A stretch of DNA of 64,000 nt. It comes from Candidatus Nitrosocosmicus franklandus (GTDB lineage Archaea > Thermoproteota > Nitrososphaeria > Nitrososphaerales > Nitrososphaeraceae). The position numbers and the translations under genes were made by a program. The notes under the pieces were generated by a model, which saw only the letters and a list, made by a program, of their open reading frames with translations, did no database searches and had not been told where the DNA came from. Location: assembly GCF_900696045.1 (NCBI RefSeq), contig NZ_LR216287.1:2399854-2463853 (forward strand). Direction: 5' to 3'. Numbering within the stretch: the stretch's first letter is position 1; each line of letters opens with the position of its first letter. Shown here piece by piece: positions 1 through 64,000 of this stretch.

Positions 1-334
1 CTATCATGTAATCGTTGCCACCATAGCAGATCATGGTTTTGGATTTGATCATCTTTGAGATAGAATCTGTCAATCTTTTGCCTCTTTCGGATGGTATAAC
101 CTCGCATCCTCTTGACGTAGTCTGTGCTCTATAATATTCTAATCTTGGCACAATTAATTTGGTATTTAGGTCCTGGTCAATTATCAAGATGCCTTCACCC
201 CAAAAACCAGTGTAGTAAAATATATCCTCGGGTTTATCAATAACCATAATTAATCTTTGGTGTTGCTTAATTTTGCCAAGTTTTTTTTCTATTGAGATCA
301 ACAATCTTTGCTTTCTAATATCAGGTTTTTTCAT
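1..334 (-). CDS. M24-family (Xaa-Pro dipeptidase-like) peptidase, N-terminal part
   Basis: Reading from an ATG at 334 towards the window edge gives 111 residues without a stop; the gene continues outside the window. The translated segment resembles the creatinase N-terminal domain that precedes the metallopeptidase domain in Xaa-Pro dipeptidases: the stretch KPEDIFYYTGFWGEGILII matches the family's usual 'ENIYYLTGF' strand, followed by a predicted helix-strand pattern. The catalytic domain with its metal ligands lies outside, so activity cannot be judged. It is divergent from the aminotransferase at 413, with about 80 bp between them. Family assignment is moderately sure; substrate is unknown. 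Confidence 0.6.
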   Translation of the reverse strand, partial: MKKPDIRKQRLLISIEKKLGKIKQHQRLIMVIDKPEDIFYYTGFWGEGILIIDQDLNTKLIVPRLEYYRAQTTSRGCEVIPSERGKRLTDSISKMIKSKTMICYGGNDYMI

Positions 335-370
335 GCTTTATAACTAACAAAGGTAAAGATGTTGAATTAC

Positions 371-380
371 TTATAAATAA
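371..380 (+). promoter_or_regulatory. TATA-like box of the class V aminotransferase gene
   Basis: TTATAAATAA lies 30 nt before an in-frame TTG (401) and 42 nt before the ATG at 413. Archaeal TATA boxes sit about 25 nt before the transcript start, so the transcript would begin near 400. Inference from spacing only. Confidence 0.4.
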
Positions 381-412
381 CGGGAAAGTATGCTGTAAAT
401 TTGAAAGTTATA

Positions 413-1549
413 ATGGAATATTTAGTTATGTTGCCTGGCCCTACAAATGTGCCAAATAGGGTAATGAATGCAATGTTAGCTCCCGTTATTAATCATAGGA
501 GCGAAGATTTTAGAGTTTTATATAGATCTATTATAGAAAAAACACAAAAGCTATTTCAAACTCAAAGCGATGTAATCTTGTTATCTTCCTCTGGTACTGG
601 CGCTGTAGAATCATCTGTGGTGAACCTCATAAGAAAAGGAGATAAGGTTGTAATTCCTGTTAATGGTGAGTTTAGTACAAGACTAGCTGACCTGATCGAT
701 AGTTGGGGTGGCCAATCTATTCGAATTGAGTCACCTTACGGAGAAAACCCTTCATATGACGAGTTTGAAGAGGTGTTTGATGAGCACAAGGATATAAAGG
801 CACTATATGTTGTATATAATGAAACCTCTACAGGAACAACTATTCGGTACATGGACAAGCTAGGCGATCTATGTGGCAGGAAAAATGCATTCTACATTGC
901 AGATTCTGTGTCTATATTGGGAGGAGATGAGTTGCCTGTAGATAAATGGAATATTGATATCTGTGTAACCGCCTCTCAAAAGGCTATTGCCGCTCCTCCT
1001 GGCGTATCTCCAATTTCGGTTAGTCCTAAAGCAAAAAAATACATCCAAGAAAACCCAGCACCTATTTTGTACTTTAATCTAAAGAGATATTTCAAATACT
1101 ATTCTGAGCATTTCGAAACACCATTTACACCAGCATTACCGTTGTGTTATGCTTACGATGAAGCTCTAAATCTAATATTTGAGGAGGGGCTTGAAAATCG
1201 TATAAAGAGACATCGTAAATGTGCTGATGCTTTTTATGAAGGATTGGGAGCTATGGGCTTGACTCCATATGCTAAACCTGATGCAAGGAGCAACGTTGTA
1301 ATTGCTGTCAATTATCTGGAAGGCGTAGATGACAAGAAATTTAGAGATTTATTGTCAAACGAGTTCAAAGTTCTGGTGGCGGGTGGATTTGGAAACCTCA
1401 AAGGCAGAGTGTTCAGGATTGGATCAATGGGCGAAGTCAACAAATATCACGTTGTAAGGACTTTATCTGCAATCGAATCTGCGTTCAGAATGATGGGTAT
1501 TGATGTACCTTCGGGCTCGATAAATAAAGCAATATCGAAACTAAATTAA
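413..1549 (+). CDS. class V aminotransferase (alanine-glyoxylate / serine-pyruvate type)
   Basis: PLP-dependent fold-type I aminotransferase of the small-chain family that uses alanine, serine or glyoxylate. The N-terminal LPGPTNVP motif is the family hallmark. SSSGTGAVES forms the phosphate-binding loop, IADSVSILGG contains the aspartate that contacts the PLP pyridine nitrogen, and ASQKAIAAPPG holds the Schiff-base lysine. The full-length size (about 380 residues) fits the family. An in-frame TTG at 401 could add four residues and would suit a leaderless transcript; ATG 413 is preferred because homologues begin just before LPGPTN. Whether it serves glycine/serine metabolism or another amino-acid pathway cannot be told from sequence. 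Confidence 0.85.
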   Translation: MEYLVMLPGPTNVPNRVMNAMLAPVINHRSEDFRVLYRSIIEKTQKLFQTQSDVILLSSSGTGAVESSVVNLIRKGDKVVIPVNGEFSTRLADLIDSWGGQSIRIESPYGENPSYDEFEEVFDEHKDIKALYVVYNETSTGTTIRYMDKLGDLCGRKNAFYIADSVSILGGDELPVDKWNIDICVTASQKAIAAPPGVSPISVSPKAKKYIQENPAPILYFNLKRYFKYYSEHFETPFTPALPLCYAYDEALNLIFEEGLENRIKRHRKCADAFYEGLGAMGLTPYAKPDARSNVVIAVNYLEGVDDKKFRDLLSNEFKVLVAGGFGNLKGRVFRIGSMGEVNKYHVVRTLSAIESAFRMMGIDVPSGSINKAISKLN

Positions 1550-1568
1550 TTTTCACCTTTTATCAAAC

Positions 1569-1578
1569 TTAATATATG
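1569..1578 (+). promoter_or_regulatory. TATA-like box of the FKBP gene
   Basis: TTAATATATG is placed about 26 nt before the ATG at 1599, the spacing expected for a leaderless archaeal transcript. No Shine-Dalgarno sequence is visible before the ATG. Confidence 0.4.
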
Positions 1579-1598
1579 GAACCTTTATAGCGAATTTT

Positions 1599-2453
1599 AT
1601 GACATTAGAAAAAGGTTCTCTTATTCTACTAGATTATACTGCTAAGATTAAAGATTCTAATGAAATTTTTGAGACTACTCGTATAGAAGATGTAAAAAAC
1701 AATCCTGATTTTGATCCTAATAAGAAATATGAGCCACGTTTATTAGGTGTAGGTGAAGGCTGGGTCCTGAAGGGATTAGACGAGGCGTTACTTCAATCAA
1801 GTATTGGAACGCCTATAAATATAGAAATTCCTCCTGAAAAAGCATTCGGAGAAAGGGATCCATCAAAAGTTCGTATGATTCCATTACGAAAGTTAGGTGA
1901 AAAAGCCAACGAAGTGAATGTAGGTGATGTCATAGAAATAGATGATAGAATTGGTATTGTACGTTTCATTGGATCAGGTCGTGTACAAGTCGACTTTAAT
2001 CATAAATATGCAGGGAGAACGTTGGTATATGATGCAAATATTGTAAAAAAGTTAGAAAATGATGATGAAAAAATTTCAAACCTTATTAAACGTCGATTAC
2101 CCATAGAAACACAGGAAGTAAAATTTGAGATTAAGGATTCAGATTTGGAAATCTCTCTTCCTGAGAATACGTTTTTAATCGAAGGTATTCAAATCATAAA
2201 ACGGGGTATATCTGCAGATATTTTTAAGTTCGTTCCCTCATTAAAGAATATAATATTTGTTGAAAAATATACTAATCCATCTTCTACGATTGGAACCTCT
2301 ACCGAACTATCTGAAAAAACTAGTGAACCTGAGGAGAAAAACAATTCTGTCACTGAATCTGAGAATAAAAATACATTAGGCGAAAACAGTAAGAAAAATG
2401 AGGATAATAATCCTAAGGATGTAGCGTCTGAAAAATCAAAAAGTGAGCAATAA
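1599..2453 (+). CDS. FKBP-type peptidyl-prolyl cis-trans isomerase with acidic tail
   Basis: Folding catalyst of the archaeal FKBP (SlyD-like) family, which isomerises prolyl bonds and acts as a chaperone. Residues 1-90 start with the usual 'KGSLILLDYTAKIKDSN' strand and contain GEGWVLKGLDEAL and PPEKAFGERD, the family's substrate-pocket segments. An inserted domain follows (about 90-150: VGDVIEIDD, VDFNHKYAGRTLVYD), the IF/flap seen in archaeal long FKBPs. Residues 150-220 form an extra C-terminal domain found in archaeal 26-29 kDa FKBPs. The last 55 residues are low-complexity Ser/Asn/Glu/Lys and probably disordered. No signal peptide is seen, so it is probably cytoplasmic. Confidence 0.9.
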   Translation: MTLEKGSLILLDYTAKIKDSNEIFETTRIEDVKNNPDFDPNKKYEPRLLGVGEGWVLKGLDEALLQSSIGTPINIEIPPEKAFGERDPSKVRMIPLRKLGEKANEVNVGDVIEIDDRIGIVRFIGSGRVQVDFNHKYAGRTLVYDANIVKKLENDDEKISNLIKRRLPIETQEVKFEIKDSDLEISLPENTFLIEGIQIIKRGISADIFKFVPSLKNIIFVEKYTNPSSTIGTSTELSEKTSEPEEKNNSVTESENKNTLGENSKKNEDNNPKDVASEKSKSEQ

Positions 2454-2486
2454 CAATATGGGCAGATAATTTCTAATTATCCTCTC

Positions 2487-3560
2487 TTAATCTAAAATTC
2501 CTAATTCGGAAAAAATCTCCTGATATCGCATCCTACTCATTTCAATCTTATTTAATATTGTAAACCGCTCAGGTCGAATTTTTCTAGCGAGAAACATGGC
2601 TTCAATCATTTGATCCTTATCAACACTGATGTCCTTACAGGTTATGGGACACCCTATTCGTTTGAGTGCAAGTCTTATTTCTCTCCAGTCTAATCCATGC
2701 AACTTAGCCATTATAATAGTACCTATTCCAACTCTTTCACCATGCAATCCACATTTATTTTTTGTAATGTATTCTAATGCATGACTAAAGAGATGTTCGG
2801 ATCCAGAACATGGTCTGCTGCTACCTGCGATCCCTGCTGCAACTCCTGAACTAATTAATCCTTCTACAATGGTCCTTGTTATCTCGTCAGTTTTTTCTGA
2901 TTTGGTTATTTCTTTTGAAATATCTATAATCATTCTAGATCCCAAGAATGCTAACTTAGCTGCATATTCGCCAAAATACTCGTTGTTAAAATCCCTAGCC
3001 AATTCCCAATCTTTTACTGCAGTAGTCTTTGCAATCAAGTCGCCGCATCCACTTGCTAGAAGACGGTAAGGCGCATTGGATATTACTTCTAGGTCACAAA
3101 TAATTTCTAGTGGTGTTTCAGTCATTATAGAATAAGGTCTTTCGTTACCCTTAAGGGAAACAAACGGGCTGGATATTCCATCATGGGAGGCAGAGGTGGG
3201 TATACTTATGAATGAAATTTGTAGCCTATTTGCAATTAACTTGCCTAGATCAATACATCTACCTCCGCCCAAACCAATTATGAGGGAGATTCCTTTACCT
3301 TTCAACAACGTGGTAATTTCGTCGGCAAATTGAAAAGATGCTTCCTGTGCAATTATCCATTCAAATTCTAAGTTACATTCTGACAGGCTGTTTTCTATCA
3401 AACCCGATACTTTATCTTTAACCCTTGGTCCAGTCATAATGGCAATCTTCTTGGCATTTGAAATACTGTCCGTGATAAACATTCCACAATTCTTTAAAAT
3501 ATTATTTCCTACAATTACCTTCCTTGGTAACTGCATGATATGAGTCGAATTGTAACTCAT
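2487..3560 (-). CDS. egsA: sn-glycerol-1-phosphate dehydrogenase
   Basis: Makes sn-glycerol-1-phosphate from dihydroxyacetone phosphate with NAD(P)H, setting the stereochemistry of archaeal membrane lipids. At 357 residues it is full length. The nucleotide-binding loop IGLGGGRCIDLGK is at about 95-107 and PTSASHDGISSP, a G1PDH signature, at about 121-132. The likely zinc ligands are D174 (GCGDLIAK), H256 (SGSEHLFSH) and H273 (GLHGERVG), as in characterised archaeal G1PDH. It is convergent with the FKBP gene and starts with ATG at 3560. The D-H-H set and the GLHGERV motif distinguish it from glycerol or iron alcohol dehydrogenases. Confidence 0.95.
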   Translation of the reverse strand: MSYNSTHIMQLPRKVIVGNNILKNCGMFITDSISNAKKIAIMTGPRVKDKVSGLIENSLSECNLEFEWIIAQEASFQFADEITTLLKGKGISLIIGLGGGRCIDLGKLIANRLQISFISIPTSASHDGISSPFVSLKGNERPYSIMTETPLEIICDLEVISNAPYRLLASGCGDLIAKTTAVKDWELARDFNNEYFGEYAAKLAFLGSRMIIDISKEITKSEKTDEITRTIVEGLISSGVAAGIAGSSRPCSGSEHLFSHALEYITKNKCGLHGERVGIGTIIMAKLHGLDWREIRLALKRIGCPITCKDISVDKDQMIEAMFLARKIRPERFTILNKIEMSRMRYQEIFSELGILD

Positions 3561-3614
3561 TTGAACGTAAATAATAAGAAAATTTTTGAGAAAAACTATT
3601 AAAGTTTTTTTAAA

Positions 3615-3953
3615 TTACTCTTCAGTTTTAGCTTCTACCAAATCTGCCGTAGCATAACCTCTTCCGACACGGGTGATTTTTACTTTCACCTTGTCTCCTA
3701 CTTTTGTATTGGGAACAAAAATTACTAATCCTTGAATCCTTCCTACACCTGCATCTCCTCTTTTGCTCATTGATTCTATATCAATTTCATGTTCTTCCCC
3801 TGCATTAACTGGTGATGGTTTAAAAAATCTATTGTAGCTTCCACCTCCATTACTACCTCCATTTTCATTTCTTCTGTTAGAAAACCTTCTTTGACCATTG
3901 TCAGCTTGTGAAATTTGTTCTATTCCTGATGGTTGTGATTCACTATTTTCCAA
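3615..3953 (-). CDS. TRAM-domain small RNA-binding protein
   Basis: A 112-residue protein starting at TTG 3953. Residues 1-50 are Ser/Asn/Gly-rich and probably disordered. Residues 53-110 form a TRAM OB-fold: EHEIDIESMSKRGDAGVGRIQG, then IFVPNTKVGDKVKVKITRVGRGYATADLVE. Free-standing TRAM proteins are abundant in archaea and bind tRNA or mRNA as RNA chaperones; the RNA partner here is unknown. It is divergent from the EgtB gene at 4061. An AT-rich TATA-like stretch about 25 nt upstream of the TTG (around 3970-3982) would fit a leaderless transcript. Confidence 0.85.
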   Translation of the reverse strand: MENSESQPSGIEQISQADNGQRRFSNRRNENGGSNGGGSYNRFFKPSPVNAGEEHEIDIESMSKRGDAGVGRIQGLVIFVPNTKVGDKVKVKITRVGRGYATADLVEAKTEE

Positions 3954-4060
3954 TCTATATCAGTACACTACTATAATATTATTGGCTATTTCAACTTTGA
4001 TATTACAGAGCCATTAATGCTAAAGTATATTAAAATACTTTTTTGTTTACTATAAAGTAA

Positions 4061-5404
4061 ATGCAGATCTCTTTGCAACTGGAAGGATTATGTAAGGATT
4101 TTATTGAAGTCAGGAACAAGACCATGGAGCTCTTTTCTCCATTGGGTGTAGAGGATGCAGTTATCCAATCCAGTGACTTTGGTAGTCCTCCAAACTGGCA
4201 TATAGCACATGTAACCTGGTTTTTTCATAAGATACTTGAGAAATACTCTGTCATTAGCATATCTCTAAAAGGTGATTATGACTTGTCATATTTAAACTCG
4301 TATTATCAGAAATACGGGTCTATACTGAAGAAAAGCGAGAGAGGCAAATACCCAAGACCTACTGTGTTACAAACAATAAAATACCGAAAAGAAATTGAGA
4401 AACTTTTTCTGGATTTTTTAAGGTTTGATACTATTAATTCAGTAGAAAATCCTTCTGGTCTAATTAGAGATATTCAGACAGCCATTAACCATGAAAGGCA
4501 ACATCAAGAACTTATGGTATATGATTTCCAACATTACTTTAGCCGTTTTGTAAATGAAAATGATAATTATTTTCCCAAATTTAGTTTCTCAATCAAACCA
4601 ATTAAGAAAATTCAAAAAGAAATGATTGAAATACCGGGAGGTATTTTTGTAATGGGTTTCAACGGAAACGGTTTTTGTTACGATAATGAATTACCTGCGC
4701 ACAAAGTTTATCTCAATGATTACAAGATTGACAATTCTTTAGTTACTAATAAAGAATACATCGAATTTATTGAATCAGGGGGATATCAAAACTATAGATA
4801 TTGGCTTGCAGATGGATGGGATATTGTAATAGAGAGAGACTGGACTTCTCCATTATATTGGAATTTTGATAAAGATAGAAATAGGTGGATCAAGAAAGAT
4901 TTTAGAGGAGTTCATGAAATTAGAGATTATGAACCAGTAACAAATGTGAGTTACTACGAGGCGGATGCATTTTGTAAATGGGCGAAAAAAAGATTACCCA
5001 CTGAAGCTGAATGGGAAAAGGCAGCTTCTTGGGATCCTACTACAGAGTCTAAAACCCTTTATCCTTGGGGAAATAACGCGGTAACAACTGAACATGCTAA
5101 TTTGCTAGAAACGTATATCTGGCACCCTACAGAAGTAGGATGTTTTCCTAAAGGTAGGAGTCATCTTGGCTGTTACCAAATGCTAGGTGATGTTTGGGAA
5201 TGGACTTCATCAGAATATTCGTTATATCCGGGGTTCGTATCAAGATTTGAGGAATATACAGACAAATGGGCTATAAATCAAAAAGTGCTTAGGGGTGGTT
5301 GTTTTGCTACCCCTACTAAACAAATCCGAAATAGTTATAGGAACTATTTTAAACCTCACGAAAGGATCCTTTTTTCTGGCTTTCGATGTGCTATGGATGC
5401 CTAG
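4061..5404 (+). CDS. egtB: EgtB-like hercynine oxygenase (DinB_2 + FGE-sulfatase domains)
   Basis: Two-domain non-haem iron enzyme related to EgtB, which joins a thiol to hercynine in ergothioneine synthesis. The N-terminal four-helix DinB-like domain (about 1-155) supplies the iron ligands: a histidine in NWHIAHVTWFF (H47 or H50) plus H144 and H148 in INHERQHQE, matching the family HxxxHxE pattern. The formylglycine-generating-enzyme-like domain (about 185-446) begins IPGGIFVMGFNGNGFCYDNE and ends with the conserved RGGCFATP...RNSYRNYF...FSGFRCA. No EgtD methyltransferase lies beside it. OvoA or selenoneine-type homologues share this architecture, so the exact sulfur product is inferred. ATG 4061 follows an AT-rich box at about 4024-4038. 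Confidence 0.8.
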   Translation: MQISLQLEGLCKDFIEVRNKTMELFSPLGVEDAVIQSSDFGSPPNWHIAHVTWFFHKILEKYSVISISLKGDYDLSYLNSYYQKYGSILKKSERGKYPRPTVLQTIKYRKEIEKLFLDFLRFDTINSVENPSGLIRDIQTAINHERQHQELMVYDFQHYFSRFVNENDNYFPKFSFSIKPIKKIQKEMIEIPGGIFVMGFNGNGFCYDNELPAHKVYLNDYKIDNSLVTNKEYIEFIESGGYQNYRYWLADGWDIVIERDWTSPLYWNFDKDRNRWIKKDFRGVHEIRDYEPVTNVSYYEADAFCKWAKKRLPTEAEWEKAASWDPTTESKTLYPWGNNAVTTEHANLLETYIWHPTEVGCFPKGRSHLGCYQMLGDVWEWTSSEYSLYPGFVSRFEEYTDKWAINQKVLRGGCFATPTKQIRNSYRNYFKPHERILFSGFRCAMDA

Positions 5405-5436
5405 TTCTTTTCTGAATTTGTTTGCAACCTAAATAC

Positions 5437-7209
5437 TTAATCTTCCACCTTCAATTTTAATTTCTTCATTATGGTAAAATCTTGGCTTTCAACTCCGACC
5501 ATCAGATTATGGTCTCCTGGTATAATGTAACTAACTGGTTTCAATATAATACTAAAACTATTAGAATTGAAATCCCTGTCAGTATAATTTCTGTTTAGCT
5601 GAATATATAGAATCTCTGGGTCAAATGTAGCATTTAACCCATTCAATCCACCATTAGGAGTCAATGTACTTGAAATGACGGGTCTCAGAGTCAGGATATC
5701 GTCATTATATGATAATGACTGGCTAGAAGAGGAATTGTTGTTCGTAACATATTTTGAACTTATGTTTATATCTAGTTTTAGAGTTTCATTATTATTTTTA
5801 TTACTCATATCTAGGTTGGATGGGCTTACTGATAGCGAAATAGGTAATGGTTTTTTCAGATCGACGTATCCTATTTTATTTTCAGATTGTTCTGTGAACC
5901 AAACACTAGAACTTTGATTATTTGCATTTTGAGATATTGCTGGTTCTATGTCAAATTGAAGAGCATTTGAATAACCACATTCTCTAATTGTGATATTTGG
6001 ATTACATGCCGAGTAAATAATATTTTGACTAGGTATCCAATATTCAATCAATGTGTCGTTTTGAGGAAAATATCTTGCTATTTTATTTCCAACATGTTCA
6101 TTAGTATATATCGTACCGTCTCTATCAGCCTTAATCCAATAAGGCAACGAGTTTTCATAGATGTTTATCGTATTATTTGATAAATCGTCAATCTCAATAC
6201 CATAAATTCTGGGTGATAGAGGAGATGTTACTATTTGCTCCATATCCGAAGTTGTTAAAATCCCATTGTCTCTCGGGGAAGGAATCTTATAAAAAGAACT
6301 AGTGGCATGATCAGTAACCCATAGGGTATCATTGGAATCCAAAGTAATACCCGTTGGTGATCTAAAAGAATCAGGTAGTTCGTAGATACTAAATTTCTTA
6401 TTTGTAATATCATACTTGATTAGAACACCTTTTTTTTCGAAAGCCAAGGCTGTTATCCATATATTATTTTTGGCTTTGTCAATTGCCAAAGCACCCAAAC
6501 CTATTTCATATCTTGGTATGCCTTGAAACATGTCATTCAATGGAATTTGTATTTCTTCAAATCCTTCAGAAGTACCATTAATCATCCTATCTACATTGCC
6601 ATGCCACAATGACAATGATCTTATTCCTACCAAATACAAATTATTATCATCTACAAAGTCTAGTGACACCGGGTATGAAGTAGAGTACGAGGTTGAAGAA
6701 AATGGTACGATAAATTGTTCAAATTCTTTCTGAATCTTATCAAATCTCCAAAGCGAGTTCAACTTTTCATCAGTAAACCAAACACTATTTCCAGAGTTGT
6801 CTATCTTCATGTCCCAACTCCAAGAATTACCTAACGGAAGGCCCCTTGAAAACCATACTGGAATGACATAAGAATTGAATGTTTGATTCGATAGGTTATA
6901 CTCGAACAGAGTGCCATTCCTCGTCCCAATGAACCATACTTTGTCGTCTTTTTCATCAAAGGCTATGGAAATCGGCATGCTGCAATTTTCTGGAATTCCT
7001 ATTTCCTTTATGTAAGCATTAAAGTTCAACTTGGTGTTATTACCGCAATTCCATTTTTCAAACACTGAAATTTGATCCAAGGATGTCTTTGATGCAGAGG
7101 AGGCTTCTACAAATTGGACAATATCTGGATTATGAGTAGTTAAAGACAGTGAGGGAAAAAAGAGGAAGCAACCGAATAGGGAACAAATTAAAAAGTTTTT
7201 TACAATCAA
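5437..7209 (-). CDS. secreted streptogramin-lyase-like (Vgb/SMP-30) beta-propeller protein
   Basis: 590 residues with an N-terminal hydrophobic signal segment (residues 5-25, FLICSLFGCFLFFPSL) ending near an Ala/Ser-rich stretch, so it is probably exported. The body (about 50-440) shows repeated blade motifs such as DDKVWFIGTRNGTLFEYN, NSVWFTDEKLNSLWRFD, NDTLWVTDHATSSFYKI and SSVWFTEQSENKIGYVD, typical of the Vgb/SMP-30/NHL propeller group. The remaining C-terminal 150 residues look like a beta-sandwich domain. Many Asn-X-Ser/Thr sites suggest N-glycosylation outside the cell. Vgb proper linearises streptogramin B antibiotics, but propeller similarity alone does not show that activity; a binding or surface-sensing role is as likely. 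Confidence 0.7.
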   Translation of the reverse strand: MIVKNFLICSLFGCFLFFPSLSLTTHNPDIVQFVEASSASKTSLDQISVFEKWNCGNNTKLNFNAYIKEIGIPENCSMPISIAFDEKDDKVWFIGTRNGTLFEYNLSNQTFNSYVIPVWFSRGLPLGNSWSWDMKIDNSGNSVWFTDEKLNSLWRFDKIQKEFEQFIVPFSSTSYSTSYPVSLDFVDDNNLYLVGIRSLSLWHGNVDRMINGTSEGFEEIQIPLNDMFQGIPRYEIGLGALAIDKAKNNIWITALAFEKKGVLIKYDITNKKFSIYELPDSFRSPTGITLDSNDTLWVTDHATSSFYKIPSPRDNGILTTSDMEQIVTSPLSPRIYGIEIDDLSNNTINIYENSLPYWIKADRDGTIYTNEHVGNKIARYFPQNDTLIEYWIPSQNIIYSACNPNITIRECGYSNALQFDIEPAISQNANNQSSSVWFTEQSENKIGYVDLKKPLPISLSVSPSNLDMSNKNNNETLKLDINISSKYVTNNNSSSSQSLSYNDDILTLRPVISSTLTPNGGLNGLNATFDPEILYIQLNRNYTDRDFNSNSFSIILKPVSYIIPGDHNLMVGVESQDFTIMKKLKLKVED

Positions 7210-7547
7210 TTAGTGTAATCAGTATTCCAACTTTTTGCTATTTACGTTTTTTGTGACGCAAGTATCAAGATCTTTGCTCCAGATAAACTATTTTGGTATA
7301 ATGGATTTCGACGTTCCCAGATTCAATCATATTTTGATCTCAAAGAGAATACACGTAGTTACTTATTTATGAACGAATAATTTGATAGTCTTGATTGTTT
7401 TAATGCATCATTATCCAAGCCAAAATTTTGTAGAAATTGATAGTGGAGTAGCTCATCAGCACCCAAAGACAAATATTTCTTCTAGATGATTGTCGATGTT
7501 GTACAAGTTAGCATAACTTATATTTTGGATTCAAGGATTGGCTGGAT
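7210..7547. other. intergenic region between the propeller gene and the eS1 operon
   Basis: 338 bp between divergent genes. A TATA-like box for the eS1 gene is at 7517-7526. One 28-codon ATG frame (7404-7490, + strand) is open but has no supporting features. No tRNA, repeat or hairpin was recognised. Confidence 0.5.
7517..7526 (+). promoter_or_regulatory. TATA-like box of the eS1 operon
   Basis: CTTATATTTT lies 22-31 nt before the ATG at 7548, the spacing of a leaderless archaeal promoter. Confidence 0.45.
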
Positions 7548-8273
7548 ATGGCAAAAGGTTCCAGACGTGGGGGCAGAGTTCGTGATAAATGGAGAGATAA
7601 ACAGTGGATTGTGGTAAATGCACCAGCAGCTTTTGATCAGGTACCCCTTAATTATATTCCAGTTTCGGATGTAACTAATGCAAAAGGAAGAGTGATAGAA
7701 AACACCTTATATGACATACTTAAACAGGATCCTACTCAACATCAAACAAAGATCTTTGTACAAATTGATCGAATTAATGCAGGCATAGCATCGACAATAT
7801 TCAAGGGTCATGAATACGCAAAAGAATTCCTTAGGAGTCTTATTAGACGGGGTAGCTCGATGATAAATTTTGTAGATGAATATACAACAGCTGATGGCTA
7901 TCTGTTCCGTGTATCAGTTACTGCCTTTAGTCAAAGAAGAATTAATTCGGCAAAGAAACATGAAATTAGGTTATCTATGGACAGAGTGTTAAGAGAAAAA
8001 ATTCCTGCATTGACATTAAATGACTTTATAAAGGAAGTAACTATGGGAAAAATGGCTTCCGAAATGATGGAGGAAGCAAAGAAAATAGCTGTTATTAGGC
8101 ATGTTGGCGTACGTAAAACTAAGCTTATTTCATCACCACTTCAGACTGAAGAAACCAAAGTAAATTCTAACGATTCAGACGAGATAGAATCCATCTCAGA
8201 CGAAAAAGTAAATTCTAACGATTCAGACGAGATAGAATCCATCTCAGACGAAAAAGTAAATTCAAATACTTAA
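7548..8273 (+). CDS. rps3ae: 30S ribosomal protein eS1 (S3Ae)
   Basis: Archaeal/eukaryotic small-subunit protein eS1, located at the mRNA exit side of the ribosome. The N-terminus MAKGSRRGGRVRDKWRDKQW and the block GRVIENTLYDIL, KIFVQIDRI, GHEYAKEFLRSLIRRGSSMI and FRVSVTAFSQRRINSAK cover the whole family domain (about 1-195). The C-terminal 45 residues are an acidic tail made of an exact 16-residue tandem repeat that starts VNSNDSDE, encoded by two identical 48-bp units. It heads a gene string with an exosome-like RNA-binding protein and two RNase P proteins. Confidence 0.95.
   Translation: MAKGSRRGGRVRDKWRDKQWIVVNAPAAFDQVPLNYIPVSDVTNAKGRVIENTLYDILKQDPTQHQTKIFVQIDRINAGIASTIFKGHEYAKEFLRSLIRRGSSMINFVDEYTTADGYLFRVSVTAFSQRRINSAKKHEIRLSMDRVLREKIPALTLNDFIKEVTMGKMASEMMEEAKKIAVIRHVGVRKTKLISSPLQTEETKVNSNDSDEIESISDEKVNSNDSDEIESISDEKVNSNT
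8160..8263 (+). repeat. 48-bp tandem repeat inside the eS1 gene
   Basis: Unit 1 is 8160-8207 and unit 2 is 8208-8255; they are identical, and a third, 8-bp partial unit follows (8256-8263). Each unit encodes 16 residues rich in Asp, Glu and Ser. Exact identity at DNA level points to recent expansion or continuing slippage. Confidence 0.95.
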
Positions 8274-8305
8274 GAGCAAAAGATAAAAGAATACAATCTA
8301 AAACA

Positions 8306-8695
8306 TTGTTTTCCTCTCTTGATGTTTCGGTACTTGCACATGCTACTGAGGATGAAAACAAAATCATAAATCTCATACTCAATTACTTTAATAAATCATC
8401 ACAATCAAAACAGGTTAAAATCATAAAAACTGAGGGTCATTGGAAAAATCCTATTACACGAATTAATATAACATTCCAAAAAAATATAGAGGAATATTTT
8501 AGCGATATTATGAAAGACCTTGCTACTATCTATGGTAAGGAAGAATTGGATTTATATCTGAAAAACAACGTTGATCTAAGAGGATCTATTTATATCAGAC
8601 TCGACAAACAGAAACTTTGCGATGGGAAATTAGATCTGTCTGATAATGATGCAATTAGATTAGTGTTCAGACGAAAAGGAAAATTTGAAAAGTAA
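8306..8695 (+). CDS. RNA-binding protein of the archaeal exosome-linked family (COG1325-like)
   Basis: 129 residues, starting at TTG 8306. The first strand (FSSLDVSVLAHATEDENKII) and the segment EGHWKNPITRINITFQ match the small alpha/beta RNA-binding family found next to exosome and RNase P genes in archaea. The last part, GSIYIRLDKQKLCDGKLDLSDND, fits the same family, where a final strand carries 'RLDKQ'. It lies 32 nt after eS1 and 5 nt before the Rpp30 gene, so it is probably co-transcribed. The family name 'exosome subunit' rests on genomic context rather than biochemistry. Confidence 0.75.
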   Translation: MFSSLDVSVLAHATEDENKIINLILNYFNKSSQSKQVKIIKTEGHWKNPITRINITFQKNIEEYFSDIMKDLATIYGKEELDLYLKNNVDLRGSIYIRLDKQKLCDGKLDLSDNDAIRLVFRRKGKFEK

Positions 8696-8700
8696 CTAAT

Positions 8701-9312
8701 ATGACCAAGTATTCTGGTGCCGTTGATTTATCTATTAATTTTGAATGTGATTACGAAACAGTTTCTTTTGTGAAAAAGTTTCTTCGAATTAACAAAATAG
8801 GATTACATGGTAACAAACGGCTTTTTGATGCTATGAATGTTTCAGATCGTGAATCTATAATACTAAAGATCCATAATATCGAGAGACATGCGATTAACGA
8901 TCGTAAAGGCTACATGTATTTGGTATATGAGAATTTGGATAATAGTCTGGATCATAAAGGAACAGGATATGATATTCTTGTGGTAAGTAATCCTATGAAT
9001 TGCAAACCCATGTTACAAAAATTGGCAGGAAAATGTATCGGGTTCGAATTTCTGATCTCTAGATTAAAGTATTGTCATACACGTGAGGTAGGTAAATGGT
9101 TTTCTGAGGTAAAATATGTTCATCATTTATGCAAAAAGTATGGACATCAGCTTATTCTCTCAAGCGGAGCACGTAACCCTTATGAACTTTTATCAATGAA
9201 AATTTTTGATTCTTTCTTAAATAAATTGGACATTTTACCGAATGAATATTGGTCAAGTTTAAATGAATGGTTAGAAAGCAAACTCAGGGGTGTAATATAT
9301 GACACTAAATAA
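8701..9312 (+). CDS. rnp3: RNase P protein Rpp30 (component 3)
   Basis: Subunit of archaeal RNase P, the ribonucleoprotein that removes 5' leaders from pre-tRNAs. The 203-residue chain has the PHP-like TIM-barrel pattern of Rpp30: AVDLSINF at the N-terminus, GYDILVVSN in the middle, and IGFEFLISRLKYCHTREV. The last conserved block is KKYGHQLILSSGARNPYELLS, equivalent to the 'SSGA...RxP.D...L' motif. It ends 14 nt inside the next gene (overlap at 9299-9312), typical of coupling with its binding partner Pop5. Confidence 0.85.
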   Translation: MTKYSGAVDLSINFECDYETVSFVKKFLRINKIGLHGNKRLFDAMNVSDRESIILKIHNIERHAINDRKGYMYLVYENLDNSLDHKGTGYDILVVSNPMNCKPMLQKLAGKCIGFEFLISRLKYCHTREVGKWFSEVKYVHHLCKKYGHQLILSSGARNPYELLSMKIFDSFLNKLDILPNEYWSSLNEWLESKLRGVIYDTK

Positions 9313-9652
9313 GCAAAAATTCCGGTATATATCAGTATATTTTCCGGACTACTCCTCCTTTGGCTCAGAATATTTTTTTAAAGAGTTTTCATCAAAATAT
9401 GTTGAATTATTTGGTTCGATAGAGTTTTCTAATTCCCTATGTCGCATAATTAAGAATAGAGAACCAATTAATGACCTCTTGATACTAAAATGTAAACTTG
9501 ATTCTGTAGCTAGTGCACTGGTTTCTTTGTACCTTCTTAATCACAAATCGATCGTAGTTTCTATATCTGGAACCATCAGACAAGTTAAGAAAAAAAGCCA
9601 TATCTTCCGCAGTAATTTTTGCGAATCATCATTGTCATCAACAAAATTATGA
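9299..9652 (+). CDS. rnp2: RNase P protein Pop5 (component 2)
   Basis: Second RNase P protein, the partner of Rpp30; Pop5-Rpp30 pairs activate the catalytic domain of the RNA. The 117-residue chain begins KQKFRYISVYFP, which corresponds to the Pop5 'K.RYL.V..' strand, and contains LCRIIKNREP and the C-terminal signature ISGTIRQVKKK. The ATG overlaps the end of the Rpp30 gene. Similarity is weak in the middle, as usual for Pop5, so the neighbour and the SGTIR motif carry the call. Confidence 0.8.
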   Translation: MTLNKQKFRYISVYFPDYSSFGSEYFFKEFSSKYVELFGSIEFSNSLCRIIKNREPINDLLILKCKLDSVASALVSLYLLNHKSIVVSISGTIRQVKKKSHIFRSNFCESSLSSTKL

Positions 9653-9721
9653 TTTACTTAGTGTGACAATCAATAGCTAAGTATAAAGATGTCGCATATG
9701 TATTTGCAATGATCCTGTACC

Positions 9722-10834
9722 ATGAATGAAGGTGAATCAAATAAGACCTCTGCAAAAATGAATGCTGAAAAAACTCAAGATATTTCAAGGAATCAAAAAC
9801 TAGATAATAAAAAGACAAAGGCCGTGGCATTATTATCTGGAGGTTTGGACAGTCAGTTGGCTGTTAGAATGATCAAAGAGCAAGGGGTTGAAGTAGAGGC
9901 AGTGGCAATTAAAACTCCATTTTGTGATTTTGATTGTGGTAAGGGATGTGGACACAAAGTCTTGGAAGTCGCCACTGAGCTTGATGTTAAAATAAAAACA
10001 GTATACTTAGGTAAGGAATACCTTACCATGTTAAAAAATCCAAAGTATGGATACGGTTCTGGTGCGAATCCTTGTATTGATTGTCGAATGATGATGTATG
10101 AGGAGGCAAAAAAACATATGGATAAGATTGGAGCATCGTTTGTAATAACTGGTGAAGTACTACATCAAAGGCCCATGAGCCAGAATTCAAATGCACTTTC
10201 TATTATTGAAAGAGAGACTGACATGGAAGGCAAAATCTTGAGACCGTTATCTGCAAAATTGCTGTCACCTACAACCCCCGAAATCACCGGGTTAGTTGAT
10301 AGATCTCTTTTAGGTTCAATTAGGGGACGTTCAAGGAAAGGTCAATTGGACCTAGCCGCAACTTATGGAATCACGAATCCTCCTAATGCTGCTGGAGGAT
10401 GTCTCTTAACTGATCCGCAATTCTCAAAGCGAGTAAAAGACTTGTTCAAGCACATGACATCCCAACCTAGCATTAATGATATGGAACTTTTAAAAATTGG
10501 TAGACACTTTAGACTCGATTCAAATTCAAAGCTTATCGTAGGTAGAAATCATGGCGAGAATGAAAAGCTACTTTCCTACTGCGAGGACAAGGATTTCGTT
10601 ATCCAACCGGCCTTGATTCCAGGACCGGTATCTATCTTAAGATTTCATACAAAATCCGATTTGCGTAAACATAAAAAGTTACTTCGATTATCCGCTAGAA
10701 TAACATTGCGTTACTCTGATACTCAAGAAGGTAAATCTTATGAAGTTAAGGTTACAAATAAGGCCAGGAATTGGAAAAAGTCGCTGATATTGCAACGATG
10801 TGAGAGGGATGAGGTCGAAGCTTTCAGGATTTAG
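9722..10834 (+). CDS. PP-loop ATPase, ThiI/MnmA-like tRNA thiolation protein with DUF814-like C-terminus
   Basis: The N-type ATP pyrophosphatase loop LSGGLDSQLA is at about 38-47, after a charged 30-residue leader. Cysteines follow in TPFCDFDCGKGCGHK and in NPCIDCRMMMYEEA, the latter being the usual CxxC of this family. GEVLHQRPMSQN and GRSRKGQL match archaeal/thermophile proteins annotated as tRNA 4-thiouridine or 2-thiouridine synthase-like. The C-terminal third (KIGRHFRLD...VGRNHGEN...GPVSILRF) resembles the NFACT-R/DUF814 RNA-interacting domain. It lacks a THUMP domain, so it is not classical ThiI. The modified nucleotide is not decidable from sequence. Confidence 0.75.
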   Translation: MNEGESNKTSAKMNAEKTQDISRNQKLDNKKTKAVALLSGGLDSQLAVRMIKEQGVEVEAVAIKTPFCDFDCGKGCGHKVLEVATELDVKIKTVYLGKEYLTMLKNPKYGYGSGANPCIDCRMMMYEEAKKHMDKIGASFVITGEVLHQRPMSQNSNALSIIERETDMEGKILRPLSAKLLSPTTPEITGLVDRSLLGSIRGRSRKGQLDLAATYGITNPPNAAGGCLLTDPQFSKRVKDLFKHMTSQPSINDMELLKIGRHFRLDSNSKLIVGRNHGENEKLLSYCEDKDFVIQPALIPGPVSILRFHTKSDLRKHKKLLRLSARITLRYSDTQEGKSYEVKVTNKARNWKKSLILQRCERDEVEAFRI

Positions 10835-10917
10835 ATTTGAATATGAAATTTACTAAAATAATTCTACAATGTTTATATTAATCATTTATTTAATAATTGT
10901 TAACCACATCTGATAAA

Positions 10918-11193
10918 ATGCCCACAAAAAATCCTACAAATAGGCCTATATATTTAAAAACATTTACTCTGCGTGATACAAGGGATATTGAAGAAATTAA
11001 AAAAGATATTGAAAGAAATATGATAATTATAATAAGAATTACTCCATTAGCTCAAAAGGATGTGGGCGATCTTAAGAATGTAGTTGAAAGTCTATATAAT
11101 TCGATTACTTCATTAGGTGGAGATATGGCCAGATTGGGAGAAGAGAGGATAATACTCACACCTCCTGATGTAAAAATTTGGCATGGGGAATAA
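10918..11193 (+). CDS. sepF: SepF-like cell division protein
   Basis: Archaeal SepF anchors FtsZ or related division machinery to the membrane. From ATG 10918 the protein has 91 residues: a short N-terminal segment, then the SepF core with YLKTFTLRDTRDIEEIKKDI, NMIIIIRITPLAQKD and LKNVVESLYNSITSLGGDMARLGEERIILTP, which is the standard alpha/beta dimer fold ending in a strand. An in-frame TTG at 10897 would add seven residues. The amphipathic membrane-targeting helix of many SepF proteins is not evident at the very N-terminus. Thaumarchaeota combine SepF with Cdv proteins; no cdv or ftsZ gene is present in this window. Confidence 0.85.
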   Translation: MPTKNPTNRPIYLKTFTLRDTRDIEEIKKDIERNMIIIIRITPLAQKDVGDLKNVVESLYNSITSLGGDMARLGEERIILTPPDVKIWHGE

Positions 11194-11230
11194 AGTCAAT
11201 CATTTAGTATCGTGACACCATGCATTCTTA

Positions 11231-13126
11231 TTACAATAATTTTAGAGCTTCTTGATTTAGCATATATTGAGTAGGAACATTTTGCACTTTGCTCGAATAA
11301 CTTGAAAGATTTTGTACCTTAGATCTCTCGCCATGATTTACAATTATTTTTTTAAGTTTTGACCTCAAGCGCGAAATATAGGCATTAAGCTGATTGAAAT
11401 CAGAATGTGAATTCAGTGAATAGATGCTTTCAATCCTACATCTTACTTCAATTTGTTCCCTGCCCATAGAAAGCATTTTCTTTCCTTCAATTATTTGTCT
11501 GGCGAGGCTTGTTTCATTCGGTTTAGAGGTAAAGATAATTAAATTATCTGGGTCAGTTGCTATTTTCTTTAGATATTCAAATGTTTTGTGACAATTCAGC
11601 GTCGATGAAGGATATATTACTATACCTGTTTTCAATTCTTGTCCTTCAATATCAGAAATTAGAGAAATCGACTTTGATCGAAATGGGTTATATTCGTCTG
11701 AAATAATATTTCCATGCAGATCCTTGTTAAGGAACTCTGAATCGAATTCATGAATAGAATTAATTTCCGCTAGTATTTCGTCCATGTAAATTTTGCACTT
11801 TTTGATCTTCTTTTGTCTTATGAATTGATCTAATGTTACTAACAATTCCTGGGATGTCCCGATCAATTGAGTAGGCATAAGAACGATTTTTTTAGCTTTT
11901 AAAACCTGATTCACTTCGTTGATTAATTTTGACTCTGCTTCCTCCCTTGTCATGAAAGAGTCTTCCCTGCCACCGTTGGTACACTCTATTAACAATGTTT
12001 CTACTCTAGGAAAATTCCAAACAGCGTTTTCCAAATACGAGCTCTTTCCAAATTTGATATCGCCTGTATATACAAAATTATGGTCACCATTTCCTATGTG
12101 GAAGTGAAAGGACGACGATCCGAGTATATGACCAGCGTTATACGATGTCACTTTAATGTCTGGGGTAAGATCTGTAACAATATTATAATTCAGATATATT
12201 ATATGGGAAAAAATCTTTTCATAATCTATACCATTATAGATTGCAAATTTTCCATTGTTTCTAACGTATTCCCTAAACAAAATATACATAAGATATGCTG
12301 TTGGTTCAGTACAGTAAACTGGACCTTGGTATCCGTATTTAAATAATGTGGGTAGAAATCCAGTATGATCAAAGTGAGCATGGCTCAATAAAACGGCATC
12401 AATGTCTGAGAGTTTCTTTCCAATAGAATCAAACCTTGGAAACTTCAGCAATGGATCGTCGGTATAATTATTCAATCCACAATCAATAAGTATGTTACTT
12501 TCATTAGTACTTAATATCATAGCCGATCTACCGATTTCTGCAAATCCTCCTAATGATATTAAGCTTGCTTCATAATTTGCATTCATTCTTTCCCTAAAAA
12601 TTTTCTCACCGACTTTTTTAAAAAATTGAACTCTATAGTCAGCCGTATCCTTAGCTATTTTGTTTATAGCCTTTATTGAAGAAATCATTTTAGGAGCTTT
12701 CTTGAATGTTACCTTCCAGCCAGTATCTAGTGTTAATTGATCGGATATACTTTCGATATTCGTTATTTCCGTGAACTTTTTTAGGAAAATAACGGCCTCT
12801 CCAAGAGCAGGATCAAAAAGGATGTCAGAGATATTAGACTTTTTCGCTAGAGATTTTTCTACAATTTTCTTAAACTTGTCTTCCTCAACCCTTAACGTTT
12901 CATCAATTCGCAATACTATTCTCTTTTTAATTTGTGCAACAATATTCGGAAGGATCTTATTATTCTCAAGTAGGAATTTGGGATTATTAGTGTGCAGAGC
13001 TATTCTAGGACCTTCGTACTCTATTTTGGTTAACGAACACTCGCGAGGCAGATTTTTGAGTATTGTTGCCATAATGGATTGAGCATCGGATATATTGGGA
13101 TTTTGTTCAGACGACCTAGAGTACAT
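11231..13126 (-). CDS. aCPSF1/FttA transcription termination ribonuclease (KH + metallo-beta-lactamase + beta-CASP)
   Basis: Archaeal CPSF73-like endonuclease that cleaves nascent RNA at U-rich sites and terminates transcription. The 631 residues contain two KH-like RNA-binding domains (about 1-150), then the metallo-beta-lactamase core with GGFAEIGRSAM and the metal motif SHAHFDHTG (H249, H251, D253, H254). AGHILGSSSFHF and VYTGDIKFG are further active-site motifs. The beta-CASP domain (about 380-560) contains LMPTQLIGTSQELL. The final motif is VNHGE at about 601-605. It is divergent from the small membrane protein gene at 13264. Confidence 0.93.
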   Translation of the reverse strand: MYSRSSEQNPNISDAQSIMATILKNLPRECSLTKIEYEGPRIALHTNNPKFLLENNKILPNIVAQIKKRIVLRIDETLRVEEDKFKKIVEKSLAKKSNISDILFDPALGEAVIFLKKFTEITNIESISDQLTLDTGWKVTFKKAPKMISSIKAINKIAKDTADYRVQFFKKVGEKIFRERMNANYEASLISLGGFAEIGRSAMILSTNESNILIDCGLNNYTDDPLLKFPRFDSIGKKLSDIDAVLLSHAHFDHTGFLPTLFKYGYQGPVYCTEPTAYLMYILFREYVRNNGKFAIYNGIDYEKIFSHIIYLNYNIVTDLTPDIKVTSYNAGHILGSSSFHFHIGNGDHNFVYTGDIKFGKSSYLENAVWNFPRVETLLIECTNGGREDSFMTREEAESKLINEVNQVLKAKKIVLMPTQLIGTSQELLVTLDQFIRQKKIKKCKIYMDEILAEINSIHEFDSEFLNKDLHGNIISDEYNPFRSKSISLISDIEGQELKTGIVIYPSSTLNCHKTFEYLKKIATDPDNLIIFTSKPNETSLARQIIEGKKMLSMGREQIEVRCRIESIYSLNSHSDFNQLNAYISRLRSKLKKIIVNHGERSKVQNLSSYSSKVQNVPTQYMLNQEALKLL

Positions 13127-13263
13127 AACGATCCCTGTTTTTGATCAAAATCAAATGGTAAAACAATTAATTAAGAACCTGTGTATATAAAAACCTATTT
13201 ATGCCAAATATTTATAGATTTAACATATTTATACCTTGACACCTAATTTGCATTGTTAATAGC

Positions 13264-13461
13264 ATGGCTGATTCTTTTGATAATATGATTTTCTCGTCAT
13301 CGTTGATTATATTCATTTTGGCGCTAATTTTTATTTTCGCCTATGATCTTTTGTTTGCAAGAGGAAGAGCAAATAGGATCGAAAATATACATGAAACGAG
13401 AAAACTTGGAAGGAAAGCCTCTAAAGCCAAGAATAAGCAGCAATTTGATAAAGTTGAATGA
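13264..13461 (+). CDS. small single-span membrane protein
   Basis: 65 residues with one strong membrane helix (about 11-28, SSSLIIFILALIFIFAYDLL) followed by a basic, Arg/Lys-rich cytoplasmic tail (RGRANRIENIHETRKLGRKASKAK). A TATA-like box at about 13223-13234 lies upstream. The last 71 nt overlap the likely start of the helicase gene in another frame. No family recognised. Reality is supported by the ATG start, promoter spacing and the clean membrane-plus-basic-tail pattern. Confidence 0.6.
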   Translation: MADSFDNMIFSSSLIIFILALIFIFAYDLLFARGRANRIENIHETRKLGRKASKAKNKQQFDKVE

Positions 13462-16237
13462 TTATAGTCTAACAGAACGGTTAATTTTAGATAAATTTGC
13501 AAAGGAATCTTTTGATCGATTAACATCGATTCAGGAACAGTCTTACAGGGTTATCGCTAGAAGAAAAAATTCTCTACTGGTTGCACCCACAGGCTCAGGA
13601 AAAACCGAAGCTGCTATCATTCCTGTAATTAGTATTCTAAGTGAAGAAAAGAATCATCAAAAAAAAAATAATGGTATCAAGTGTTTATATGTTACGCCTC
13701 AGCGTTCTCTAAATAATGATGTCCTAAGAAGGATAGTTAGATATGCCACTGCAGAAAATTTGAATGTTGAAATCAGACATGGAGACACTCCATATTCTAG
13801 GCGTAAGAAGATTGTCCAGCATCCTCCGGAGATATTGATTACTACTCCAGAATCATTGGGAATAATACTAGTAAATGAAAAAATGGGTGAGTTATTGAAA
13901 TCGGTACAGTGGGTCATTGTAGATGAAATTCATGAAATTATTCCTTCAAAACGTGGTGCCTATCTTTCCCTAGCATTGGAGCGTCTTGCATTATATAACT
14001 CCAATTTTTGCAGGATCGGAATTTCAGCTACTGTAGGAGATATATACGCTACGGCTAAATACCTTGTTGGGAACAAAAGGAAGTGTGCCATTATTATTGA
14101 TAGAACATTACGTAAATATGATCTGGAACTGAAACATATCGAAGGTTCGATTAAAGAAGTCTCAAGTTATATAGTAAATTACGTTAGTAGTAACCATCCG
14201 AATTCTTCAGTTTTACTATTTACTAATACTCGTGATGAATCAGAATTTTTGAGTACCTTGCTTAAAAGTCATACTTCATTAGAAGTTTATATTCACCACG
14301 GTTCATTATCCAAGGATGTAAGAGAAGAGACTGAAAAATTACTTAGAAAAGGTTTTGTGGGAATTGTTGTATGTACCTCTTCATTGGAGCTTGGTTTGGA
14401 TATAGGATCCATTGACCTTGTAATTCATTACGGATCACCAAGACAAGTTTCAAAATTGATGCAAAGGATTGGCCGTAGTAGGCATTCACATCATGCTTCG
14501 GCAAAGGGATTGATCATAACTAACAATTATGATGATTTTATCGAGTCTTTAAGCATCATTCATAGGGTGGAAAGAGGCTCGATTGAGGATCAAATCCCTC
14601 ATGAATGCGCCCTAGATGTACTGGCACACAATATAGTGGGAGCCATTCTACAAGGTAAAGAAAAATTAGATTTGAAAAAACTTTACGAGGTTTTTTCAAC
14701 AGCATTCCTATTCAGATCTTTGACTTTCTTTGATTTTGTTGATTGTATAAATATTTTATCTAACAATTACATCCTTAAATTTGACCGAGAAAAAAATCTA
14801 TTATATAGAACAAGGAAATCGTATCTTTACTACTATGAGAATATTTCAACTATACCTCATGTGACAAAGTTTGAAGTAATTGATTCAATAGCTAACAGGA
14901 GAATAGGAACGTTAGATCAGCAGTTCGTGGGCAATTATGGTGAAAAAGGAAATGTCTTTGTATTGAGAGGTTCACAATGGAGAATCCTGACAGTTAACGA
15001 GGCAAAATTTCAAGTTTATGTCGAACCCCTTAGTGGTGCACCAATTAACATCCCTTATTGGGTGGGTGAAATGATTCCTGTTGATCATGAGACTGCCATA
15101 CAAGTTGGCAAGATTAGAAGATTCATGAAATCATGCCGTTTATCTCAAATGAATGTGCTCAAATATGTTGACAAACAATTGGCCACACGAATAAATGATT
15201 ACTTGAAACCGTTAAAAGTAATTCCTGATTCAGATAACGTTGTTGTAGAGTCGGTACCTTCTGAAAACTTGGTAGTTATACATAGTACTTTTGGATCCAA
15301 AGTAAATAATACTCTAGGATCGCTCTTTTCAACATTCTTATCTTCTAAAACCGGGTACGAGGTTGAGTACAGGTCAGATCCTTATAGAATTTTATTAAGC
15401 TCAGCAAATACCCGAATAAGGCAAATCCATATCTTTTCTCTATTTGAGGACAACTTTGATATCGAATCTGTATTGATAGCTTCTTTTACAGGTACTTATA
15501 GTGCCAACTGGAAGGTTTGGATGGTTGCAAAACGTTTTGGAATCATTGACAAGAACTCTGTTTATGATAAGAGGATGGCTCGTATTATCTATGAGAGATA
15601 TCGTAAAACGTCGATTAGCAAGGAATCTATTAGAGAATTGATTCATGATAAATACGATATAGCAGCTACATCAGTCATTATTGAGAAAATCAAGTCTGGA
15701 TCTATTAAGTTACATTGGTTCGATAATTCTCAGTTTTCTGGTCTGTCTCAACCAATATTGTCTAAATCAAAGAAGATCGTTTCATCACCTCAAAATATGG
15801 AAAATGGTATTCTTGAATTGATCTACGAGAGACTGATAAAAACTAAGCACAAGTTAATTTGTGTAAGATGTGCATTATGGGAACGTATTTATGAAACCAA
15901 TGATGTGCCAGAAAAATTGACCTGTCCATACTGTAAATCAAGGTTAATCACAGCCACGTTTTGGAAAGATACTGAATTAAAAGATATTATCAGACGCAAG
16001 CTTATGGGGGGTAGTCTTGCCAAGGATGAAATGAATAAATTTGACAGAGCTTGGAAACTGGCCTCGTTGATCAATAATTTCGGTCGATTAGCAATCTTTG
16101 TTTTATCTGGTCATGGTATAGGTGTCGATACATGTGCCCGGATTTTGCGAAATTATACAGATGATCGGAATCTCTTGAAGGCGATCTATGAGGCAGAGAA
16201 ACAATATGTGATGACAAGAGGATTTTGGGACAATTGA
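13391..16237 (+). CDS. lhr: Lhr-type superfamily 2 DEAD/DEAH helicase
   Basis: ATP-dependent DNA/RNA helicase of the Lhr family, thought to act in DNA repair and recombination. Walker A is APTGSGKTEAA, motif II is VDEIHEI, SAT is SATVGD and motif VI is QRIGRSRHSHH. After the RecA domains (to about 420) come the Lhr winged-helix and beta-rich core (about 430-800). Near the C-terminus a CVRC...CPYC zinc ribbon is present, as in archaeal aLhr2-like proteins. ATG 13391 is chosen over the upstream ATG 13343, but both overlap the small membrane gene, and a later start is possible. At about 949 residues it is the long Lhr-core type. Confidence 0.88.
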   Translation: MKRENLEGKPLKPRISSNLIKLNDYSLTERLILDKFAKESFDRLTSIQEQSYRVIARRKNSLLVAPTGSGKTEAAIIPVISILSEEKNHQKKNNGIKCLYVTPQRSLNNDVLRRIVRYATAENLNVEIRHGDTPYSRRKKIVQHPPEILITTPESLGIILVNEKMGELLKSVQWVIVDEIHEIIPSKRGAYLSLALERLALYNSNFCRIGISATVGDIYATAKYLVGNKRKCAIIIDRTLRKYDLELKHIEGSIKEVSSYIVNYVSSNHPNSSVLLFTNTRDESEFLSTLLKSHTSLEVYIHHGSLSKDVREETEKLLRKGFVGIVVCTSSLELGLDIGSIDLVIHYGSPRQVSKLMQRIGRSRHSHHASAKGLIITNNYDDFIESLSIIHRVERGSIEDQIPHECALDVLAHNIVGAILQGKEKLDLKKLYEVFSTAFLFRSLTFFDFVDCINILSNNYILKFDREKNLLYRTRKSYLYYYENISTIPHVTKFEVIDSIANRRIGTLDQQFVGNYGEKGNVFVLRGSQWRILTVNEAKFQVYVEPLSGAPINIPYWVGEMIPVDHETAIQVGKIRRFMKSCRLSQMNVLKYVDKQLATRINDYLKPLKVIPDSDNVVVESVPSENLVVIHSTFGSKVNNTLGSLFSTFLSSKTGYEVEYRSDPYRILLSSANTRIRQIHIFSLFEDNFDIESVLIASFTGTYSANWKVWMVAKRFGIIDKNSVYDKRMARIIYERYRKTSISKESIRELIHDKYDIAATSVIIEKIKSGSIKLHWFDNSQFSGLSQPILSKSKKIVSSPQNMENGILELIYERLIKTKHKLICVRCALWERIYETNDVPEKLTCPYCKSRLITATFWKDTELKDIIRRKLMGGSLAKDEMNKFDRAWKLASLINNFGRLAIFVLSGHGIGVDTCARILRNYTDDRNLLKAIYEAEKQYVMTRGFWDN

Positions 16238-16274
16238 GATTTTGACTGCCATCAATATTTCCTTTCGATCACTG

Positions 16275-17717
16275 TTAGCTCACTTGAATGATTTCTGAAT
16301 ATGGCTTTAATGACAATTCAATATTTCCTTCTTTACCGCTAACCGCATTTACAGCTAATATCTTTATTCTCTCTCCAATTTTAAGTCGGCTTACTATCTC
16401 ACTGTTGTCCCGCCATCCCACTAATCTAATTTCGCCTGTGTCGTCACCTACTAATGTATCAGCTACCGTTACCTGTTCTCCAACTTTAGTAGTAACCTCC
16501 GACCTATTTGGTATTTGCAAGACAATGGCCTCAACCACAAATGGTTTGTTAGTTACACTGATATTTTTAATCTTAGTTTCAAACTGTTCGCCAGTGGGAA
16601 ATTCTTGATCTTTGCTCAAAACCTGAACAAAAGAGTCCTGATCAGTCAATTCAATTGAATTTCCCAATATTCTGTTTGGATAGCATTCAATTATGTCGTT
16701 AGGTTGTAGGTTCAAATCAAAGAGTCTGGTGTTTATTCTTAAAAAGTATGGTCTACTTTCTCTATCTATGGCCATACATAATAACATGTTGTCTTCCTGC
16801 TTGGGTCTACTAGAAATAATTCTCAAGATATAGTTCTCAGGTGGGGCCGCATCATCAGAGAGTTCAATTACAGTGCCTTCATCACCATGAATTTCTAAAT
16901 CACCATTACCAAAATTAGGATTTCCAGCTTTTGTCTTAACTCCAACCAATCTTATCCTGGAATTAACTGTCAATGTCTTTGGAACGTTTTCTTCATTTAT
17001 ATTCCAAATTACGGAACGTATCTTGCGCGAATTGTCTTCATTCGTCAATTCTAAATGTAGAGACTTTGCGCGTTCTCCTCTACTGTTAGTAAATTCAGAA
17101 ATTCTTGGATCCGAACTAATTTTACCTGCAATTACTAAGTTATCCTTAGGCAATGTCAAATCATCAATCAATTCTGTGATTTCTGATAAGGTTGGTATTT
17201 GATACTTGTTGTCTTCCACAATCAAATCTATGGAGCCACTGCTACCCAAATTTACGATAGGTTTGTTGTCCATGCCCGACTTTACCTGACAATTTGATAG
17301 CTTGATCAAGTCTCCTTGTCTAAGGTTAAGTTGTTCTGGCAACTCAACGAGATCATCCCAAAGTTTAATCTTGACACTAGAGTCCTTGTCATAAATAGTA
17401 ATAATCCTATTTCTTGATTGTTGGTCTGAATCTCTTTTCAAAAAAGTTCGAATAGGATTAATGGTTAGTATTCTCCCGATAATTGAAATATCTCGTGCAC
17501 CTATAAAAATATCTTTTAAGGCATACTCTGTCTTAGGGGATTTTTCCAGAGATACGCCCAAATCAGCAGCAACCAAGAATAAAGCTCCTTGGTCAGTTAA
17601 ATAACCTGCACCAACATTAGCTTTTTTTTCTTCAACCATCTCTTTCAGTTTATCGAAATCCAGTTCCTGCCTCTCCTCCAAAATTATTTCAATCATCTTG
17701 TTATAGTCTAATGTCAA
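16275..17717 (-). CDS. rpa: replication protein A (multi-OB single-strand DNA-binding protein)
   Basis: Archaeal RPA-like ssDNA-binding protein of 480 residues. A helical N-terminus (1-60) is followed by repeated OB-folds at about 70-165 (IIGRILTINPIRTF...VKIKLWDD...GDLIKLSNCQV), 185-280 (LVIAGKISSDPRISEF...IRSVIWN), 290-370 and 385-478 (VVEAIVLQIPNRSEV...GEIRLVGWRDN...GERIKILAVNAV). The VKLWDD/IRLVGW aromatic strands are the usual ssDNA-stacking positions. The start is TTG 17717; a TATA-like box (about 17738-17748) lies 25 nt upstream, consistent with a leaderless mRNA. It is convergent with the helicase gene. Confidence 0.85.
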   Translation of the reverse strand: MTLDYNKMIEIILEERQELDFDKLKEMVEEKKANVGAGYLTDQGALFLVAADLGVSLEKSPKTEYALKDIFIGARDISIIGRILTINPIRTFLKRDSDQQSRNRIITIYDKDSSVKIKLWDDLVELPEQLNLRQGDLIKLSNCQVKSGMDNKPIVNLGSSGSIDLIVEDNKYQIPTLSEITELIDDLTLPKDNLVIAGKISSDPRISEFTNSRGERAKSLHLELTNEDNSRKIRSVIWNINEENVPKTLTVNSRIRLVGVKTKAGNPNFGNGDLEIHGDEGTVIELSDDAAPPENYILRIISSRPKQEDNMLLCMAIDRESRPYFLRINTRLFDLNLQPNDIIECYPNRILGNSIELTDQDSFVQVLSKDQEFPTGEQFETKIKNISVTNKPFVVEAIVLQIPNRSEVTTKVGEQVTVADTLVGDDTGEIRLVGWRDNSEIVSRLKIGERIKILAVNAVSGKEGNIELSLKPYSEIIQVS

Positions 17718-17974
17718 TTACAATAATCTACTTCACTATACATATTTTAATTTAAAAAAATTTTGTTTAATTCTCAAAATTTTAAAAAGGAATGGGTATA
17801 TCGCGACAATATTATTGGTAATCATGGATCACTATTTATTCAAAAACGGAAACTAAAATCTTATTTTTGTATCTGCTTATGATATATTCCTTAGATATTG
17901 GACATGTAAGATTACAGCCAATTAAGTAGAGTAATTTACTATATAGAGGCCTAATCAATCGAAATAATACCTAG

Positions 17975-19225
17975 CTATGACTTAATCTTTTTTATGAAAC
18001 TTAACTTATTCTTGCGATATAATAGATAGAGTCCTAGAAAACTCAGTGCTATTGTCACAGCTATAACTAAAATTACGATGATTTGCTGACTTTCAGACTC
18101 GATTGATGTTTGAGCGTTTATGGTACTATCTATTTGAGGTCCATTTTCCGAGAAATTGGTATTGGTACCATTGATTTTGATTATTTTTGAATTCGAATCA
18201 AATTCTATCATTAGTATTCTACTTTCGGTGTTATTAGGATATTGTATAGGTGATAGATTATTAATCATATTATTAGAAAATATTTCCTCTTCGCTCTTGT
18301 TTGTTACTTCTAGAAATTTTACTGGACGATCATCTATCATTACAGTAAAATTCTTATCATTTCCATTTGCCTTTGAATCAAGAATATCTCTTGGTATGTC
18401 TATCAATAGCTTACCATTATTGCTATATGACAATATCGACAATATTAATACATTGTTGCTCTGAGAATTTGTTATTAATTGAGTATTATTCAATATGCCT
18501 CCGGTAAGTTGCAAAGGCAAATGTTTAATGTTACTATTGGTAAGAATAGGAATATAAAATAGAGAACTTTCACTCAAGAGAGAAATATTTTCCTTGTCTA
18601 AATAACTGGTATTGGTACCATTGATTTTGATTATTTTTGAATTCGAATCAAATTCTATCATTAGTATTCTACTTTCGGTGTTATTAGGATATTGTATAGG
18701 TGATAGATTATTAATCATATTATTAGAAAATATTTCCTCTTCGCTCTTGTTTGTTACTTCTAGAAATTTTACTGGACGATCATCTATCATTACAGTAAAA
18801 TTCTTATCATTTCCATTTGCCTTTGAATCAAGAATATCTCTTGGTATGTCTATCAATAGCTTACCAGATAGAGTATTTCGAGGATCAGTTATTATAATAA
18901 TACTTTTTTCATCATTATCAAAAAAAATCGTAGAAATGAAGTTACCATAACTTGATATCGATATTGGTAATATGATTTCCCCTATCTTTATTGGATAATA
19001 AACATTAGATAATATTTCTGAACTATTGGTCTGATTCCTATTTGAATTAATGAAGCCTGTTTCATTCTTGACAATAAAGGTTGATTGGTCAGCAGATGCT
19101 CCAGACGACTCTAAACTCGGTAGAAAATGGGTAAGTCCAATACTTATTAATCCTATTATCATAAATGAAATAGGGAAATTTTTTCGTACATTGCTGTTAA
19201 CCAGTACATCTCCAATTTTCCACAA
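17975..19225 (-). CDS. membrane-anchored extracellular protein with two duplicated domains
   Basis: 416 residues: an N-terminal signal/anchor (about 17-35, FPISFMIIGLISIGLTHFLP) and a C-terminal membrane helix (about 383-403, IIVILVIAVTIALSFLGLYLL) followed by a basic tail. Between them are two repeats of about 150 residues. In each, about 86 residues are identical, from GKLLIDIPRDILD to IKIINGTNT, while the preceding parts have diverged (YPIKIGEIILPISI versus FYIPILTNSNIKHL). The 'IDIPRDILDSK...' pattern resembles a domain common in secreted thaumarchaeal proteins. Numerous Asn-X-Ser/Thr sequons suggest surface glycosylation. Function unknown; a cell-surface structural or adhesion role is inferred. 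Confidence 0.75.
   Translation of the reverse strand: MWKIGDVLVNSNVRKNFPISFMIIGLISIGLTHFLPSLESSGASADQSTFIVKNETGFINSNRNQTNSSEILSNVYYPIKIGEIILPISISSYGNFISTIFFDNDEKSIIIITDPRNTLSGKLLIDIPRDILDSKANGNDKNFTVMIDDRPVKFLEVTNKSEEEIFSNNMINNLSPIQYPNNTESRILMIEFDSNSKIIKINGTNTSYLDKENISLLSESSLFYIPILTNSNIKHLPLQLTGGILNNTQLITNSQSNNVLILSILSYSNNGKLLIDIPRDILDSKANGNDKNFTVMIDDRPVKFLEVTNKSEEEIFSNNMINNLSPIQYPNNTESRILMIEFDSNSKIIKINGTNTNFSENGPQIDSTINAQTSIESESQQIIVILVIAVTIALSFLGLYLLYRKNKLSFIKKIKS
18157..18416 (-). repeat. 260-bp direct repeat, copy encoding residues about 270-356
   Basis: Identical over 260 bp to 18607-18866 (offset exactly 450 bp). Identity ends abruptly at both sides (18156 T versus 18606 C; 18417 T versus 18867 G), while the protein flanks are clearly diverged. 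Confidence 0.97.
18607..18866 (-). repeat. 260-bp direct repeat, copy encoding residues about 120-206
   Basis: Partner of 18157-18416 with no mismatch found on line-by-line comparison. The repeat keeps reading frame (offset 450 bp, 150 codons). Confidence 0.97.
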
Positions 19226-19272
19226 CTATTTATTGTAAAGACTGCATAATAATATAAGACTTATTCCAAGAT

Positions 19273-19302
19273 CAAAATCTTTGCACACAATGCAAGATTT
19301 TG
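19273..19302. promoter_or_regulatory. inverted repeat (hairpin or operator) upstream of the surface protein gene
   Basis: Arms CAAAATCTTTGCA (19273-19285) and TGCAAGATTTTG (19291-19302) pair over 12 bp with one bulged T and a 5-nt loop. The element sits about 48 bp upstream of the start of the surface protein gene, where an operator or 5'-UTR hairpin could act. No known binding motif was recognised. Confidence 0.5.
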
Positions 19303-19580
19303 CATATTTCCTACCTTTATTATACTTACTATAATCAATGTCGTTACTATTGGAAATTTCAGTACTATGCTTCGCTCTATTATTTTTCTGACAATCAAAA
19401 ATTTGAGTATTTATTCTTTCAAGTAGAATCTAACAAATATTATATATTATTTGAAATTCAACTCTGACAGTTGACGTAATGTTTCATAAGGAAATGAACT
19501 CGCAAGAACCTTTCAGAAGATGATAAAATTAATTCAAACTAGCACATATACCTTTATCCAACGACTTCGGAAGGGGAATA

Positions 19581-19590
19581 TTATATATAA
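19581..19590 (+). promoter_or_regulatory. TATA-like box upstream of the rpoH-rpoB-rpoA operon
   Basis: TTATATATAA is the strongest TATA-like stretch before rpoH, about 80 nt upstream of its start; a second candidate (TTTTATAGGA, 19601-19610) is nearer. The transcript would carry a leader with the GGAGG site at 19654-19658. Confidence 0.35.
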
Positions 19591-19668
19591 TCGAACTGCA
19601 TTTTATAGGATATTTGACGTTTCTTTTGTTAAGACATACTTTATGTTTTACTCGGAGGAGTGAGATCT

Positions 19669-19920
19669 TTGTCTAGTGAAAAAAAAGATATAAAGATTGT
19701 TGATCACATTTACCAACCTAAACATGAAATCCTCTCAAAGGAAGAGGCCGAACTTGTTTTTAAGAAATTTAATGCCAAACCTAGTCAATTCCCATATATT
19801 ATGTCATCTGATAAAGGGATACAAGGCTTAGGAGCGCAACCTGGAGATGTTATCAAAATCACCCGGAAGAGTTCTACAGCAGGTGAAAGTGTATATTACA
19901 GATACGTAGTAGAAGGTTGA
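19669..19920 (+). CDS. rpoH: DNA-directed RNA polymerase subunit H (Rpb5-like)
   Basis: Small archaeal RNA polymerase subunit equivalent to the C-terminal domain of eukaryotic Rpb5. The 83 residues contain VDHIYQPKHEILSKEEAELVF, a segment equivalent to PYI..SD...GLGAQPGDVIKI, and SVYYRYVVEG, all hallmark positions. A GGAGG Shine-Dalgarno at 19654-19658 is 10 nt before TTG 19669, which is preferred over GTG 19660 that overlaps the site. It is the first gene of the RNA polymerase operon and ends 8 nt before rpoB. Confidence 0.93.
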   Translation: MSSEKKDIKIVDHIYQPKHEILSKEEAELVFKKFNAKPSQFPYIMSSDKGIQGLGAQPGDVIKITRKSSTAGESVYYRYVVEG

Positions 19921-19928
19921 TCTAGATC

Positions 19929-22900
19929 ATGACAGTAAGTACTACTAATAATTCTATTGATATGTGGCCAATCATAAATGATATATTGCGCAGAGAAGGG
20001 GTAGCGAGGCAACATCTCAATTCTTATAATGAGTTCATCGAACGAGGGCTTCAGAGTATAATAGATGAAGTTAATGAAATTGAGATAGAGACTGCTGAAT
20101 ATCCGTATAAAATAAAGTTAGGAAAGATAAAAATGCAGCAACCTCGTATTATGGAATTAGATGGATCCATCACTCATGTTGCACCAGTCGAAGCTAGACT
20201 TAGAAATTTAACCTATGCTTCGCCTATAATGTTGGAATGTAGTATAGTTGAAGAAGGTAAGACTTTGGAATCTCGGTTTATACATATTGGAGATATGCCC
20301 GTGATGGTTAAATCAAATGCATGTATGTTGCATAATTATTCCGAAGTAAAGTTGGTTGATGTCGGAGAAGATCCAAAGGATCCAGGTGGTTATTTCATTA
20401 TTAATGGCTCGGAAAGAGTAATCGTCGGGCTAGAAGATCTCTCTTACAACAAAATAATTGTAGATATCGAAGAAACTTCTGGCACTATGCTCTATAAGGC
20501 CAAGGTTTATTCCTCCATAGTTGGCTACAGAGCCAAATTAGAATTAATTATGAGGCCAGATGGTTCCATAGTTTCTAAAATCCCTGGCTCTCCTGTCGAT
20601 ATTCCACTTATTATTTTAATCAGAGCCTTAGGATTAGAATCGGATAAAGACATAGCAAATTCAGTATCACTTAATGAAGCAATTCAAGATGAGTTAGAAC
20701 CATCTTTTGAAAAGTCAGGTGAAGTAACAACAAGCAGAGACGCTATTATTTACATAAGCAAGAGAATTGCTCCAGGCATGTTAGAGGAATTTCAAATTAA
20801 GAGAGCTGAAACCTTGCTTGATTGGGGATTATTGCCACATTTGGGGAAAAATCCGGACAACCGTTATGAAAAGGCCTTATTCTTGGGTGAATCAGCATGC
20901 AAGTTGATTGAGTTGAATCTCAATTGGATAGAGCCTGACGACAAAGATCATTACGGGAATAAAGTCATTAAATTTGCCGGTCAAATGTTGGCTGATTTAT
21001 TTAGAACAGCATTTAGAAATTTGATTCGAGATATGAAGTATCAACTAGAGAGATCTGGCCAGAAACGCGGCATAAATGCTGTTGCTGCCGCGGTAAGACC
21101 TGGAATAATTTCAGACAAATTGAATAATGCTATTGCAACGGGGAACTGGGGAAGGGGAAGAGTTGGAGTTACTCAGTTATTGGATAGAACTAATTATATG
21201 TCAACAGTTAGCCATCTCCGACGTATACAATCACCTCTTAGCAGAAGCCAACCTAATTTTGAGGCACGGGATCTTCATGCGACACATTTTGGGCGAATAT
21301 GCCCTTCCGAAACTCCTGAAGGCTCTAATTGTGGACTAGTAAAGAACCTAGCATTATCTGCAGTAATTTCTGTGAGCGTTTTGTCCTCAGATGTGATAGA
21401 AAAGCTATATGAATTGGGTGTTCAAAACGTAAACGAAGCAAATGATGAATTAAAACAAAAAGGAGCTCGAATTTTTGTAGATGGTCGCTTGATTGGATAT
21501 ATAGAAGATGGAGGCTCACTGGCTAATAGACTACGAAGCATGAGAAGATCTGGACGAATGCATCCTCATATGGGAATATATTACTACTCTTCAATGAATG
21601 ATAATGCAACAAAGAGATTATACATAAGTTGCAATTCAGGTAGAGTGCTACGACCTCTTGCAATTGTTAAGGATGGAAACATACTTCTTACCAAAGAGAT
21701 CATAGACAAAATCTCTAAAAAGTTCTTGTCATGGACTGATTTACTTTATATGGGTATCATAGAACTAGTTGATGCAAATGAAGAAGAGAATTGTTATATT
21801 GCCAGTGAACTGAAAAATATCACTAATGATCATACCCATGTAGAAATTTACTTATCTTCTATACTAGGTGTGGGGGCTTCAATCATTCCTTATCCTGAAC
21901 ACAATCAGTCACCTCGAAATACTTACGAGAGCGCTATGGCTAAACAAAGTCTTGGATTCTCCACGCCTCTGATGAACGCAAGCACATACGTGCGACAGCA
22001 CTTTATGCTTTATCCACAGATGCCCGTTGTTACCACTAAGGCAATAAATCTTTTAGGCCTCGACGAAAGACCCACCGGCCAGAACTGTGTAGTTGCCGTC
22101 CTTCCGTTTGAAGGTTATAATATTGAAGATGCAGTAGTGTTTAGCAAGTCCGCAGTTGATAGAGGATTGGCTCGTACCTTTTTTTACCGTGTCTATGAAG
22201 CAGAAGCAAAGCAATATCCAGGAGGAATGAAAGACACTTTTGAGATACCCTCGTCGGAAGCTAATATTCGTGGTTACAGAGGTGAAAAATCTTATCGATT
22301 GCTCGAGCAGGATGGCGCTATCATGCACGAATCAGTAGTTAACGGGGGTGATATACTGATCGGTAGAACATCACCTCCAAGATTTATGGAAGAATATAAG
22401 GAATTTGAAGTAAAGGGGCCATATAGAAGAGATACTTCCATCGGTGTTAGACCTTCTGAGAACGGGGTTGTTGACACTGTCATAATGACTCAGTCCGTGG
22501 AGGGCGGAAAAATGTACAAGATTAGGGTGAGAGACATGCGAATCCCAGAGATCGGTGATAAGTTTGCTTCACGTCATGGACAAAAAGGAGTAGTGGGTAT
22601 GTTGGTGAATCAGGAAGACCTACCATATACAGAGGATGGGGTGGTTCCAGACGTCATGATTAATCCACATGCATTCCCCTCTAGGATGACTGTTGGTATG
22701 TTCATGGAATCTCTTGGAGGAAAAGCTGCATCTCTTAGGGGTAAGGTAGTCGATGGTTCTGCATTTTTAGGTGAGAAATTGAATGATATTAAGGATATAA
22801 TGGGGAGCTATGGATTCAAGCATAGCGGTAAGGAAATAATGTATGATGGTAGAACTGGCAAGAAATTTCCTATGGATGTGTATATTGGGGTTGTTTACTA

Positions 22901-23291
22901 TCAAAAACTTCACCATATGGTTGCAGACAAGATCCATAGTAGAGCAAGGGGACAAGTACAGATGCTGACCAAACAGCCTACTGAAGGCAGAGCCAGAGGG
23001 GGTGGGCTAAGATTTGGTGAAATGGAAAGAGATTGCCTCATTGCATATGGTGCATCCATGATGTTAAAAGATAGATTGTTAGAGGAATCAGACAAGGCTG
23101 AAATTAATGTGTGTGAGCGATGTGGCTTATTATCATATTTTGATACTAAACAAAGAAAATATGTCTGTAGGGTTTGTGGAGATAAAGCCAAGATTTCAAA
23201 TGTAGTCATTGCATACGCTTTCAAATTGTTGTTACAAGAAATGATGAGTTTAAATGTGGCTCCTCGCTTATTGGTAAAGGAGAAGGTTTGA
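19929..23291 (+). CDS. rpoB: DNA-directed RNA polymerase subunit B
   Basis: Second-largest RNA polymerase subunit, 1120 residues and not split into B' and B''. Recognisable parts include GGYFIINGSERVIVGLEDL, the fork region GRICPSETPEGSNCGLVKNL, the GYNIEDAVVFSKSAVDRG region, the GDKFASRHGQKGVVG stretch of the active centre and the RARGGGLRFGEMERDCLIAYG block. The C-terminal zinc ribbon is CERCGLL...CRVCG. Together with rpoA it forms the catalytic cleft. The unsplit B is shared with Crenarchaeota and Thaumarchaeota; many euryarchaea have it split. Confidence 0.97.
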   Translation: MTVSTTNNSIDMWPIINDILRREGVARQHLNSYNEFIERGLQSIIDEVNEIEIETAEYPYKIKLGKIKMQQPRIMELDGSITHVAPVEARLRNLTYASPIMLECSIVEEGKTLESRFIHIGDMPVMVKSNACMLHNYSEVKLVDVGEDPKDPGGYFIINGSERVIVGLEDLSYNKIIVDIEETSGTMLYKAKVYSSIVGYRAKLELIMRPDGSIVSKIPGSPVDIPLIILIRALGLESDKDIANSVSLNEAIQDELEPSFEKSGEVTTSRDAIIYISKRIAPGMLEEFQIKRAETLLDWGLLPHLGKNPDNRYEKALFLGESACKLIELNLNWIEPDDKDHYGNKVIKFAGQMLADLFRTAFRNLIRDMKYQLERSGQKRGINAVAAAVRPGIISDKLNNAIATGNWGRGRVGVTQLLDRTNYMSTVSHLRRIQSPLSRSQPNFEARDLHATHFGRICPSETPEGSNCGLVKNLALSAVISVSVLSSDVIEKLYELGVQNVNEANDELKQKGARIFVDGRLIGYIEDGGSLANRLRSMRRSGRMHPHMGIYYYSSMNDNATKRLYISCNSGRVLRPLAIVKDGNILLTKEIIDKISKKFLSWTDLLYMGIIELVDANEEENCYIASELKNITNDHTHVEIYLSSILGVGASIIPYPEHNQSPRNTYESAMAKQSLGFSTPLMNASTYVRQHFMLYPQMPVVTTKAINLLGLDERPTGQNCVVAVLPFEGYNIEDAVVFSKSAVDRGLARTFFYRVYEAEAKQYPGGMKDTFEIPSSEANIRGYRGEKSYRLLEQDGAIMHESVVNGGDILIGRTSPPRFMEEYKEFEVKGPYRRDTSIGVRPSENGVVDTVIMTQSVEGGKMYKIRVRDMRIPEIGDKFASRHGQKGVVGMLVNQEDLPYTEDGVVPDVMINPHAFPSRMTVGMFMESLGGKAASLRGKVVDGSAFLGEKLNDIKDIMGSYGFKHSGKEIMYDGRTGKKFPMDVYIGVVYYQKLHHMVADKIHSRARGQVQMLTKQPTEGRARGGGLRFGEMERDCLIAYGASMMLKDRLLEESDKAEINVCERCGLLSYFDTKQRKYVCRVCGDKAKISNVVIAYAFKLLLQEMMSLNVAPRLLVKEKV

Positions 23292-23334
23292 GCCTTTTTA
23301 TTTATCTATCTTTTTTGAATAGGAGTTTTGTTAA

Positions 23335-26300
23335 ATGAATGACGAATCGATAAAAATTCTGGATGGAATTAGGTTTAGTATTTGGTCTCCTGTTGAGGTA
23401 AGAAAATTTAGCGTTACTGAAGTAACAGCTCCAGAAACGTATGATGAGGATGGTATGCCAGTTCAAGGGGGATTAATGGATAATAGATTGGGGACATTAG
23501 AACCTGGACAGAAATGTGCAACTTGTGGCAATACCTCTGCAAGATGTCCTGGTCACTTTGGCCACATAGAGCTTGCTGAGCCGGTGTTACACATAGCCTT
23601 TATAGATGACATTCACAAATTATTGCTAATAACTTGTAGGTCATGCAATAGAATCAAGTTAAATAATGACGAACTTGAAAAATACAAAAATCTTCGAGAT
23701 AGTAAAGCCGCATACGCTGTTATTACTCTGGAAAATGTTAAGGATGAAATAATTGAGAAGGCTAAAAAAGTCAAGGTATGTCCTCACTGTCAGAAGGAAC
23801 AGTATGACCTGATATTTACAAAACCAACAATATTTGTTGAAAAAACTGATATCGGAGAAAATAGGCTATTACCTATTACCATTAGAGAGAGATTACTTAA
23901 CGTTTCTAATGAAGATCTAATCTTGTTGGGATACGACCCAAAGACGGCTAGACCCGAATGGTTTATTCTTCAAGTACTGCCAGTTCCTCCAGTCACTGTT
24001 AGGCCATCAATAATCTTGGAAACTGGTATTAGATCCGAGGATGACTTGACTCATAAGTTGGTTGATATTATCAGAGTCAACCAAAGATTAAAAGAAAGTA
24101 AAGAAGCAGGTACCCCTCCACTGATCGTACAAGACTTGGTTGATTTGTTGCAGTATCATGTGACTACCTACTTTGACAATGAGGTATCTGGTATTCCTCA
24201 GGCCCACCATCGATCAGGACGACCACTAAAGACAATAACACAGAGGCTTAAAGGAAAGGAGGGACGATTCAGAGGCTCCTTGTCAGGGAAGAGAGTAGAC
24301 TTTTCAAGCAGAACTGTCATATCTCCGGATCCTAATTTGACTATTTCAGATGTAGGTGTCCCAAGCGATGTTGCAAAAAAGCTTACAATACCAGAGACTG
24401 TATCATCTTGGAACATAGATAAACTAAAGAATTTGGTTTTGAATGGACCAAACAAATATCCAGGAGCAAATTATATAATCAGACCTGATGGGGTAAAAAT
24501 CCGACTCGATTACGTAACTGATCGAGCAGCTATCGCAGATTCTCTAATGAATGGATACACAGTTGAGCGTCACTTGATGGATGGTGATGTTGTCATCTTC
24601 AACCGTCAACCTTCTTTACATCGTATGTCAATTATGGCTCATAACGTAAAGGTGTTACCTTATAGGACATTCAGGCTACATCCTGCCGTGTGTCCACCGT
24701 ATAATGCGGACTTTGATGGCGATGAAATGAATTTGCATGTTCCCCAGAGTCAGGAGGCAAGAGCAGAAGCCGCACTATTAATGAAGGTTCAGGACCAACT
24801 TATTTCTCCAAGGTACGGAGGACCTATAATTGGTGCCATAAGAGATTTTATTACAGGCGCTTTTCTGTTGACCAAAGAAGATACTCTTTTGACGGCTGAT
24901 GAAATTTCTAATTTTGCTTATTTAGGAGGGTATGATGGTCCATTGCCGAAACCAGAAGTTGAAAAGGACGGTAAGATGTTTTATACAGGAAGACAATTGT
25001 TTTCATTATTTTTGCCAAAAGATTTTAACTTTGTAATTACTTCAAAGTGGAATAAAGCATCAAAATTACAAGGTAAGGATGTTGTAATAAGGAACGGACA
25101 ATTAATTTCAGGAGTTATTGATAAGGCTTCAATTGGTGCTGAAGAACCTGATAGTGTATTACACAGAATTGCCAAGGACTATGGGAACGATGAGGCAAAA
25201 CGTTTCCTCGATGCCATTCTTGTGATGCTCAAGACCTATATCACTCACAAAGGATTTAGTTATGGCTACTCGGATTTGTGGCTAAGTGAAGATACTCGCA
25301 AGGAAATTTCCGATGTTATTGAAAAGACCTATAATAAGATTGATGAATTGATAAAACAATACCATGAAGGAACTCTACCTTTAACTAGGGGATTGTCACC
25401 CGAGGAGGCCTTGGAATTGTATGTTGTAAACGAGCTATCAAGGGCAAGGGATAGGGCCGGTAAGATCGCTGACAGATCGTTTCCAGATGATAACTCTGGT
25501 GTGATTATGGCCTCTACGGGAGCCAGGGGTTCCACTTTAAATATTGGACAAATGACGGCCGCACTAGGTCAACAGTCAATCCGAGGAAAGCGTATCATTA
25601 AGGGGTACAGAAATAGAGCATTGCCTCATTTCAGACCCGGTGATCAAAATCCTGATTCGAAAGGGTTTGTAAAGTCAAATTATAGAGATGGTCTAAATCC
25701 AATAGAATTTTTCTTTCATGCTATGGGAGGGCGAGAAGGTTTGGTTGATACAGCTGTAAGAACACAACAATCAGGGTACATGCAGCGTAGGCTAATTAAT
25801 GCTTTAGAGCATCTAAAGATTGAGTATGACCTGACTGTGAGGGATCCCCATGGAAATATCGTCCAGTATATTTATGGTGATGATGGGATTGATCCAGCCA
25901 AAAGTGATCACGGAGATGCTGTAAATATCACTAGAATTGTAGAAAGTGAATCTGTTGTAGATAACGGACCTAAAACTACAGAAGAAGAGATGAAGGAGTT
26001 ACTATCAAAGTTCAAAGAGAAGATGAATCCCAAACTAAGTCAAGAGATAGAATCAGCACTTATTTCTTATCCATTGAGTAAGTCAAGTATTAAGAAGGTG
26101 GTTCAAAAAATTATGGATCTATTTGAAAGAGCGATGGTCGAACCCGGTGAAGCGGCTGGAGTTGTTACTGCTCAATCGATCGGTGAACCCGGCACTCAAA
26201 TGACTCTTCGAACTTTTCATTTTGCGGGAGTAAAGGAACGAAATGTTACCCTTGGATTACCTCGTTTAATCGAATTGGTGGATGCGCGAAAAAAGCCTGT

Positions 26301-27129
26301 TACTCCAACTATGGATATTTATTTAGATGAAGAACATCGCCTATCCAGGGAAAAGGCTTTAGAAGTGGCAAAACGTATTATATTCACAAGAATTTCTGAT
26401 TTAGTGAGTAAAGTTGATACTGACTATAGCGGAAATTTAACCTTTTACTTTTCAGACAAAAAAATTGCTGATAGAGGGACATCTATTCAAGAGATTCATG
26501 AAGTCCTGAAGAGTTCGAAAAAGCGGTATGAGGTTACAGTTAATGAGGAGCAGTTACTGATTAAGATATCGTTATCACAGGAGCCAGATGCTCAAACACT
26601 TCTCACTCTCCGAAATAAACTCTTAAACGGGAGGGTTAAGGGTGTTCCAGATATAGAAAGAGTTACAATCGTAAAGCAAAATGATGAGTGGGTTATTCAG
26701 ACAGCTGGATCCAATTTGGCTAAGGTTGTCTTGGTTGAAGGAGTCGATGTTACCAGAGTAACAACTAATAACGTATTTGAAATTTGGCAAACTCTTGGAA
26801 TTGAGGCCGCCAGGACAGCCTTGGTTAAAGAGATAACAAATACTTTGGAAGAGCAAGGTCTAGAAGTAGATATTCGCCACATCATGCTTGTTGCAGATTT
26901 AATGACCTCTAAGGGATACTTGCAGCAAATTGGAAGGCATGGTATAGCAGGAACAAAGACTTCTGTGTTAGCTAGAGCTGCCTTCGAGATTACTGTCCCT
27001 ACTATAGCAAGGGCGGCTTTAGAAGGACAAGTCGAACCACTAAAGGGGGTTACTGAAAACGTTATTGTAGGAGCGACGGTGCCTGTGGGGACGGGAATGA
27101 TTGATCTATATATGAGTGTAAAGGAGTAA
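23335..27129 (+). CDS. rpoA: DNA-directed RNA polymerase subunit A (fused A'+A'')
   Basis: Largest RNA polymerase subunit in one 1264-residue chain. Zinc-binding CATCGNTSARCPGHFGH is at about 61-77. The catalytic magnesium motif NADFDGDEM is at 457-465 (D459, D461, D463). The trigger-loop region and bridge helix follow, and EPGEAAGVVTAQSIGEPGTQ, the usual beginning of A'' proteins, occurs at about 936 without interruption. In most other archaea A' and A'' are separate genes; the fusion is a recognised thaumarchaeal trait. An AGGAG site at 23323 precedes ATG 23335, with a T-rich spacer after rpoB. Confidence 0.97.
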   Translation: MNDESIKILDGIRFSIWSPVEVRKFSVTEVTAPETYDEDGMPVQGGLMDNRLGTLEPGQKCATCGNTSARCPGHFGHIELAEPVLHIAFIDDIHKLLLITCRSCNRIKLNNDELEKYKNLRDSKAAYAVITLENVKDEIIEKAKKVKVCPHCQKEQYDLIFTKPTIFVEKTDIGENRLLPITIRERLLNVSNEDLILLGYDPKTARPEWFILQVLPVPPVTVRPSIILETGIRSEDDLTHKLVDIIRVNQRLKESKEAGTPPLIVQDLVDLLQYHVTTYFDNEVSGIPQAHHRSGRPLKTITQRLKGKEGRFRGSLSGKRVDFSSRTVISPDPNLTISDVGVPSDVAKKLTIPETVSSWNIDKLKNLVLNGPNKYPGANYIIRPDGVKIRLDYVTDRAAIADSLMNGYTVERHLMDGDVVIFNRQPSLHRMSIMAHNVKVLPYRTFRLHPAVCPPYNADFDGDEMNLHVPQSQEARAEAALLMKVQDQLISPRYGGPIIGAIRDFITGAFLLTKEDTLLTADEISNFAYLGGYDGPLPKPEVEKDGKMFYTGRQLFSLFLPKDFNFVITSKWNKASKLQGKDVVIRNGQLISGVIDKASIGAEEPDSVLHRIAKDYGNDEAKRFLDAILVMLKTYITHKGFSYGYSDLWLSEDTRKEISDVIEKTYNKIDELIKQYHEGTLPLTRGLSPEEALELYVVNELSRARDRAGKIADRSFPDDNSGVIMASTGARGSTLNIGQMTAALGQQSIRGKRIIKGYRNRALPHFRPGDQNPDSKGFVKSNYRDGLNPIEFFFHAMGGREGLVDTAVRTQQSGYMQRRLINALEHLKIEYDLTVRDPHGNIVQYIYGDDGIDPAKSDHGDAVNITRIVESESVVDNGPKTTEEEMKELLSKFKEKMNPKLSQEIESALISYPLSKSSIKKVVQKIMDLFERAMVEPGEAAGVVTAQSIGEPGTQMTLRTFHFAGVKERNVTLGLPRLIELVDARKKPVTPTMDIYLDEEHRLSREKALEVAKRIIFTRISDLVSKVDTDYSGNLTFYFSDKKIADRGTSIQEIHEVLKSSKKRYEVTVNEEQLLIKISLSQEPDAQTLLTLRNKLLNGRVKGVPDIERVTIVKQNDEWVIQTAGSNLAKVVLVEGVDVTRVTTNNVFEIWQTLGIEAARTALVKEITNTLEEQGLEVDIRHIMLVADLMTSKGYLQQIGRHGIAGTKTSVLARAAFEITVPTIARAALEGQVEPLKGVTENVIVGATVPVGTGMIDLYMSVKE

Positions 27130-27136
27130 ACTTGGT

Positions 27137-27436
27137 ATGAATGAAAAAAAGTTGGCAAAAGCCTTAAAGGAAGCAGCAGTAAATAACAAATTAAAAACCG
27201 GTTTTAAGGAAGTAATGCAGTATATAAAGGGAACAAAGCTTATAGTTCTTTCAAGTTCTCTTCCTCATGATTCGGAGACACGATTGAAGAAAGTAGCTGA
27301 AGAAAATAATATTGAGGTAATAAAGTATTCAGGAAATTCAGTGTTATTGGGCAGATTGTGCAGTGTGTCCTATGGGACGAGTGTAGTTTCATTAAAAAAT
27401 GTATCCGAAGAAGAAATTTCTGAACTGAAGGGTTAA
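27137..27436 (+). CDS. rpl30e: 50S ribosomal protein eL30
   Basis: 99 residues of the L7Ae/L30e fold: LKTGFKEVMQYIKGTKLIVLSSS, then PHDSETRLKKVAEENNIEVIKYSG, and NSVLLGRLCSVSYGTSVVSL, the conserved eL30 order. It lies 7 nt after rpoA in the standard archaeal rpo-ribosomal string. Confidence 0.93.
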   Translation: MNEKKLAKALKEAAVNNKLKTGFKEVMQYIKGTKLIVLSSSLPHDSETRLKKVAEENNIEVIKYSGNSVLLGRLCSVSYGTSVVSLKNVSEEEISELKG

Positions 27437-27501
27437 TGAATGGTGATGGGGTAGTGAAAGTAATGCAGTTTTTCATAATTTTTGATAGTCTTGGCAGTTA
27501 G

Positions 27502-27513
27502 TTTCCTTTTTTT
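27502..27513 (+). terminator. T-rich tract after eL30
   Basis: TTTCCTTTTTTT lies 66 nt after the eL30 stop within a 190-bp gap, the kind of U-rich site archaeal aCPSF1 uses. No hairpin was seen. Read-through into nusA is possible because the downstream genes normally belong to the same string. Confidence 0.35.
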
Positions 27514-27626
27514 CAATCTGGATTTACATTTGAATTGCTCAAACAAAAATAGACTTAAATTGGATATCCCAAAGACAGGTAATTATATTTGGAAAAAATA
27601 CAGGAATTCCATGAGATGAGTTTAAA

Positions 27627-28097
27627 GTGAGTGAAAAAATAAAATTATCTCCCGATGAATTTAGGTTATTATCTCTATTTCAGGGTATTACAACTGCAGA
27701 TGCTAGGGATTGTATAATAGATGAAAGAATGGAAAGAGTGATTTTCATAGTCAATAAAGGCCAGATGGGTATGGCCATAGGCAAAGGGGGTTCAAATATA
27801 AAACAATTACAGAATGTAATAAATAAAAAAATAGAATTGGTAGAACACTCTGATCATCCATTAGATTTTGTGAGGAATATATTTAATTCAAATATGATTC
27901 AGGAAATTAGACTCGTTGATCGCCAGGATGGTTCAAAACAAGCATTAGTCGTAGTTGACTCAAAGAAAAAAGGACTTGTAGTCGGAAAAGAAGGTCGGAA
28001 TGTAGATAAAGCTAGAATTTTGGCAAAGAGGTATTTCAACATTGCAAATGTTTTGATAGTAAGTCCGGAACAATTAATTAAAAGTGAAAAGATGTGA
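27627..28097 (+). CDS. nusA: NusA-like KH transcription factor
   Basis: Archaeal short NusA of 156 residues with two KH domains and no S1 domain. The GxxG loops are AIGKGGSNIKQLQ (about 53-65) and VVGKEGRNVDKARIL (about 119-133). Archaeal NusA is placed before uS12 in this conserved order. The start is GTG 27627; the family N-terminus (KLSPDEFRLLSLFQGITTADARDC) follows directly. Confidence 0.92.
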   Translation: MSEKIKLSPDEFRLLSLFQGITTADARDCIIDERMERVIFIVNKGQMGMAIGKGGSNIKQLQNVINKKIELVEHSDHPLDFVRNIFNSNMIQEIRLVDRQDGSKQALVVVDSKKKGLVVGKEGRNVDKARILAKRYFNIANVLIVSPEQLIKSEKM

Positions 28098-28100
28098 TAT

Positions 28101-28541
28101 ATGTTGAGTAAATCACCTTTAGGATTATTTTCGGGTAGAGTGTTAAAGACGAAACGAAAACGAGCCCGATGGTCGAATAAATACTATAAAAGAAGAATGT
28201 TAATGCTTGATAAGAAAGCCAATCCTTTGGAAGGTGCTCCGCAAGCTAGAGGAATTGTTCTAGAGAAAGTGGGAATAGAGTCCAAACAGCCCAATTCTGC
28301 CGTTCGTAAATGTGTTAGGGTTCAACTGATCAAGAACGGAAAGTCTATAACAGCTTTTCTCCCGCGAGATGGTGCATTGAACTTTGTCGATGAACATGAC
28401 GAAGTCGTGTTAGAAGGTATTGGTGGTTCTATGGGAGGAGCAATGGGAGATATTCCTGGAGTTAGATGGCAAGTTTTCAAGGTGAACGGTGTATCACTTA
28501 ATCAATTGGTTAGAGGTAAGAAAGAAAAACCGAGGCGATAA
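28101..28541 (+). CDS. rps12: 30S ribosomal protein uS12
   Basis: Decoding-centre protein. [21 protein letters not shown], then [18 protein letters not shown] and [20 protein letters not shown] are the hallmark segments. At 146 residues it is the archaeal length. It begins 3 nt after nusA and ends 3 nt before uS7. Confidence 0.97.
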
Positions 28542-28544
28542 ATA

Positions 28545-29153
28545 ATGAGTGGCAAAGAACAAACAAATATGCTATTATTTAATAAATGGGATACAACAAA
28601 TATCGAAATTAAGGACGAAGGGTTGAAAAATGTAATTCATTTGTATCCATCAATGACTTTTCCCATCACATTTGGACGTCATGAACATCAGCGTTTAAAA
28701 AAGGCTGAGGTAAACATAGTCGAACGCCTTGTCAACAAGTTAATGCATTTTGGAAAGAGGTATGCAAAGAATACTGGTCGAATGGGTGGTAAGAAAGCCC
28801 GGGTTATGAATGTTGTAAAGACTGCTCTTGAAATTATATCACTGGAAACTGGTAGAAATCCGGTTGAGCTACTCATTAGAGCTATAGAGAATGCTTCTCC
28901 AAATGAAGATACCACTCGAATAGTATATGGAGGAGTAGTATACCATGTCTCAGTTGATGTTTCTCCACTTCGGAGAGTTGATCTGGCGTTGAGGTTTATA
29001 GCAGAAGGTGTGAGAGAATCAACTTATTCATCACCACAAACTATGGAGGAAGTTTTGGCCAAAGAGATTATATTAGCATCAGAAAATGACATGAACAGTT
29101 ATGCAATAAAAAAGAAGAATGAACAAGAAAGAATAGCAATGTCGTCAAGGTAA
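28545..29153 (+). CDS. rps7: 30S ribosomal protein uS7
   Basis: Head protein of the small subunit that starts assembly of the 16S 3' domain. HLYPSMTFPITFGRHEH, then NIVERLVNKLMH, TGRMGGKKARVMNVVKTALEII, NPVELLIRAIENASP and GGVVYHVSVDVSPLRRVDLAL are conserved uS7 blocks. 202 residues is usual for archaea. ATG 28545 follows uS12 closely. Confidence 0.97.
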   Translation: MSGKEQTNMLLFNKWDTTNIEIKDEGLKNVIHLYPSMTFPITFGRHEHQRLKKAEVNIVERLVNKLMHFGKRYAKNTGRMGGKKARVMNVVKTALEIISLETGRNPVELLIRAIENASPNEDTTRIVYGGVVYHVSVDVSPLRRVDLALRFIAEGVRESTYSSPQTMEEVLAKEIILASENDMNSYAIKKKNEQERIAMSSR

Positions 29154-29203
29154 TAATCCGCTTATTCAATTTTATTATTCTGTCAAGTACTTCAGGAGCC
29201 ACA

Positions 29204-30340
29204 ATGAGCAGCAAAGATGATTTTATTTTTAAGAAAACTAACTTATTAAGAACTCCTTCTGGTAGGAGTATTCTCAAAAGTGGTTTACTAAAGGATCAAA
29301 AATATTCTTTATTCAAATACTATTTAAATCAATCCAAGAGAGAATATCTAGGATTCGTACAACGCTACAAAGATGGAATTTATCAACTGATTAATTCTGA
29401 TCAATCGCCAATTGAAACACACAGAAGATTCATAGCAGAGGTTGGCAATACTAAGGAACTCGAATTAGAAATAGATCAAATATTAAGTATAAGAGAAAGA
29501 ATGACTGGACGTGATATCGTTTACGATATGATCGATCGTATACTTAATTCAAATTTCGTCAAGATGACATTCCCTGTTTTTTTTGCACTTTATGATGGCT
29601 ATGCTAGCAAAATGAGTTTGAATGATCAAAAACTGCGTGATAATGTAATTGACGGTCATTTAATAGCCATAGATCTTAGCGAGCCAATGGATCGAATATT
29701 GGATAGGGATGAAGATCTAGAATTTCTAGACGATTATAAATTTTTGAACCCTTATATTTTATTATTAGCTAAACAGAAGATCAGAGAATTAGGTTCTGAT
29801 ATTTTCAAAGAATTTGAAGCAGGCTTTGTAGATGCTCTTTTAGGTCAGAAAATCGATTATGAGTTAAAAACCAATTCTCTGGATTTGACTTATGATAACT
29901 TGGAACTTAGTTATAAGAAATATCGTTCTGTATTAGGGACTGCTGGAAAAAATATGTGTCTTAACCAAAAACCATTATCCGAGATTTACTATATTGGAAT
30001 GGCCAAAGCCGCAGAGAGTGTTGGTTGTGGAAACGAGATTCAAGACGCAATTACAAATAGGGGAATAAAATCACCTTCGTGGCCTCTTTTCTATTCTATA
30101 CTCACCGGAGACGTAAAGTCCGGATTTAGATTGACACTAGAGAAAAGTAGAACTTATCTTTCAGAAGCGTATTTGGCTCTGGAAATGCTTGAAGATGATT
30201 TTAAAACAAAACCTTACCTGGAATTTTTGTTTTTAACGGTGGGTCATTATAATGAATTCTGGTATAGGGAATTAACTGCAAATAGACCTGAGCTTTTGGA
30301 AAAATTTCAAAACGATCTCAAGGTCACCTTAGACAAATAA
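29204..30340 (+). CDS. uncharacterised protein between uS7 and RFC-L
   Basis: 378 residues, largely alpha-helical by eye, with no recognised motif, signal or membrane segment. Features include a charged N-terminus, acidic helices around RILDRDEDLEFLDDYKFLNPYILL, and SPSWPLFYSILTGDVKSGFR near the middle. It starts 50 nt after uS7 and ends 17 nt before the RFC large subunit, all on the same strand, so it is probably part of this string and linked to replication or translation. A conserved thaumarchaeal hypothetical is likely, but no function is claimed. Confidence 0.75.
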   Translation: MSSKDDFIFKKTNLLRTPSGRSILKSGLLKDQKYSLFKYYLNQSKREYLGFVQRYKDGIYQLINSDQSPIETHRRFIAEVGNTKELELEIDQILSIRERMTGRDIVYDMIDRILNSNFVKMTFPVFFALYDGYASKMSLNDQKLRDNVIDGHLIAIDLSEPMDRILDRDEDLEFLDDYKFLNPYILLLAKQKIRELGSDIFKEFEAGFVDALLGQKIDYELKTNSLDLTYDNLELSYKKYRSVLGTAGKNMCLNQKPLSEIYYIGMAKAAESVGCGNEIQDAITNRGIKSPSWPLFYSILTGDVKSGFRLTLEKSRTYLSEAYLALEMLEDDFKTKPYLEFLFLTVGHYNEFWYRELTANRPELLEKFQNDLKVTLDK

Positions 30341-30357
30341 AAGGAGTTGGATTCTAC

Positions 30358-31581
30358 TTGATGTGGACAGAGAAATACAGAGTAAATAGAATAGACAGTT
30401 TTTTTGGTAATGAAAAAGAAAGACTGGCAGTTATTGAATGGCTTGCTAAATGGATAAGGGGAACTAAACCACTTTTGCTTGTGGGTTCACCAGGTACCGG
30501 TAAGACTTCTTTTATAAAATCGCTAGCGATACATTTTGACTATGATCTAATCGAACTAAATGCTAGTGATTTAAGGAACAAAATAAACCTAGAAAATATA
30601 ATTAATCCAATTCTATCTAATTCTAGTTTGTTTGGAAAGAAAACCTTGCTATTTTTGGATGAGGTCGATGGTATCTCAACAAGGGATGATTTTGGAGGAT
30701 CATCCTTTCTAGGAACTATATTGAAAAACTCTGAAATTCCAATAATTATGGCGTCTAATTCGAAAAGCACAAAGATAAAAGAAATTGTTAAAAATAGTAA
30801 GGTCATTACATTTAGTCCATTATCTACCTATGCAAGCTATTTGTTAATTCAACATGTTTTAAATGAAGAAGAGCAAATTTTGGATGAAAATACTAAACTC
30901 GACTTAATTAAACAGAGTAAAGGGGATGCTAGAAGTATATTAAATGGATTGCAAATAATTCTCGAAGGAAATCTAACTGTTACCTCAAGAACCGGACAAG
31001 AGTTACCAATTGAAGAATGTATCAATAGTTTCTTTTCTCTGAATGACCCTGTCGAGATCAAAAAAATATTATCAAATTCAGCAGTTCGTTATAGTACGCC
31101 TAAATTTGGATATAGCCAGGAGGAACGTGGCAAGGATTTATTGGGTGCTCTTTATACGAGTATTATAAGTAATCAAAAGTTCCTTAGTTCTTCGGAATTG
31201 GCAGATTTGTTACATCACCTCTCTGAAGTCGACCTTTTTGTGAATAAGATTTATGAAAATCGAAATTGGAGGTTACTAAGATATGCAAACGATGTATTAG
31301 TCTCAAAACTCTTTCGTTTTAGTAGATTTCCTTCAATTCGATATAATCAGTATTCGATTCCATTTCCTCTGATCGGATCGATTTTTATGCGTGGTCAAGC
31401 TTTGAGTCGAGTTCGAAGTGAAATGGCTAGGACGTTTCACACAGGAGAGAGTAAAATTGGCCTTTTTTATTACTCTTATTTTATACACATCCTTAAGAAT
31501 GCAGGAAATTTTTCACTAGTTTTCAACAACCCTGATAATTTGAAATTAAATGAAATTATCGAAAAAGAAAAGTCTAGATAG
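30358..31581 (+). CDS. rfcL: replication factor C large subunit
   Basis: Clamp-loader subunit that opens PCNA. The AAA+ module shows Walker A GSPGTGKTSF (about 43-52), Walker B LLFLDEVDGI, and the sensor-1 stretch IIMASNSKSTKI. The N-terminal WTEKYRVNRIDSFFG is the usual RFC start. At 407 residues it is somewhat shorter than many archaeal RFC-L proteins (about 430-500), lacking a long charged C-terminal tail; the PCNA-interacting motif is not obvious. The small subunit gene is not in this window. Confidence 0.9.
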   Translation: MMWTEKYRVNRIDSFFGNEKERLAVIEWLAKWIRGTKPLLLVGSPGTGKTSFIKSLAIHFDYDLIELNASDLRNKINLENIINPILSNSSLFGKKTLLFLDEVDGISTRDDFGGSSFLGTILKNSEIPIIMASNSKSTKIKEIVKNSKVITFSPLSTYASYLLIQHVLNEEEQILDENTKLDLIKQSKGDARSILNGLQIILEGNLTVTSRTGQELPIEECINSFFSLNDPVEIKKILSNSAVRYSTPKFGYSQEERGKDLLGALYTSIISNQKFLSSSELADLLHHLSEVDLFVNKIYENRNWRLLRYANDVLVSKLFRFSRFPSIRYNQYSIPFPLIGSIFMRGQALSRVRSEMARTFHTGESKIGLFYYSYFIHILKNAGNFSLVFNNPDNLKLNEIIEKEKSR

Positions 31582-31613
31582 CTTAAGAGTTTAATTTGAA
31601 AGCAAGTGTACTT

Positions 31614-32069
31614 ATGACTGTGGGGAATGATTTATTTTCATCGGGAGACTGGATAAAGATAAAGGTTAAATTTTCAGGTTTATGTCAGAATTGTAAGAAA
31701 AGGTTAAGCATTGGGGATCTCGGATATTGGTCAAAAGCATCAAGAGCAATAGTACATGAGGATTGTTATCTGCAGTCTAAGACTCCTGATGGACCGGAGA
31801 CTCAAGGAGGAACTAGAATAAAGAACAAGACTCAGACAAGCCAAGAAGATAGGTCTGATAGAACCTATTTAGAATTATTCAAGGATGCGAGATGTTATAT
31901 ATGTAATAAACCTGTGGATGCAAATGATCCACTAATTATGGAATTATTCAACATCGGAGGTAAGAAGGATCATGGTGGAGTCTTTTATTGTGGTAATTGT
32001 CTAAAAGGGTTCAATAAAGACATTCTTAATGACTATAGGACCAGCTTCCAACGAAAAATCAAGGGTTGA
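31614..32069 (+). CDS. two-zinc-ribbon hypothetical protein
   Basis: About 151 residues from ATG 31614 (an in-frame TTG at 31596 would add six). Two potential zinc sites are visible: CQNCKKRLSIGDLGYWS...HEDCY in the N-terminal half and CYICNKPVDANDP...FYCGNCLKGF in the C-terminal half. The spacer is Ser/Thr/Gln-rich. The first unit has the 'CxxCgk.i..G..gyw' look of zinc-binding domains in DNA-end or nucleic-acid-binding proteins. It follows RFC-L by 32 nt and may work with it; function unknown. Confidence 0.7.
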   Translation: MTVGNDLFSSGDWIKIKVKFSGLCQNCKKRLSIGDLGYWSKASRAIVHEDCYLQSKTPDGPETQGGTRIKNKTQTSQEDRSDRTYLELFKDARCYICNKPVDANDPLIMELFNIGGKKDHGGVFYCGNCLKGFNKDILNDYRTSFQRKIKG

Positions 32070-32123
32070 TTAGTTTAACAAAGTTAAAATAAATAAATCC
32101 ATAAACAATACTGGTAAAGTAAA

Positions 32124-32354
32124 TTGTCTAGTGAATATGAATATAATGTCAGTAAAATTCTTACCGAAAAGATTAGGAAATTAAACGAATTACAAAACTC
32201 AAGCAAGTCTTCTACTTATGATAAAGAATTCTTAAAGATGGAGATAGAAACACTCGAATCATTATATGAGAATTACAATTTAGGATTGAATTACTTTAGA
32301 CGTGCTCAGGGAGGAAGAAGTGGATTGCGTGAGTTGAAGGATAAGGAAAAGTAA
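32124..32354 (+). CDS. small helical hypothetical protein
   Basis: 76 residues, starting at TTG 32124: acidic/basic amphipathic helices (SKILTEKIRKLNELQNSS, EFLKMEIETLESLYENYNLG) and a basic C-terminal segment (RRAQGGRSGLRELKDK). It is a coiled-coil-like small protein with no recognised family. It comes 55 nt after the zinc-ribbon gene and 97 nt before the carboxylase operon. Confidence 0.5.
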   Translation: MSSEYEYNVSKILTEKIRKLNELQNSSKSSTYDKEFLKMEIETLESLYENYNLGLNYFRRAQGGRSGLRELKDKEK

Positions 32355-32450
32355 TCAAGTATAACAATTATTCTTGATTCACATTTAATATGTCTTTAAA
32401 TCTATAGCAAAGTCTATATTAAATAATGTTAAGGATCAAAAGCATATTAT

Positions 32451-33995
32451 ATGCATGAGGAGAAACTAAAGCAATACTATGACCGAAAGCACAATGCCGA
32501 AGCAGGCGGAGGTCAAGATAAGGTTGAATCCCAGCATTCGAAGGGGAAACTAACTGCGAGGGAGCGTATAAATCTATTACTAGATCCAAATAGTTTTACA
32601 GAAATTGATAAATTTGTAACTCATAGAGGCGACGATCCTGAAGTTAAGAAATATTATGGTGATGGTCTAGTTACCGGATATGGCACCATAAACGGAAGAA
32701 GAGTCTTCATTTATGTGTATGATTTTACTGTTTTAGGCGGTTCTCTAGGTGAAATGGCTGGCAAAAAGGTTTCCAAGGTAATGTCGCATGCACTTAAGGT
32801 AGGATGTCCAATCATTGGTATACTGGATTCTGGTGGTGCAAGAATTCAGGAAGGCGTATCGAGTTTAGATGGTTATGGTGATATCTTTCATAAGAATGCT
32901 TTGGCATCGGGTGTCATTCCACAGATAACGGCAAGTATTGGACCTTGTGCAGGGGGTGCAGTATATTCACCATCGATGACTGATTTTGTAATTATGGTTG
33001 AAAATATTGGACAAATGTTTGTCACAGGGCCAGAAGTAGTTAAGGAAGTTTTGAGCCAGGAGGTCACTTTTGAAGAATTAGGGGGGGCAAGGACTCATGC
33101 AACAAAGTCTGGGGTAGCCCACTTTATAGCTAAAGATGAAGTCGACTGCATGGACAAGATCAAAACGCTCATTTCTTTCTTACCTCAGAACAACAGGGAA
33201 GAGCCAATGATTTTAACGGACAATTCCGACGATATCAATAGAGCTGATCCGAATTTAATTAATATTCTTCCGGATAACCCGTATCAGTCTTATGACATGA
33301 AAGAGATAATTAAATCCATAGTAGATAACGGGAACTTTTTTGAAGTTCATGAACTATTCGCTGAAAATATAGTTGTGGGTTTTGCAAGAATGGGTGGAAG
33401 GTCGGTTGGCATTATAGCGAATCAACCTCTTTTCTTGGCCGGCGCTTTGGATATACACTCCTCTAATAAGGCCGCTCGATTTGTTAGATTCTGCGACTCT
33501 TTCAATATTCCTATTGTTACGCTCGTTGATACACCTGGTTATTTGCCGGGAACAGACCAGGAGCATAATGGTATAATTAGACATGGAAGCAAACTTCTAT
33601 ATGCTTACTGCGAGGCAACAGTTCCGAAGATAACTTGTATAATTGGAAAGGCTTATGGTGGAGCTTATATTGCAATGGGCAGCAAGAATCTTGGAACCGA
33701 TCTTAATATCGCATGGCCGACTGCTGAAATTGCTGTCTTGGGACCCGAGGCTGCAATAACTATTATTCACCGAAAGAGTTTGAAGGACTCACCCGATGCA
33801 GCTACTAAAAAGAAAAATTTAGCTAAAGAATATAGGAACAAGTTTGCTAATCCTTATATTGCTGCAGAAAGAGGAACAATTGATCTGGTAATAGATCCTA
33901 TGGAATCCAGAGGCACAATAATAAATGCCCTTAACGCTTTAGCAAATAAGAGAGAGACTAGGCCATGGAAGAAACACGGTAATATCAATTTATAA
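32451..33995 (+). CDS. pccB: acetyl-/propionyl-CoA carboxylase, carboxyltransferase subunit
   Basis: 514-residue carboxyltransferase of the acyl-CoA carboxylase that feeds the thaumarchaeal 3-hydroxypropionate/4-hydroxybutyrate carbon-fixation cycle. GSLGEMAGKKVSKVM, then GILDSGGARIQEGVSSLDGYG, ASIGPCAGGAVYSPSMTDFV and, in the second half, LVDTPGYLPGTDQEHNGIIRHG and KAYGGAYIAMGSK form the two crotonase-like halves. ATG 32451 opens a three-gene operon with the biotin carboxylase and biotin carrier genes. Confidence 0.95.
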   Translation: MHEEKLKQYYDRKHNAEAGGGQDKVESQHSKGKLTARERINLLLDPNSFTEIDKFVTHRGDDPEVKKYYGDGLVTGYGTINGRRVFIYVYDFTVLGGSLGEMAGKKVSKVMSHALKVGCPIIGILDSGGARIQEGVSSLDGYGDIFHKNALASGVIPQITASIGPCAGGAVYSPSMTDFVIMVENIGQMFVTGPEVVKEVLSQEVTFEELGGARTHATKSGVAHFIAKDEVDCMDKIKTLISFLPQNNREEPMILTDNSDDINRADPNLINILPDNPYQSYDMKEIIKSIVDNGNFFEVHELFAENIVVGFARMGGRSVGIIANQPLFLAGALDIHSSNKAARFVRFCDSFNIPIVTLVDTPGYLPGTDQEHNGIIRHGSKLLYAYCEATVPKITCIIGKAYGGAYIAMGSKNLGTDLNIAWPTAEIAVLGPEAAITIIHRKSLKDSPDAATKKKNLAKEYRNKFANPYIAAERGTIDLVIDPMESRGTIINALNALANKRETRPWKKHGNINL

Positions 33996-34007
33996 AAGGT
34001 TGGTTAG

Positions 34008-35519
34008 ATGACCAAACAAATATCAAGCATATTAATCGCCAATAGAGGAGAAATAGCACTTAGAATAATAAGAGCGTGTAAAGAGTTGGATATAAAGTCT
34101 GTATCCATCTACTCTGATGAGGATGTAAGGTCTATTCATGTAAAACGTGCTGATGCTGCATACCACATCGGTCCTGCAGCCCCGTCACAGAGCTACTTAA
34201 ATATGAACAAGATTATTGATGTTGCAATCTCTGCAGGAGTTGATGCAATTCATCCTGGTTATGGATTTCTCTCTGAGAATGAGACTTTTGCAGAATTGTG
34301 TGAAAAAAACAATATTATTTTTATAGGTCCAAAAAGTGTGTCTATGGATTTAACTGGGGATAAAATGAAATGCAAGCGCATAATGAATGAAGCAAAAGTA
34401 CCTACTGTCCCAGGAAGCGACGGAGTAATTGAGGATGTAGAAATAGCAGTTCAGATTGCAAATGATGCAAAATACCCAGTACTGTTAAAATCTGCCTTTG
34501 GAGGCGGGGGTAGGGGAATCAGATTAGCCAAAGATGAGAAGGAATTAAGACAGGAATTTGAGATGGCTTCTGCTGAATCGAAGGCGGCATTTGGGAAAGC
34601 CGCTCTCTTTGTAGAGAAATTCTTAGAAAAAATAAGGCATATTGAATTCCAATTGATTAGAGATTCTCATGGTAACACTAGACATTTGTTTGAAAGAGAG
34701 TGTTCCATTCAGAGGAGACACCAAAAGTTGATAGAAATGTCGCCATCTCCGATCATGACTCCTGAAAAGAGGAATGAAATTGGAGAAATAGCCAAAAGGG
34801 CTGCCGATGCCGTAGATTACCTCAATGCAGGAACTGCAGAATTTCTTTGTGATCCGGATGGCAATTTTTATTTTATCGAAATTAATTCAAGACTTCAGGT
34901 GGAACATCCAGTAACTGAGCTAGTAACAGGCCTTGACCTTGTAAAGCTTCAAATATCGATAGCGAACGGCGAAGAAATACCTTTTGAGCAGAATGATCTA
35001 AAATTAAATGGTTGTGCAATCGAGTGCAGAATTAATGCTGAGGATCCATTTTATGACTTTGCTCCATCTGTGGGTAAAGTTCCATATTGCAATTTACCCT
35101 ATGGACCCGGTATAAGAGTCGATACATACTTGTATCCTGGTTGTACCGTCTCTGGATTTTATGACTCTTTGACTGCAAAGCTGATATCATGGGGATCCAC
35201 ATTTGATGAATCTAGGCGCAGGATGAGAAATGCACTCAATGAGTTTATTATTGAGGGGATAAATACTACTATTCCTCTTTATAAAACAATAATGAACGAC
35301 AAATACTTTATTTCTGGAGACCTCTCGACAGACTACTTGGATAGGTACTCAATAATCCAAAAGATGAAAGATGAACAAAAATCCATTAATTCGGATCTTC
35401 ACAATCGACTATTGCCTGCAGTTGGGTCTGCAATATTACAATCCGAGTATGTAAAGAAAAGCAATCAAGTACAAAATGGCTCGTCATATAATTGGAAATT
35501 TGGGGGATTGACCAGTTAA
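34008..35519 (+). CDS. accC: acetyl-/propionyl-CoA carboxylase, biotin carboxylase subunit
   Basis: 503-residue ATP-grasp enzyme that carboxylates biotin on the carrier protein. The N-terminal ILIANRGEIALRIIRACKEL, the HPGYGFLSENETFAELCE motif, the Gly-rich ATP loop SAFGGGGRGIRLAK, ERECSIQRRHQKLIEMSPS and the catalytic EINSRLQVEHPVTELVTG are all present. It starts 12 nt after the carboxyltransferase gene and ends next to the carrier protein gene. Confidence 0.95.
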   Translation: MTKQISSILIANRGEIALRIIRACKELDIKSVSIYSDEDVRSIHVKRADAAYHIGPAAPSQSYLNMNKIIDVAISAGVDAIHPGYGFLSENETFAELCEKNNIIFIGPKSVSMDLTGDKMKCKRIMNEAKVPTVPGSDGVIEDVEIAVQIANDAKYPVLLKSAFGGGGRGIRLAKDEKELRQEFEMASAESKAAFGKAALFVEKFLEKIRHIEFQLIRDSHGNTRHLFERECSIQRRHQKLIEMSPSPIMTPEKRNEIGEIAKRAADAVDYLNAGTAEFLCDPDGNFYFIEINSRLQVEHPVTELVTGLDLVKLQISIANGEEIPFEQNDLKLNGCAIECRINAEDPFYDFAPSVGKVPYCNLPYGPGIRVDTYLYPGCTVSGFYDSLTAKLISWGSTFDESRRRMRNALNEFIIEGINTTIPLYKTIMNDKYFISGDLSTDYLDRYSIIQKMKDEQKSINSDLHNRLLPAVGSAILQSEYVKKSNQVQNGSSYNWKFGGLTS

Positions 35520-35520
35520 A

Positions 35521-36033
35521 TTGGAAATAAAGGTTGAAGAAATAAACCAGGAATTTAAAGGAAAAATAGTGGGTTTTGACAAAGATGGAAATCTGATCAT
35601 TGAAATCAATGGTTCAGAACACCTGATCAAAATCATTGAAATGAAATCCGACAGATTTGAATTCATTTTTGATAATACATTTCATGAAACAATGATTAGC
35701 GAATCTACAAGCACAGAGTTGAAACTTTTATTGGATAATATCCCTATGGTACTCAAGAAACATATCAAACTGTCTGAAATTATTGAAAAATCCAATAGAT
35801 TATCTGGTGGCTCAAACTCTCAGAACACGATTTCCAGTCAGATACCGGGAAGGGTAATTTCAGTAGCCACTAATAAAGGGGACACAGTAAAACAAGGGGA
35901 TAATATTGTCGTTTTGGAATCAATGAAAATGCAAGTTGCCATTAAATCACATAGAGATGGGACAATAAAAGAATTAAAAGTAAAAGAAGGTCAAAGTATA
36001 TCTAGAAATGATGTCGTAGCTATCTTAGAGTAG
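35521..36033 (+). CDS. accB: biotin carboxyl carrier protein
   Basis: 170 residues, starting at TTG 35521 one base after the biotin carboxylase stop. The C-terminal biotinyl domain (about 105-170) contains IPGRVISVATNKGDTVKQGD and the attachment site VLESMKMQVAI, so the biotinylated residue is K136 in ESMKM. The N-terminal 100 residues form a charged linker-type region. It completes the three-part acyl-CoA carboxylase; the paired arrangement is the usual thaumarchaeal one. Confidence 0.95.
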   Translation: MEIKVEEINQEFKGKIVGFDKDGNLIIEINGSEHLIKIIEMKSDRFEFIFDNTFHETMISESTSTELKLLLDNIPMVLKKHIKLSEIIEKSNRLSGGSNSQNTISSQIPGRVISVATNKGDTVKQGDNIVVLESMKMQVAIKSHRDGTIKELKVKEGQSISRNDVVAILE

Positions 36034-36115
36034 ACTTTATTCGGTTAGGTTAAAAAATTCCTTTTCCAAACTTGTCGAATTTCTAAAAGTTTCTAAAAGA
36101 ATAAAAAAGTTACTT

Positions 36116-36613
36116 CTAAGAGAAGGTGCCTGTAGCCTTCCTAATTTCATTATAATCAGGTTCTATCAATGGGTTGTCTGTTACCCATTTATATATTATT
36201 TGAGAATTCTTGTTGTCGACTACAAATATAGATCTCTTGGCTACTTTGAAATCCTTTAGTTTTCCAAGACTCGGCATTACTACATTATACTTTTCAATAA
36301 CTTGTCTGTCATAATCACTTAATATTGGAAAATTAAGACCGTGGTGTTCAGCAAAAACCTTATTGGCAAATGGACTGTCCACAGATATTCCTAAAACCGT
36401 AACGTTCTTGCTTTTAAGGCTATTGAGAGAATCTCTGAAATTGCACATTTCTACAGTACATACCGGTGAACCAGCCGCAGGAAAAAAGGCTAAAATTGTC
36501 ATTCCATCCTTGTAATCAGATAATTTGTGTATTTCTTGGTTTGTATCTAAAAGCTCGAAATCTGGTGCTTTATCCCCGACCTCAATATTCTTACCATAAG
36601 TACTATTGCTCAT
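36116..36613 (-). CDS. bcp: Bcp/PrxQ-type peroxiredoxin
   Basis: 165-residue thiol peroxidase. KAPDFELLD at the N-terminus and FFPAAGSPVCTVEMCNFRD include the peroxidatic C52 and the likely resolving C57, five residues apart as in PrxQ. It reads in the same direction as the cysteine desulfurase (37 nt downstream of it) and is therefore likely the last gene of the larC-larE-desulfurase operon. It removes hydroperoxides; whether it protects the Fe-S or sulfur-transfer enzymes is only an inference from position. Confidence 0.92.
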   Translation of the reverse strand: MSNSTYGKNIEVGDKAPDFELLDTNQEIHKLSDYKDGMTILAFFPAAGSPVCTVEMCNFRDSLNSLKSKNVTVLGISVDSPFANKVFAEHHGLNFPILSDYDRQVIEKYNVVMPSLGKLKDFKVAKRSIFVVDNKNSQIIYKWVTDNPLIEPDYNEIRKATGTFS

Positions 36614-36650
36614 ACAATAGAATATTGATTCAGGATAATAAATTATTCTA

Positions 36651-37871
36651 TTAGGGGACTGATGTTACTATATCGGAACCTTGAGATGATTCTGACCAAT
36701 TTAAATTTCTGAATTCGTTAATCACATTTTTTAATACATTTATTGCGAAATCCATCTCTGTCTTTGTGTTCTGATATCCTAATGAAAGCCGTATTGATCC
36801 TGCAATTTCATCATGCGGCAATCCCAACGACCTCAATACATGGGATTCCTTTTTTTTCTTATTAGAAGAACATGCAGAGCCTGTCGAAACCTCTATTCCG
36901 AATTCGTCTAATTTGACAAGCAAATCCTCTCCATTGATCCCCTTAAATGAGAAATTTACATTGTTAACAACTCTGTTTTGTAATGAACCATTAATCTTTG
37001 ATTCAGGGATTTCATTAATAATTCGATTAATTGTATAATCTTGGAGCTTTTTAATGTTCAAATTTGCCTCTTGTAATCGATTTTTCCATATTTCACATGC
37101 CTTTCCGAAGCCTACAATAGAATACACATTTTCTGTTCCAGATCTCATACTCATCTCCTGGCCTCCGCCGTATAGTATAGGTTCTACGCTAATACCTTTC
37201 CTAATGTACAAGGCTCCTATACCTTTTGGCCCGTTAATCTTGTGTGATGAAATCGATAACATGTCTAATTTCATTTGTCGTACATCTATGGGAATTTTGC
37301 CTAGAGCTTGTACCCCGTCGGAGTGAAAAATAGTCTTGTACTGCCTTTTCTTGATGATATTAATCATAGATTGAACAGGTTGTATTGTACCTATTTCGTT
37401 ATTTACCAACATTACACTTACCAGACATGTTTCAGGTGACAATAGATTGCCGAAAGAATTCAAATCTATAAATCCATCACTAGTGGTACGAATAAAATTA
37501 ATATTAAATTTTAGGTCCTTCTCTAGGAAACTAACGGTTTCCAGTATTGATTCATGTTCTATTTCTGATATTAGGATTTTATTGCAATCAGGTCTATGCC
37601 TCTTTACCATTTTTGCATATCCTACAAGTGCCAAATTATTGGATTCGGTCCCTCCAGAGGTAAAATAAATTTCATTTGGATTGGCATTTATCAATTTGGC
37701 GACCTGTGATCTAGCTTTGGATATTGCCACTGAGGCTTTTCTTCCACTACCATGAAGAGAAGAAGGATTTCCAAAGTGATCTACCATAAAGGGCATCATG
37801 GCTTCAATTACTGCTGGGTCTACTGGAGTAGAAGCGGCATTATCTAAGTATACTCTAGAAGTCTCATTCAT
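36651..37871 (-). CDS. nifS: cysteine desulfurase (NifS/IscS type)
   Basis: 406-residue PLP enzyme that takes sulfur from cysteine as an enzyme persulfide. YLDNAASTPVDPAVIEAM begins the domain; the PLP-binding SSHKINGPKG places the lysine at 211, and the catalytic cysteine is C334 in STGSACSSNKKK. GLPHDEIAGSIRLSLG near the end is usual for group I desulfurases. It lies 14 nt after larE and is transcribed with it, which suggests it supplies sulfur for LarE, although a role in general Fe-S assembly is also possible. Confidence 0.93.
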   Translation of the reverse strand: MNETSRVYLDNAASTPVDPAVIEAMMPFMVDHFGNPSSLHGSGRKASVAISKARSQVAKLINANPNEIYFTSGGTESNNLALVGYAKMVKRHRPDCNKILISEIEHESILETVSFLEKDLKFNINFIRTTSDGFIDLNSFGNLLSPETCLVSVMLVNNEIGTIQPVQSMINIIKKRQYKTIFHSDGVQALGKIPIDVRQMKLDMLSISSHKINGPKGIGALYIRKGISVEPILYGGGQEMSMRSGTENVYSIVGFGKACEIWKNRLQEANLNIKKLQDYTINRIINEIPESKINGSLQNRVVNNVNFSFKGINGEDLLVKLDEFGIEVSTGSACSSNKKKKESHVLRSLGLPHDEIAGSIRLSLGYQNTKTEMDFAINVLKNVINEFRNLNWSESSQGSDIVTSVP

Positions 37872-37885
37872 TTGTGATATCTATC

Positions 37886-38758
37886 CTAAGTTGATACCTT
37901 GGTATCTAATATGAGATCGATTGGCGGATCATCCTTATTGCTTCTGTAGCCTTCGAGATCAAGTGTAACATATTTGAATCCATACTTTTTTATGCTTATA
38001 ACTAACTGTTGAAGTATTTCAGCATTTACAAATTTTGCAAAGTACTCTTTATCTACTTCTATCCTTGCAAGATCTCCATGATCTCTAACCCTGATATTTC
38101 TTAAATTCAGAGCTTTTCTTGTAATATATTCTGTGTTTTCAATTCTACCAAGTTTTATCAAAGTCACCTCCGAACCATGGGGGATTCTTGAGGCAAGACA
38201 TGAATTAGAAGGCTTGTCGTATATTGATAAATTATTTATCTTTGCCAAGTAACGAATCTCTGTTTTGTTCAATCCTATTTCTATAAGAGGGCTGGTAATT
38301 CCTTTTTGCCGTAATGCAATCATGCCTGGTCTATCGTCTTGCAAATCATCTACATGGCTTCCGTCAACAATTAGACCAATTTGCTTTTCTTTGGCAACCT
38401 TCAGCAAGTTATCTGCCAGCTCATTTCGGCAATGAAAGCATCTCATTTTATCATTTCTTACAAAATTAGGGTTTTCAAGTTCATCGTATTCTATCATCAG
38501 GTGATCAACATCTATTTCCTTTGCAATTTTCTTTGCTATCTGTAATTCTTCATCTGCTAAAGTCTTGTAATTTGCTGTTACTGTTAGAATATTTTCCTTG
38601 CCTAAAGCCCGTCTAGATACAAGAGCCAGTAGGGCACTGTCTACACCACCAGACAAGGCTACCATGACTTTGGAATTTTTAGTCTTAAACCAATCTATTA
38701 GACGTTCGTATTTTTCAAGGCTTGAAATAGATAAACTCCTAATTGACTTTGTAGCCAT
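37886..38758 (-). CDS. larE: LarE, nickel-pincer nucleotide sulfur transferase
   Basis: Converts the carboxylates of pyridinium-3,5-biscarboxylate mononucleotide to thiocarboxylates. The PP-loop LSGGVDSALLALV is at about 35-47. ANYKTLADEELQIAKKIAKE and SCLASRIPHGSEVT are LarE signatures. It has cysteines C107 and C110 (CFHC) and C187 (SNSC), the CxxC plus C pattern of the iron-sulfur-type LarE rather than the single sacrificial cysteine type. Its ATG overlaps the end of larC by 20 nt, indicating coupling, and the desulfurase gene follows immediately. Confidence 0.92.
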   Translation of the reverse strand: MATKSIRSLSISSLEKYERLIDWFKTKNSKVMVALSGGVDSALLALVSRRALGKENILTVTANYKTLADEELQIAKKIAKEIDVDHLMIEYDELENPNFVRNDKMRCFHCRNELADNLLKVAKEKQIGLIVDGSHVDDLQDDRPGMIALRQKGITSPLIEIGLNKTEIRYLAKINNLSIYDKPSNSCLASRIPHGSEVTLIKLGRIENTEYITRKALNLRNIRVRDHGDLARIEVDKEYFAKFVNAEILQQLVISIKKYGFKYVTLDLEGYRSNKDDPPIDLILDTKVST

Positions 38759-40031
38759 CGTTATTACTACCTTTGATTACTCCTTTTTGAAATATTAAAT
38801 TATTGACAAGATCAAGAGTCTTTTTGTAACCAAGTTCCGACTCTATGGCAATTTTTTTTATATCTTCATATTCTGGCTTGACCTTGATTATATTTCCTTG
38901 ATCATCCTTTGAAATTTTTACTGCAACCATGAATTCTCTTCCATTGACAATAATAGGAACTGATAAACTATATCTTTCTAGTGTGTATCTCTCGTTGATT
39001 ACTCTTCTGATACCTAATGTACCTGTTTCCTCAAAAATAATCCTAGCAATATTTTTTTCCTCTTGCTCAGAGCAAATTACCTTAAGAATATTAACAGGTC
39101 GATTTTTTTTGGTTAAACCATTGACTATTGAAAAATCCTTAACACCCAATTCTGGTGCAGACAATCTTTCTGCCAAATTTCCAAGAATTTCTCCTGACAC
39201 ATCATCTATGTTGGTTTCTAATACAGTTACAAAGTCTTTAGAGATTAAATCTTCCTTATAGTCAAGTCCGATGCATATTCTTAAAATATTGGGTATTTTT
39301 TCAAACCTCTTTTTTCCTGCTCCATAGCCAATCTTTTCAACCGTCATTTCGGGATAAAATTGCATTCTTCTTATTTTTAGACCCGAGAGTATAGCAACGC
39401 CTGTTGGTGTACTTATCTCAGAACTTACCGGGCCACCTATAATCGGGATTTTGAGATCCTTTGATATTTCCAAAACAGCATTAGTTGGGTTTGGCATTTT
39501 ACCATGTGAAAATTCTGTGAAGCCTCCACCTACCGAGACTCTAGTAGCATAAAAAACAGTATCGTTAAACAAATTCAAATCTTCTAATGCTACTGCACTG
39601 CCTATTAGGTCAACCGCTGTGTCAATACTGGCAGATTCGTGCAGGTGAAGATCTTTGGGCTGCTTATTATGAATTACGGATTCTACTCTAATTAGGGTGT
39701 TTAATGATTCTAGCACAAATCGTTTTCCCCGCTGACTGAGTTCCGCAGTTTCACAACACCTGGTCATAATTCGAAGCATTTCCACCGCCTCCATTTCCGA
39801 AAAATTTTCTTCCAGCTCCATAAGAAATGCAGTTGCTCTGAAGCCGTTTGTCTCAGTTTGTACAAACTTTATATCATGTATGGTTGCTCCCGGAAATTGT
39901 TTCTCCAAAAGTCTTATTTTCTTGATAATCTTGTCTTTATTTGCACCACAGTCGACTAAGGACGATAGGAACATATCACCTGATATGCCGCAAATCTGGG
40001 GATCAATTACTGCAATCTTGGTCAAGTACAA
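38739..40031 (-). CDS. larC: LarC, nickel-pincer cofactor nickel insertase
   Basis: 430-residue LarC (DUF111 family) that inserts nickel into the pincer nucleotide. The N-terminal VIDPQICGISGDMFLSSLVD is the family hallmark; the LHLHESASIDTAVDLIGSAVAL block and FSHGKMPNPTNAVLEI with ISTPTGVAILSGL follow. ETNIDDVSGEILGNLAERL marks the C-terminal domain. In lactobacilli the gene is split and made by frameshifting; here it is one continuous frame. Start is TTG 40031 or the second TTG at 40025. It is divergent from malate dehydrogenase across 130 bp. Confidence 0.92.
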   Translation of the reverse strand: MYLTKIAVIDPQICGISGDMFLSSLVDCGANKDKIIKKIRLLEKQFPGATIHDIKFVQTETNGFRATAFLMELEENFSEMEAVEMLRIMTRCCETAELSQRGKRFVLESLNTLIRVESVIHNKQPKDLHLHESASIDTAVDLIGSAVALEDLNLFNDTVFYATRVSVGGGFTEFSHGKMPNPTNAVLEISKDLKIPIIGGPVSSEISTPTGVAILSGLKIRRMQFYPEMTVEKIGYGAGKKRFEKIPNILRICIGLDYKEDLISKDFVTVLETNIDDVSGEILGNLAERLSAPELGVKDFSIVNGLTKKNRPVNILKVICSEQEEKNIARIIFEETGTLGIRRVINERYTLERYSLSVPIIVNGREFMVAVKISKDDQGNIIKVKPEYEDIKKIAIESELGYKKTLDLVNNLIFQKGVIKGSNNDGYKVN

Positions 40032-40161
40032 TAAGGTTATAAATACTCCTTTTTATTCAATTATAGCAGGATCAAATGGATTTTTTGGCAAACTAAAGTT
40101 ATCTACGCCAACAGGGATTTGAATTTAAAACTATAAATAAAAAAAATAATTTCATAAGTAT
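40032..40161. promoter_or_regulatory. shared 130-bp control region between larC and malate dehydrogenase
   Basis: Two operons diverge here. On the + side the box CTATAAATA (40131-40139) is about 25 nt before the malate dehydrogenase GTG (40162), a leaderless arrangement. On the - side a TATA-like stretch (CTATAATTG read on that strand, near 40061-40070) lies about 35 nt before the larC start. No operator was recognised. Confidence 0.5.
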
Positions 40162-41079
40162 GTGACTATATCTATTATTGGCTCTGGCAAAGTCGGAGCA
40201 TCTATAGCCTTGAATTGTGGCCTGAGAGAATTGGATCCTAAGATTTACCTTGTAGATATTATTGAGGGTCTGCCCCAGGGTGAAGCAATGGACATTAATC
40301 ATCAGCTTTCTGTTCAAGGTTTGGACAGTTACTTGATTGGGACTAATGATTTTGGTGTTATAAGAAACTCTGATATCATTATTTTGGTTGCCGGCGTTGG
40401 TAGAAAGCCTGGAATGACTCGAATGGATCTGCTCAAGACTAACGCTTCTATAGTTAAAGATGTTTCTTCAAAAATTTCACAATATAATACCCAATCAAAT
40501 TTGATTGTGGTAACAAATCCTTTAGACCCAATGACATATCTTGCATTAAAAACTACCAAATATCCAAAAAACAAAGTAATGGGGATGGGTGGTATGCTAG
40601 ATCTTTCTAGATTTGCAAGTTTTATCCACGATTACACAAAAATTTCAAGAGAATCTATTTCTGCCATGGTCATTAGTGAACATGGTGAAAAAATGTTACC
40701 GCTTATCAGATTTTCTTCAATCTCGGGAATCCCCTTAACTAATTTTATAAACGAAACACAATCAAAAGAGATTTACGAAAAAACTAAACAAGTAGCTGCC
40801 GAAGTGATAAAGCTTAAAGGAGCTACGGTTTATGCTCCAGGGAATGCTGTTTCGATTATGGCTGAAGCCATAGTTAAAGATAAAAAAAGATTGATCCCCT
40901 TATCTGCATATTTGGATGGAGAATATGGGGTAAAAGATGTTTGCATAGGAGTTCCAGCAGTAGTGGGCCGGAATGGGATTGAAAAAATTATAGAACTCCC
41001 TCTAAACGACTTTGAACGTAAGGAATTTGAACAAGGCGTAAAAAATGTGAGTGAAGCCATATCCATTCTCCCATCATAA
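40162..41079 (+). CDS. mdh: malate dehydrogenase (LDH/MDH family)
   Basis: 305-residue NAD(P)-dependent 2-hydroxyacid dehydrogenase. The Rossmann loop IIGSGKVGAS (about 5-14) is followed by the substrate loop GRKPGMTRMDLL with R81 and R87; Arg rather than Gln at the first position points to malate. The catalytic histidine is H173 in ISEHGEKMLPL. TNPLDPMTYLAL is another conserved segment. The start is GTG 40162, just past a TATA-like box. larB follows after 13 nt in the same direction, so the two are probably one transcript. The cycle context fits malate oxidation to oxaloacetate. Confidence 0.9.
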   Translation: MTISIIGSGKVGASIALNCGLRELDPKIYLVDIIEGLPQGEAMDINHQLSVQGLDSYLIGTNDFGVIRNSDIIILVAGVGRKPGMTRMDLLKTNASIVKDVSSKISQYNTQSNLIVVTNPLDPMTYLALKTTKYPKNKVMGMGGMLDLSRFASFIHDYTKISRESISAMVISEHGEKMLPLIRFSSISGIPLTNFINETQSKEIYEKTKQVAAEVIKLKGATVYAPGNAVSIMAEAIVKDKKRLIPLSAYLDGEYGVKDVCIGVPAVVGRNGIEKIIELPLNDFERKEFEQGVKNVSEAISILPS

Positions 41080-41092
41080 ATAGTTATGCTTT

Positions 41093-41869
41093 ATGGATTT
41101 AAGGGAGCTTTTACTCGATTATAGAAATGATAAGATAAGCATAGACGAGGTAATCGATTCCCTTTCTCTTTTTTCCATAGAACATGTTGAGGACCAAGTT
41201 GCACAATTAGATATCAATAGAGCAAACAGGAAGTTTATTCCAGAGATAGTTCTTGCAACACACAAAAAGCCAAGAGATTTGTTACTAATTTTAAATAGGA
41301 TTCTCCAAAAGAAAGGTTATGTTCTTGTGAGCAAGATTAGGCCCTCAATAGTTAAAAAAGTAGCACATCATTTCGAAAAAATTGGGTATTTAATAGATAG
41401 TGGAAGAAACAGTACGTCTATTTTAATCTACAAAGATGAATCTTTTCTACCTCCGGTAAAGGACGGGAAGGTGGGAATAATTTGCGCAGGGACATCTGAC
41501 ATAGGGGTAGCTGAAGAAGCTAGATTGGCAGCACGAGTCATGGGTTGTACGTCATATTCCTCATACGATGTAGGAATTGCCGGTTTTCATCGATTGATAG
41601 GTCCACTCAAGGATATAACTAGTAAGAAGGTTGATGCTATCGTAGCTGTAGCAGGAATGGAAGGTGCATTGCCTGCGGTTATAACATCTTTGGTAAAGGT
41701 TCCAGTTATCGGAGTCCCAACTTCTTTTGGATACGGATTTGGGGGGAATGGTATAGGGCCGTTGACCTCTATGCTTCAAACATGTTCTTTTGGACTGGCA
41801 GTTGTAAACATAGATAATGGAATAGGTGGAGGAATATTTGCAAGTATGATTGCAAATAGAAAAACGTAA
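41093..41869 (+). CDS. larB: LarB, pyridinium-3,5-biscarboxylate mononucleotide synthase
   Basis: 258 residues. LarB carboxylates nicotinate adenine dinucleotide and hydrolyses it, the first step of the nickel-pincer cofactor. The C-terminal PurE-like domain (about 125-258) contains GIICAGTSDIGVAEEA, VAGMEGALPAVITSLVKVP, IGVPTSFGYG and TCSFGLAVVNIDNGIGGG; C231 occupies the position of the catalytic cysteine reported for LarB. The N-terminal 110 residues match the family's helical extension. It follows the malate dehydrogenase gene and is divergent from larC-larE, completing LarB-LarC-LarE. Confidence 0.92.
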   Translation: MDLRELLLDYRNDKISIDEVIDSLSLFSIEHVEDQVAQLDINRANRKFIPEIVLATHKKPRDLLLILNRILQKKGYVLVSKIRPSIVKKVAHHFEKIGYLIDSGRNSTSILIYKDESFLPPVKDGKVGIICAGTSDIGVAEEARLAARVMGCTSYSSYDVGIAGFHRLIGPLKDITSKKVDAIVAVAGMEGALPAVITSLVKVPVIGVPTSFGYGFGGNGIGPLTSMLQTCSFGLAVVNIDNGIGGGIFASMIANRKT

Positions 41870-42302
41870 TCAACAAATTTGAAACTACTTTATGCGCCCT
41901 TCCTTTTTGTCAAAATCTAAAAGTTAAAGATGTCAGTCCTAATATAGAAAACATATAGCCATGTATTCTATCATATAAAGTCACTCATTCTGTTTGAACA
42001 ATATTTCTAGCAGGATAACTTTAAGGGTTTTTCACCTGTCTCAATTGTACATGAGAACATTCTAATCATTTAGTCCTAGTTCTCTTTTTTATTTCTAAAT
42101 TCTAAAAGAATGAATGATACAAGTAATGCAACTACAATATATTCAACTTTGGTCAAACTAGGAAAGTAAATAAATCCGCTTTATAGATTTAACCTTCATC
42201 TATAAAGGACTAGTTCATAGGCATTTATAAAAATATTAAAACGTTTATAAGAGATTCAAAAGAGTTTTCTTGATTGTTAGAAAATAGGGAAAGGAATAGC
42301 GA
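41870..42302. other. intergenic region between larB and the uL18 operon
   Basis: 433 bp of AT-rich DNA. A candidate 26-codon membrane microORF (42076-42156, - strand) and TATA-like stretches before uL18 (near 42222-42250) are the only structures noticed. No tRNA or CRISPR repeat seen. Confidence 0.5.
42076..42156 (-). CDS. possible 26-residue membrane microprotein
   Basis: From TTG 42156 the frame reads a short polar start, one continuous hydrophobic helix (YIVVALLVSFILLEF) and a charged RNKKEN end. A TATA-like TCTATAAAG lies about 28 nt upstream on the same strand, fitting a leaderless transcript. There is no homology evidence; short hydrophobic frames can occur by chance, so this is speculative. 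Confidence 0.25.
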   Translation of the reverse strand: MTKVEYIVVALLVSFILLEFRNKKEN

Positions 42303-42875
42303 ATGTCTTATATTAAAACTCTTAAAAGAATAAGGAACAATAAAACTAATTACAGGAAAAGAAAGGCCGTATTAATTTCCAAACGAAATTTTGTGACCAT
42401 CAAGGTGAGTAATCAAAACATCCATTGCCAACTTATTCGTCCTGCAATGAAAGGAGATGTGGTATTGACACACGCAGGAAGTAAAGAGCTCGCAAAGTAT
42501 GGTTGGAAAGGGTCTCTAAATAATTTATCTGCTTGTTTTTTGGTTGGTTTGATTCTTGGAAAAAAAATGGAGGCCAAGAAACTGGATTCGGCAATTTTGT
42601 ATACAGGCAAGACTTCATTTACAAGTAAAGTAGCAGCCTGTTTAAAAGGAATAGCAGCTGCAGGCATTGACATTCCGCTCTCTGAGGAATCATTACCAGC
42701 TGAAGATCGGGTCAACGGCTCTCATCTATCTGAGTATGCGGCCCTTCTGAAGCAGGATAAAGTCAAGTATGAAAAGCAATTCTCAAAATTGATAAAGAAT
42801 AATTTAGATCCACAGGAATATTCCAAACATTTTGAAGAGATCAAGAGTAATATTTTAGCTGGAAAATTTGATTGA
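42303..42875 (+). CDS. rpl18: 50S ribosomal protein uL18
   Basis: 5S rRNA-binding protein. 190 residues with TLKRIRNNKTNYRKRKAVLIS and FVTIKVSNQNIHCQLIRP at the N-terminus, then GWKGSLNNLSACFLVGLILGKK and LKGIAAAGIDIPLSEESLP, the archaeal/eukaryotic type. It opens the spc-like string here; the eL32 and eL19 genes that usually precede it are absent, and larB lies upstream instead. A purine-rich GGGAAAGGA occurs just before the ATG. Confidence 0.94.
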   Translation: MSYIKTLKRIRNNKTNYRKRKAVLISKRNFVTIKVSNQNIHCQLIRPAMKGDVVLTHAGSKELAKYGWKGSLNNLSACFLVGLILGKKMEAKKLDSAILYTGKTSFTSKVAACLKGIAAAGIDIPLSEESLPAEDRVNGSHLSEYAALLKQDKVKYEKQFSKLIKNNLDPQEYSKHFEEIKSNILAGKFD

Positions 42876-43013
42876 GTGAGTTGGAAATTGACAATGTGTA
42901 AAGTTACCGAAAGAATAATAAACAAAAAAATATTGCTTTCTATAAGGTTATGGTGAATTGGGAATGAAAACTTTAACATTTTTTGGTCCGGTTTCAAGCC
43001 ATAGGTGCAGACA

Positions 43014-43634
43014 ATGAGTAGAATGTCTAGACCCAATGAGGCTGAAGTTGAATGGAAGCCTAGAACTACCTTAGGCATGATGGTCGCAAGTGGAAAGATC
43101 AACTCTATGGAACAAATCTTTGAGAATGGCATGAGGATTCAGGAATCAGAGATAGTAAAACACTTGTTACCTGATATTAAAACACAGGTAGTCAGCGTAG
43201 AAATAGTACAAAAACAGACAGATGCTGGTGAATTAACGCGATTTAATGCTCTTGTAGCGATTGGAAATGAGTCTGGATGGTTTGGGATCGGAAAGGGTAA
43301 AGCCTCTCAAATGAGAAACGCCATAGATAAGGCAACTAATGCTTCTTATCTTAATGTTATTCCAGTAAAACTTGGTTGCGGAAGTTGGGAATGTAGATGT
43401 CACCAAGCACACTCTGTACCTTTCAAAGTTCAGGGAAGAGGCGGAAGTGTTAAAATAGAATTGATCCCTGGGCCACGTGGTTTGGGAATAGTGGCTGGTG
43501 AAAATATCCGGAATTTATTGAAATTGGCTGGGTTAAAGGATTGTTGGAGTAGATCATACGGTTCTACCAATACTATGTCATCCACGGCTAAAGCAATATT
43601 TAACGCCTTGAGGAGTACTTTTGTAACGGGGTAG
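43014..43634 (+). CDS. rps5: 30S ribosomal protein uS5
   Basis: Small-subunit body protein. 206 residues from ATG 43014 (an in-frame ATG at 43005 adds three). It has WKPRTTLGMMVASGKINSMEQ, then RFNALVAIGNESGWFGIGKGK and IPGPRGLGIVAGENIRNLLKLAG, the standard double-stranded RNA-binding and C-terminal domains of archaeal uS5. Confidence 0.95.
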   Translation: MSRMSRPNEAEVEWKPRTTLGMMVASGKINSMEQIFENGMRIQESEIVKHLLPDIKTQVVSVEIVQKQTDAGELTRFNALVAIGNESGWFGIGKGKASQMRNAIDKATNASYLNVIPVKLGCGSWECRCHQAHSVPFKVQGRGGSVKIELIPGPRGLGIVAGENIRNLLKLAGLKDCWSRSYGSTNTMSSTAKAIFNALRSTFVTG

Positions 43635-43641
43635 ATTGGGA

Positions 43642-44112
43642 ATGGTATATCTAGTCGTACGAATGAAAGGAACAGTTAATATCCCTAACTGGGCAAGAAT
43701 TACTTTGGATAATTTACATTTAAATAAGAAATTCCGAGCAACATTGATCCCAGAAAATGAACAAACACTTGGAATGCTCCGAAAAATTAAAGAAATAGTG
43801 GCATGGACATCTGTTGAGGAAGGTTTCATCCGTGATTTTATCGAAAAGAAAGGTCGTTATAGTTCTGCAAAGTTGTTGTCCTCCATTAATAAATCTGAGA
43901 CAACCTCACCTGCCGTACCAAACATAGACCAGGTGGTCTCTGATATATCAAAGAATAACACGTTTTTATCTAAAATTTCGGGGATAAAACCCTGGTTTGC
44001 CTTAAACCCACCCAGAGGCGGGTTCAAGAAGAAATCAAAACTACTTTCTTCGCAAAATGGCATTCTAGGTGAAAATCATGAACTTGTAGAACTGGTAAAG
44101 AGGATGATGTAG
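43642..44112 (+). CDS. rpl30: 50S ribosomal protein uL30
   Basis: 156 residues of the archaeal long uL30 type: VYLVVRMKGTVNIPNWARIT, then LHLNKKFRATLIPENEQTLG and VAWTSVEEGFIRDFIEKKGR. The end contains NPPRGGFKKKSKLL, usual for archaea. ATG 43642 is preferred over the TTG at 43636. Confidence 0.93.
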   Translation: MVYLVVRMKGTVNIPNWARITLDNLHLNKKFRATLIPENEQTLGMLRKIKEIVAWTSVEEGFIRDFIEKKGRYSSAKLLSSINKSETTSPAVPNIDQVVSDISKNNTFLSKISGIKPWFALNPPRGGFKKKSKLLSSQNGILGENHELVELVKRMM

Positions 44113-44213
44113 TCATGTATGACAAAAGTATATTTTCATTAAACGAAGGATTGCAAACTTTAATATTTACACCAAATGTTGCATATCCTCTAAGGAATAA
44201 ATGGTGATAATGC

Positions 44214-44651
44214 ATGGCTACTCGATTACGAAAAAGTAGGAAACAACGTGGAAGTAGATATTGTGGCTGGGGTCAAATTGGACAACACAGAGCCTCAGGC
44301 AGCCGTGGGGGAGTTGGCGGTGCTGGAAAACACAAGCACTTTTACATAAGGACATTAAAAGAAGAACCCGATCACTTTGGACATGAACAATTTCATGCTC
44401 TTAGACACAGTGACATTACAAAATGGGTCAATATCTCGGATTTAAATGAGTTAATAAAGTTTTCAGAAACTGATAAAGAGGGAAAGGTGATTTTAGATCT
44501 AGATAAATTGAGAATAGAAAAGGTCTTAGGTACTGGAATTATCAATTCTACAGTTACAGTTAAAGTCAGAAAAATCTCTGATTCAGCCAAAAACAAAATA
44601 ATAGCTGCTGGAGGAGAGGTGTTAGTCTTAGATGAGCTCAATACAGAATGA
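44214..44651 (+). CDS. rpl15: 50S ribosomal protein uL15
   Basis: 145 residues: TRLRKSRKQRGSRYCGWGQIG, the Gly-rich RNA-binding segment GGVGGAGKHKHFYIRTL, and KVLGTGIINSTVTVKVRKIS in the globular domain. Its final 20 nt overlap the start of secY, an arrangement shared by many prokaryotes. Confidence 0.95.
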   Translation: MATRLRKSRKQRGSRYCGWGQIGQHRASGSRGGVGGAGKHKHFYIRTLKEEPDHFGHEQFHALRHSDITKWVNISDLNELIKFSETDKEGKVILDLDKLRIEKVLGTGIINSTVTVKVRKISDSAKNKIIAAGGEVLVLDELNTE

Positions 44652-46083
44652 TGGACTATTTAGAACGATTGTAAAAACTATTTCACCCTATGTCCCACAG
44701 GTTGAAAAGCCAAAAAAGAAAATTACTCTTACAAACAAGCTAATTTGGACTGGTATTGCATTATTAGTTTACCTTGTTATGGGGCAAGTGCCCTTATTTG
44801 GAGTAAATGTGGACCCTGCCACGGATCCACTTGCATTTGCTAGGGTTATTTTTGCAGCTCAACAGCGAACCCTGCTTGAATTGGGAATTGGACCAATAGT
44901 CACCGCAGGGTTGCTGATGCAGTTATTAAAAGGATCTGATATATTGAAACTAAATTTCAGGGATCCTAATGATAGGTCATTATTTACGTCCGCAACAAAA
45001 ATAGTTACTATAATTGTAATAGTTGCTGAGACATTATTATATGGTGTAAGCGTTTACGGAGGTGCGACACCTTCTGGTTATCACTTGGCCGTTCTTGTAG
45101 CGCAGTTGACTGCGGCGTGTATAGTTATAATGTATTTGGATGAGCTTGTGCAAAAGGGATGGGGTTTGGGTTCTGGAATCAGTATATTCATTATGGCCGG
45201 TGTGGCACAGGCTATTTTGTGGAGCATATTCAATCCCCTTCCTATTCCCAATGGAGTAGAACCAAGCGGGCTTATACCGTTTATGATTACCAGTGGTATG
45301 GAGGGTCATATAGGAGACTCAGTACTGAGGTCAGCACCACCAGCTCCTGTACCCAACATGCCGAGTTTGTTTGCACTAGGAATTACCGCGGGAATACTGG
45401 TCCTCCTGGTTTATGTGCAGGGTATACACGTTGACATACCTATCGTGTCTACTCGATACAGGGGATTTACTGCGGTCTATCCTATCAAATTGCTTTATAC
45501 TTCAAACATTCCGGTAATTTTGGCGTCGGCACTGATGGCTAATGCGCTATTTATTGGACAGATGGTGTGGATTAACTATAATCCCAATAACGATAATCCC
45601 ATGTTCAATTTCATAGCTCAATACGATCCCCAGACACAAAATCCTACTGGCGGATTATTCTATTATGTTACTGCCCCTAGATCTTTTGAGGCTACGGTAG
45701 CAGATCCTGTACGAGCTATAGTTTATGTTCTATTTCTGACAACTATTGTTACCATTTTTGGACGGTTGTGGGTCGAACTGGGTGGACTTTCAGCGAAGGC
45801 GGCTGCTAAAAATCTTCTTGATGCAGATGTGCAGGTTCCAGGTTTTAGGCGGTCCGAAAGTTCTGTTCAATCATTGCTGAATAGGTACATCCCATCAGTT
45901 ACTATAATTGGAGGAGTAATTATTGGACTGTTGGCGTCGGTCTCAGATTTATTTAGCGTCTTTGGTACTGGTATCGGATTGCTTTTGATGGTAGATATTC
46001 TAGTAAACTATTACAACTTACTGGTAAGAGAGCAAGTGGATGTTCATATGCCTAAATTGGCCGCATTATTGGGCCGCACTTAG
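44632..46083 (+). CDS. secY: protein translocase subunit SecY
   Basis: Central pore protein of the Sec translocon. 483 residues with about ten membrane helices. The plug/N-terminal region, KLIWTGIALLVYLVMGQVP, GPIVTAGLLMQLLKGSDIL, the KGWGLGSGISIFIMAGVAQ loop and YRGFTAVYPIKLLYTSNIPV match archaeal SecY. ATG 44632 overlaps uL15. A stem-loop and palindrome follow the stop before adkA. Confidence 0.96.
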   Translation: MSSIQNDGLFRTIVKTISPYVPQVEKPKKKITLTNKLIWTGIALLVYLVMGQVPLFGVNVDPATDPLAFARVIFAAQQRTLLELGIGPIVTAGLLMQLLKGSDILKLNFRDPNDRSLFTSATKIVTIIVIVAETLLYGVSVYGGATPSGYHLAVLVAQLTAACIVIMYLDELVQKGWGLGSGISIFIMAGVAQAILWSIFNPLPIPNGVEPSGLIPFMITSGMEGHIGDSVLRSAPPAPVPNMPSLFALGITAGILVLLVYVQGIHVDIPIVSTRYRGFTAVYPIKLLYTSNIPVILASALMANALFIGQMVWINYNPNNDNPMFNFIAQYDPQTQNPTGGLFYYVTAPRSFEATVADPVRAIVYVLFLTTIVTIFGRLWVELGGLSAKAAAKNLLDADVQVPGFRRSESSVQSLLNRYIPSVTIIGGVIIGLLASVSDLFSVFGTGIGLLLMVDILVNYYNLLVREQVDVHMPKLAALLGRT

Positions 46084-46108
46084 GGGAGGCTGGATTAAAG
46101 ATATGACT

Positions 46109-46157
46109 GTGTTAGATGCATGCTCTACATCCAACACTCCTGGAAAATATTTTTCAG
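46109..46157 (+). promoter_or_regulatory. two adjacent inverted repeats between secY and adkA
   Basis: A 10-bp stem with one A-C mismatch pairs 46109-46118 (GTGTTAGATG) with 46128-46137 (CATCCAACAC) over a 9-nt loop. Two bases later CTGGAAAATATTTTTCAG (46140-46157) is nearly palindromic. The T-run after the first hairpin could make a terminator; the second may be an operator for adkA. No transcription evidence is available. Confidence 0.4.
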
Positions 46158-46216
46158 CCGCTTTGAAATCTTTATTAGTTTCAGAAAAACGCCATATTAG
46201 ATTATTATAGATCCGT

Positions 46217-46792
46217 ATGACAAAACGTGTTATAATCGTTGGAATTCCGGGTGTAGGAAAGTCGACAGTTATAGCTGATGTACATGATCAATTGTCCGAG
46301 AGAGGAATAGATACCAAAATGGCAGAATTTGGGAAAATTATGTTTGATCAGGCGAAATTAATGTCTATAAATAATCGCGACCAACTTCGAAAGTTATCTA
46401 TTGAACAGCAAAAAACCCTGCAGGAAATGACTGCAAACATGATCAATTCATTTGGCAACGATGTAGTCCTTATTGACACCCATTTGCTAATTAGTACTGA
46501 TAACGGATTTTATCCGGGAATGCCAATTAAATTGCTAAACATTATTAATCCCACTCATTTGATTTTGATAACTGCTACTGCTCAGGAAATCCAAAGCAGA
46601 CGAGAGAATGATAACAGTAGACAAAGGGATTTGTTTTCTATTGATCGTATTGAACGTGATCTGCGCCTCTCTGAAAGTATGATTTCTACTAGCTCTATCA
46701 TTACGGGTTGTCCTTTTTACATAATACAAAATAGTACCAACCAGATACAAGGAGCTACTAATGCTATCTGTAAGATCATATTGGGTAAATGA
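46217..46792 (+). CDS. adkA: archaeal-type adenylate kinase
   Basis: 191 residues with P-loop GIPGVGKST (about 9-17). It belongs to the archaeal adenylate kinase family rather than the bacterial one: there is no LID zinc domain, and VVLIDTHLLISTDNGFYPGMP and ITATAQEIQSRRENDNSRQRDL match the AdkA pattern. It interconverts AMP, ADP and ATP. Position after secY is conserved in archaea. Confidence 0.9.
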   Translation: MTKRVIIVGIPGVGKSTVIADVHDQLSERGIDTKMAEFGKIMFDQAKLMSINNRDQLRKLSIEQQKTLQEMTANMINSFGNDVVLIDTHLLISTDNGFYPGMPIKLLNIINPTHLILITATAQEIQSRRENDNSRQRDLFSIDRIERDLRLSESMISTSSIITGCPFYIIQNSTNQIQGATNAICKIILGK

Positions 46793-46814
46793 CATGCATA
46801 CCGAGGGTTGATAA

Positions 46815-46848
46815 CTTTATATACTTTTAGGTCACTAAAGACCAAAAT
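46815..46848 (+). promoter_or_regulatory. TATA-like box plus inverted repeat upstream of cmk
   Basis: CTTTATATAC (46815-46824) is followed directly by TTTTAGGTC (46825-46833) and its imperfect partner GACCAAAAT (46840-46848), separated by six bases. An inverted repeat at the transcript start could be a repressor site or a short 5' hairpin; weak evidence. Confidence 0.3.
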
Positions 46849-46866
46849 CTAGTTCTAGTGTTAAAA

Positions 46867-47487
46867 ATGGAATCGAAGCAAATAAACGATATTAAAAAAA
46901 ATAACTCTGCGTCTGGTCGGAAAATCAGTATAGTAATTTCTGGCTGGCCAGCGGTAGGTAAGACAACAATTGCAGTAAACCTCGCCAAGGATTTTAATCT
47001 CAAATTGTGGAACGGTGGGGATATACTGAAGATGATGGCATATGATAGAGGTTATTCATCTTCACTTGAGCATGACTGGTGGGATACTGAAGAGGCTGCA
47101 AAATTCATGAATGAGCGAAATAACAACCCAAATTTCGATAGGGAAGTAGACAACAGATTGATCGAATTATTAAAGGGTGGCGATGTTGTGATTACAAGTT
47201 ATACACTCCCTTGGATCGCTGATGCCACAATCAACTTTTGGTTACAAGGATCCGTAGAAAACAGATCAAAGCGCATGTCTATACGTGATAATATTGATAT
47301 CGAAACAGCAAGGAAGATAGTTCAGAGAAGAGATTTTGAAAATAAGCAGATTTACAAGAAACTCTATCAATTTGAATTTGGAGAAAAACTTGATGTATTT
47401 GATTTTTCTATGAATACAGATATTTTAACATTAGAATCACTGATTACAATATCCAAATTGATCGTCGAAAGCGTAATACGGAATTAA
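46867..47487 (+). CDS. cmk: cytidylate kinase (archaeal)
   Basis: 206 residues from ATG 46867 (an in-frame GTG at 46858 adds three). The P-loop SGWPAVGKTTIA is at about 24-35 of this form; LWNGGDILKMMAYDRGYS, the DREVDNRL region and SVENRSKRMSIRDNIDIETA match archaeal CMP kinases, which phosphorylate CMP and dCMP. It lies between adkA and cbf5, the usual archaeal order. Confidence 0.88.
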   Translation: MESKQINDIKKNNSASGRKISIVISGWPAVGKTTIAVNLAKDFNLKLWNGGDILKMMAYDRGYSSSLEHDWWDTEEAAKFMNERNNNPNFDREVDNRLIELLKGGDVVITSYTLPWIADATINFWLQGSVENRSKRMSIRDNIDIETARKIVQRRDFENKQIYKKLYQFEFGEKLDVFDFSMNTDILTLESLITISKLIVESVIRN

Positions 47488-47514
47488 CCTTATGAAAATT
47501 AATTGCGAACCTCA

Positions 47515-48597
47515 ATGACTGATTATAAACTTACACAACTGGAAAATTTGGTACAAATAAGTGAGGCTGTATCAAATGAAAATTATGGTAGCTACCCAAC
47601 TAAAAGACCGATATCGGAGTTGCTAAATTATGGACTGATACTTCTAGACAAACCACCAGGCAATACTAGTCATGAGATTGTTTCGTATGTAAAAAAAATT
47701 TTACAGCTAGAAAAAGCTGGACATAGTGGGACATTAGATCCGGGAACAACCGGATTACTGCCTATCGGATTAGAAGAAGGTACAAAAATAATTCCTGTTT
47801 TGTTATTGGGTCCTAAGGAATACATTGCGTTAGGTAGATTGCATAGTCATGTTCCGAATACTAAACTCATGGAAGTCATTCAGGAATTTACTGGTCCGAT
47901 TTTTCAAAAACCACCACAGAGATCATCTGTAAAGCGTCAAACCCGTGTGAGGAATGTTTATGAATTAAAACTTGACGATCAGTTTGATCGTCTGTTACTA
48001 TTGAGAGTATTATGCGAATCTGGTACTTATATCCGAAAATTGATTTATGATATAGGTGAGGTTCTCGGCGTGGGAGCCTCTATGATAGAGTTGCGTCGAA
48101 CAAGGGTGTGCAATTTTAGCGATGAATCTGATTTCATACGGCTACATGATCTTGTGGACGCCTTCCAAACTTACAAAGAAACTAAAAATGAAGAAAAACT
48201 TAGACGAATAATCCATCCAATTGAAATAGCAATGACCCACTTACCTGCTGTAACTGTTAGAGATACTGCTATTGATGCTTTGTGTCACGGAGCACAATTG
48301 GCGATACCTGGAGTTGTCTCAATTTCCAAGAATATCAAAAAAGGAGATCTGGTTGGGATATATTCATTGAAAGGAGAGGTAGTTGGATTGGGTGTTTCAT
48401 TGCTTGATTATGAAGAATTTTTTTCCAATAAAAAGGGAATTTGTTTTCAGATAAAGAGAATTGTTATGAAGCCTAACACTTATCCCAAATTTTGGTCCAC
48501 TACAGCTACTACAACTGCTACTGCTACTATTGATACAGAAACTGAAAAAGAAGCAGGATCAGGAGATGATCAGGACTCTTCCACTGCCACCGCATAA
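47515..48597 (+). CDS. cbf5: tRNA/rRNA pseudouridine synthase Cbf5
   Basis: Catalytic subunit of H/ACA RNPs and tRNA U55 pseudouridine synthase. From ATG 47515 it has 360 residues. The TruB-type catalytic motif is GHSGTLDPGTTG with the catalytic aspartate at 75 of this form; YIALGRLHSHVPNTK, QKPPQRSSVKRQTRVR and ESGTYIRKLIYDIGEVLG follow, then the PUA domain (about 260-330). The last 30 residues are a Thr/Ala repeat (TTATTTATATID) with an acidic tail. An in-frame TTG at 47503 would add four residues. The C-terminal tail is longer than in many archaeal Cbf5 proteins. Confidence 0.93.
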   Translation: MTDYKLTQLENLVQISEAVSNENYGSYPTKRPISELLNYGLILLDKPPGNTSHEIVSYVKKILQLEKAGHSGTLDPGTTGLLPIGLEEGTKIIPVLLLGPKEYIALGRLHSHVPNTKLMEVIQEFTGPIFQKPPQRSSVKRQTRVRNVYELKLDDQFDRLLLLRVLCESGTYIRKLIYDIGEVLGVGASMIELRRTRVCNFSDESDFIRLHDLVDAFQTYKETKNEEKLRRIIHPIEIAMTHLPAVTVRDTAIDALCHGAQLAIPGVVSISKNIKKGDLVGIYSLKGEVVGLGVSLLDYEEFFSNKKGICFQIKRIVMKPNTYPKFWSTTATTTATATIDTETEKEAGSGDDQDSSTATA

Positions 48598-48947
48598 TAG
48601 ACAGACTTTATTCAGTTAATGAAAAAACAAAAGAACAAAGTTGGTCCATCTTAGGGGTTCTATAATAAAATTGAGTTTTGGACCCGGCTGCTGTGACTAT
48701 ATTGTTTCTCCCAAACCTGGATTGGTCTTATCCAACATTGAAATCTTTCTTGCAAGGTTCTCCATTGTACCAGGCACATGACAATTGCACATGCAGTCAT
48801 CGCATTCTATGTGGTTGAGATTCTTACAGTAGTTAGAGAGTTGCAATTTTTCCATATACATAATTCTTTGTATCTTGCTTTAAATTTAATTGTTTAATTG
48901 ATAGAAAATCTTATTTAATCTGAATGACATAGAAACTTAACTTTCAT
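48598..48947. other. intergenic region between cbf5 and priL
   Basis: 350 bp that contains a small reverse-strand Cys-rich frame (48697-48861). Otherwise AT-rich spacer and the priL upstream region; no RNA gene recognised. Confidence 0.5.
48697..48861 (-). CDS. 54-residue Cys-rich microprotein
   Basis: From ATG 48861 (or ATG 48855) the reverse strand is open to TAG 48697. Five cysteines, C12, C20, C23, C25 and C27, with H17 and H28, form a CxxCxCxCH cluster in the first half, a pattern made for a metal site. The C-terminal half is a possible amphipathic helix (GTMENLARKISMLDKTN). It is convergent with cbf5 and divergent from priL. Base composition and an ATG start are compatible with a real gene. 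No family recognised; thioneins or Fe-S or zinc knuckle proteins are alternatives. Confidence 0.5.
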   Translation of the reverse strand: MYMEKLQLSNYCKNLNHIECDDCMCNCHVPGTMENLARKISMLDKTNPGLGETI

Positions 48948-49994
48948 TTGGTAAAATTTGGTAGCAAGGATCTGGCTCGATACCCTTTTCTTAGAGAGGC
49001 GTTGTCGTATGTAACTAAAAACGAATTTAAACTTGAAGATCTCGATAATCCAGATTATTTTCACTTAGTTGATAGAGCAAAGAAAAAGATTGAACAATAT
49101 GTGTTTGAAGGAAAATTGGGGTATCAAATAGATTATAATAAGACTCACGAAATAATAGTTCAAGAAGAAGTAATAATTTTTCTGATCTCCTTATTATTGA
49201 TAAAATCGGTTTCAATTGACTCTGTCACAAAAAAATTTGCACTGCTTGAATCTATGAGATTTGAAAAGTACCTAGTGGGGGATTTGGACAGTTCAAACCA
49301 TGATGACGGTAAAATAAAATTAATTTTATATGAAATTTTTAAAGACTTATTTAAGACTACTATATATCTGGAGGTGAATATTTATAACTTTTACAAAATT
49401 AAAATCGATGATTATTTGGATCATCCCATTGCGTTTCAAGAAAGGGAATGGAATCTTGTAAATAGGACTCTAAATAAGGGATTTGTATATTTGGATAGTA
49501 ATGAGATAGTGAGGCTATTTAGAAACGAATTGTATTTATTAATTATCGATAGGATAAAGAGAATGAATCCTAAAAAGGTTCCAGAAGTAATTGTAACTAT
49601 ATCAAATTCTATAAAGAATAGGTGGGAAAAAATGTATCCTCCAATACGACCAAGTGGACATCATGATATCACTCCACCTTGTATTCAGCATATTTATGAT
49701 CAAATTAAAAATGGAGAAAACCTCTCTCACCCGGCTAGAGTTTTGTTAGGTACATTTTTGATTTATTCAAACAAGTCAATGGAAGAAATGTTGGATATGT
49801 TCAAACGACTACCTGATTTTAATGAAAAAATTACCCGATATCAACTTGAGCATCTTGCAGGTAAGCGAGGTAATACAAAACAGTATTTTGTTCCATCTTG
49901 TGAAAAAATTAAGCTAAATAATCTTTGTTTTGAGACTGAAGTTTGTAAAGGCATAAGTAATCCTGCCCAGTTCTTTTATAGAAAAAAGTTTTGA
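48948..49994 (+). CDS. priL: DNA primase large subunit PriL
   Basis: 348-residue partner of PriS. The helical N-terminal half is followed by a C-terminal iron-sulfur domain: HHDITPPCIQHIYDQI, NLSHPARVLLGTFLIY and the three cysteines C318, C327 and C333 near the end (CEKIKLNNLCFETEVC). Together with the first cysteine they form the four-cysteine 4Fe-4S ligand set of archaeal and eukaryotic PriL. Start is TTG 48948. The stop overlaps the beginning of priS. Confidence 0.92.
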   Translation: MVKFGSKDLARYPFLREALSYVTKNEFKLEDLDNPDYFHLVDRAKKKIEQYVFEGKLGYQIDYNKTHEIIVQEEVIIFLISLLLIKSVSIDSVTKKFALLESMRFEKYLVGDLDSSNHDDGKIKLILYEIFKDLFKTTIYLEVNIYNFYKIKIDDYLDHPIAFQEREWNLVNRTLNKGFVYLDSNEIVRLFRNELYLLIIDRIKRMNPKKVPEVIVTISNSIKNRWEKMYPPIRPSGHHDITPPCIQHIYDQIKNGENLSHPARVLLGTFLIYSNKSMEEMLDMFKRLPDFNEKITRYQLEHLAGKRGNTKQYFVPSCEKIKLNNLCFETEVCKGISNPAQFFYRKKF

Positions 49995-49999
49995 TAAAT

Positions 50000-51241
50000 A
50001 TGGACTCATTTACTTCAAAACCCGTTTCTGATAATTCACAAAAGCCAACAAGCAATTCTTTTGACTATCCTCGTTCAGCTCAGGATAGTCCAAATAAGAT
50101 TTGGCTCGAACAAACATTTAGAAAACACTATTTTATTACCTCGTGTGCAAATATCGAACTAGATGACCATATATCAGAACGTGAGTTTGGATTTCGATTG
50201 TTCGATGGACATGTACGCAGGCATTTAAGTTTTAAAAACGGGCGAGAATTATTTGCTAGCATAATCAAGTTTTCGCCTTCGGATATTTTTTGCTCATCCG
50301 CAAGATATCAATTCCCTTCAGCAGATATGGACCAGAAAAGTTGGATTGGTTCTGACCTCATATTTGATATTGATGGAAAAGATTTGCATCTTGAGTGTGC
50401 GCTAGACCATAACCTGACTTCTTGCAAAAATTGCAAGCTAATTGAAAGAGGCGTCTATTCTAATTGCAAAGGTTGTAATTCTCCTTTAGTCCAGATAGTA
50501 GAGATACCCTGCAAGAATTGTATAAGGAATTTGAAAGGGGAGGTCAATAAATTAATTGAAGTACTCTGTGACGACTTTGGTATAGAGCAAGATCATATTC
50601 ATGTATTTTTTTCAGGAAACAATGGTTTTCACGTACATGTCATCAGTGAGAGTTTCTTTAAATATGATTCTATGAAACGTAGTGCTTTAGCGCAGTATTT
50701 TCTCATGAGGGGTTATTCAATAGAAAATTTGGGCTTTCGGATTGATAGAACAAATAATGTTACTGTACTTCAGAATAAAATATTGTTCAATAAAGGATGG
50801 CGATCTCGTTTGTTGAATCAACTTAAGTTACAATTGAAGAATCATCGTATAGATACCAATTTTATAAGAAAGATTAACCATCTTAAGGAAACAAACAATC
50901 TAGATATTCAAAATATGATCAATAATACATTTGACCGTCTTTCGATAAAAATAGATCCAAATGTTACTATCGATATTCACAGGATATTTCGGCTAGCAGG
51001 AACAATCAATAGCAAGAGTGGCTTAATTAAGACTAGATGTAAAGATCTTAAATCATTTGATCCTCTTAAAGATGCATGTATGGATGAAGATTCACCTGTA
51101 AGAATTAATGCATTTGTTGATACCAAACTTGTATTAAAGGATACATCATACAAGATACAGACTGGAGTAAATAACATACCTACTTTTGTTGCCGTTTATT
51201 TGATTTCAAAGGGATTAGGGGATATATGTATTGAGAACTAG
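50000..51241 (+). CDS. priS: DNA primase small (catalytic) subunit PriS
   Basis: 413 residues from ATG 50000; a TTG at 49991 overlapping priL would add three. The catalytic aspartates are in SDLIFDIDGKD, and FFSGNNGFHVHVISE is the second active-site block. A zinc knuckle with CKNCK, CKGCN and CKNC lies in between. DIHRIFRLAGTINSKSG is near the C-terminus. It makes RNA/DNA primers for replication and works with PriL. A 35-residue Ser/Asn-rich N-terminal leader precedes the conserved domain. Confidence 0.93.
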   Translation: MDSFTSKPVSDNSQKPTSNSFDYPRSAQDSPNKIWLEQTFRKHYFITSCANIELDDHISEREFGFRLFDGHVRRHLSFKNGRELFASIIKFSPSDIFCSSARYQFPSADMDQKSWIGSDLIFDIDGKDLHLECALDHNLTSCKNCKLIERGVYSNCKGCNSPLVQIVEIPCKNCIRNLKGEVNKLIEVLCDDFGIEQDHIHVFFSGNNGFHVHVISESFFKYDSMKRSALAQYFLMRGYSIENLGFRIDRTNNVTVLQNKILFNKGWRSRLLNQLKLQLKNHRIDTNFIRKINHLKETNNLDIQNMINNTFDRLSIKIDPNVTIDIHRIFRLAGTINSKSGLIKTRCKDLKSFDPLKDACMDEDSPVRINAFVDTKLVLKDTSYKIQTGVNNIPTFVAVYLISKGLGDICIEN

Positions 51242-51246
51242 AATTA

Positions 51247-51663
51247 GTGATTTCATCATTAGTTATGTTGGATAACGAAGCGGAATCAGACGACCAACCA
51301 CTAGTTGAATACTGGGTAATTGCTTTCATAAAGCCCAGAAGGGATAAGCGTTATTTTACATACAGGCAATTTCTTGCTAAGGGTTACTATGAGGCTTTTG
51401 ATATAGTAATGACTTTTGCAGAAAAGACTTCTAACGAGATCCTGTGGTTCAAAGAGAAAAGAAATTGCGGCAAAGAATTCCAAGGCAAAGTCATACCGAA
51501 TCTAGAATCTATCTGTACCTTTTGCAATAAGGAGTTTAATTACAATGAACCAATCAAGTGCAATTTCAAAGGTAGGTCAAGTACAATGTGTAGTTCAGAA
51601 TTCTGCTCTTTGAAATGCAAAGAAGAACATTTTTACTTTAAGCACGTAAGACAGGGGCGGTAA
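51247..51663 (+). CDS. Cys/His-rich zinc-finger hypothetical protein
   Basis: 138 residues from GTG 51247, or shorter from ATG 51265. The first half is a beta-rich domain (VEYWVIAFIKPRRDKRYFTYRQF). The second half has a cysteine/histidine array, CTFCNKEFNYNEPIKC, then MCSSEFCSLKCKEEHFYFKH, like HIT/MYM-type zinc fingers. It follows priS by 5 nt on the same strand, so it is likely a member of the primase operon. Function unknown. Confidence 0.7.
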   Translation: MISSLVMLDNEAESDDQPLVEYWVIAFIKPRRDKRYFTYRQFLAKGYYEAFDIVMTFAEKTSNEILWFKEKRNCGKEFQGKVIPNLESICTFCNKEFNYNEPIKCNFKGRSSTMCSSEFCSLKCKEEHFYFKHVRQGR

Positions 51664-51684
51664 ATACATGTATTTTGAATTATA

Positions 51685-52077
51685 TCATATTTTCTTGATT
51701 AATCTTAAGTAGTCGATAACCATTTGAGGATCCACTATTCCTTGAACCACATATTTCTCACCCGATCTTAACACAATATCGAGGGCAACAGCGCTATAAG
51801 GAATTTCAAACTTTTCAATTTCTGCCTCGGCACTAGTCTCATAAATAAGCTTGTCCCCATCTTTCTCTACATCAAAGGCTAATATTTTTTCTATTTTTCT
51901 CATGCCAGATCCGCCACCTCTACCTCCAGCTGACCCTCGTGATTCCTTTATCATTAGAACAAAGATAGTATTAGTTGTCTCTTTATTTGATGAGAAAGTC
52001 AAATCAATATCATTTGAGGATACTATCAACTTGCGTTGAGGAAGTTTTATGATCTCTGATAAATCCTGAAGACTCAT
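51685..52077 (-). CDS. uncharacterised 130-residue protein
   Basis: A small alpha/beta protein with a central glycine-rich loop (SAGGRGGGSGMRKI) between two beta-rich halves: KLIVSSNDIDLTFSS and KILAFDVEKDGDKLIYE, followed by AVALDIVLRSGEKYVVQGIV. No family recognised. It is convergent with the zinc-finger gene and divergent from mtnA, each with gaps below 100 bp, and starts with ATG 52077. Confidence 0.6.
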   Translation of the reverse strand: MSLQDLSEIIKLPQRKLIVSSNDIDLTFSSNKETTNTIFVLMIKESRGSAGGRGGGSGMRKIEKILAFDVEKDGDKLIYETSAEAEIEKFEIPYSAVALDIVLRSGEKYVVQGIVDPQMVIDYLRLIKKI

Positions 52078-52165
52078 AATTTGATATAAAATATGTTCTA
52101 TAGAAATATTTTTTGAATTGTGTTTATTAGAAATAAATAATAATTGATGAATTATTGAAAGGATT

Positions 52166-53230
52166 ATGACTTTGGATCAGAAGAATCCACGTTCTAACTA
52201 TTTGACTACGATTTTTTGGGATAATGATAGTGTTAAACTTATAGATCAAACGAAATTGCCTGAAAAATTAGAAATTATAACATGTTTGACATATCAGGAA
52301 TTAGCTCACTGTATAAAAAGACTTGCAATTCGTGGAGCTCCCGCTATAGGTGTGGCTGCTGCCATGGGATTGGCACTATGCGCTGTCAAAAGTAAAGCTA
52401 CCTCAAAATCTAGAATTCTAGAAGAATTGAAATCTGCTTATCACACTTTACTAGAGACTAGGCCCACTGCTGTTAATCTAAAGTGGGGATTGGATACAAT
52501 ATTCAGAGAACTTGATAAATATGAAACAGTGGAAGAAATCAAAAAAAATGTCGTAGCTAGTGCAATAAAACTATCACAGGAAGATATAGCCATTAACAAA
52601 AAGCTTGGAAAATTTGGATCGGATTTGATAAAAGACGGTGATGTGGTCATGACTCATTGTAATGCCGGAGCGTTGGCTACTGTTTCTTATGGAACCGCGC
52701 TTGGAGTGATCCGATCCGTAAAGGAATCAGGAAAAAAAATCAGTGTAATTGCAACAGAAACGAGGCCCGTAATGCAGGGGTCTAGGTTAACTGCCTTTGA
52801 ATTAGTACACGATGAAATCGATGTAAGTTTGATCCCTGATACTGCTGTAGGTCACCTGATGGCAAACAAGATGATTGACAAAGTAATTGTGGGTGCGGAT
52901 CGAATATTAAGGACCGGCCATGTCTATAATAAAATTGGTACGTATCAGGTAGCATTACTTTCAAAATCTCACGGAATTCCCTTTTATGTTGCAGCACCAT
53001 TATCTACTTTTGACCTAAAAAGTAGCACAGAGGAGATTACCATCGAAGAAAGGTCAGTAGAGGAAGTTACAAAAATCGGAGACAAGCGTGTTGCACCAGC
53101 AGGTGTTAGAATTTTCAATCCGGCTTTTGATGTGACTCCGCCTGATTTGGTTGCTGGCATTATAACTGAAAAGGGAATAATATATCCCCCATACGAAAAG
53201 AATGTACAAGCTATTTTTGATGGTATCTGA
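52166..53230 (+). CDS. mtnA: methylthioribose-1-phosphate isomerase (aIF2B-like)
   Basis: 354 residues of the eIF2B-alpha-like isomerase family, which converts 5-methylthioribose-1-phosphate to methylthioribulose-1-phosphate. RLAIRGAPAIGVAAAMG, GDVVMTHCNAGALATVSYG with catalytic C165, ATETRPVMQGSRLTA and IVGADRILRTGHVYNKIGTY with D245 are the hallmarks. Ribose-1,5-bisphosphate isomerases share the fold but are usually shorter and lack this combination. A purine-rich GAAAGGAT precedes ATG 52166. Confidence 0.88.
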   Translation: MTLDQKNPRSNYLTTIFWDNDSVKLIDQTKLPEKLEIITCLTYQELAHCIKRLAIRGAPAIGVAAAMGLALCAVKSKATSKSRILEELKSAYHTLLETRPTAVNLKWGLDTIFRELDKYETVEEIKKNVVASAIKLSQEDIAINKKLGKFGSDLIKDGDVVMTHCNAGALATVSYGTALGVIRSVKESGKKISVIATETRPVMQGSRLTAFELVHDEIDVSLIPDTAVGHLMANKMIDKVIVGADRILRTGHVYNKIGTYQVALLSKSHGIPFYVAAPLSTFDLKSSTEEITIEERSVEEVTKIGDKRVAPAGVRIFNPAFDVTPPDLVAGIITEKGIIYPPYEKNVQAIFDGI

Positions 53231-53297
53231 ATCAGATCAATCTAATAATCCTTCATAGGGAAAAAAATTTAAAAAGCATTTTGATTCAATTTGAGTA

Positions 53298-53912
53298 GTG
53301 CACACTAACCAAATTACAAAAGAGAGAGTATTTTCTGAGCTTCGTAAATGCATGGACCCCGAGATCCCGGTTAATGTAGTCGATCTTGGCCTGATCTATA
53401 ATGTTGATGTATCCGAAAAAAACAATGTGGATATTAAGATGACGATGACGACTCGTGGCTGTCCATTACACGATACTCTGGTTAAAGATGTAAAAAGATA
53501 TATTAATACTATAGAGGGGGTTGGATCTATTAATGTAGAGGTTGTTTGGGATCCTCCATGGTCCATAGATAAAATGAATCCGGCTGTTAGAGATAAATTG
53601 GGTTTTGGAAAACCTGCATTGAGATTCCAAATCGATTATGAACAATATAAGCCACAAAAAAGCGGAAAGGCTGTAAAACAAGAGGATGGCTCTCTTGCTT
53701 TAGTCAACGAACGAGAACAAGGCTTTATGGTTAATCAGAACATTATAGAGTTTTGGGATAGTTGTAACGGAAATAGGACCATTAATCAATTAGCAGATGA
53801 TTTTTCGCAAAAACTTAATCTACCACGACAACAGGTAGAGCAAGAAGTTGTCCAACTAATTCAACAATTATTAGAGGCAGAGTTATTGGTTCCTCCTCCA
53901 ACGAAAACCTAA
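53298..53912 (+). CDS. MIP18/DUF59 Fe-S assembly factor fused to a PqqD-like domain
   Basis: 204 residues from GTG 53298. The N-terminal domain (about 1-105) is the MIP18/SufT-type: MDPEIPVNVVDLGLIYNVDV and the conserved cysteine in TTRGCPLHDTL (C55), with VVWDPPWSIDKM. The C-terminal part (about 135-200) resembles a PqqD fold: GFMVNQNIIEFWDSCNGNRT, then INQLADDFSQKLNLPRQQVE. MIP18 proteins take part in Fe-S cluster maturation, and PqqD domains bind leader peptides or redox partners. The fusion is seen directly; what its PqqD part binds is unknown. It follows mtnA by 67 nt. Confidence 0.82.
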   Translation: MHTNQITKERVFSELRKCMDPEIPVNVVDLGLIYNVDVSEKNNVDIKMTMTTRGCPLHDTLVKDVKRYINTIEGVGSINVEVVWDPPWSIDKMNPAVRDKLGFGKPALRFQIDYEQYKPQKSGKAVKQEDGSLALVNEREQGFMVNQNIIEFWDSCNGNRTINQLADDFSQKLNLPRQQVEQEVVQLIQQLLEAELLVPPPTKT

Positions 53913-53947
53913 AGTACTCTTTATTTATATCGATGTAGATATTCCGG

Positions 53948-54343
53948 TTATTTGTTATTATTATTGTCATTATTGTTTTCTGGCTCTTTTAATTTGGCAG
54001 AAATCATCTTTCTCAAATCATCATCCGACAAATTGTCATAGTGGTCTATGCTAAGGGATGTTGCAATTAATTCTAGTTTTTCTCTTTCGGATGCTATTGG
54101 CCGTTGAATTTTAGGACCTATATAATCATGTCTTGAGGACTTTGTGGGGGAATTTGATATTATCATATCTTTTTGGCTAGCTATTTTTGTTCTCGCTTTT
54201 TCGTATTCGCCAAGTATTCTTCCAACCGACCTAGAAAAACTTGTGATCTTAGTTGGAAAAATAAATATGATGATAACAACTATGATTATAAACCATTCAG
54301 ATCCTGCTATATTAAGCTCATAGACAGGGAATAACATTATCAT
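53948..54343 (-). CDS. tatA: TatA/B-like twin-arginine translocation protein
   Basis: 131 residues. An N-terminal membrane helix (about 16-30, EWFIIIVVIIIFIFP) followed by KITSFSRSVGRILGEYEKAR is the TatA/Hcf106 pattern: membrane span, hinge with a proline, amphipathic helix with GR..GEYEKA. The C-terminal tail ends in an Asn-rich repeat. No tatC gene is nearby. The Sec system (secY) is elsewhere in the window. Start ATG 54343 (a second ATG lies two codons in). Confidence 0.7.
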   Translation of the reverse strand: MIMLFPVYELNIAGSEWFIIIVVIIIFIFPTKITSFSRSVGRILGEYEKARTKIASQKDMIISNSPTKSSRHDYIGPKIQRPIASEREKLELIATSLSIDHYDNLSDDDLRKMISAKLKEPENNNDNNNNK

Positions 54344-54482
54344 ACTAATAAAATACTCTTTTGTAAATATTCTTTTATTTAGTCAAAATTGCACTACCAT
54401 GGGCTATTTTTCGTTAGTCTATTTTACTTTTTGAAATGTACCTAATATAGATATAATAATCAGTTAATAAAATATTCAATCT

Positions 54483-55883
54483 GTGAAATCGGGAGGAACT
54501 AAATCTGTCCCTCATAATCCTAACTTAACTGATACTAATAGGGAACCAATTGAAAGTATCATTGGTAAGTTTCGATCAGGCGAATATATGGTAGCTGTTT
54601 ATGGACTGGGTCATGTGGGCGCTCCTCTAACCTCTGTTTGGCTCAGGGCAGGTGTTAAGGTAATCGGTGTAGACAAATCAAGTAGGGTTATCGAAAATAC
54701 TAGGAATGGAATTACTCATATTCCTGAGCCACTCGTTAACGAATCTTTTTCTCAAGGGATACGTGAGGGTCGGTTTTTAGTATATGATGATCCCATAAAA
54801 GCTTCTGTAGATTCCAAATTAAAGATGATATGTGTCCCGGTTCTTGTAAAAAAAAATAAACCAGACCTGTCAATAATTAAGGAAGTTGTAGTATCAATCA
54901 GCAAAGGATTAAAAAAAGATGACATTGTATCGATTCATCCTTCACTTCCTCCTTTAACTACTGAGAGAGTATTGATTCCTTTGCTTGAAAAGCATAGTGG
55001 GTTAAAATCAAAATCTGATTTTTCTGTTATATATAATCCTGAACGCATCTACGAGGGACGAGCTATATACGATATCGAGGAAGGTCATCCTGGAATCGTA
55101 TCCGCAGATGACGCTCATTCCTTGCAAATAGCAGAAGCCCTATTTTCTATGTTATACGGAAAGGGCATTGTAAAGATTCTTGGGATTAAAATTGCAGAAG
55201 CAGAAAAGTTATTTGAAGGTGTGTATAGGGATGTGAATATCTCTTTGGCCAACGAGTTAGCAAGATTGTGTGATCGGTTAAATATTGACTTTTGGAAAGC
55301 CAAAAAAGCTGCCAACTCTCAAAGTTTCTGTCACATCCATGATCCAGGAATCGGCGTAGGAGGTGCATGTATACCGGTTTACCCACAATTCATTATAGAT
55401 GTAGGATTACGAAACAAAGTAAATTGCAAGATCACAAAAACTGCAAGGGCAATTAATAATGAGATGCCAAAGTATTCTTTATATAAAGCCCTAAAACTTA
55501 TCAAGGGACGGTATTCGAGAAGATCTAAAATAACAATTTTAGGCCTTGCATTTCGCGGAGGTGTTTCAGATACCCGTTTGTCACCCACTTTTGATCTACT
55601 TAAAGAACTCGCAAGATTAAAGATTAAAGATGTAATTGTACATGATCCATTAGTTACTGATTCAGAGTTAATTACTAAATTTAAAAATGCGAGACTTGTA
55701 TCAGACTTAACCGAAGCCATTTCTGAAAGGGATTTAATCATCTTGGCTACTAACCATAAGGAGTATTCTAATATCGATCCCTCTATTTTAGGTAAAACTC
55801 CGATCTATGATGGACGGGGGATATTGCATCCAGAGATGTTCGAAAAAGACCTTTTTGGAGGCATAGGTAGACCTTCAAGTTGA
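54483..55883 (+). CDS. nucleotide-sugar dehydrogenase (UDP-ManNAc / UDP-glucose type)
   Basis: 466 residues of the UDP-sugar 6-dehydrogenase family, which oxidises the C6 alcohol of a UDP-sugar to a carboxylate for surface glycans. The Rossmann loop AVYGLGHVGAPL is at about 37-48; the central YNPERIYEGRAI and the EAEKLFEGVYRDVNISLANELA helix fit UDP-N-acetylmannosamine dehydrogenases. The catalytic cysteine is C296 in GVGGACIPVYP. The 'PERIYEG' rather than 'PEFLREG' sequence favours the WecC branch. Start GTG 54483. Confidence 0.85.
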   Translation: MKSGGTKSVPHNPNLTDTNREPIESIIGKFRSGEYMVAVYGLGHVGAPLTSVWLRAGVKVIGVDKSSRVIENTRNGITHIPEPLVNESFSQGIREGRFLVYDDPIKASVDSKLKMICVPVLVKKNKPDLSIIKEVVVSISKGLKKDDIVSIHPSLPPLTTERVLIPLLEKHSGLKSKSDFSVIYNPERIYEGRAIYDIEEGHPGIVSADDAHSLQIAEALFSMLYGKGIVKILGIKIAEAEKLFEGVYRDVNISLANELARLCDRLNIDFWKAKKAANSQSFCHIHDPGIGVGGACIPVYPQFIIDVGLRNKVNCKITKTARAINNEMPKYSLYKALKLIKGRYSRRSKITILGLAFRGGVSDTRLSPTFDLLKELARLKIKDVIVHDPLVTDSELITKFKNARLVSDLTEAISERDLIILATNHKEYSNIDPSILGKTPIYDGRGILHPEMFEKDLFGGIGRPSS

Positions 55884-55931
55884 ACTCGGTATTTTGAAAA
55901 AATCTAGATCAAAATAACATTTTTATTATTT

Positions 55932-56507
55932 ATGTTATCAAACAAAGAGATTATGGTCAAGACACAATCCGCCCAGAAGTTAGTTTCAGGTTCTCCTGCA
56001 CCAAATTTTTCTTTAAGAGGAGTTGACGATAAAATCTATAGCCTAAAAGACATTAAATCCAAATCTTTACTAATTGTATTTATTTGTAATCACTGTCCCT
56101 ATGTTAAGGCTAGGATCTCTGACCTTGTCTCGTTGCAATCAAAGTTTGATAACTCTGACTTTCAAATAATTGGAATTAATAGTAATGATCCAAATTATGA
56201 AGGAGAAGGTTTTGATAATATGGTGAAATTTGCAAAGGAATATTCACTAAATTTTCCGTATTTAATTGACGAGACTCAAAGTGTCGCTAAGGATTATGGG
56301 GCAGTTTGTACACCAGACCCTTTCCTATTTGATGAGTCGAAAAATCTAGTTTACCATGGAAAAATTAACGATGCCTTAGAGCCAAATGCCGTCCCAACTA
56401 TTAATATCATGGAGGAAAATGTTAGGAAAGTGATAGGAGGCAAAAAGAATGAAATCCAAAAAGATTTCGATCCATCAATTGGTTGTTCAATAAAGTGGAT
56501 TAATTAG
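55932..56507 (+). CDS. thioredoxin-like (AhpC/TSA, PRX-like 1) protein
   Basis: 191 residues with SPAPNFSLRGVDDKIYSL and the active-site region FICNHCPYVKARI, i.e. C52 and C55, followed by YGAVCTPDPFLFDESKNLVYHG. This CNHCPYV pattern belongs to a widespread redoxin family annotated as thioredoxin-family or AhpC/TSA proteins. No signal peptide, so cytoplasmic. The redox partner is unknown. ATG 55932 or a second ATG at 55953. Confidence 0.85.
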   Translation: MLSNKEIMVKTQSAQKLVSGSPAPNFSLRGVDDKIYSLKDIKSKSLLIVFICNHCPYVKARISDLVSLQSKFDNSDFQIIGINSNDPNYEGEGFDNMVKFAKEYSLNFPYLIDETQSVAKDYGAVCTPDPFLFDESKNLVYHGKINDALEPNAVPTINIMEENVRKVIGGKKNEIQKDFDPSIGCSIKWIN

Positions 56508-56566
56508 AATATAATCTCTTTTTAGAATTTAATTACCAATGACAAAATGAAACATTTCAGTTAAGT

Positions 56567-56579
56567 AATTATAAAATAT
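56567..56579 (+). promoter_or_regulatory. TATA-like box of the leucyl aminopeptidase gene
   Basis: AATTATAAAATAT lies 16-28 nt before ATG 56595, the spacing expected of a leaderless mRNA. Confidence 0.4.
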
Positions 56580-56594
56580 AGTCTAAATAGCGCT

Positions 56595-58115
56595 ATGGTA
56601 AAAATAACAACTGCTAGTCCGGATAAGGTTGATCTAACTGACGGTGTACTTGTTGTCGGCGTTACAGAAGATGAGGGTATTCGTAATTTCTTTGTCAAAG
56701 ACTCAAGGTTGAGTCATATTATAAAACAAATTGATTCCTTCGGACAGGAAAGATTGAACAATATTAAAAAATATGGAAAAAGCATGACCTTGGGACTAAA
56801 TTTAGACAATTCTCCAATTATGATTTTGTTAATCGGTTTGGGAGAATCTGGCAAGCTCGATTCTGATCGCATCAGACATATTGGTGGATTGATCTCGCTT
56901 AGGTGTAAAGAATTAAATTATGAAAAAATTAATGTCTTGAAATTTTTTTCAGAATCTGGATTGACTGAATCATTTGTTGAAGGATTGGTATTGGCACAGT
57001 ATGAGTTTAATAACTTCAAAGAACAAGGATCGGAAACTGAGCAAAAACAATCATTTTTTGAAAAATGCACGATAAATATGATTACTGGTGAAAGCCAGCT
57101 AGAAACAGACCAAATACAAATAAACAAAACACTAGTTGTATGTGAAGCAGTTTTTTTTAGTAGAGATTTGGCTAACTCACCTCCTAATTATATCAATCCA
57201 GATGCCCTCGCTGCCCATGCAAAGTCCTTAGAATCTATAGACAATATCGATGTCCAAATATTTGATCAAGATCAAATCAAACAAATGGGTATGAATGGGA
57301 TAATTTCTGTTGGTAAAGGAAGCCAAAATGAACCCAAGCTTATCGTAGTAAATTACAATAATTCAAAAAGCAATGAAAAACCAATCCTGTTAATTGGTAA
57401 GGCCGTGACTTTTGATACTGGGGGAATATCGATCAAACCCAGCGATCGAATGGATGAAATGAAATTTGATAAGAGTGGAGGCTGTACCGTCTTGGGTATT
57501 ATGAAAGCTGTGGGAAATCTTGCTCTTCCAATAAATGTTATAGCTATTATCCCAGCGGTTGAAAACATGCCTTCGGGATCTTCATATCGACCAGGAGATA
57601 TAATTAGGATGTATAATGGTAAAACCGTGGAGGTACTGAATACTGACGCTGAAGGTAGAATGATTTTAGCTGATGCTTTGGCATTTGGTATCTCAAAGTA
57701 CTCGCCAAAGTATGTTGTCGATTTCGCTACTTTAACAGGAGCATGTATAATTGCGTTGGGAACGAACGTAGCTGGAATTATTGGGAATAATGACAAGTTA
57801 ATTCATGGTTTGATTTCTGCGTCTAAGACTACAGGAGAAAAAATTTGGCAACTTCCATTGTTCGAAGAGTATTTCGATTTAATAAAAAGCAATGTTGCTT
57901 CTATAAAGAATATTGGAGGCCGAACAGGAGGTACAATAACGGCTGCTGCATTCTTATCTAAGTTTGTAGATTCCGTACCTTGGGCTCATTTTGATATTGC
58001 TGGAACTGCATGGACTCAAGATGGTACTGCTGAAAGGAGCTATAATCCCAAAGGAGCTACTGGATTCGGAATCCGCTTGTTATTAAATTATCTGCAAAAC
58101 AATAATGATTTTTAG
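56595..58115 (+). CDS. pepA: leucyl aminopeptidase (M17)
   Basis: 506-residue dinuclear-metal aminopeptidase. The C-terminal catalytic domain contains LIGKAVTFDTGGISIKPSD, the KSGGCTVLGIMKAV region, and the M17 signature VEVLNTDAEGRMILADAL, with the metal ligands in these blocks. IGGRTGGTITAAAFLSKFV follows. The N-terminal domain (1-160) matches the family. It trims peptides in the cytoplasm. Confidence 0.95.
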   Translation: MVKITTASPDKVDLTDGVLVVGVTEDEGIRNFFVKDSRLSHIIKQIDSFGQERLNNIKKYGKSMTLGLNLDNSPIMILLIGLGESGKLDSDRIRHIGGLISLRCKELNYEKINVLKFFSESGLTESFVEGLVLAQYEFNNFKEQGSETEQKQSFFEKCTINMITGESQLETDQIQINKTLVVCEAVFFSRDLANSPPNYINPDALAAHAKSLESIDNIDVQIFDQDQIKQMGMNGIISVGKGSQNEPKLIVVNYNNSKSNEKPILLIGKAVTFDTGGISIKPSDRMDEMKFDKSGGCTVLGIMKAVGNLALPINVIAIIPAVENMPSGSSYRPGDIIRMYNGKTVEVLNTDAEGRMILADALAFGISKYSPKYVVDFATLTGACIIALGTNVAGIIGNNDKLIHGLISASKTTGEKIWQLPLFEEYFDLIKSNVASIKNIGGRTGGTITAAAFLSKFVDSVPWAHFDIAGTAWTQDGTAERSYNPKGATGFGIRLLLNYLQNNNDF

Positions 58116-58130
58116 TATACATTACTAATC

Positions 58131-58138
58131 CTTTTCTA
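58131..58138. repeat. target site duplication, left (8 bp)
   Basis: CTTTTCTA, repeated at 58812-58819 on the other side of the insertion sequence. An 8-bp duplication is the rule for the IS6 family. Confidence 0.85.
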
Positions 58139-58154
58139 GGCTCTGTTCACTTAA
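58139..58154. repeat. left terminal inverted repeat of the IS
   Basis: GGCTCTGTTCACTTAA, matching the complement of 58796-58811 at 15 of 16 positions. Confidence 0.9.
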
Positions 58155-58758
58155 TATGTTTTATTTCATTGTTATGATAGTCTACAAAGAGCCGCAGCCA
58201 ATTCCGTACATGCTTTAACTTGCAGTTCTTTATTCTACAAGGAAAGTAGTCATCGAAACTTTCGGTTCTATCCTTTATGTATTGCATCTTTCTTTCAATC
58301 AGACTTTTCTCCAGAGAGGAATGAATGTGATGATCGAGATTTAAGAATCTACAGGCCATTGGATACCAAGTACCTCCATCATCAGTCGAAACTGGATGAA
58401 TTCCATGAATCTTGACTAAATCTGAAATGAATCTTTCAGCTACAAACATGTTTCTTTCTTTAGAGATAGACAGTGCGAGAATTTGCCTGTTTTCTGTCTG
58501 GTTCAGTTGCAACCCAGAGCCAGACAAACTCTGATCCCACCTTTAACATGGTCTCATCTATTATATACTCTAGAACTCTTCTTCTAGTTGACTTAGCTTT
58601 TGAGGCTCGTACTTTTGAATCCAGTTCCAGATGGAAACGTGATTTCTCTTGTATATCTGAGATAATCTTTCCGAGGCTTTCCTTAAGGATAGGCCTGAAA
58701 AGTACAAATGCAACCCATAATATACATACTTTGAAGGCGTTCTGTTTCTAGTAAGCAT
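58147..58758 (-). pseudogene. broken IS6-type DDE transposase
   Basis: The reading begins at ATG 58758 with RTPSKYVYYGLHLYFSGLSL and RNHVSIWNWIQKYEP, the usual N-terminus. At about 58580-58600 the frame must shift to continue with STRRRVLEYIIDETMLKVGS and EFVWLWVATEPDRKQ (first aspartate in IIDET). At about 58480-58495 a second shift leads to ILALSISKERNMFVAERFIS, VSTDDGGTWYPMACRFL (second aspartate) and SLEKSLIERKMQYIKDRTE (glutamate). All three catalytic residues remain but in different frames, so the copy is inactive unless another copy acts in trans. Confidence 0.88.
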
Positions 58759-58795
58759 AAAAGAAATGGAATGCTTTCAAGCTATAGGTTTATCG

Positions 58796-58811
58796 TTAAA
58801 TGAACAGAGCC
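58796..58811. repeat. right terminal inverted repeat of the IS
   Basis: TTAAATGAACAGAGCC, the complement of the left end with one mismatch. Confidence 0.9.
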
Positions 58812-58819
58812 CTTTTCTA
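58812..58819. repeat. target site duplication, right (8 bp)
   Basis: CTTTTCTA, identical to 58131-58138. Confidence 0.85.
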
Positions 58820-58868
58820 TCATCTAATTCTTTTAAGCAATTTAATGAAGATGAGGTGATGAAGAGAA

Positions 58869-58987
58869 GGTGCCAGCACTGCTGTTTCCCAACGGCTCTC
58901 GCACGTCAGTATCCAGCAGCGACGTTAGGTTTGACTTCCGGGTTCGGAATGGGACCGGGTCGGGCCCTAACGCTATGGCCGGCTACC
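58869..58987 (-). rRNA. rrf: 5S ribosomal RNA
   Basis: Read on the - strand, the 119 nt start GGTAGCCGGCCATAGCG and end GTGCTGGCACC. The 5' GCCGGC pairs with the 3' GCTGGC in helix I, flanked by GGT/ACC pairing. The internal CCCGGTCCCATTCCGAACCC block and GGAAGTCAAACC are universal 5S elements. It stands alone, away from 16S and 23S genes, as is common in Thaumarchaeota. An AT-rich stretch near 59004-59013 is placed about 25 nt upstream as a TATA box. Confidence 0.95.
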
Positions 58988-59255
58988 ATTAAATACTAAA
59001 TTCGTTAATTTAATTCTTACTAAATGAAACTGCTGTCATGGCATCTCATTATCAAAATAGCCCTTCTAACCTGCTACCTATTTTGTTACCTAAAAACAAA
59101 CAATAACAAAGTTGAATATGGATTCTTGTTATTATTTATATAACTTATTTATAAGACCAGTAATGACGATAGATTAACATGTTTTTCATACCTGTATTTA
59201 ATATTGTATAATTCCAGGATTTATATGAAAGATCGGTGAATATATATTATAAAGA

Positions 59256-61061
59256 TTGGATAAACGTGGAAATTCGATTCATAGAGTTGCTGTACTTGAT
59301 CAGGATTTGTGTCAACCTAGGAAATGTGGTTTAGAGTGCATAATATATTGTCCAGTTAATAAGACTGGTGGCGAATGCATCGTTCAAAGACCAGAAGATG
59401 GCAAAGCACTAATTTCCGAAGACTTGTGTACAGGTTGTACAATCTGTATCAAAAAGTGCCCATTTGATGCAATCGTTATCGTCAATCTAGCTCAAGAAAT
59501 AGGAGTCGACAAGATTCATCAATATGGTATAAACAGCTTTAGATTATACAAGATCCCAATACCCAAAGAAGGAACTGTTACAGGATTAGTTGGACGAAAC
59601 GGAATGGGAAAATCGACTATTATAAATCTTTTATCGGGAAATTTAAAACCAAATTTTGGAGAATTCGAACGAGATCTATCGTGGGAGGAAATATTGCAGA
59701 GAACAACTAACATTGAATTAAGAAAACATTTCGAAAAAATTCAAGCCAAGACATTGAGAACCTCAATAAAACCTCAGCTTGTATATCTTATACCTAAAGT
59801 ATTCAAGGGTACTGTTGAGGAATTATTGAAGAAGTATGATGAGAGAAATGTTACTCAATCTCTGATCACAGAACTTGGGTTGAATAATTCATTGCGTAAA
59901 CAATTGAATACGCTAAGTGGAGGGGAACTTCAACGTGTAGCCGTAGCTGTGGCAGCTGCTAAAGATGCAGATTATTATTTTTTCGATGAGCCCTCATCAT
60001 TTAACGATATCTTTCAAAGATTAGCCGTTGGGCGAGTTATAAGTAATTTAGCCAAGGAGGGGAAGAGCGTAATGATTGTGGAACACGATATGTCATTACT
60101 TGACTATCTTTCAGACAATATTTACATAACCTACGGCGAGCCTGGCGCTTATGGAATCGTTTCTTCCCTACAAAGTACAAAAGTTGGAATTAATAATTTC
60201 TTGGAGGGTTATATACCAACTGAGAACATTCGATTTAGGGACAAGGCCTATAAGTTTGATATTTCGAGCATAACAGAGTCTGTTCTTTCAACCTCGTCTA
60301 TTGTTCAGTATCCATCACTTGAAAAGACTCTTGGACATTTTAGAGTAAATATTGAAGGAGGCAACATCCAACAAGGTGAGGTGATTGGAATCGTAGGAGC
60401 TAATGCATTAGGTAAAACGACTTTCATGCGAATGCTAGCAGGCATGGATAAACCAGACAATGGGACATTGGATACCAACGTCAAGATATCGTATAAACCA
60501 CAATATTTGAATCAAGAGATAGAGGGAGACGTACGTTCTCTGATATACTCTGTCAATGGCGGTCCCTTCGAAGGAACTTTAGCAGAGGAGCATGTTTTTT
60601 CTCCACTGGGTTTAAAAAAACTTTATGATAAATCCATAAAAGGTTTAAGCGGCGGTGAGCTCCAAAAGGTAGCTGTGTCATTGTCTTTGATAAGAGATGC
60701 AGATATTTATGCTCTTGACGAACCGTCTGCATTTCTGGATATTGAGGATAGAATAGTTCTTGCAAAGTTTATACAGAGATTTATAAAGTCAAAAGGAAAA
60801 TCTGCTCTGATAATAGACCATGATATCCAACTCATCGATCTTGTTTCAGATAGGCTTATTATTTTCGAAGGTACACCTGGCGTTGAAGGTAAGGGTACAT
60901 CACCAATTTCCAAGGAGACTGGTATGAATGACTTTCTTAAATCTTTATCAATTTCATTTCGACGAGACGAAACTACAGGTCGCCCTAGGGTAAATAAAGA
61001 GAATAGCAGACTAGATAGACAGCAGAAAACAGAGGGAAATTATTATTATATAAAGAATTAG
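59256..61061 (+). CDS. abce1: ribosome-recycling ATPase ABCE1 (RLI)
   Basis: 601-residue ribosome-splitting factor. Two 4Fe-4S clusters are bound by the N-terminal ferredoxin-like domain: CQPRKCGLECIIYCP and CTGCTICIKKCPFDAI. Two ABC ATPase domains follow, with Walker A GRNGMGKST and GANALGKTT, signatures LSGGELQRVAVAVAAA and LSGGELQKVAVSLSLI, Walker B ending FFDEPSSFND and ALDEPSAFLD, and H-loops VEHDMSLLD and IDHDIQLID. The last 30 residues are a charged tail. TTG 59256 is the start; a TATA-like box lies near 59218-59228. Confidence 0.96.
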   Translation: MDKRGNSIHRVAVLDQDLCQPRKCGLECIIYCPVNKTGGECIVQRPEDGKALISEDLCTGCTICIKKCPFDAIVIVNLAQEIGVDKIHQYGINSFRLYKIPIPKEGTVTGLVGRNGMGKSTIINLLSGNLKPNFGEFERDLSWEEILQRTTNIELRKHFEKIQAKTLRTSIKPQLVYLIPKVFKGTVEELLKKYDERNVTQSLITELGLNNSLRKQLNTLSGGELQRVAVAVAAAKDADYYFFDEPSSFNDIFQRLAVGRVISNLAKEGKSVMIVEHDMSLLDYLSDNIYITYGEPGAYGIVSSLQSTKVGINNFLEGYIPTENIRFRDKAYKFDISSITESVLSTSSIVQYPSLEKTLGHFRVNIEGGNIQQGEVIGIVGANALGKTTFMRMLAGMDKPDNGTLDTNVKISYKPQYLNQEIEGDVRSLIYSVNGGPFEGTLAEEHVFSPLGLKKLYDKSIKGLSGGELQKVAVSLSLIRDADIYALDEPSAFLDIEDRIVLAKFIQRFIKSKGKSALIIDHDIQLIDLVSDRLIIFEGTPGVEGKGTSPISKETGMNDFLKSLSISFRRDETTGRPRVNKENSRLDRQQKTEGNYYYIKN

Positions 61062-61084
61062 GAAAAGTTTGTTTCAATATTCAT

Positions 61085-61939
61085 ATGAGTAAATATCTCA
61101 AAACACTTCTTCGAGGAACGTTACCCGATGATGAGCTAAAATTACTTTATTCATCGTATGATATCATTGGTGATATTGCTATAATAAAAATTCCAGAGGC
61201 ACTAATGAATTATAAGAATATAATCGGAAAGACTCTACTCAAGAATATAAAGAATATCAATACCGTTCTCATGCAAAGTAATCCTGTATCTGGAGAATAC
61301 AGGCTGCGAGATGTTGACTACATAGCAGGAGATGAGAAATATCTTACCTTATACAAGGAATTTGGCTGCAAATTTCTAGTTAATGTTGCTACTTCGTATT
61401 TTTCTCCTAGGTTGTCAACAGAGCGTCTTCGGATCTCGGTGTTGGTGAAACCGAATGAATTAGTACTGAATATGTTCGCAGGAGTTGGAACCTTCTCCAT
61501 AGTAATGGCTAAAAAAAAACCATTGAAAGTCATTAATATCGACTCTAATTTGGATGCACACATTTTAGACCAAATAAATTCTAAAATAAACGGGGTACAA
61601 CGACATATTATTTCACTTCACGGTGATGCTAGGAATATTCTTCAAAAAGGAAATTATTTAAATAACTTTGACAGAATCTTATTGCCTTTACCAGAGAAGG
61701 CATATGAATTCTTGGATGTTGCTTTGTCCTGCTTAAAACAGTCTGGAGGTATTATACATTTTTTTTCTCATGTTAAGAGTGATGCCAAGAAAAAGGTAGT
61801 GTTTGAATCTGAAAAGCATATCGCAAGACTATTTTCAGAACGTACCTGTGATTATCAAATTTTGCATACACAAATAGTGAGGGATGTAGCGCCCCGAATT
61901 TATCAGACTGTTACTGATATTCAGATTAACAAACTTTAA
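61085..61939 (+). CDS. trm5: tRNA (guanine-37-N1) methyltransferase Trm5
   Basis: 284-residue SAM-dependent enzyme that makes m1G37 in tRNA and prevents frameshifting. The family block FLVNVATSYFSPRLSTERLR is followed by the SAM loop VLNMFAGVGTFSIVMAKKK, IINIDSNLDAH and the NLP-type motif LPLPEKAYEFLDVAL. It is shorter than Trm5a forms, closer to Trm5b/c, and lacks the D1 RNA-binding domain in full length. It comes 23 nt after ABCE1. Confidence 0.87.
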   Translation: MSKYLKTLLRGTLPDDELKLLYSSYDIIGDIAIIKIPEALMNYKNIIGKTLLKNIKNINTVLMQSNPVSGEYRLRDVDYIAGDEKYLTLYKEFGCKFLVNVATSYFSPRLSTERLRISVLVKPNELVLNMFAGVGTFSIVMAKKKPLKVINIDSNLDAHILDQINSKINGVQRHIISLHGDARNILQKGNYLNNFDRILLPLPEKAYEFLDVALSCLKQSGGIIHFFSHVKSDAKKKVVFESEKHIARLFSERTCDYQILHTQIVRDVAPRIYQTVTDIQINKL

Positions 61940-61966
61940 TTCTAGAAATAGATTATTTTTCTTTGT

Positions 61967-62167
61967 TTATTGTTCTTTTTCGTTAATCGTTAGTGTAATT
62001 CCTATCCACCCCAATATGAAACATATTACTCCAACTATTACTGCCACTGTGAGCTTTAAGAGTAGTAAGCCGTAATCAGTAGCAAACAAAATGTAGATAT
62101 AAACGAAAAAAAATACAAGTGCGATTACCAACAGACCGATTCCTTTAATTTTTTCTGCCCCTTTCAT
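61967..62167 (-). CDS. small two-span membrane protein
   Basis: 66 residues with two predicted membrane helices (about 10-30, IGLLVIALVFFFVYIYILFA; about 36-57, LLKLTVAVIVGVICFILGWIG), a basic N-terminus and an acidic C-terminus. No family recognised. It is convergent with trm5 and codirectional with the CobT-like gene 55 nt upstream. Confidence 0.6.
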   Translation of the reverse strand: MKGAEKIKGIGLLVIALVFFFVYIYILFATDYGLLLLKLTVAVIVGVICFILGWIGITLTINEKEQ

Positions 62168-62222
62168 AATTTTTTCATTCCAGAGTTCTGCTATTTATAG
62201 TATTGATTTGCTATCTGTTTTC

Positions 62223-63341
62223 CTAAATATCGATTACGTTTGGTCTTTCAATTGTTCTAGTATAGTTGTCTTCCAGACGCTTAAGGAAATCTTCTTGGGT
62301 TAGAAATTCATTATTCAAAAAGGCAGCTATAGTGTTGCCCCCTGCTCCTGCTCCTTCCTTAACAAAACCTTCGGAATAAGCTCGGAGTCCTTTTTTCGTT
62401 GATTTGTTTAACCCCAAGTCAACATAATAAATGGGTACTTCTTCATCGATCTGGTTTATAAGGTCACATATATCTGATTTTTCATCGTCATACAAATAGG
62501 ATGTTGTACCTATGCAGACCTTGTCCTTTATTTTGATATTTAGAGATTTCAAAATCGCTAAAATACAACACATTTGAGTTCCCCCTGCAAGGATAATTCT
62601 TTTACCGCTTGAGATGGATGCCTCTGCTATGCCTACAGTTGTTGGCATCATTGGATCTCCAAGATTGGATATTGCCTTAAATACATCATTCTTACAATCA
62701 CCATGATCTAAACCTGCTCTCGCCAAAGCCATTTCAATAACCTTATTCTTCAGATCATTTGGATTATCAGGCATACTGCTACTGACTTTGTTATATGCAT
62801 TGAATCCCATTGCCTGCATCACTCCCAATGCGGTAGTTGTGCCTCCAGGTATGCTTTCACCTAAAATAATGGTGTCATTTATCTTAGCCAATTGGTAGCC
62901 TAAAATTTTACCCATTTCATAATTTTCAACTGCTTTTTGAATCTCAATCCCTGGTTCGTGAAGGATATTTCTTCCTACAGGTGACTGGATATTGAAGTAT
63001 GGTAAGATTGGTTTTATTTCAGAGCCTGAATCAACTACATATATAGGGATATTCGAAATATCCAATGCAGTCTTTGTAATTATGGCGGGAGTTGGCTTGC
63101 CATCTGGTGTAGCCGGTATAGTGTTTATTGATTTACATTTTCCATAGTGAATATATTCTGCGTCTGCAGGAGGAGTAAATTTTATTAATTCGGGGTTAGC
63201 TCCTGCAACGGTTATCCCTGGAATCGTTGAAGTAGCAGTATGGGAAATAATAAAAACAAATACTGATTTATCTGATTTGAATTCCTCGAGATTAGAAATG
63301 TCTCCTTTTGAATTAGTGCTTTTGATGAAATTAAGAGTCAT
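62223..63341 (-). CDS. cobT: CobT-like nicotinate-nucleotide phosphoribosyltransferase (UPF0284)
   Basis: 372 residues of the archaeal CobT-related family that activates the lower base of cobalamin, known from genetic work in halophilic/methanogenic archaea. It has VFIISHTATSTIPGITVAG, GILGYQLAKINDTIILGES, IPGGTTTALGVMQAMGFNA and GGTQMCCILAILKSL, the nucleotide-loop and substrate regions. AGAGGNTIAAFLN is conserved at the end. Thaumarchaeota make cobalamin, so the fit is good, although the exact base is unknown. A TATA-like box (about 63361-63370) is about 25 nt before the ATG. Confidence 0.85.
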   Translation of the reverse strand: MTLNFIKSTNSKGDISNLEEFKSDKSVFVFIISHTATSTIPGITVAGANPELIKFTPPADAEYIHYGKCKSINTIPATPDGKPTPAIITKTALDISNIPIYVVDSGSEIKPILPYFNIQSPVGRNILHEPGIEIQKAVENYEMGKILGYQLAKINDTIILGESIPGGTTTALGVMQAMGFNAYNKVSSSMPDNPNDLKNKVIEMALARAGLDHGDCKNDVFKAISNLGDPMMPTTVGIAEASISSGKRIILAGGTQMCCILAILKSLNIKIKDKVCIGTTSYLYDDEKSDICDLINQIDEEVPIYYVDLGLNKSTKKGLRAYSEGFVKEGAGAGGNTIAAFLNNEFLTQEDFLKRLEDNYTRTIERPNVIDI

Positions 63342-64000
63342 TAAACCCCTAACTATTGTTGAATATAAAACTTTATTTTAATTGGTACTGCTTTAGGATG
63401 TTTATTACATTTAGAAAAATACAAGGGTCGACAATTTTAGAAGGTTTGTAAAGATTATCTTAATTTTTAAGTCATTGTCAAATTCCTAGGTGTATGGTTC
63501 AACAGATGGTTTATTTTTATTGCTATAAAATCAATATTACTTTGTCAAGAGATTCTATTACAGTCTTACATTCTGAATTGCCGTATTATTGATTCTCCAA
63601 TTATGGAAACTTTAATCTATTTGTTTGTCAATTCCATTGACTGGTACTGTATACATATAATATCTAATGTCTGGCAAAATCCTTTTTCCAAAACTTGACT
63701 CTTTCAACCATGACTTGTTTTATTGTTTTTTCGAAATTGATACCATATACCTTGGTGTTTTGACTTTTGAAATTGTTTTTTGGCTTCGATTTAGATGCCA
63801 ATTTATTTAAATGAATCAATTTGATCAAGTAGTGATTCATGCTGCTGTAATCATTTGGTGTTTTGAGTATTTCAAAAGTGGATTTTAAGAGAGGGACGTC
63901 TCTTTGCTAATGATATTATTAAATCCCAACATGGTATTTTGTATATTTCAATGCTTATCCTAATGCTACTTTTCCTTCTTTTTCTTATTGATCATTGTCA
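63342..64000. other. gene-poor region at the window end
   Basis: 659 bp of AT-rich DNA. Only weak structures are seen: a reverse-strand 58-codon frame (63664-63840) and a second frame just upstream of it that looks continuous after a shift near 63899. No tRNA, CRISPR or IS end recognised. Confidence 0.45.
63664..63840 (-). pseudogene. possible remnant of a decayed gene
   Basis: An ATG at 63840 opens 58 residues of basic, helical sequence (MNHYLIKLIHLNKLASKS ... RVKFWKKDFARH). Upstream the same frame continues to a stop near 63907, and another frame (IPCWDLIISLAKR) would join it smoothly if one base were shifted near 63899. The combined reading looks like the C-terminal end of a real protein, but there is no recognised family. 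Confidence 0.25.

Follow-up and report, generated by a model that had tools for sequence, protein, structure and literature searches.

A segment of 260 bp that occurs twice within one reading frame of Candidatus Nitrosocosmicus franklandus belongs to a repeat pair that is identical in every two-copy assembly of the genus. The layout is older than the genus, the repeat has accumulated substitutions between species at a near-normal rate, and identity between the copies recurs from lineage to lineage. We attribute this pattern, with a probability of roughly 80%, to non-allelic homologous recombination that operates continuously, most likely as short-tract gene conversion, and homogenises the C-terminal two thirds of two tandem domains. 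The case is real, well explained in kind, and unusual in its form and persistence. The gene, here termed gene A, lies in a window of 64,000 nucleotides (the whole stretch of DNA that was analysed), taken from a genome assembled as one contig of 2,836,447 bp. Nitrosocosmicus comprises soil ammonia-oxidising archaea of the order Nitrososphaerales.

Direct comparison within the window demonstrated that the two copies (R1 and R2, Table 1) matched at 260 of 260 positions, with starts 450 bp apart and both copies in frame in a single ORF. The match broke off abruptly at both ends, and outside the copies 6–14 of 30 bases agreed per 30-bp step, which is the chance level. An earlier sequence-only reading had described two identical in-frame segments of this length and spacing with different flanks, and this description is borne out. 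A repeat finder and blastn stretched the pair to 263 bp (99.6% identity in blastn). The 190-bp spacer between the copies exhibited no DNA-level similarity to the corresponding stretch beside the other copy. Since the pair was the sole exact direct repeat of ≥60 bp within 6 kb in the whole 64-kb window, a chance origin can be ruled out. According to the orthologs and the structural model, R1 begins at the strand bearing the IDIPR motif.

Table 1. Features of gene A and its syntenic neighbours, in window coordinates; protein features are predictions.
Feature	Position	Strand	Basis
OB-fold protein, syntenic neighbour	16275..17717	-	PF01336, 8e-10; "RPA-like" is our own label
Gene A, 416-aa membrane-anchored protein with two beta-sandwich-type domains	17975..19225	-	ORF, translation, AlphaFold2 model
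C-terminal transmembrane helix with basic tail	17981..18097	-	Model helix 377-415; translation
Repeat copy R2	18157..18416	-	C-terminal two thirds of domain 2; identical to 18607-18866
Spacer S	18417..18606	-	Linker and diverged N-terminal half of domain 2 (u2); orthologous genus-wide
Repeat copy R1	18607..18866	-	C-terminal two thirds of domain 1; identical to 18157-18416
u1, diverged N-terminal half of domain 1	18867..19018	-	Half-domain comparison, tree
N-terminal hydrophobic helix (signal peptide or anchor)	19130..19177	-	Translation; low-confidence model helix 17-32
RNA polymerase subunit H (Rpb5 C-terminal domain), syntenic neighbour, followed by rpoB	19660..19920	+	PF01191, 1e-27

Gene A was matched in all 15 Nitrosocosmicus genomes, that of C. 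N. franklandus included. Nine assemblies carried two copies of the repeat, four carried one (L007, L011, L012 and L013), and in the remaining two the contig began or ended inside the repeat (L009 and L015); none of the 15 had three or more. The sequence-only reading had raised the question whether the copies are also identical in relatives. They were exactly identical at the DNA level in nine of nine two-copy orthologs, where they measured 259–292 bp, lay in frame at a spacing of 447–498 bp, and constituted both the homologous pair and the longest exact repeat of the gene. Three single-contig genomes (C. N. franklandus and two others) shared this layout, and all five assemblies of at most 40 contigs carried two copies. 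One-copy forms were confined to fragmented assemblies (4/4), and the gene stayed in frame across the lost unit in three of the four. A 64-bp tandem duplication at the repeat end or join, breaking the frame, was observed at L013 and at L059 (G012); at L013 it looks like an assembly error caused by a wrong contig join. The other three one-copy assemblies bore no such scar.

The upstream (5') edge of the repeat always lay no more than a few codons ahead of the IPR motif in the nine orthologs, and the downstream edge shifted by about ten codons between them. Protein identity to the window protein was 27–47% in the six orthologs aligned, and both domains shared conserved motifs, including IPR and NFTV. 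A run of threonine codons within the repeat differed in length and sequence between the sister species represented by L010 and L014 (G009 and G010), and within each of these genes it was the same in both copies.

The half-domains that precede the repeats in the protein indicate how old the layout is. Among the nine genes, mean identity was 39% for u1–u1 and 40% for u2–u2 comparisons, versus 15–16% for u1–u2 and 15% for u1–u2 within the same gene. In a tree of the 18 half-domains, u1 and u2 fell on opposite sides of a branch with a support of 100/100; long branches were flagged in this tree, and the label split was found in 100% of 200 bootstrap trees. The two-domain layout therefore predates the radiation of the genus. 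In every lineage, the second part of each domain has undergone homogenisation since that radiation.

Repeat sequences differed at 16–145 positions between species versus 0 within each genome (9/9), and all between-species changes occurred in both copies; in the closest pair, L010/L014, each of the 16 differing positions was doubled. The repeat tree required at least 442 substitutions, with 0 between-copy mismatches in 2478 bp. The terminal branches alone would be expected to leave from 13 (shortest) to 280 differences per gene if homogenisation did not operate. Under equal rates, and with the assemblies taken at face value, the last homogenisation was on average no older than 6.05e-4 substitutions per site per copy (95% upper bound). 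Synonymous sites were identical between the copies and strongly diverged or saturated between most species. Among close species, dS of the repeat was 0.30 (L003/L005), 0.40 (L004/L005), 0.50 (L003/L004), 0.47 (L008/L010), 0.55 (L008/L014) and 0.13 (L010/L014). Corresponding values for closer clades were 0.35–0.54 in the N-terminal part and 0.25–1.04 in the spacer, dropping to 0.05 and 0.08, respectively, for the closest pair L010/L014. The repeat is thus not frozen, as its dS is near that of the N-terminal part and mostly near that of the spacer, and such proximity to the flanks fits conversion without direction bias.

These results agree with the earlier proposal of gene conversion between two old tandem domains, in that the N-terminal half-domains split before the genus arose and the segment following them is identical within each species. 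The proposal had called the event recent, which is accurate for the last exchange only; the process recurs in every lineage. A fresh duplication replacing one half of the gene, offered at the same time, finds no support, the spacer and both flanks being orthologous across the genus. The suggestion that the homogenisation reflects selection on a surface structure, or variation of one, fared no better: dN/dS of the repeat was below 1 in comparisons with finite dS, which also led us to reject positive selection, the substitution rate was about that of the flanks, no assembly contained three copies and one-copy forms were limited to fragmented assemblies.

Under continuous conversion, copies lying 190 bp apart would exchange sequence on one chromosome or between sister copies, and the exchange would presumably be carried out by general recombination enzymes. 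The tract would end where the two domains cease to share homology; their N-terminal halves, having diverged long ago, would no longer recombine, so that the cliff-like edges would persist. The position of these edges is probably held by the conserved motifs at the repeat rims together with the absence of homology beyond them. Exchange most probably took the form of conversion rather than repeated unequal crossing-over. Conversion with no preferred direction accounts better than repeated loss and gain for two observations: no assembly carried more than two copies, and the substitution rate was near normal.

Cycles of unequal crossing-over, in which a 450-bp unit (spacer plus repeat) would be added and removed, with one- and three-copy genes as intermediates, possibly as a protein length switch, form the strongest competing explanation, which we nevertheless consider unlikely. 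One-copy assemblies in 4 of 15 genomes, three of them in frame over the lost unit, and the tandem arrays common in exported-type proteins of C. N. franklandus speak in its favour. The one-copy assemblies leave room for unequal crossing-over, and they may represent true deletions between the repeats. However, three-copy genes were found in 0 of 15 genomes, the one-copy form appeared solely in fragmented assemblies, one of them scarred, and five of five assemblies with at most 40 contigs had two copies. Moreover, a one-copy gene would be unable to regrow the ancient spacer without a two-copy chromosome.

An artefact, with a single real copy doubled or two copies forced to a consensus by the assembler, is highly improbable. 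Repeats of 260 bp are mishandled by short-read assembly, the repeat is cut by a contig end in G006 and G011, and a consensus error could mask a mismatch or two in any one genome. However, the layout is shared by three single-contig genomes and by two more with at most 40 contigs, and the spacer is ancient orthologous sequence. Still less credible is purifying selection for two identical faces of the protein, with no special recombination. The motifs common to both domains would fit it, but silent sites are equal between copies although strongly diverged or saturated between most species, and the threonine-codon run varies between sister species while remaining the same in both copies. Because even silent sites are identical, selection on the protein cannot be the whole explanation and could act only alongside homogenisation.

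Several other candidates were rejected. No signature of GC-biased conversion was detected across the nine orthologs, where third-position GC of the repeat was above that of the N-terminal part in four and below it in five, an inconsistent direction. Site-specific recombination through a conserved border DNA element was dismissed because the codons for conserved residues vary along the repeat, so that no constrained DNA site is seen. In diversity-generating retroelements, the variable repeat differs from the template repeat at adenines; a template/variable pair does not fit the 0 mismatches between the copies in 9/9 orthologs.

Most descriptions of concerted evolution in prokaryotes concern whole genes such as rRNA and tuf. 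In PMC6053082, 26 prokaryotic genes, taken as whole genes and including tuf, mtrA and an archaeal histone, are listed as evolving in concert recurrently and over long times. Gene A behaves like the paralogs in that account: copies within a genome are closer than orthologs between species, silent sites included. Its duplication is also older than the species compared, as the u1/u2 split indicates. The paralogs described there are separate whole genes, whereas in gene A part of a domain occurs twice in one reading frame, with sharp mid-domain edges and identity in 9/9. Whole paralogous genes were already known to evolve in concert over long times; gene A adds a variant in which this persists within a single gene. 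A block of 260–290 bp in one single-copy gene is kept identical genus-wide, and the old non-homologous spacer dates the layout. Gene A thereby permits a bound on the rate of homogenisation relative to mutation, in a genus with cultured members.

Intragenic repeats that resemble each other more closely than they resemble their orthologous counterparts are relatively rare according to the accessible part of PMC5120217. The homogenised protein repeats it describes are, like those of gene A, intragenic, but they form arrays, whereas gene A has an isolated pair whose conserved spacer is non-homologous. In Periscope Proteins (SHIRT and similar), which are surface proteins, the folded domains are encoded by DNA repeats that are nearly identical, as outlined in the consulted sections of PMC8201768. 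Gene A shares the DNA identity, and its beta domains and surface location are predictions from models and sequence. In the same sections the Periscope repeats appear as adjacent head-to-tail arrays whose number varies between strains, whereas gene A has two copies split by a diverged half-domain, with a 190-bp spacer between them, and its copy number across 15 assemblies was two in nine, one in four (fragmented) and cut off in two. Efficient intermolecular gene conversion equalises the chromosomes of Haloferax, per the available portion of PMC11276520; that process is allelic and acts between genome copies, whereas exchange in gene A would be non-allelic and within the gene.

Our literature search returned no statement on the ploidy of Nitrosocosmicus and no paper on gene conversion in this genus. 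Likewise, gene A or an intragenic case in ammonia-oxidising archaea was not found in the titles covered, which were mostly outside subscription. Among the biofilm surface genes named in the available text of PMC12448741, none could be matched to gene A.

The wider occurrence of such pairs was surveyed by self-comparison of 464 kb of the C. N. franklandus genome (the window plus 400 kb sampled). Only two isolated spaced pairs came close to identity, those of gene A and of an exported-type gene on the minus strand (L072:14233-14532, gene B); one further spaced pair had 69% identity, and tandem arrays were present in several exported-type proteins. The gene B copies were 104–108 bp long at a spacing of 180–192, and the pair ends in a Cys-containing motif (ACFDRAF...ECA). 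Gene B was matched in 14 genomes of the genus, nine of which had at least two copies. Between-copy mismatches in its 96-nt core were 0–1 in seven of these nine, and the core differed between genomes at 3–53 sites, with the exception of G012/G004 at 1. Two genomes escaped homogenisation: G008 had 7/96 mismatches plus a third, diverged copy, and G009 had 20/96.

According to the sections available of PMC11559005, Nitrosocosmicus lacks an S-layer and has a hair-like glycocalyx. One may speculate that short-range conversion is unusually active in exported-type genes of this genus, in at least genes A and B, and that identical copies are maintained because they serve as substrate for recombination, so that a surface protein could switch reversibly between one and two domains in a lineage without S-layer; we hold this idea to be doubtful.

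Other samples yielded few comparable pairs. A 400-kb sample of G004 contained arrays only and lacked any isolated, exactly matching spaced pair within one ORF. The sole such pair in a 400-kb sample of G026, from another genus, was a 153-bp exact repeat (L107:4259-4411 and 4556-4708) in the N-terminal region of an RTX/Ig-domain ORF of 781 codons; a search of 17 other genomes of that genus gave no match. Its copies are the second parts of two adjacent similar segments and are identical, and the first parts are different. In C. N. franklandus, a calcineurin-like phosphoesterase fused to a repeat domain (L062:9587-10270) contained mixed tandem units, one of them exact over 324 bp; of the 15 genus genomes, this gene was matched in its own only.

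The domain of gene A, a predicted beta sandwich with a conserved PR...D...V motif (window 18152-18571 and 18608-19018), was matched in 104 of 150 genomes sampled in the class, often in several copies per genome. No Pfam match above the cut-off was obtained for the family in the members scanned. Among relatives in other genera, L049–L052 had two domains and L053 had one in the frame read (L054 was left out). In all four two-domain relatives examined, the copies were diverged and not homogenised, so homogenisation is not inherent to the domain pair. PEFG-CTERM was detected in two of four scanned relatives (L051 and L053), and some PEFG-CTERM surface proteins of ammonia-oxidising archaea (TIGR04296) thus carry the same uncharacterised beta domain. 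Gene A, in contrast, has no PEFG motif (no TIGR04296 match up to E = 10) and has its own C-terminal transmembrane helix instead.

The AlphaFold2 model of the whole gene A protein comprised two beta domains and terminal helices at a mean pLDDT of 57, and its comparison with the PDB gave no match at E ≤ 0.001. A single-domain model was better (pLDDT 77, pTM 0.74) and predicted a beta sandwich, with the repeat starting at its fifth strand; Foldseek again returned nothing at E ≤ 0.001. In a second structural comparison of this model, Z did not exceed 7.3; the matches included several beta domains that glycoside hydrolases use for carbohydrate binding or as accessory modules, a class commonly returned according to the tool note. 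A PDB sequence search with the protein gave 0 matches, and its Pfam and NCBIfam matches, all under the cut-off, were treated as meaningless. A sugar-binding role for the domain would therefore be only a guess. The C-terminus showed a weak resemblance to LPXTG-type anchors, far under the cut-off. The product is predicted to lie on the cell surface. An Asn/Ser/Thr-rich loop lies inside the repeat and is absent from the aligned relatives of other genera. The protein contained 17 N-x-S/T sequons versus 8.8 expected from shuffles, and the count exceeded the shuffle mean in 9/9 orthologs; the earlier label "glycosylation-rich" therefore holds as a sequence prediction.

The gene order OB-fold protein, gene A, RNA polymerase subunits H and B was conserved in 7/7 neighbourhoods checked. 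Genes for the OB-fold (RPA-like) protein and an Lhr-type helicase adjoin the homogenised gene in the window (13343-17717), in conserved order, and the DNA-acting potential of these neighbours is probably a coincidence.
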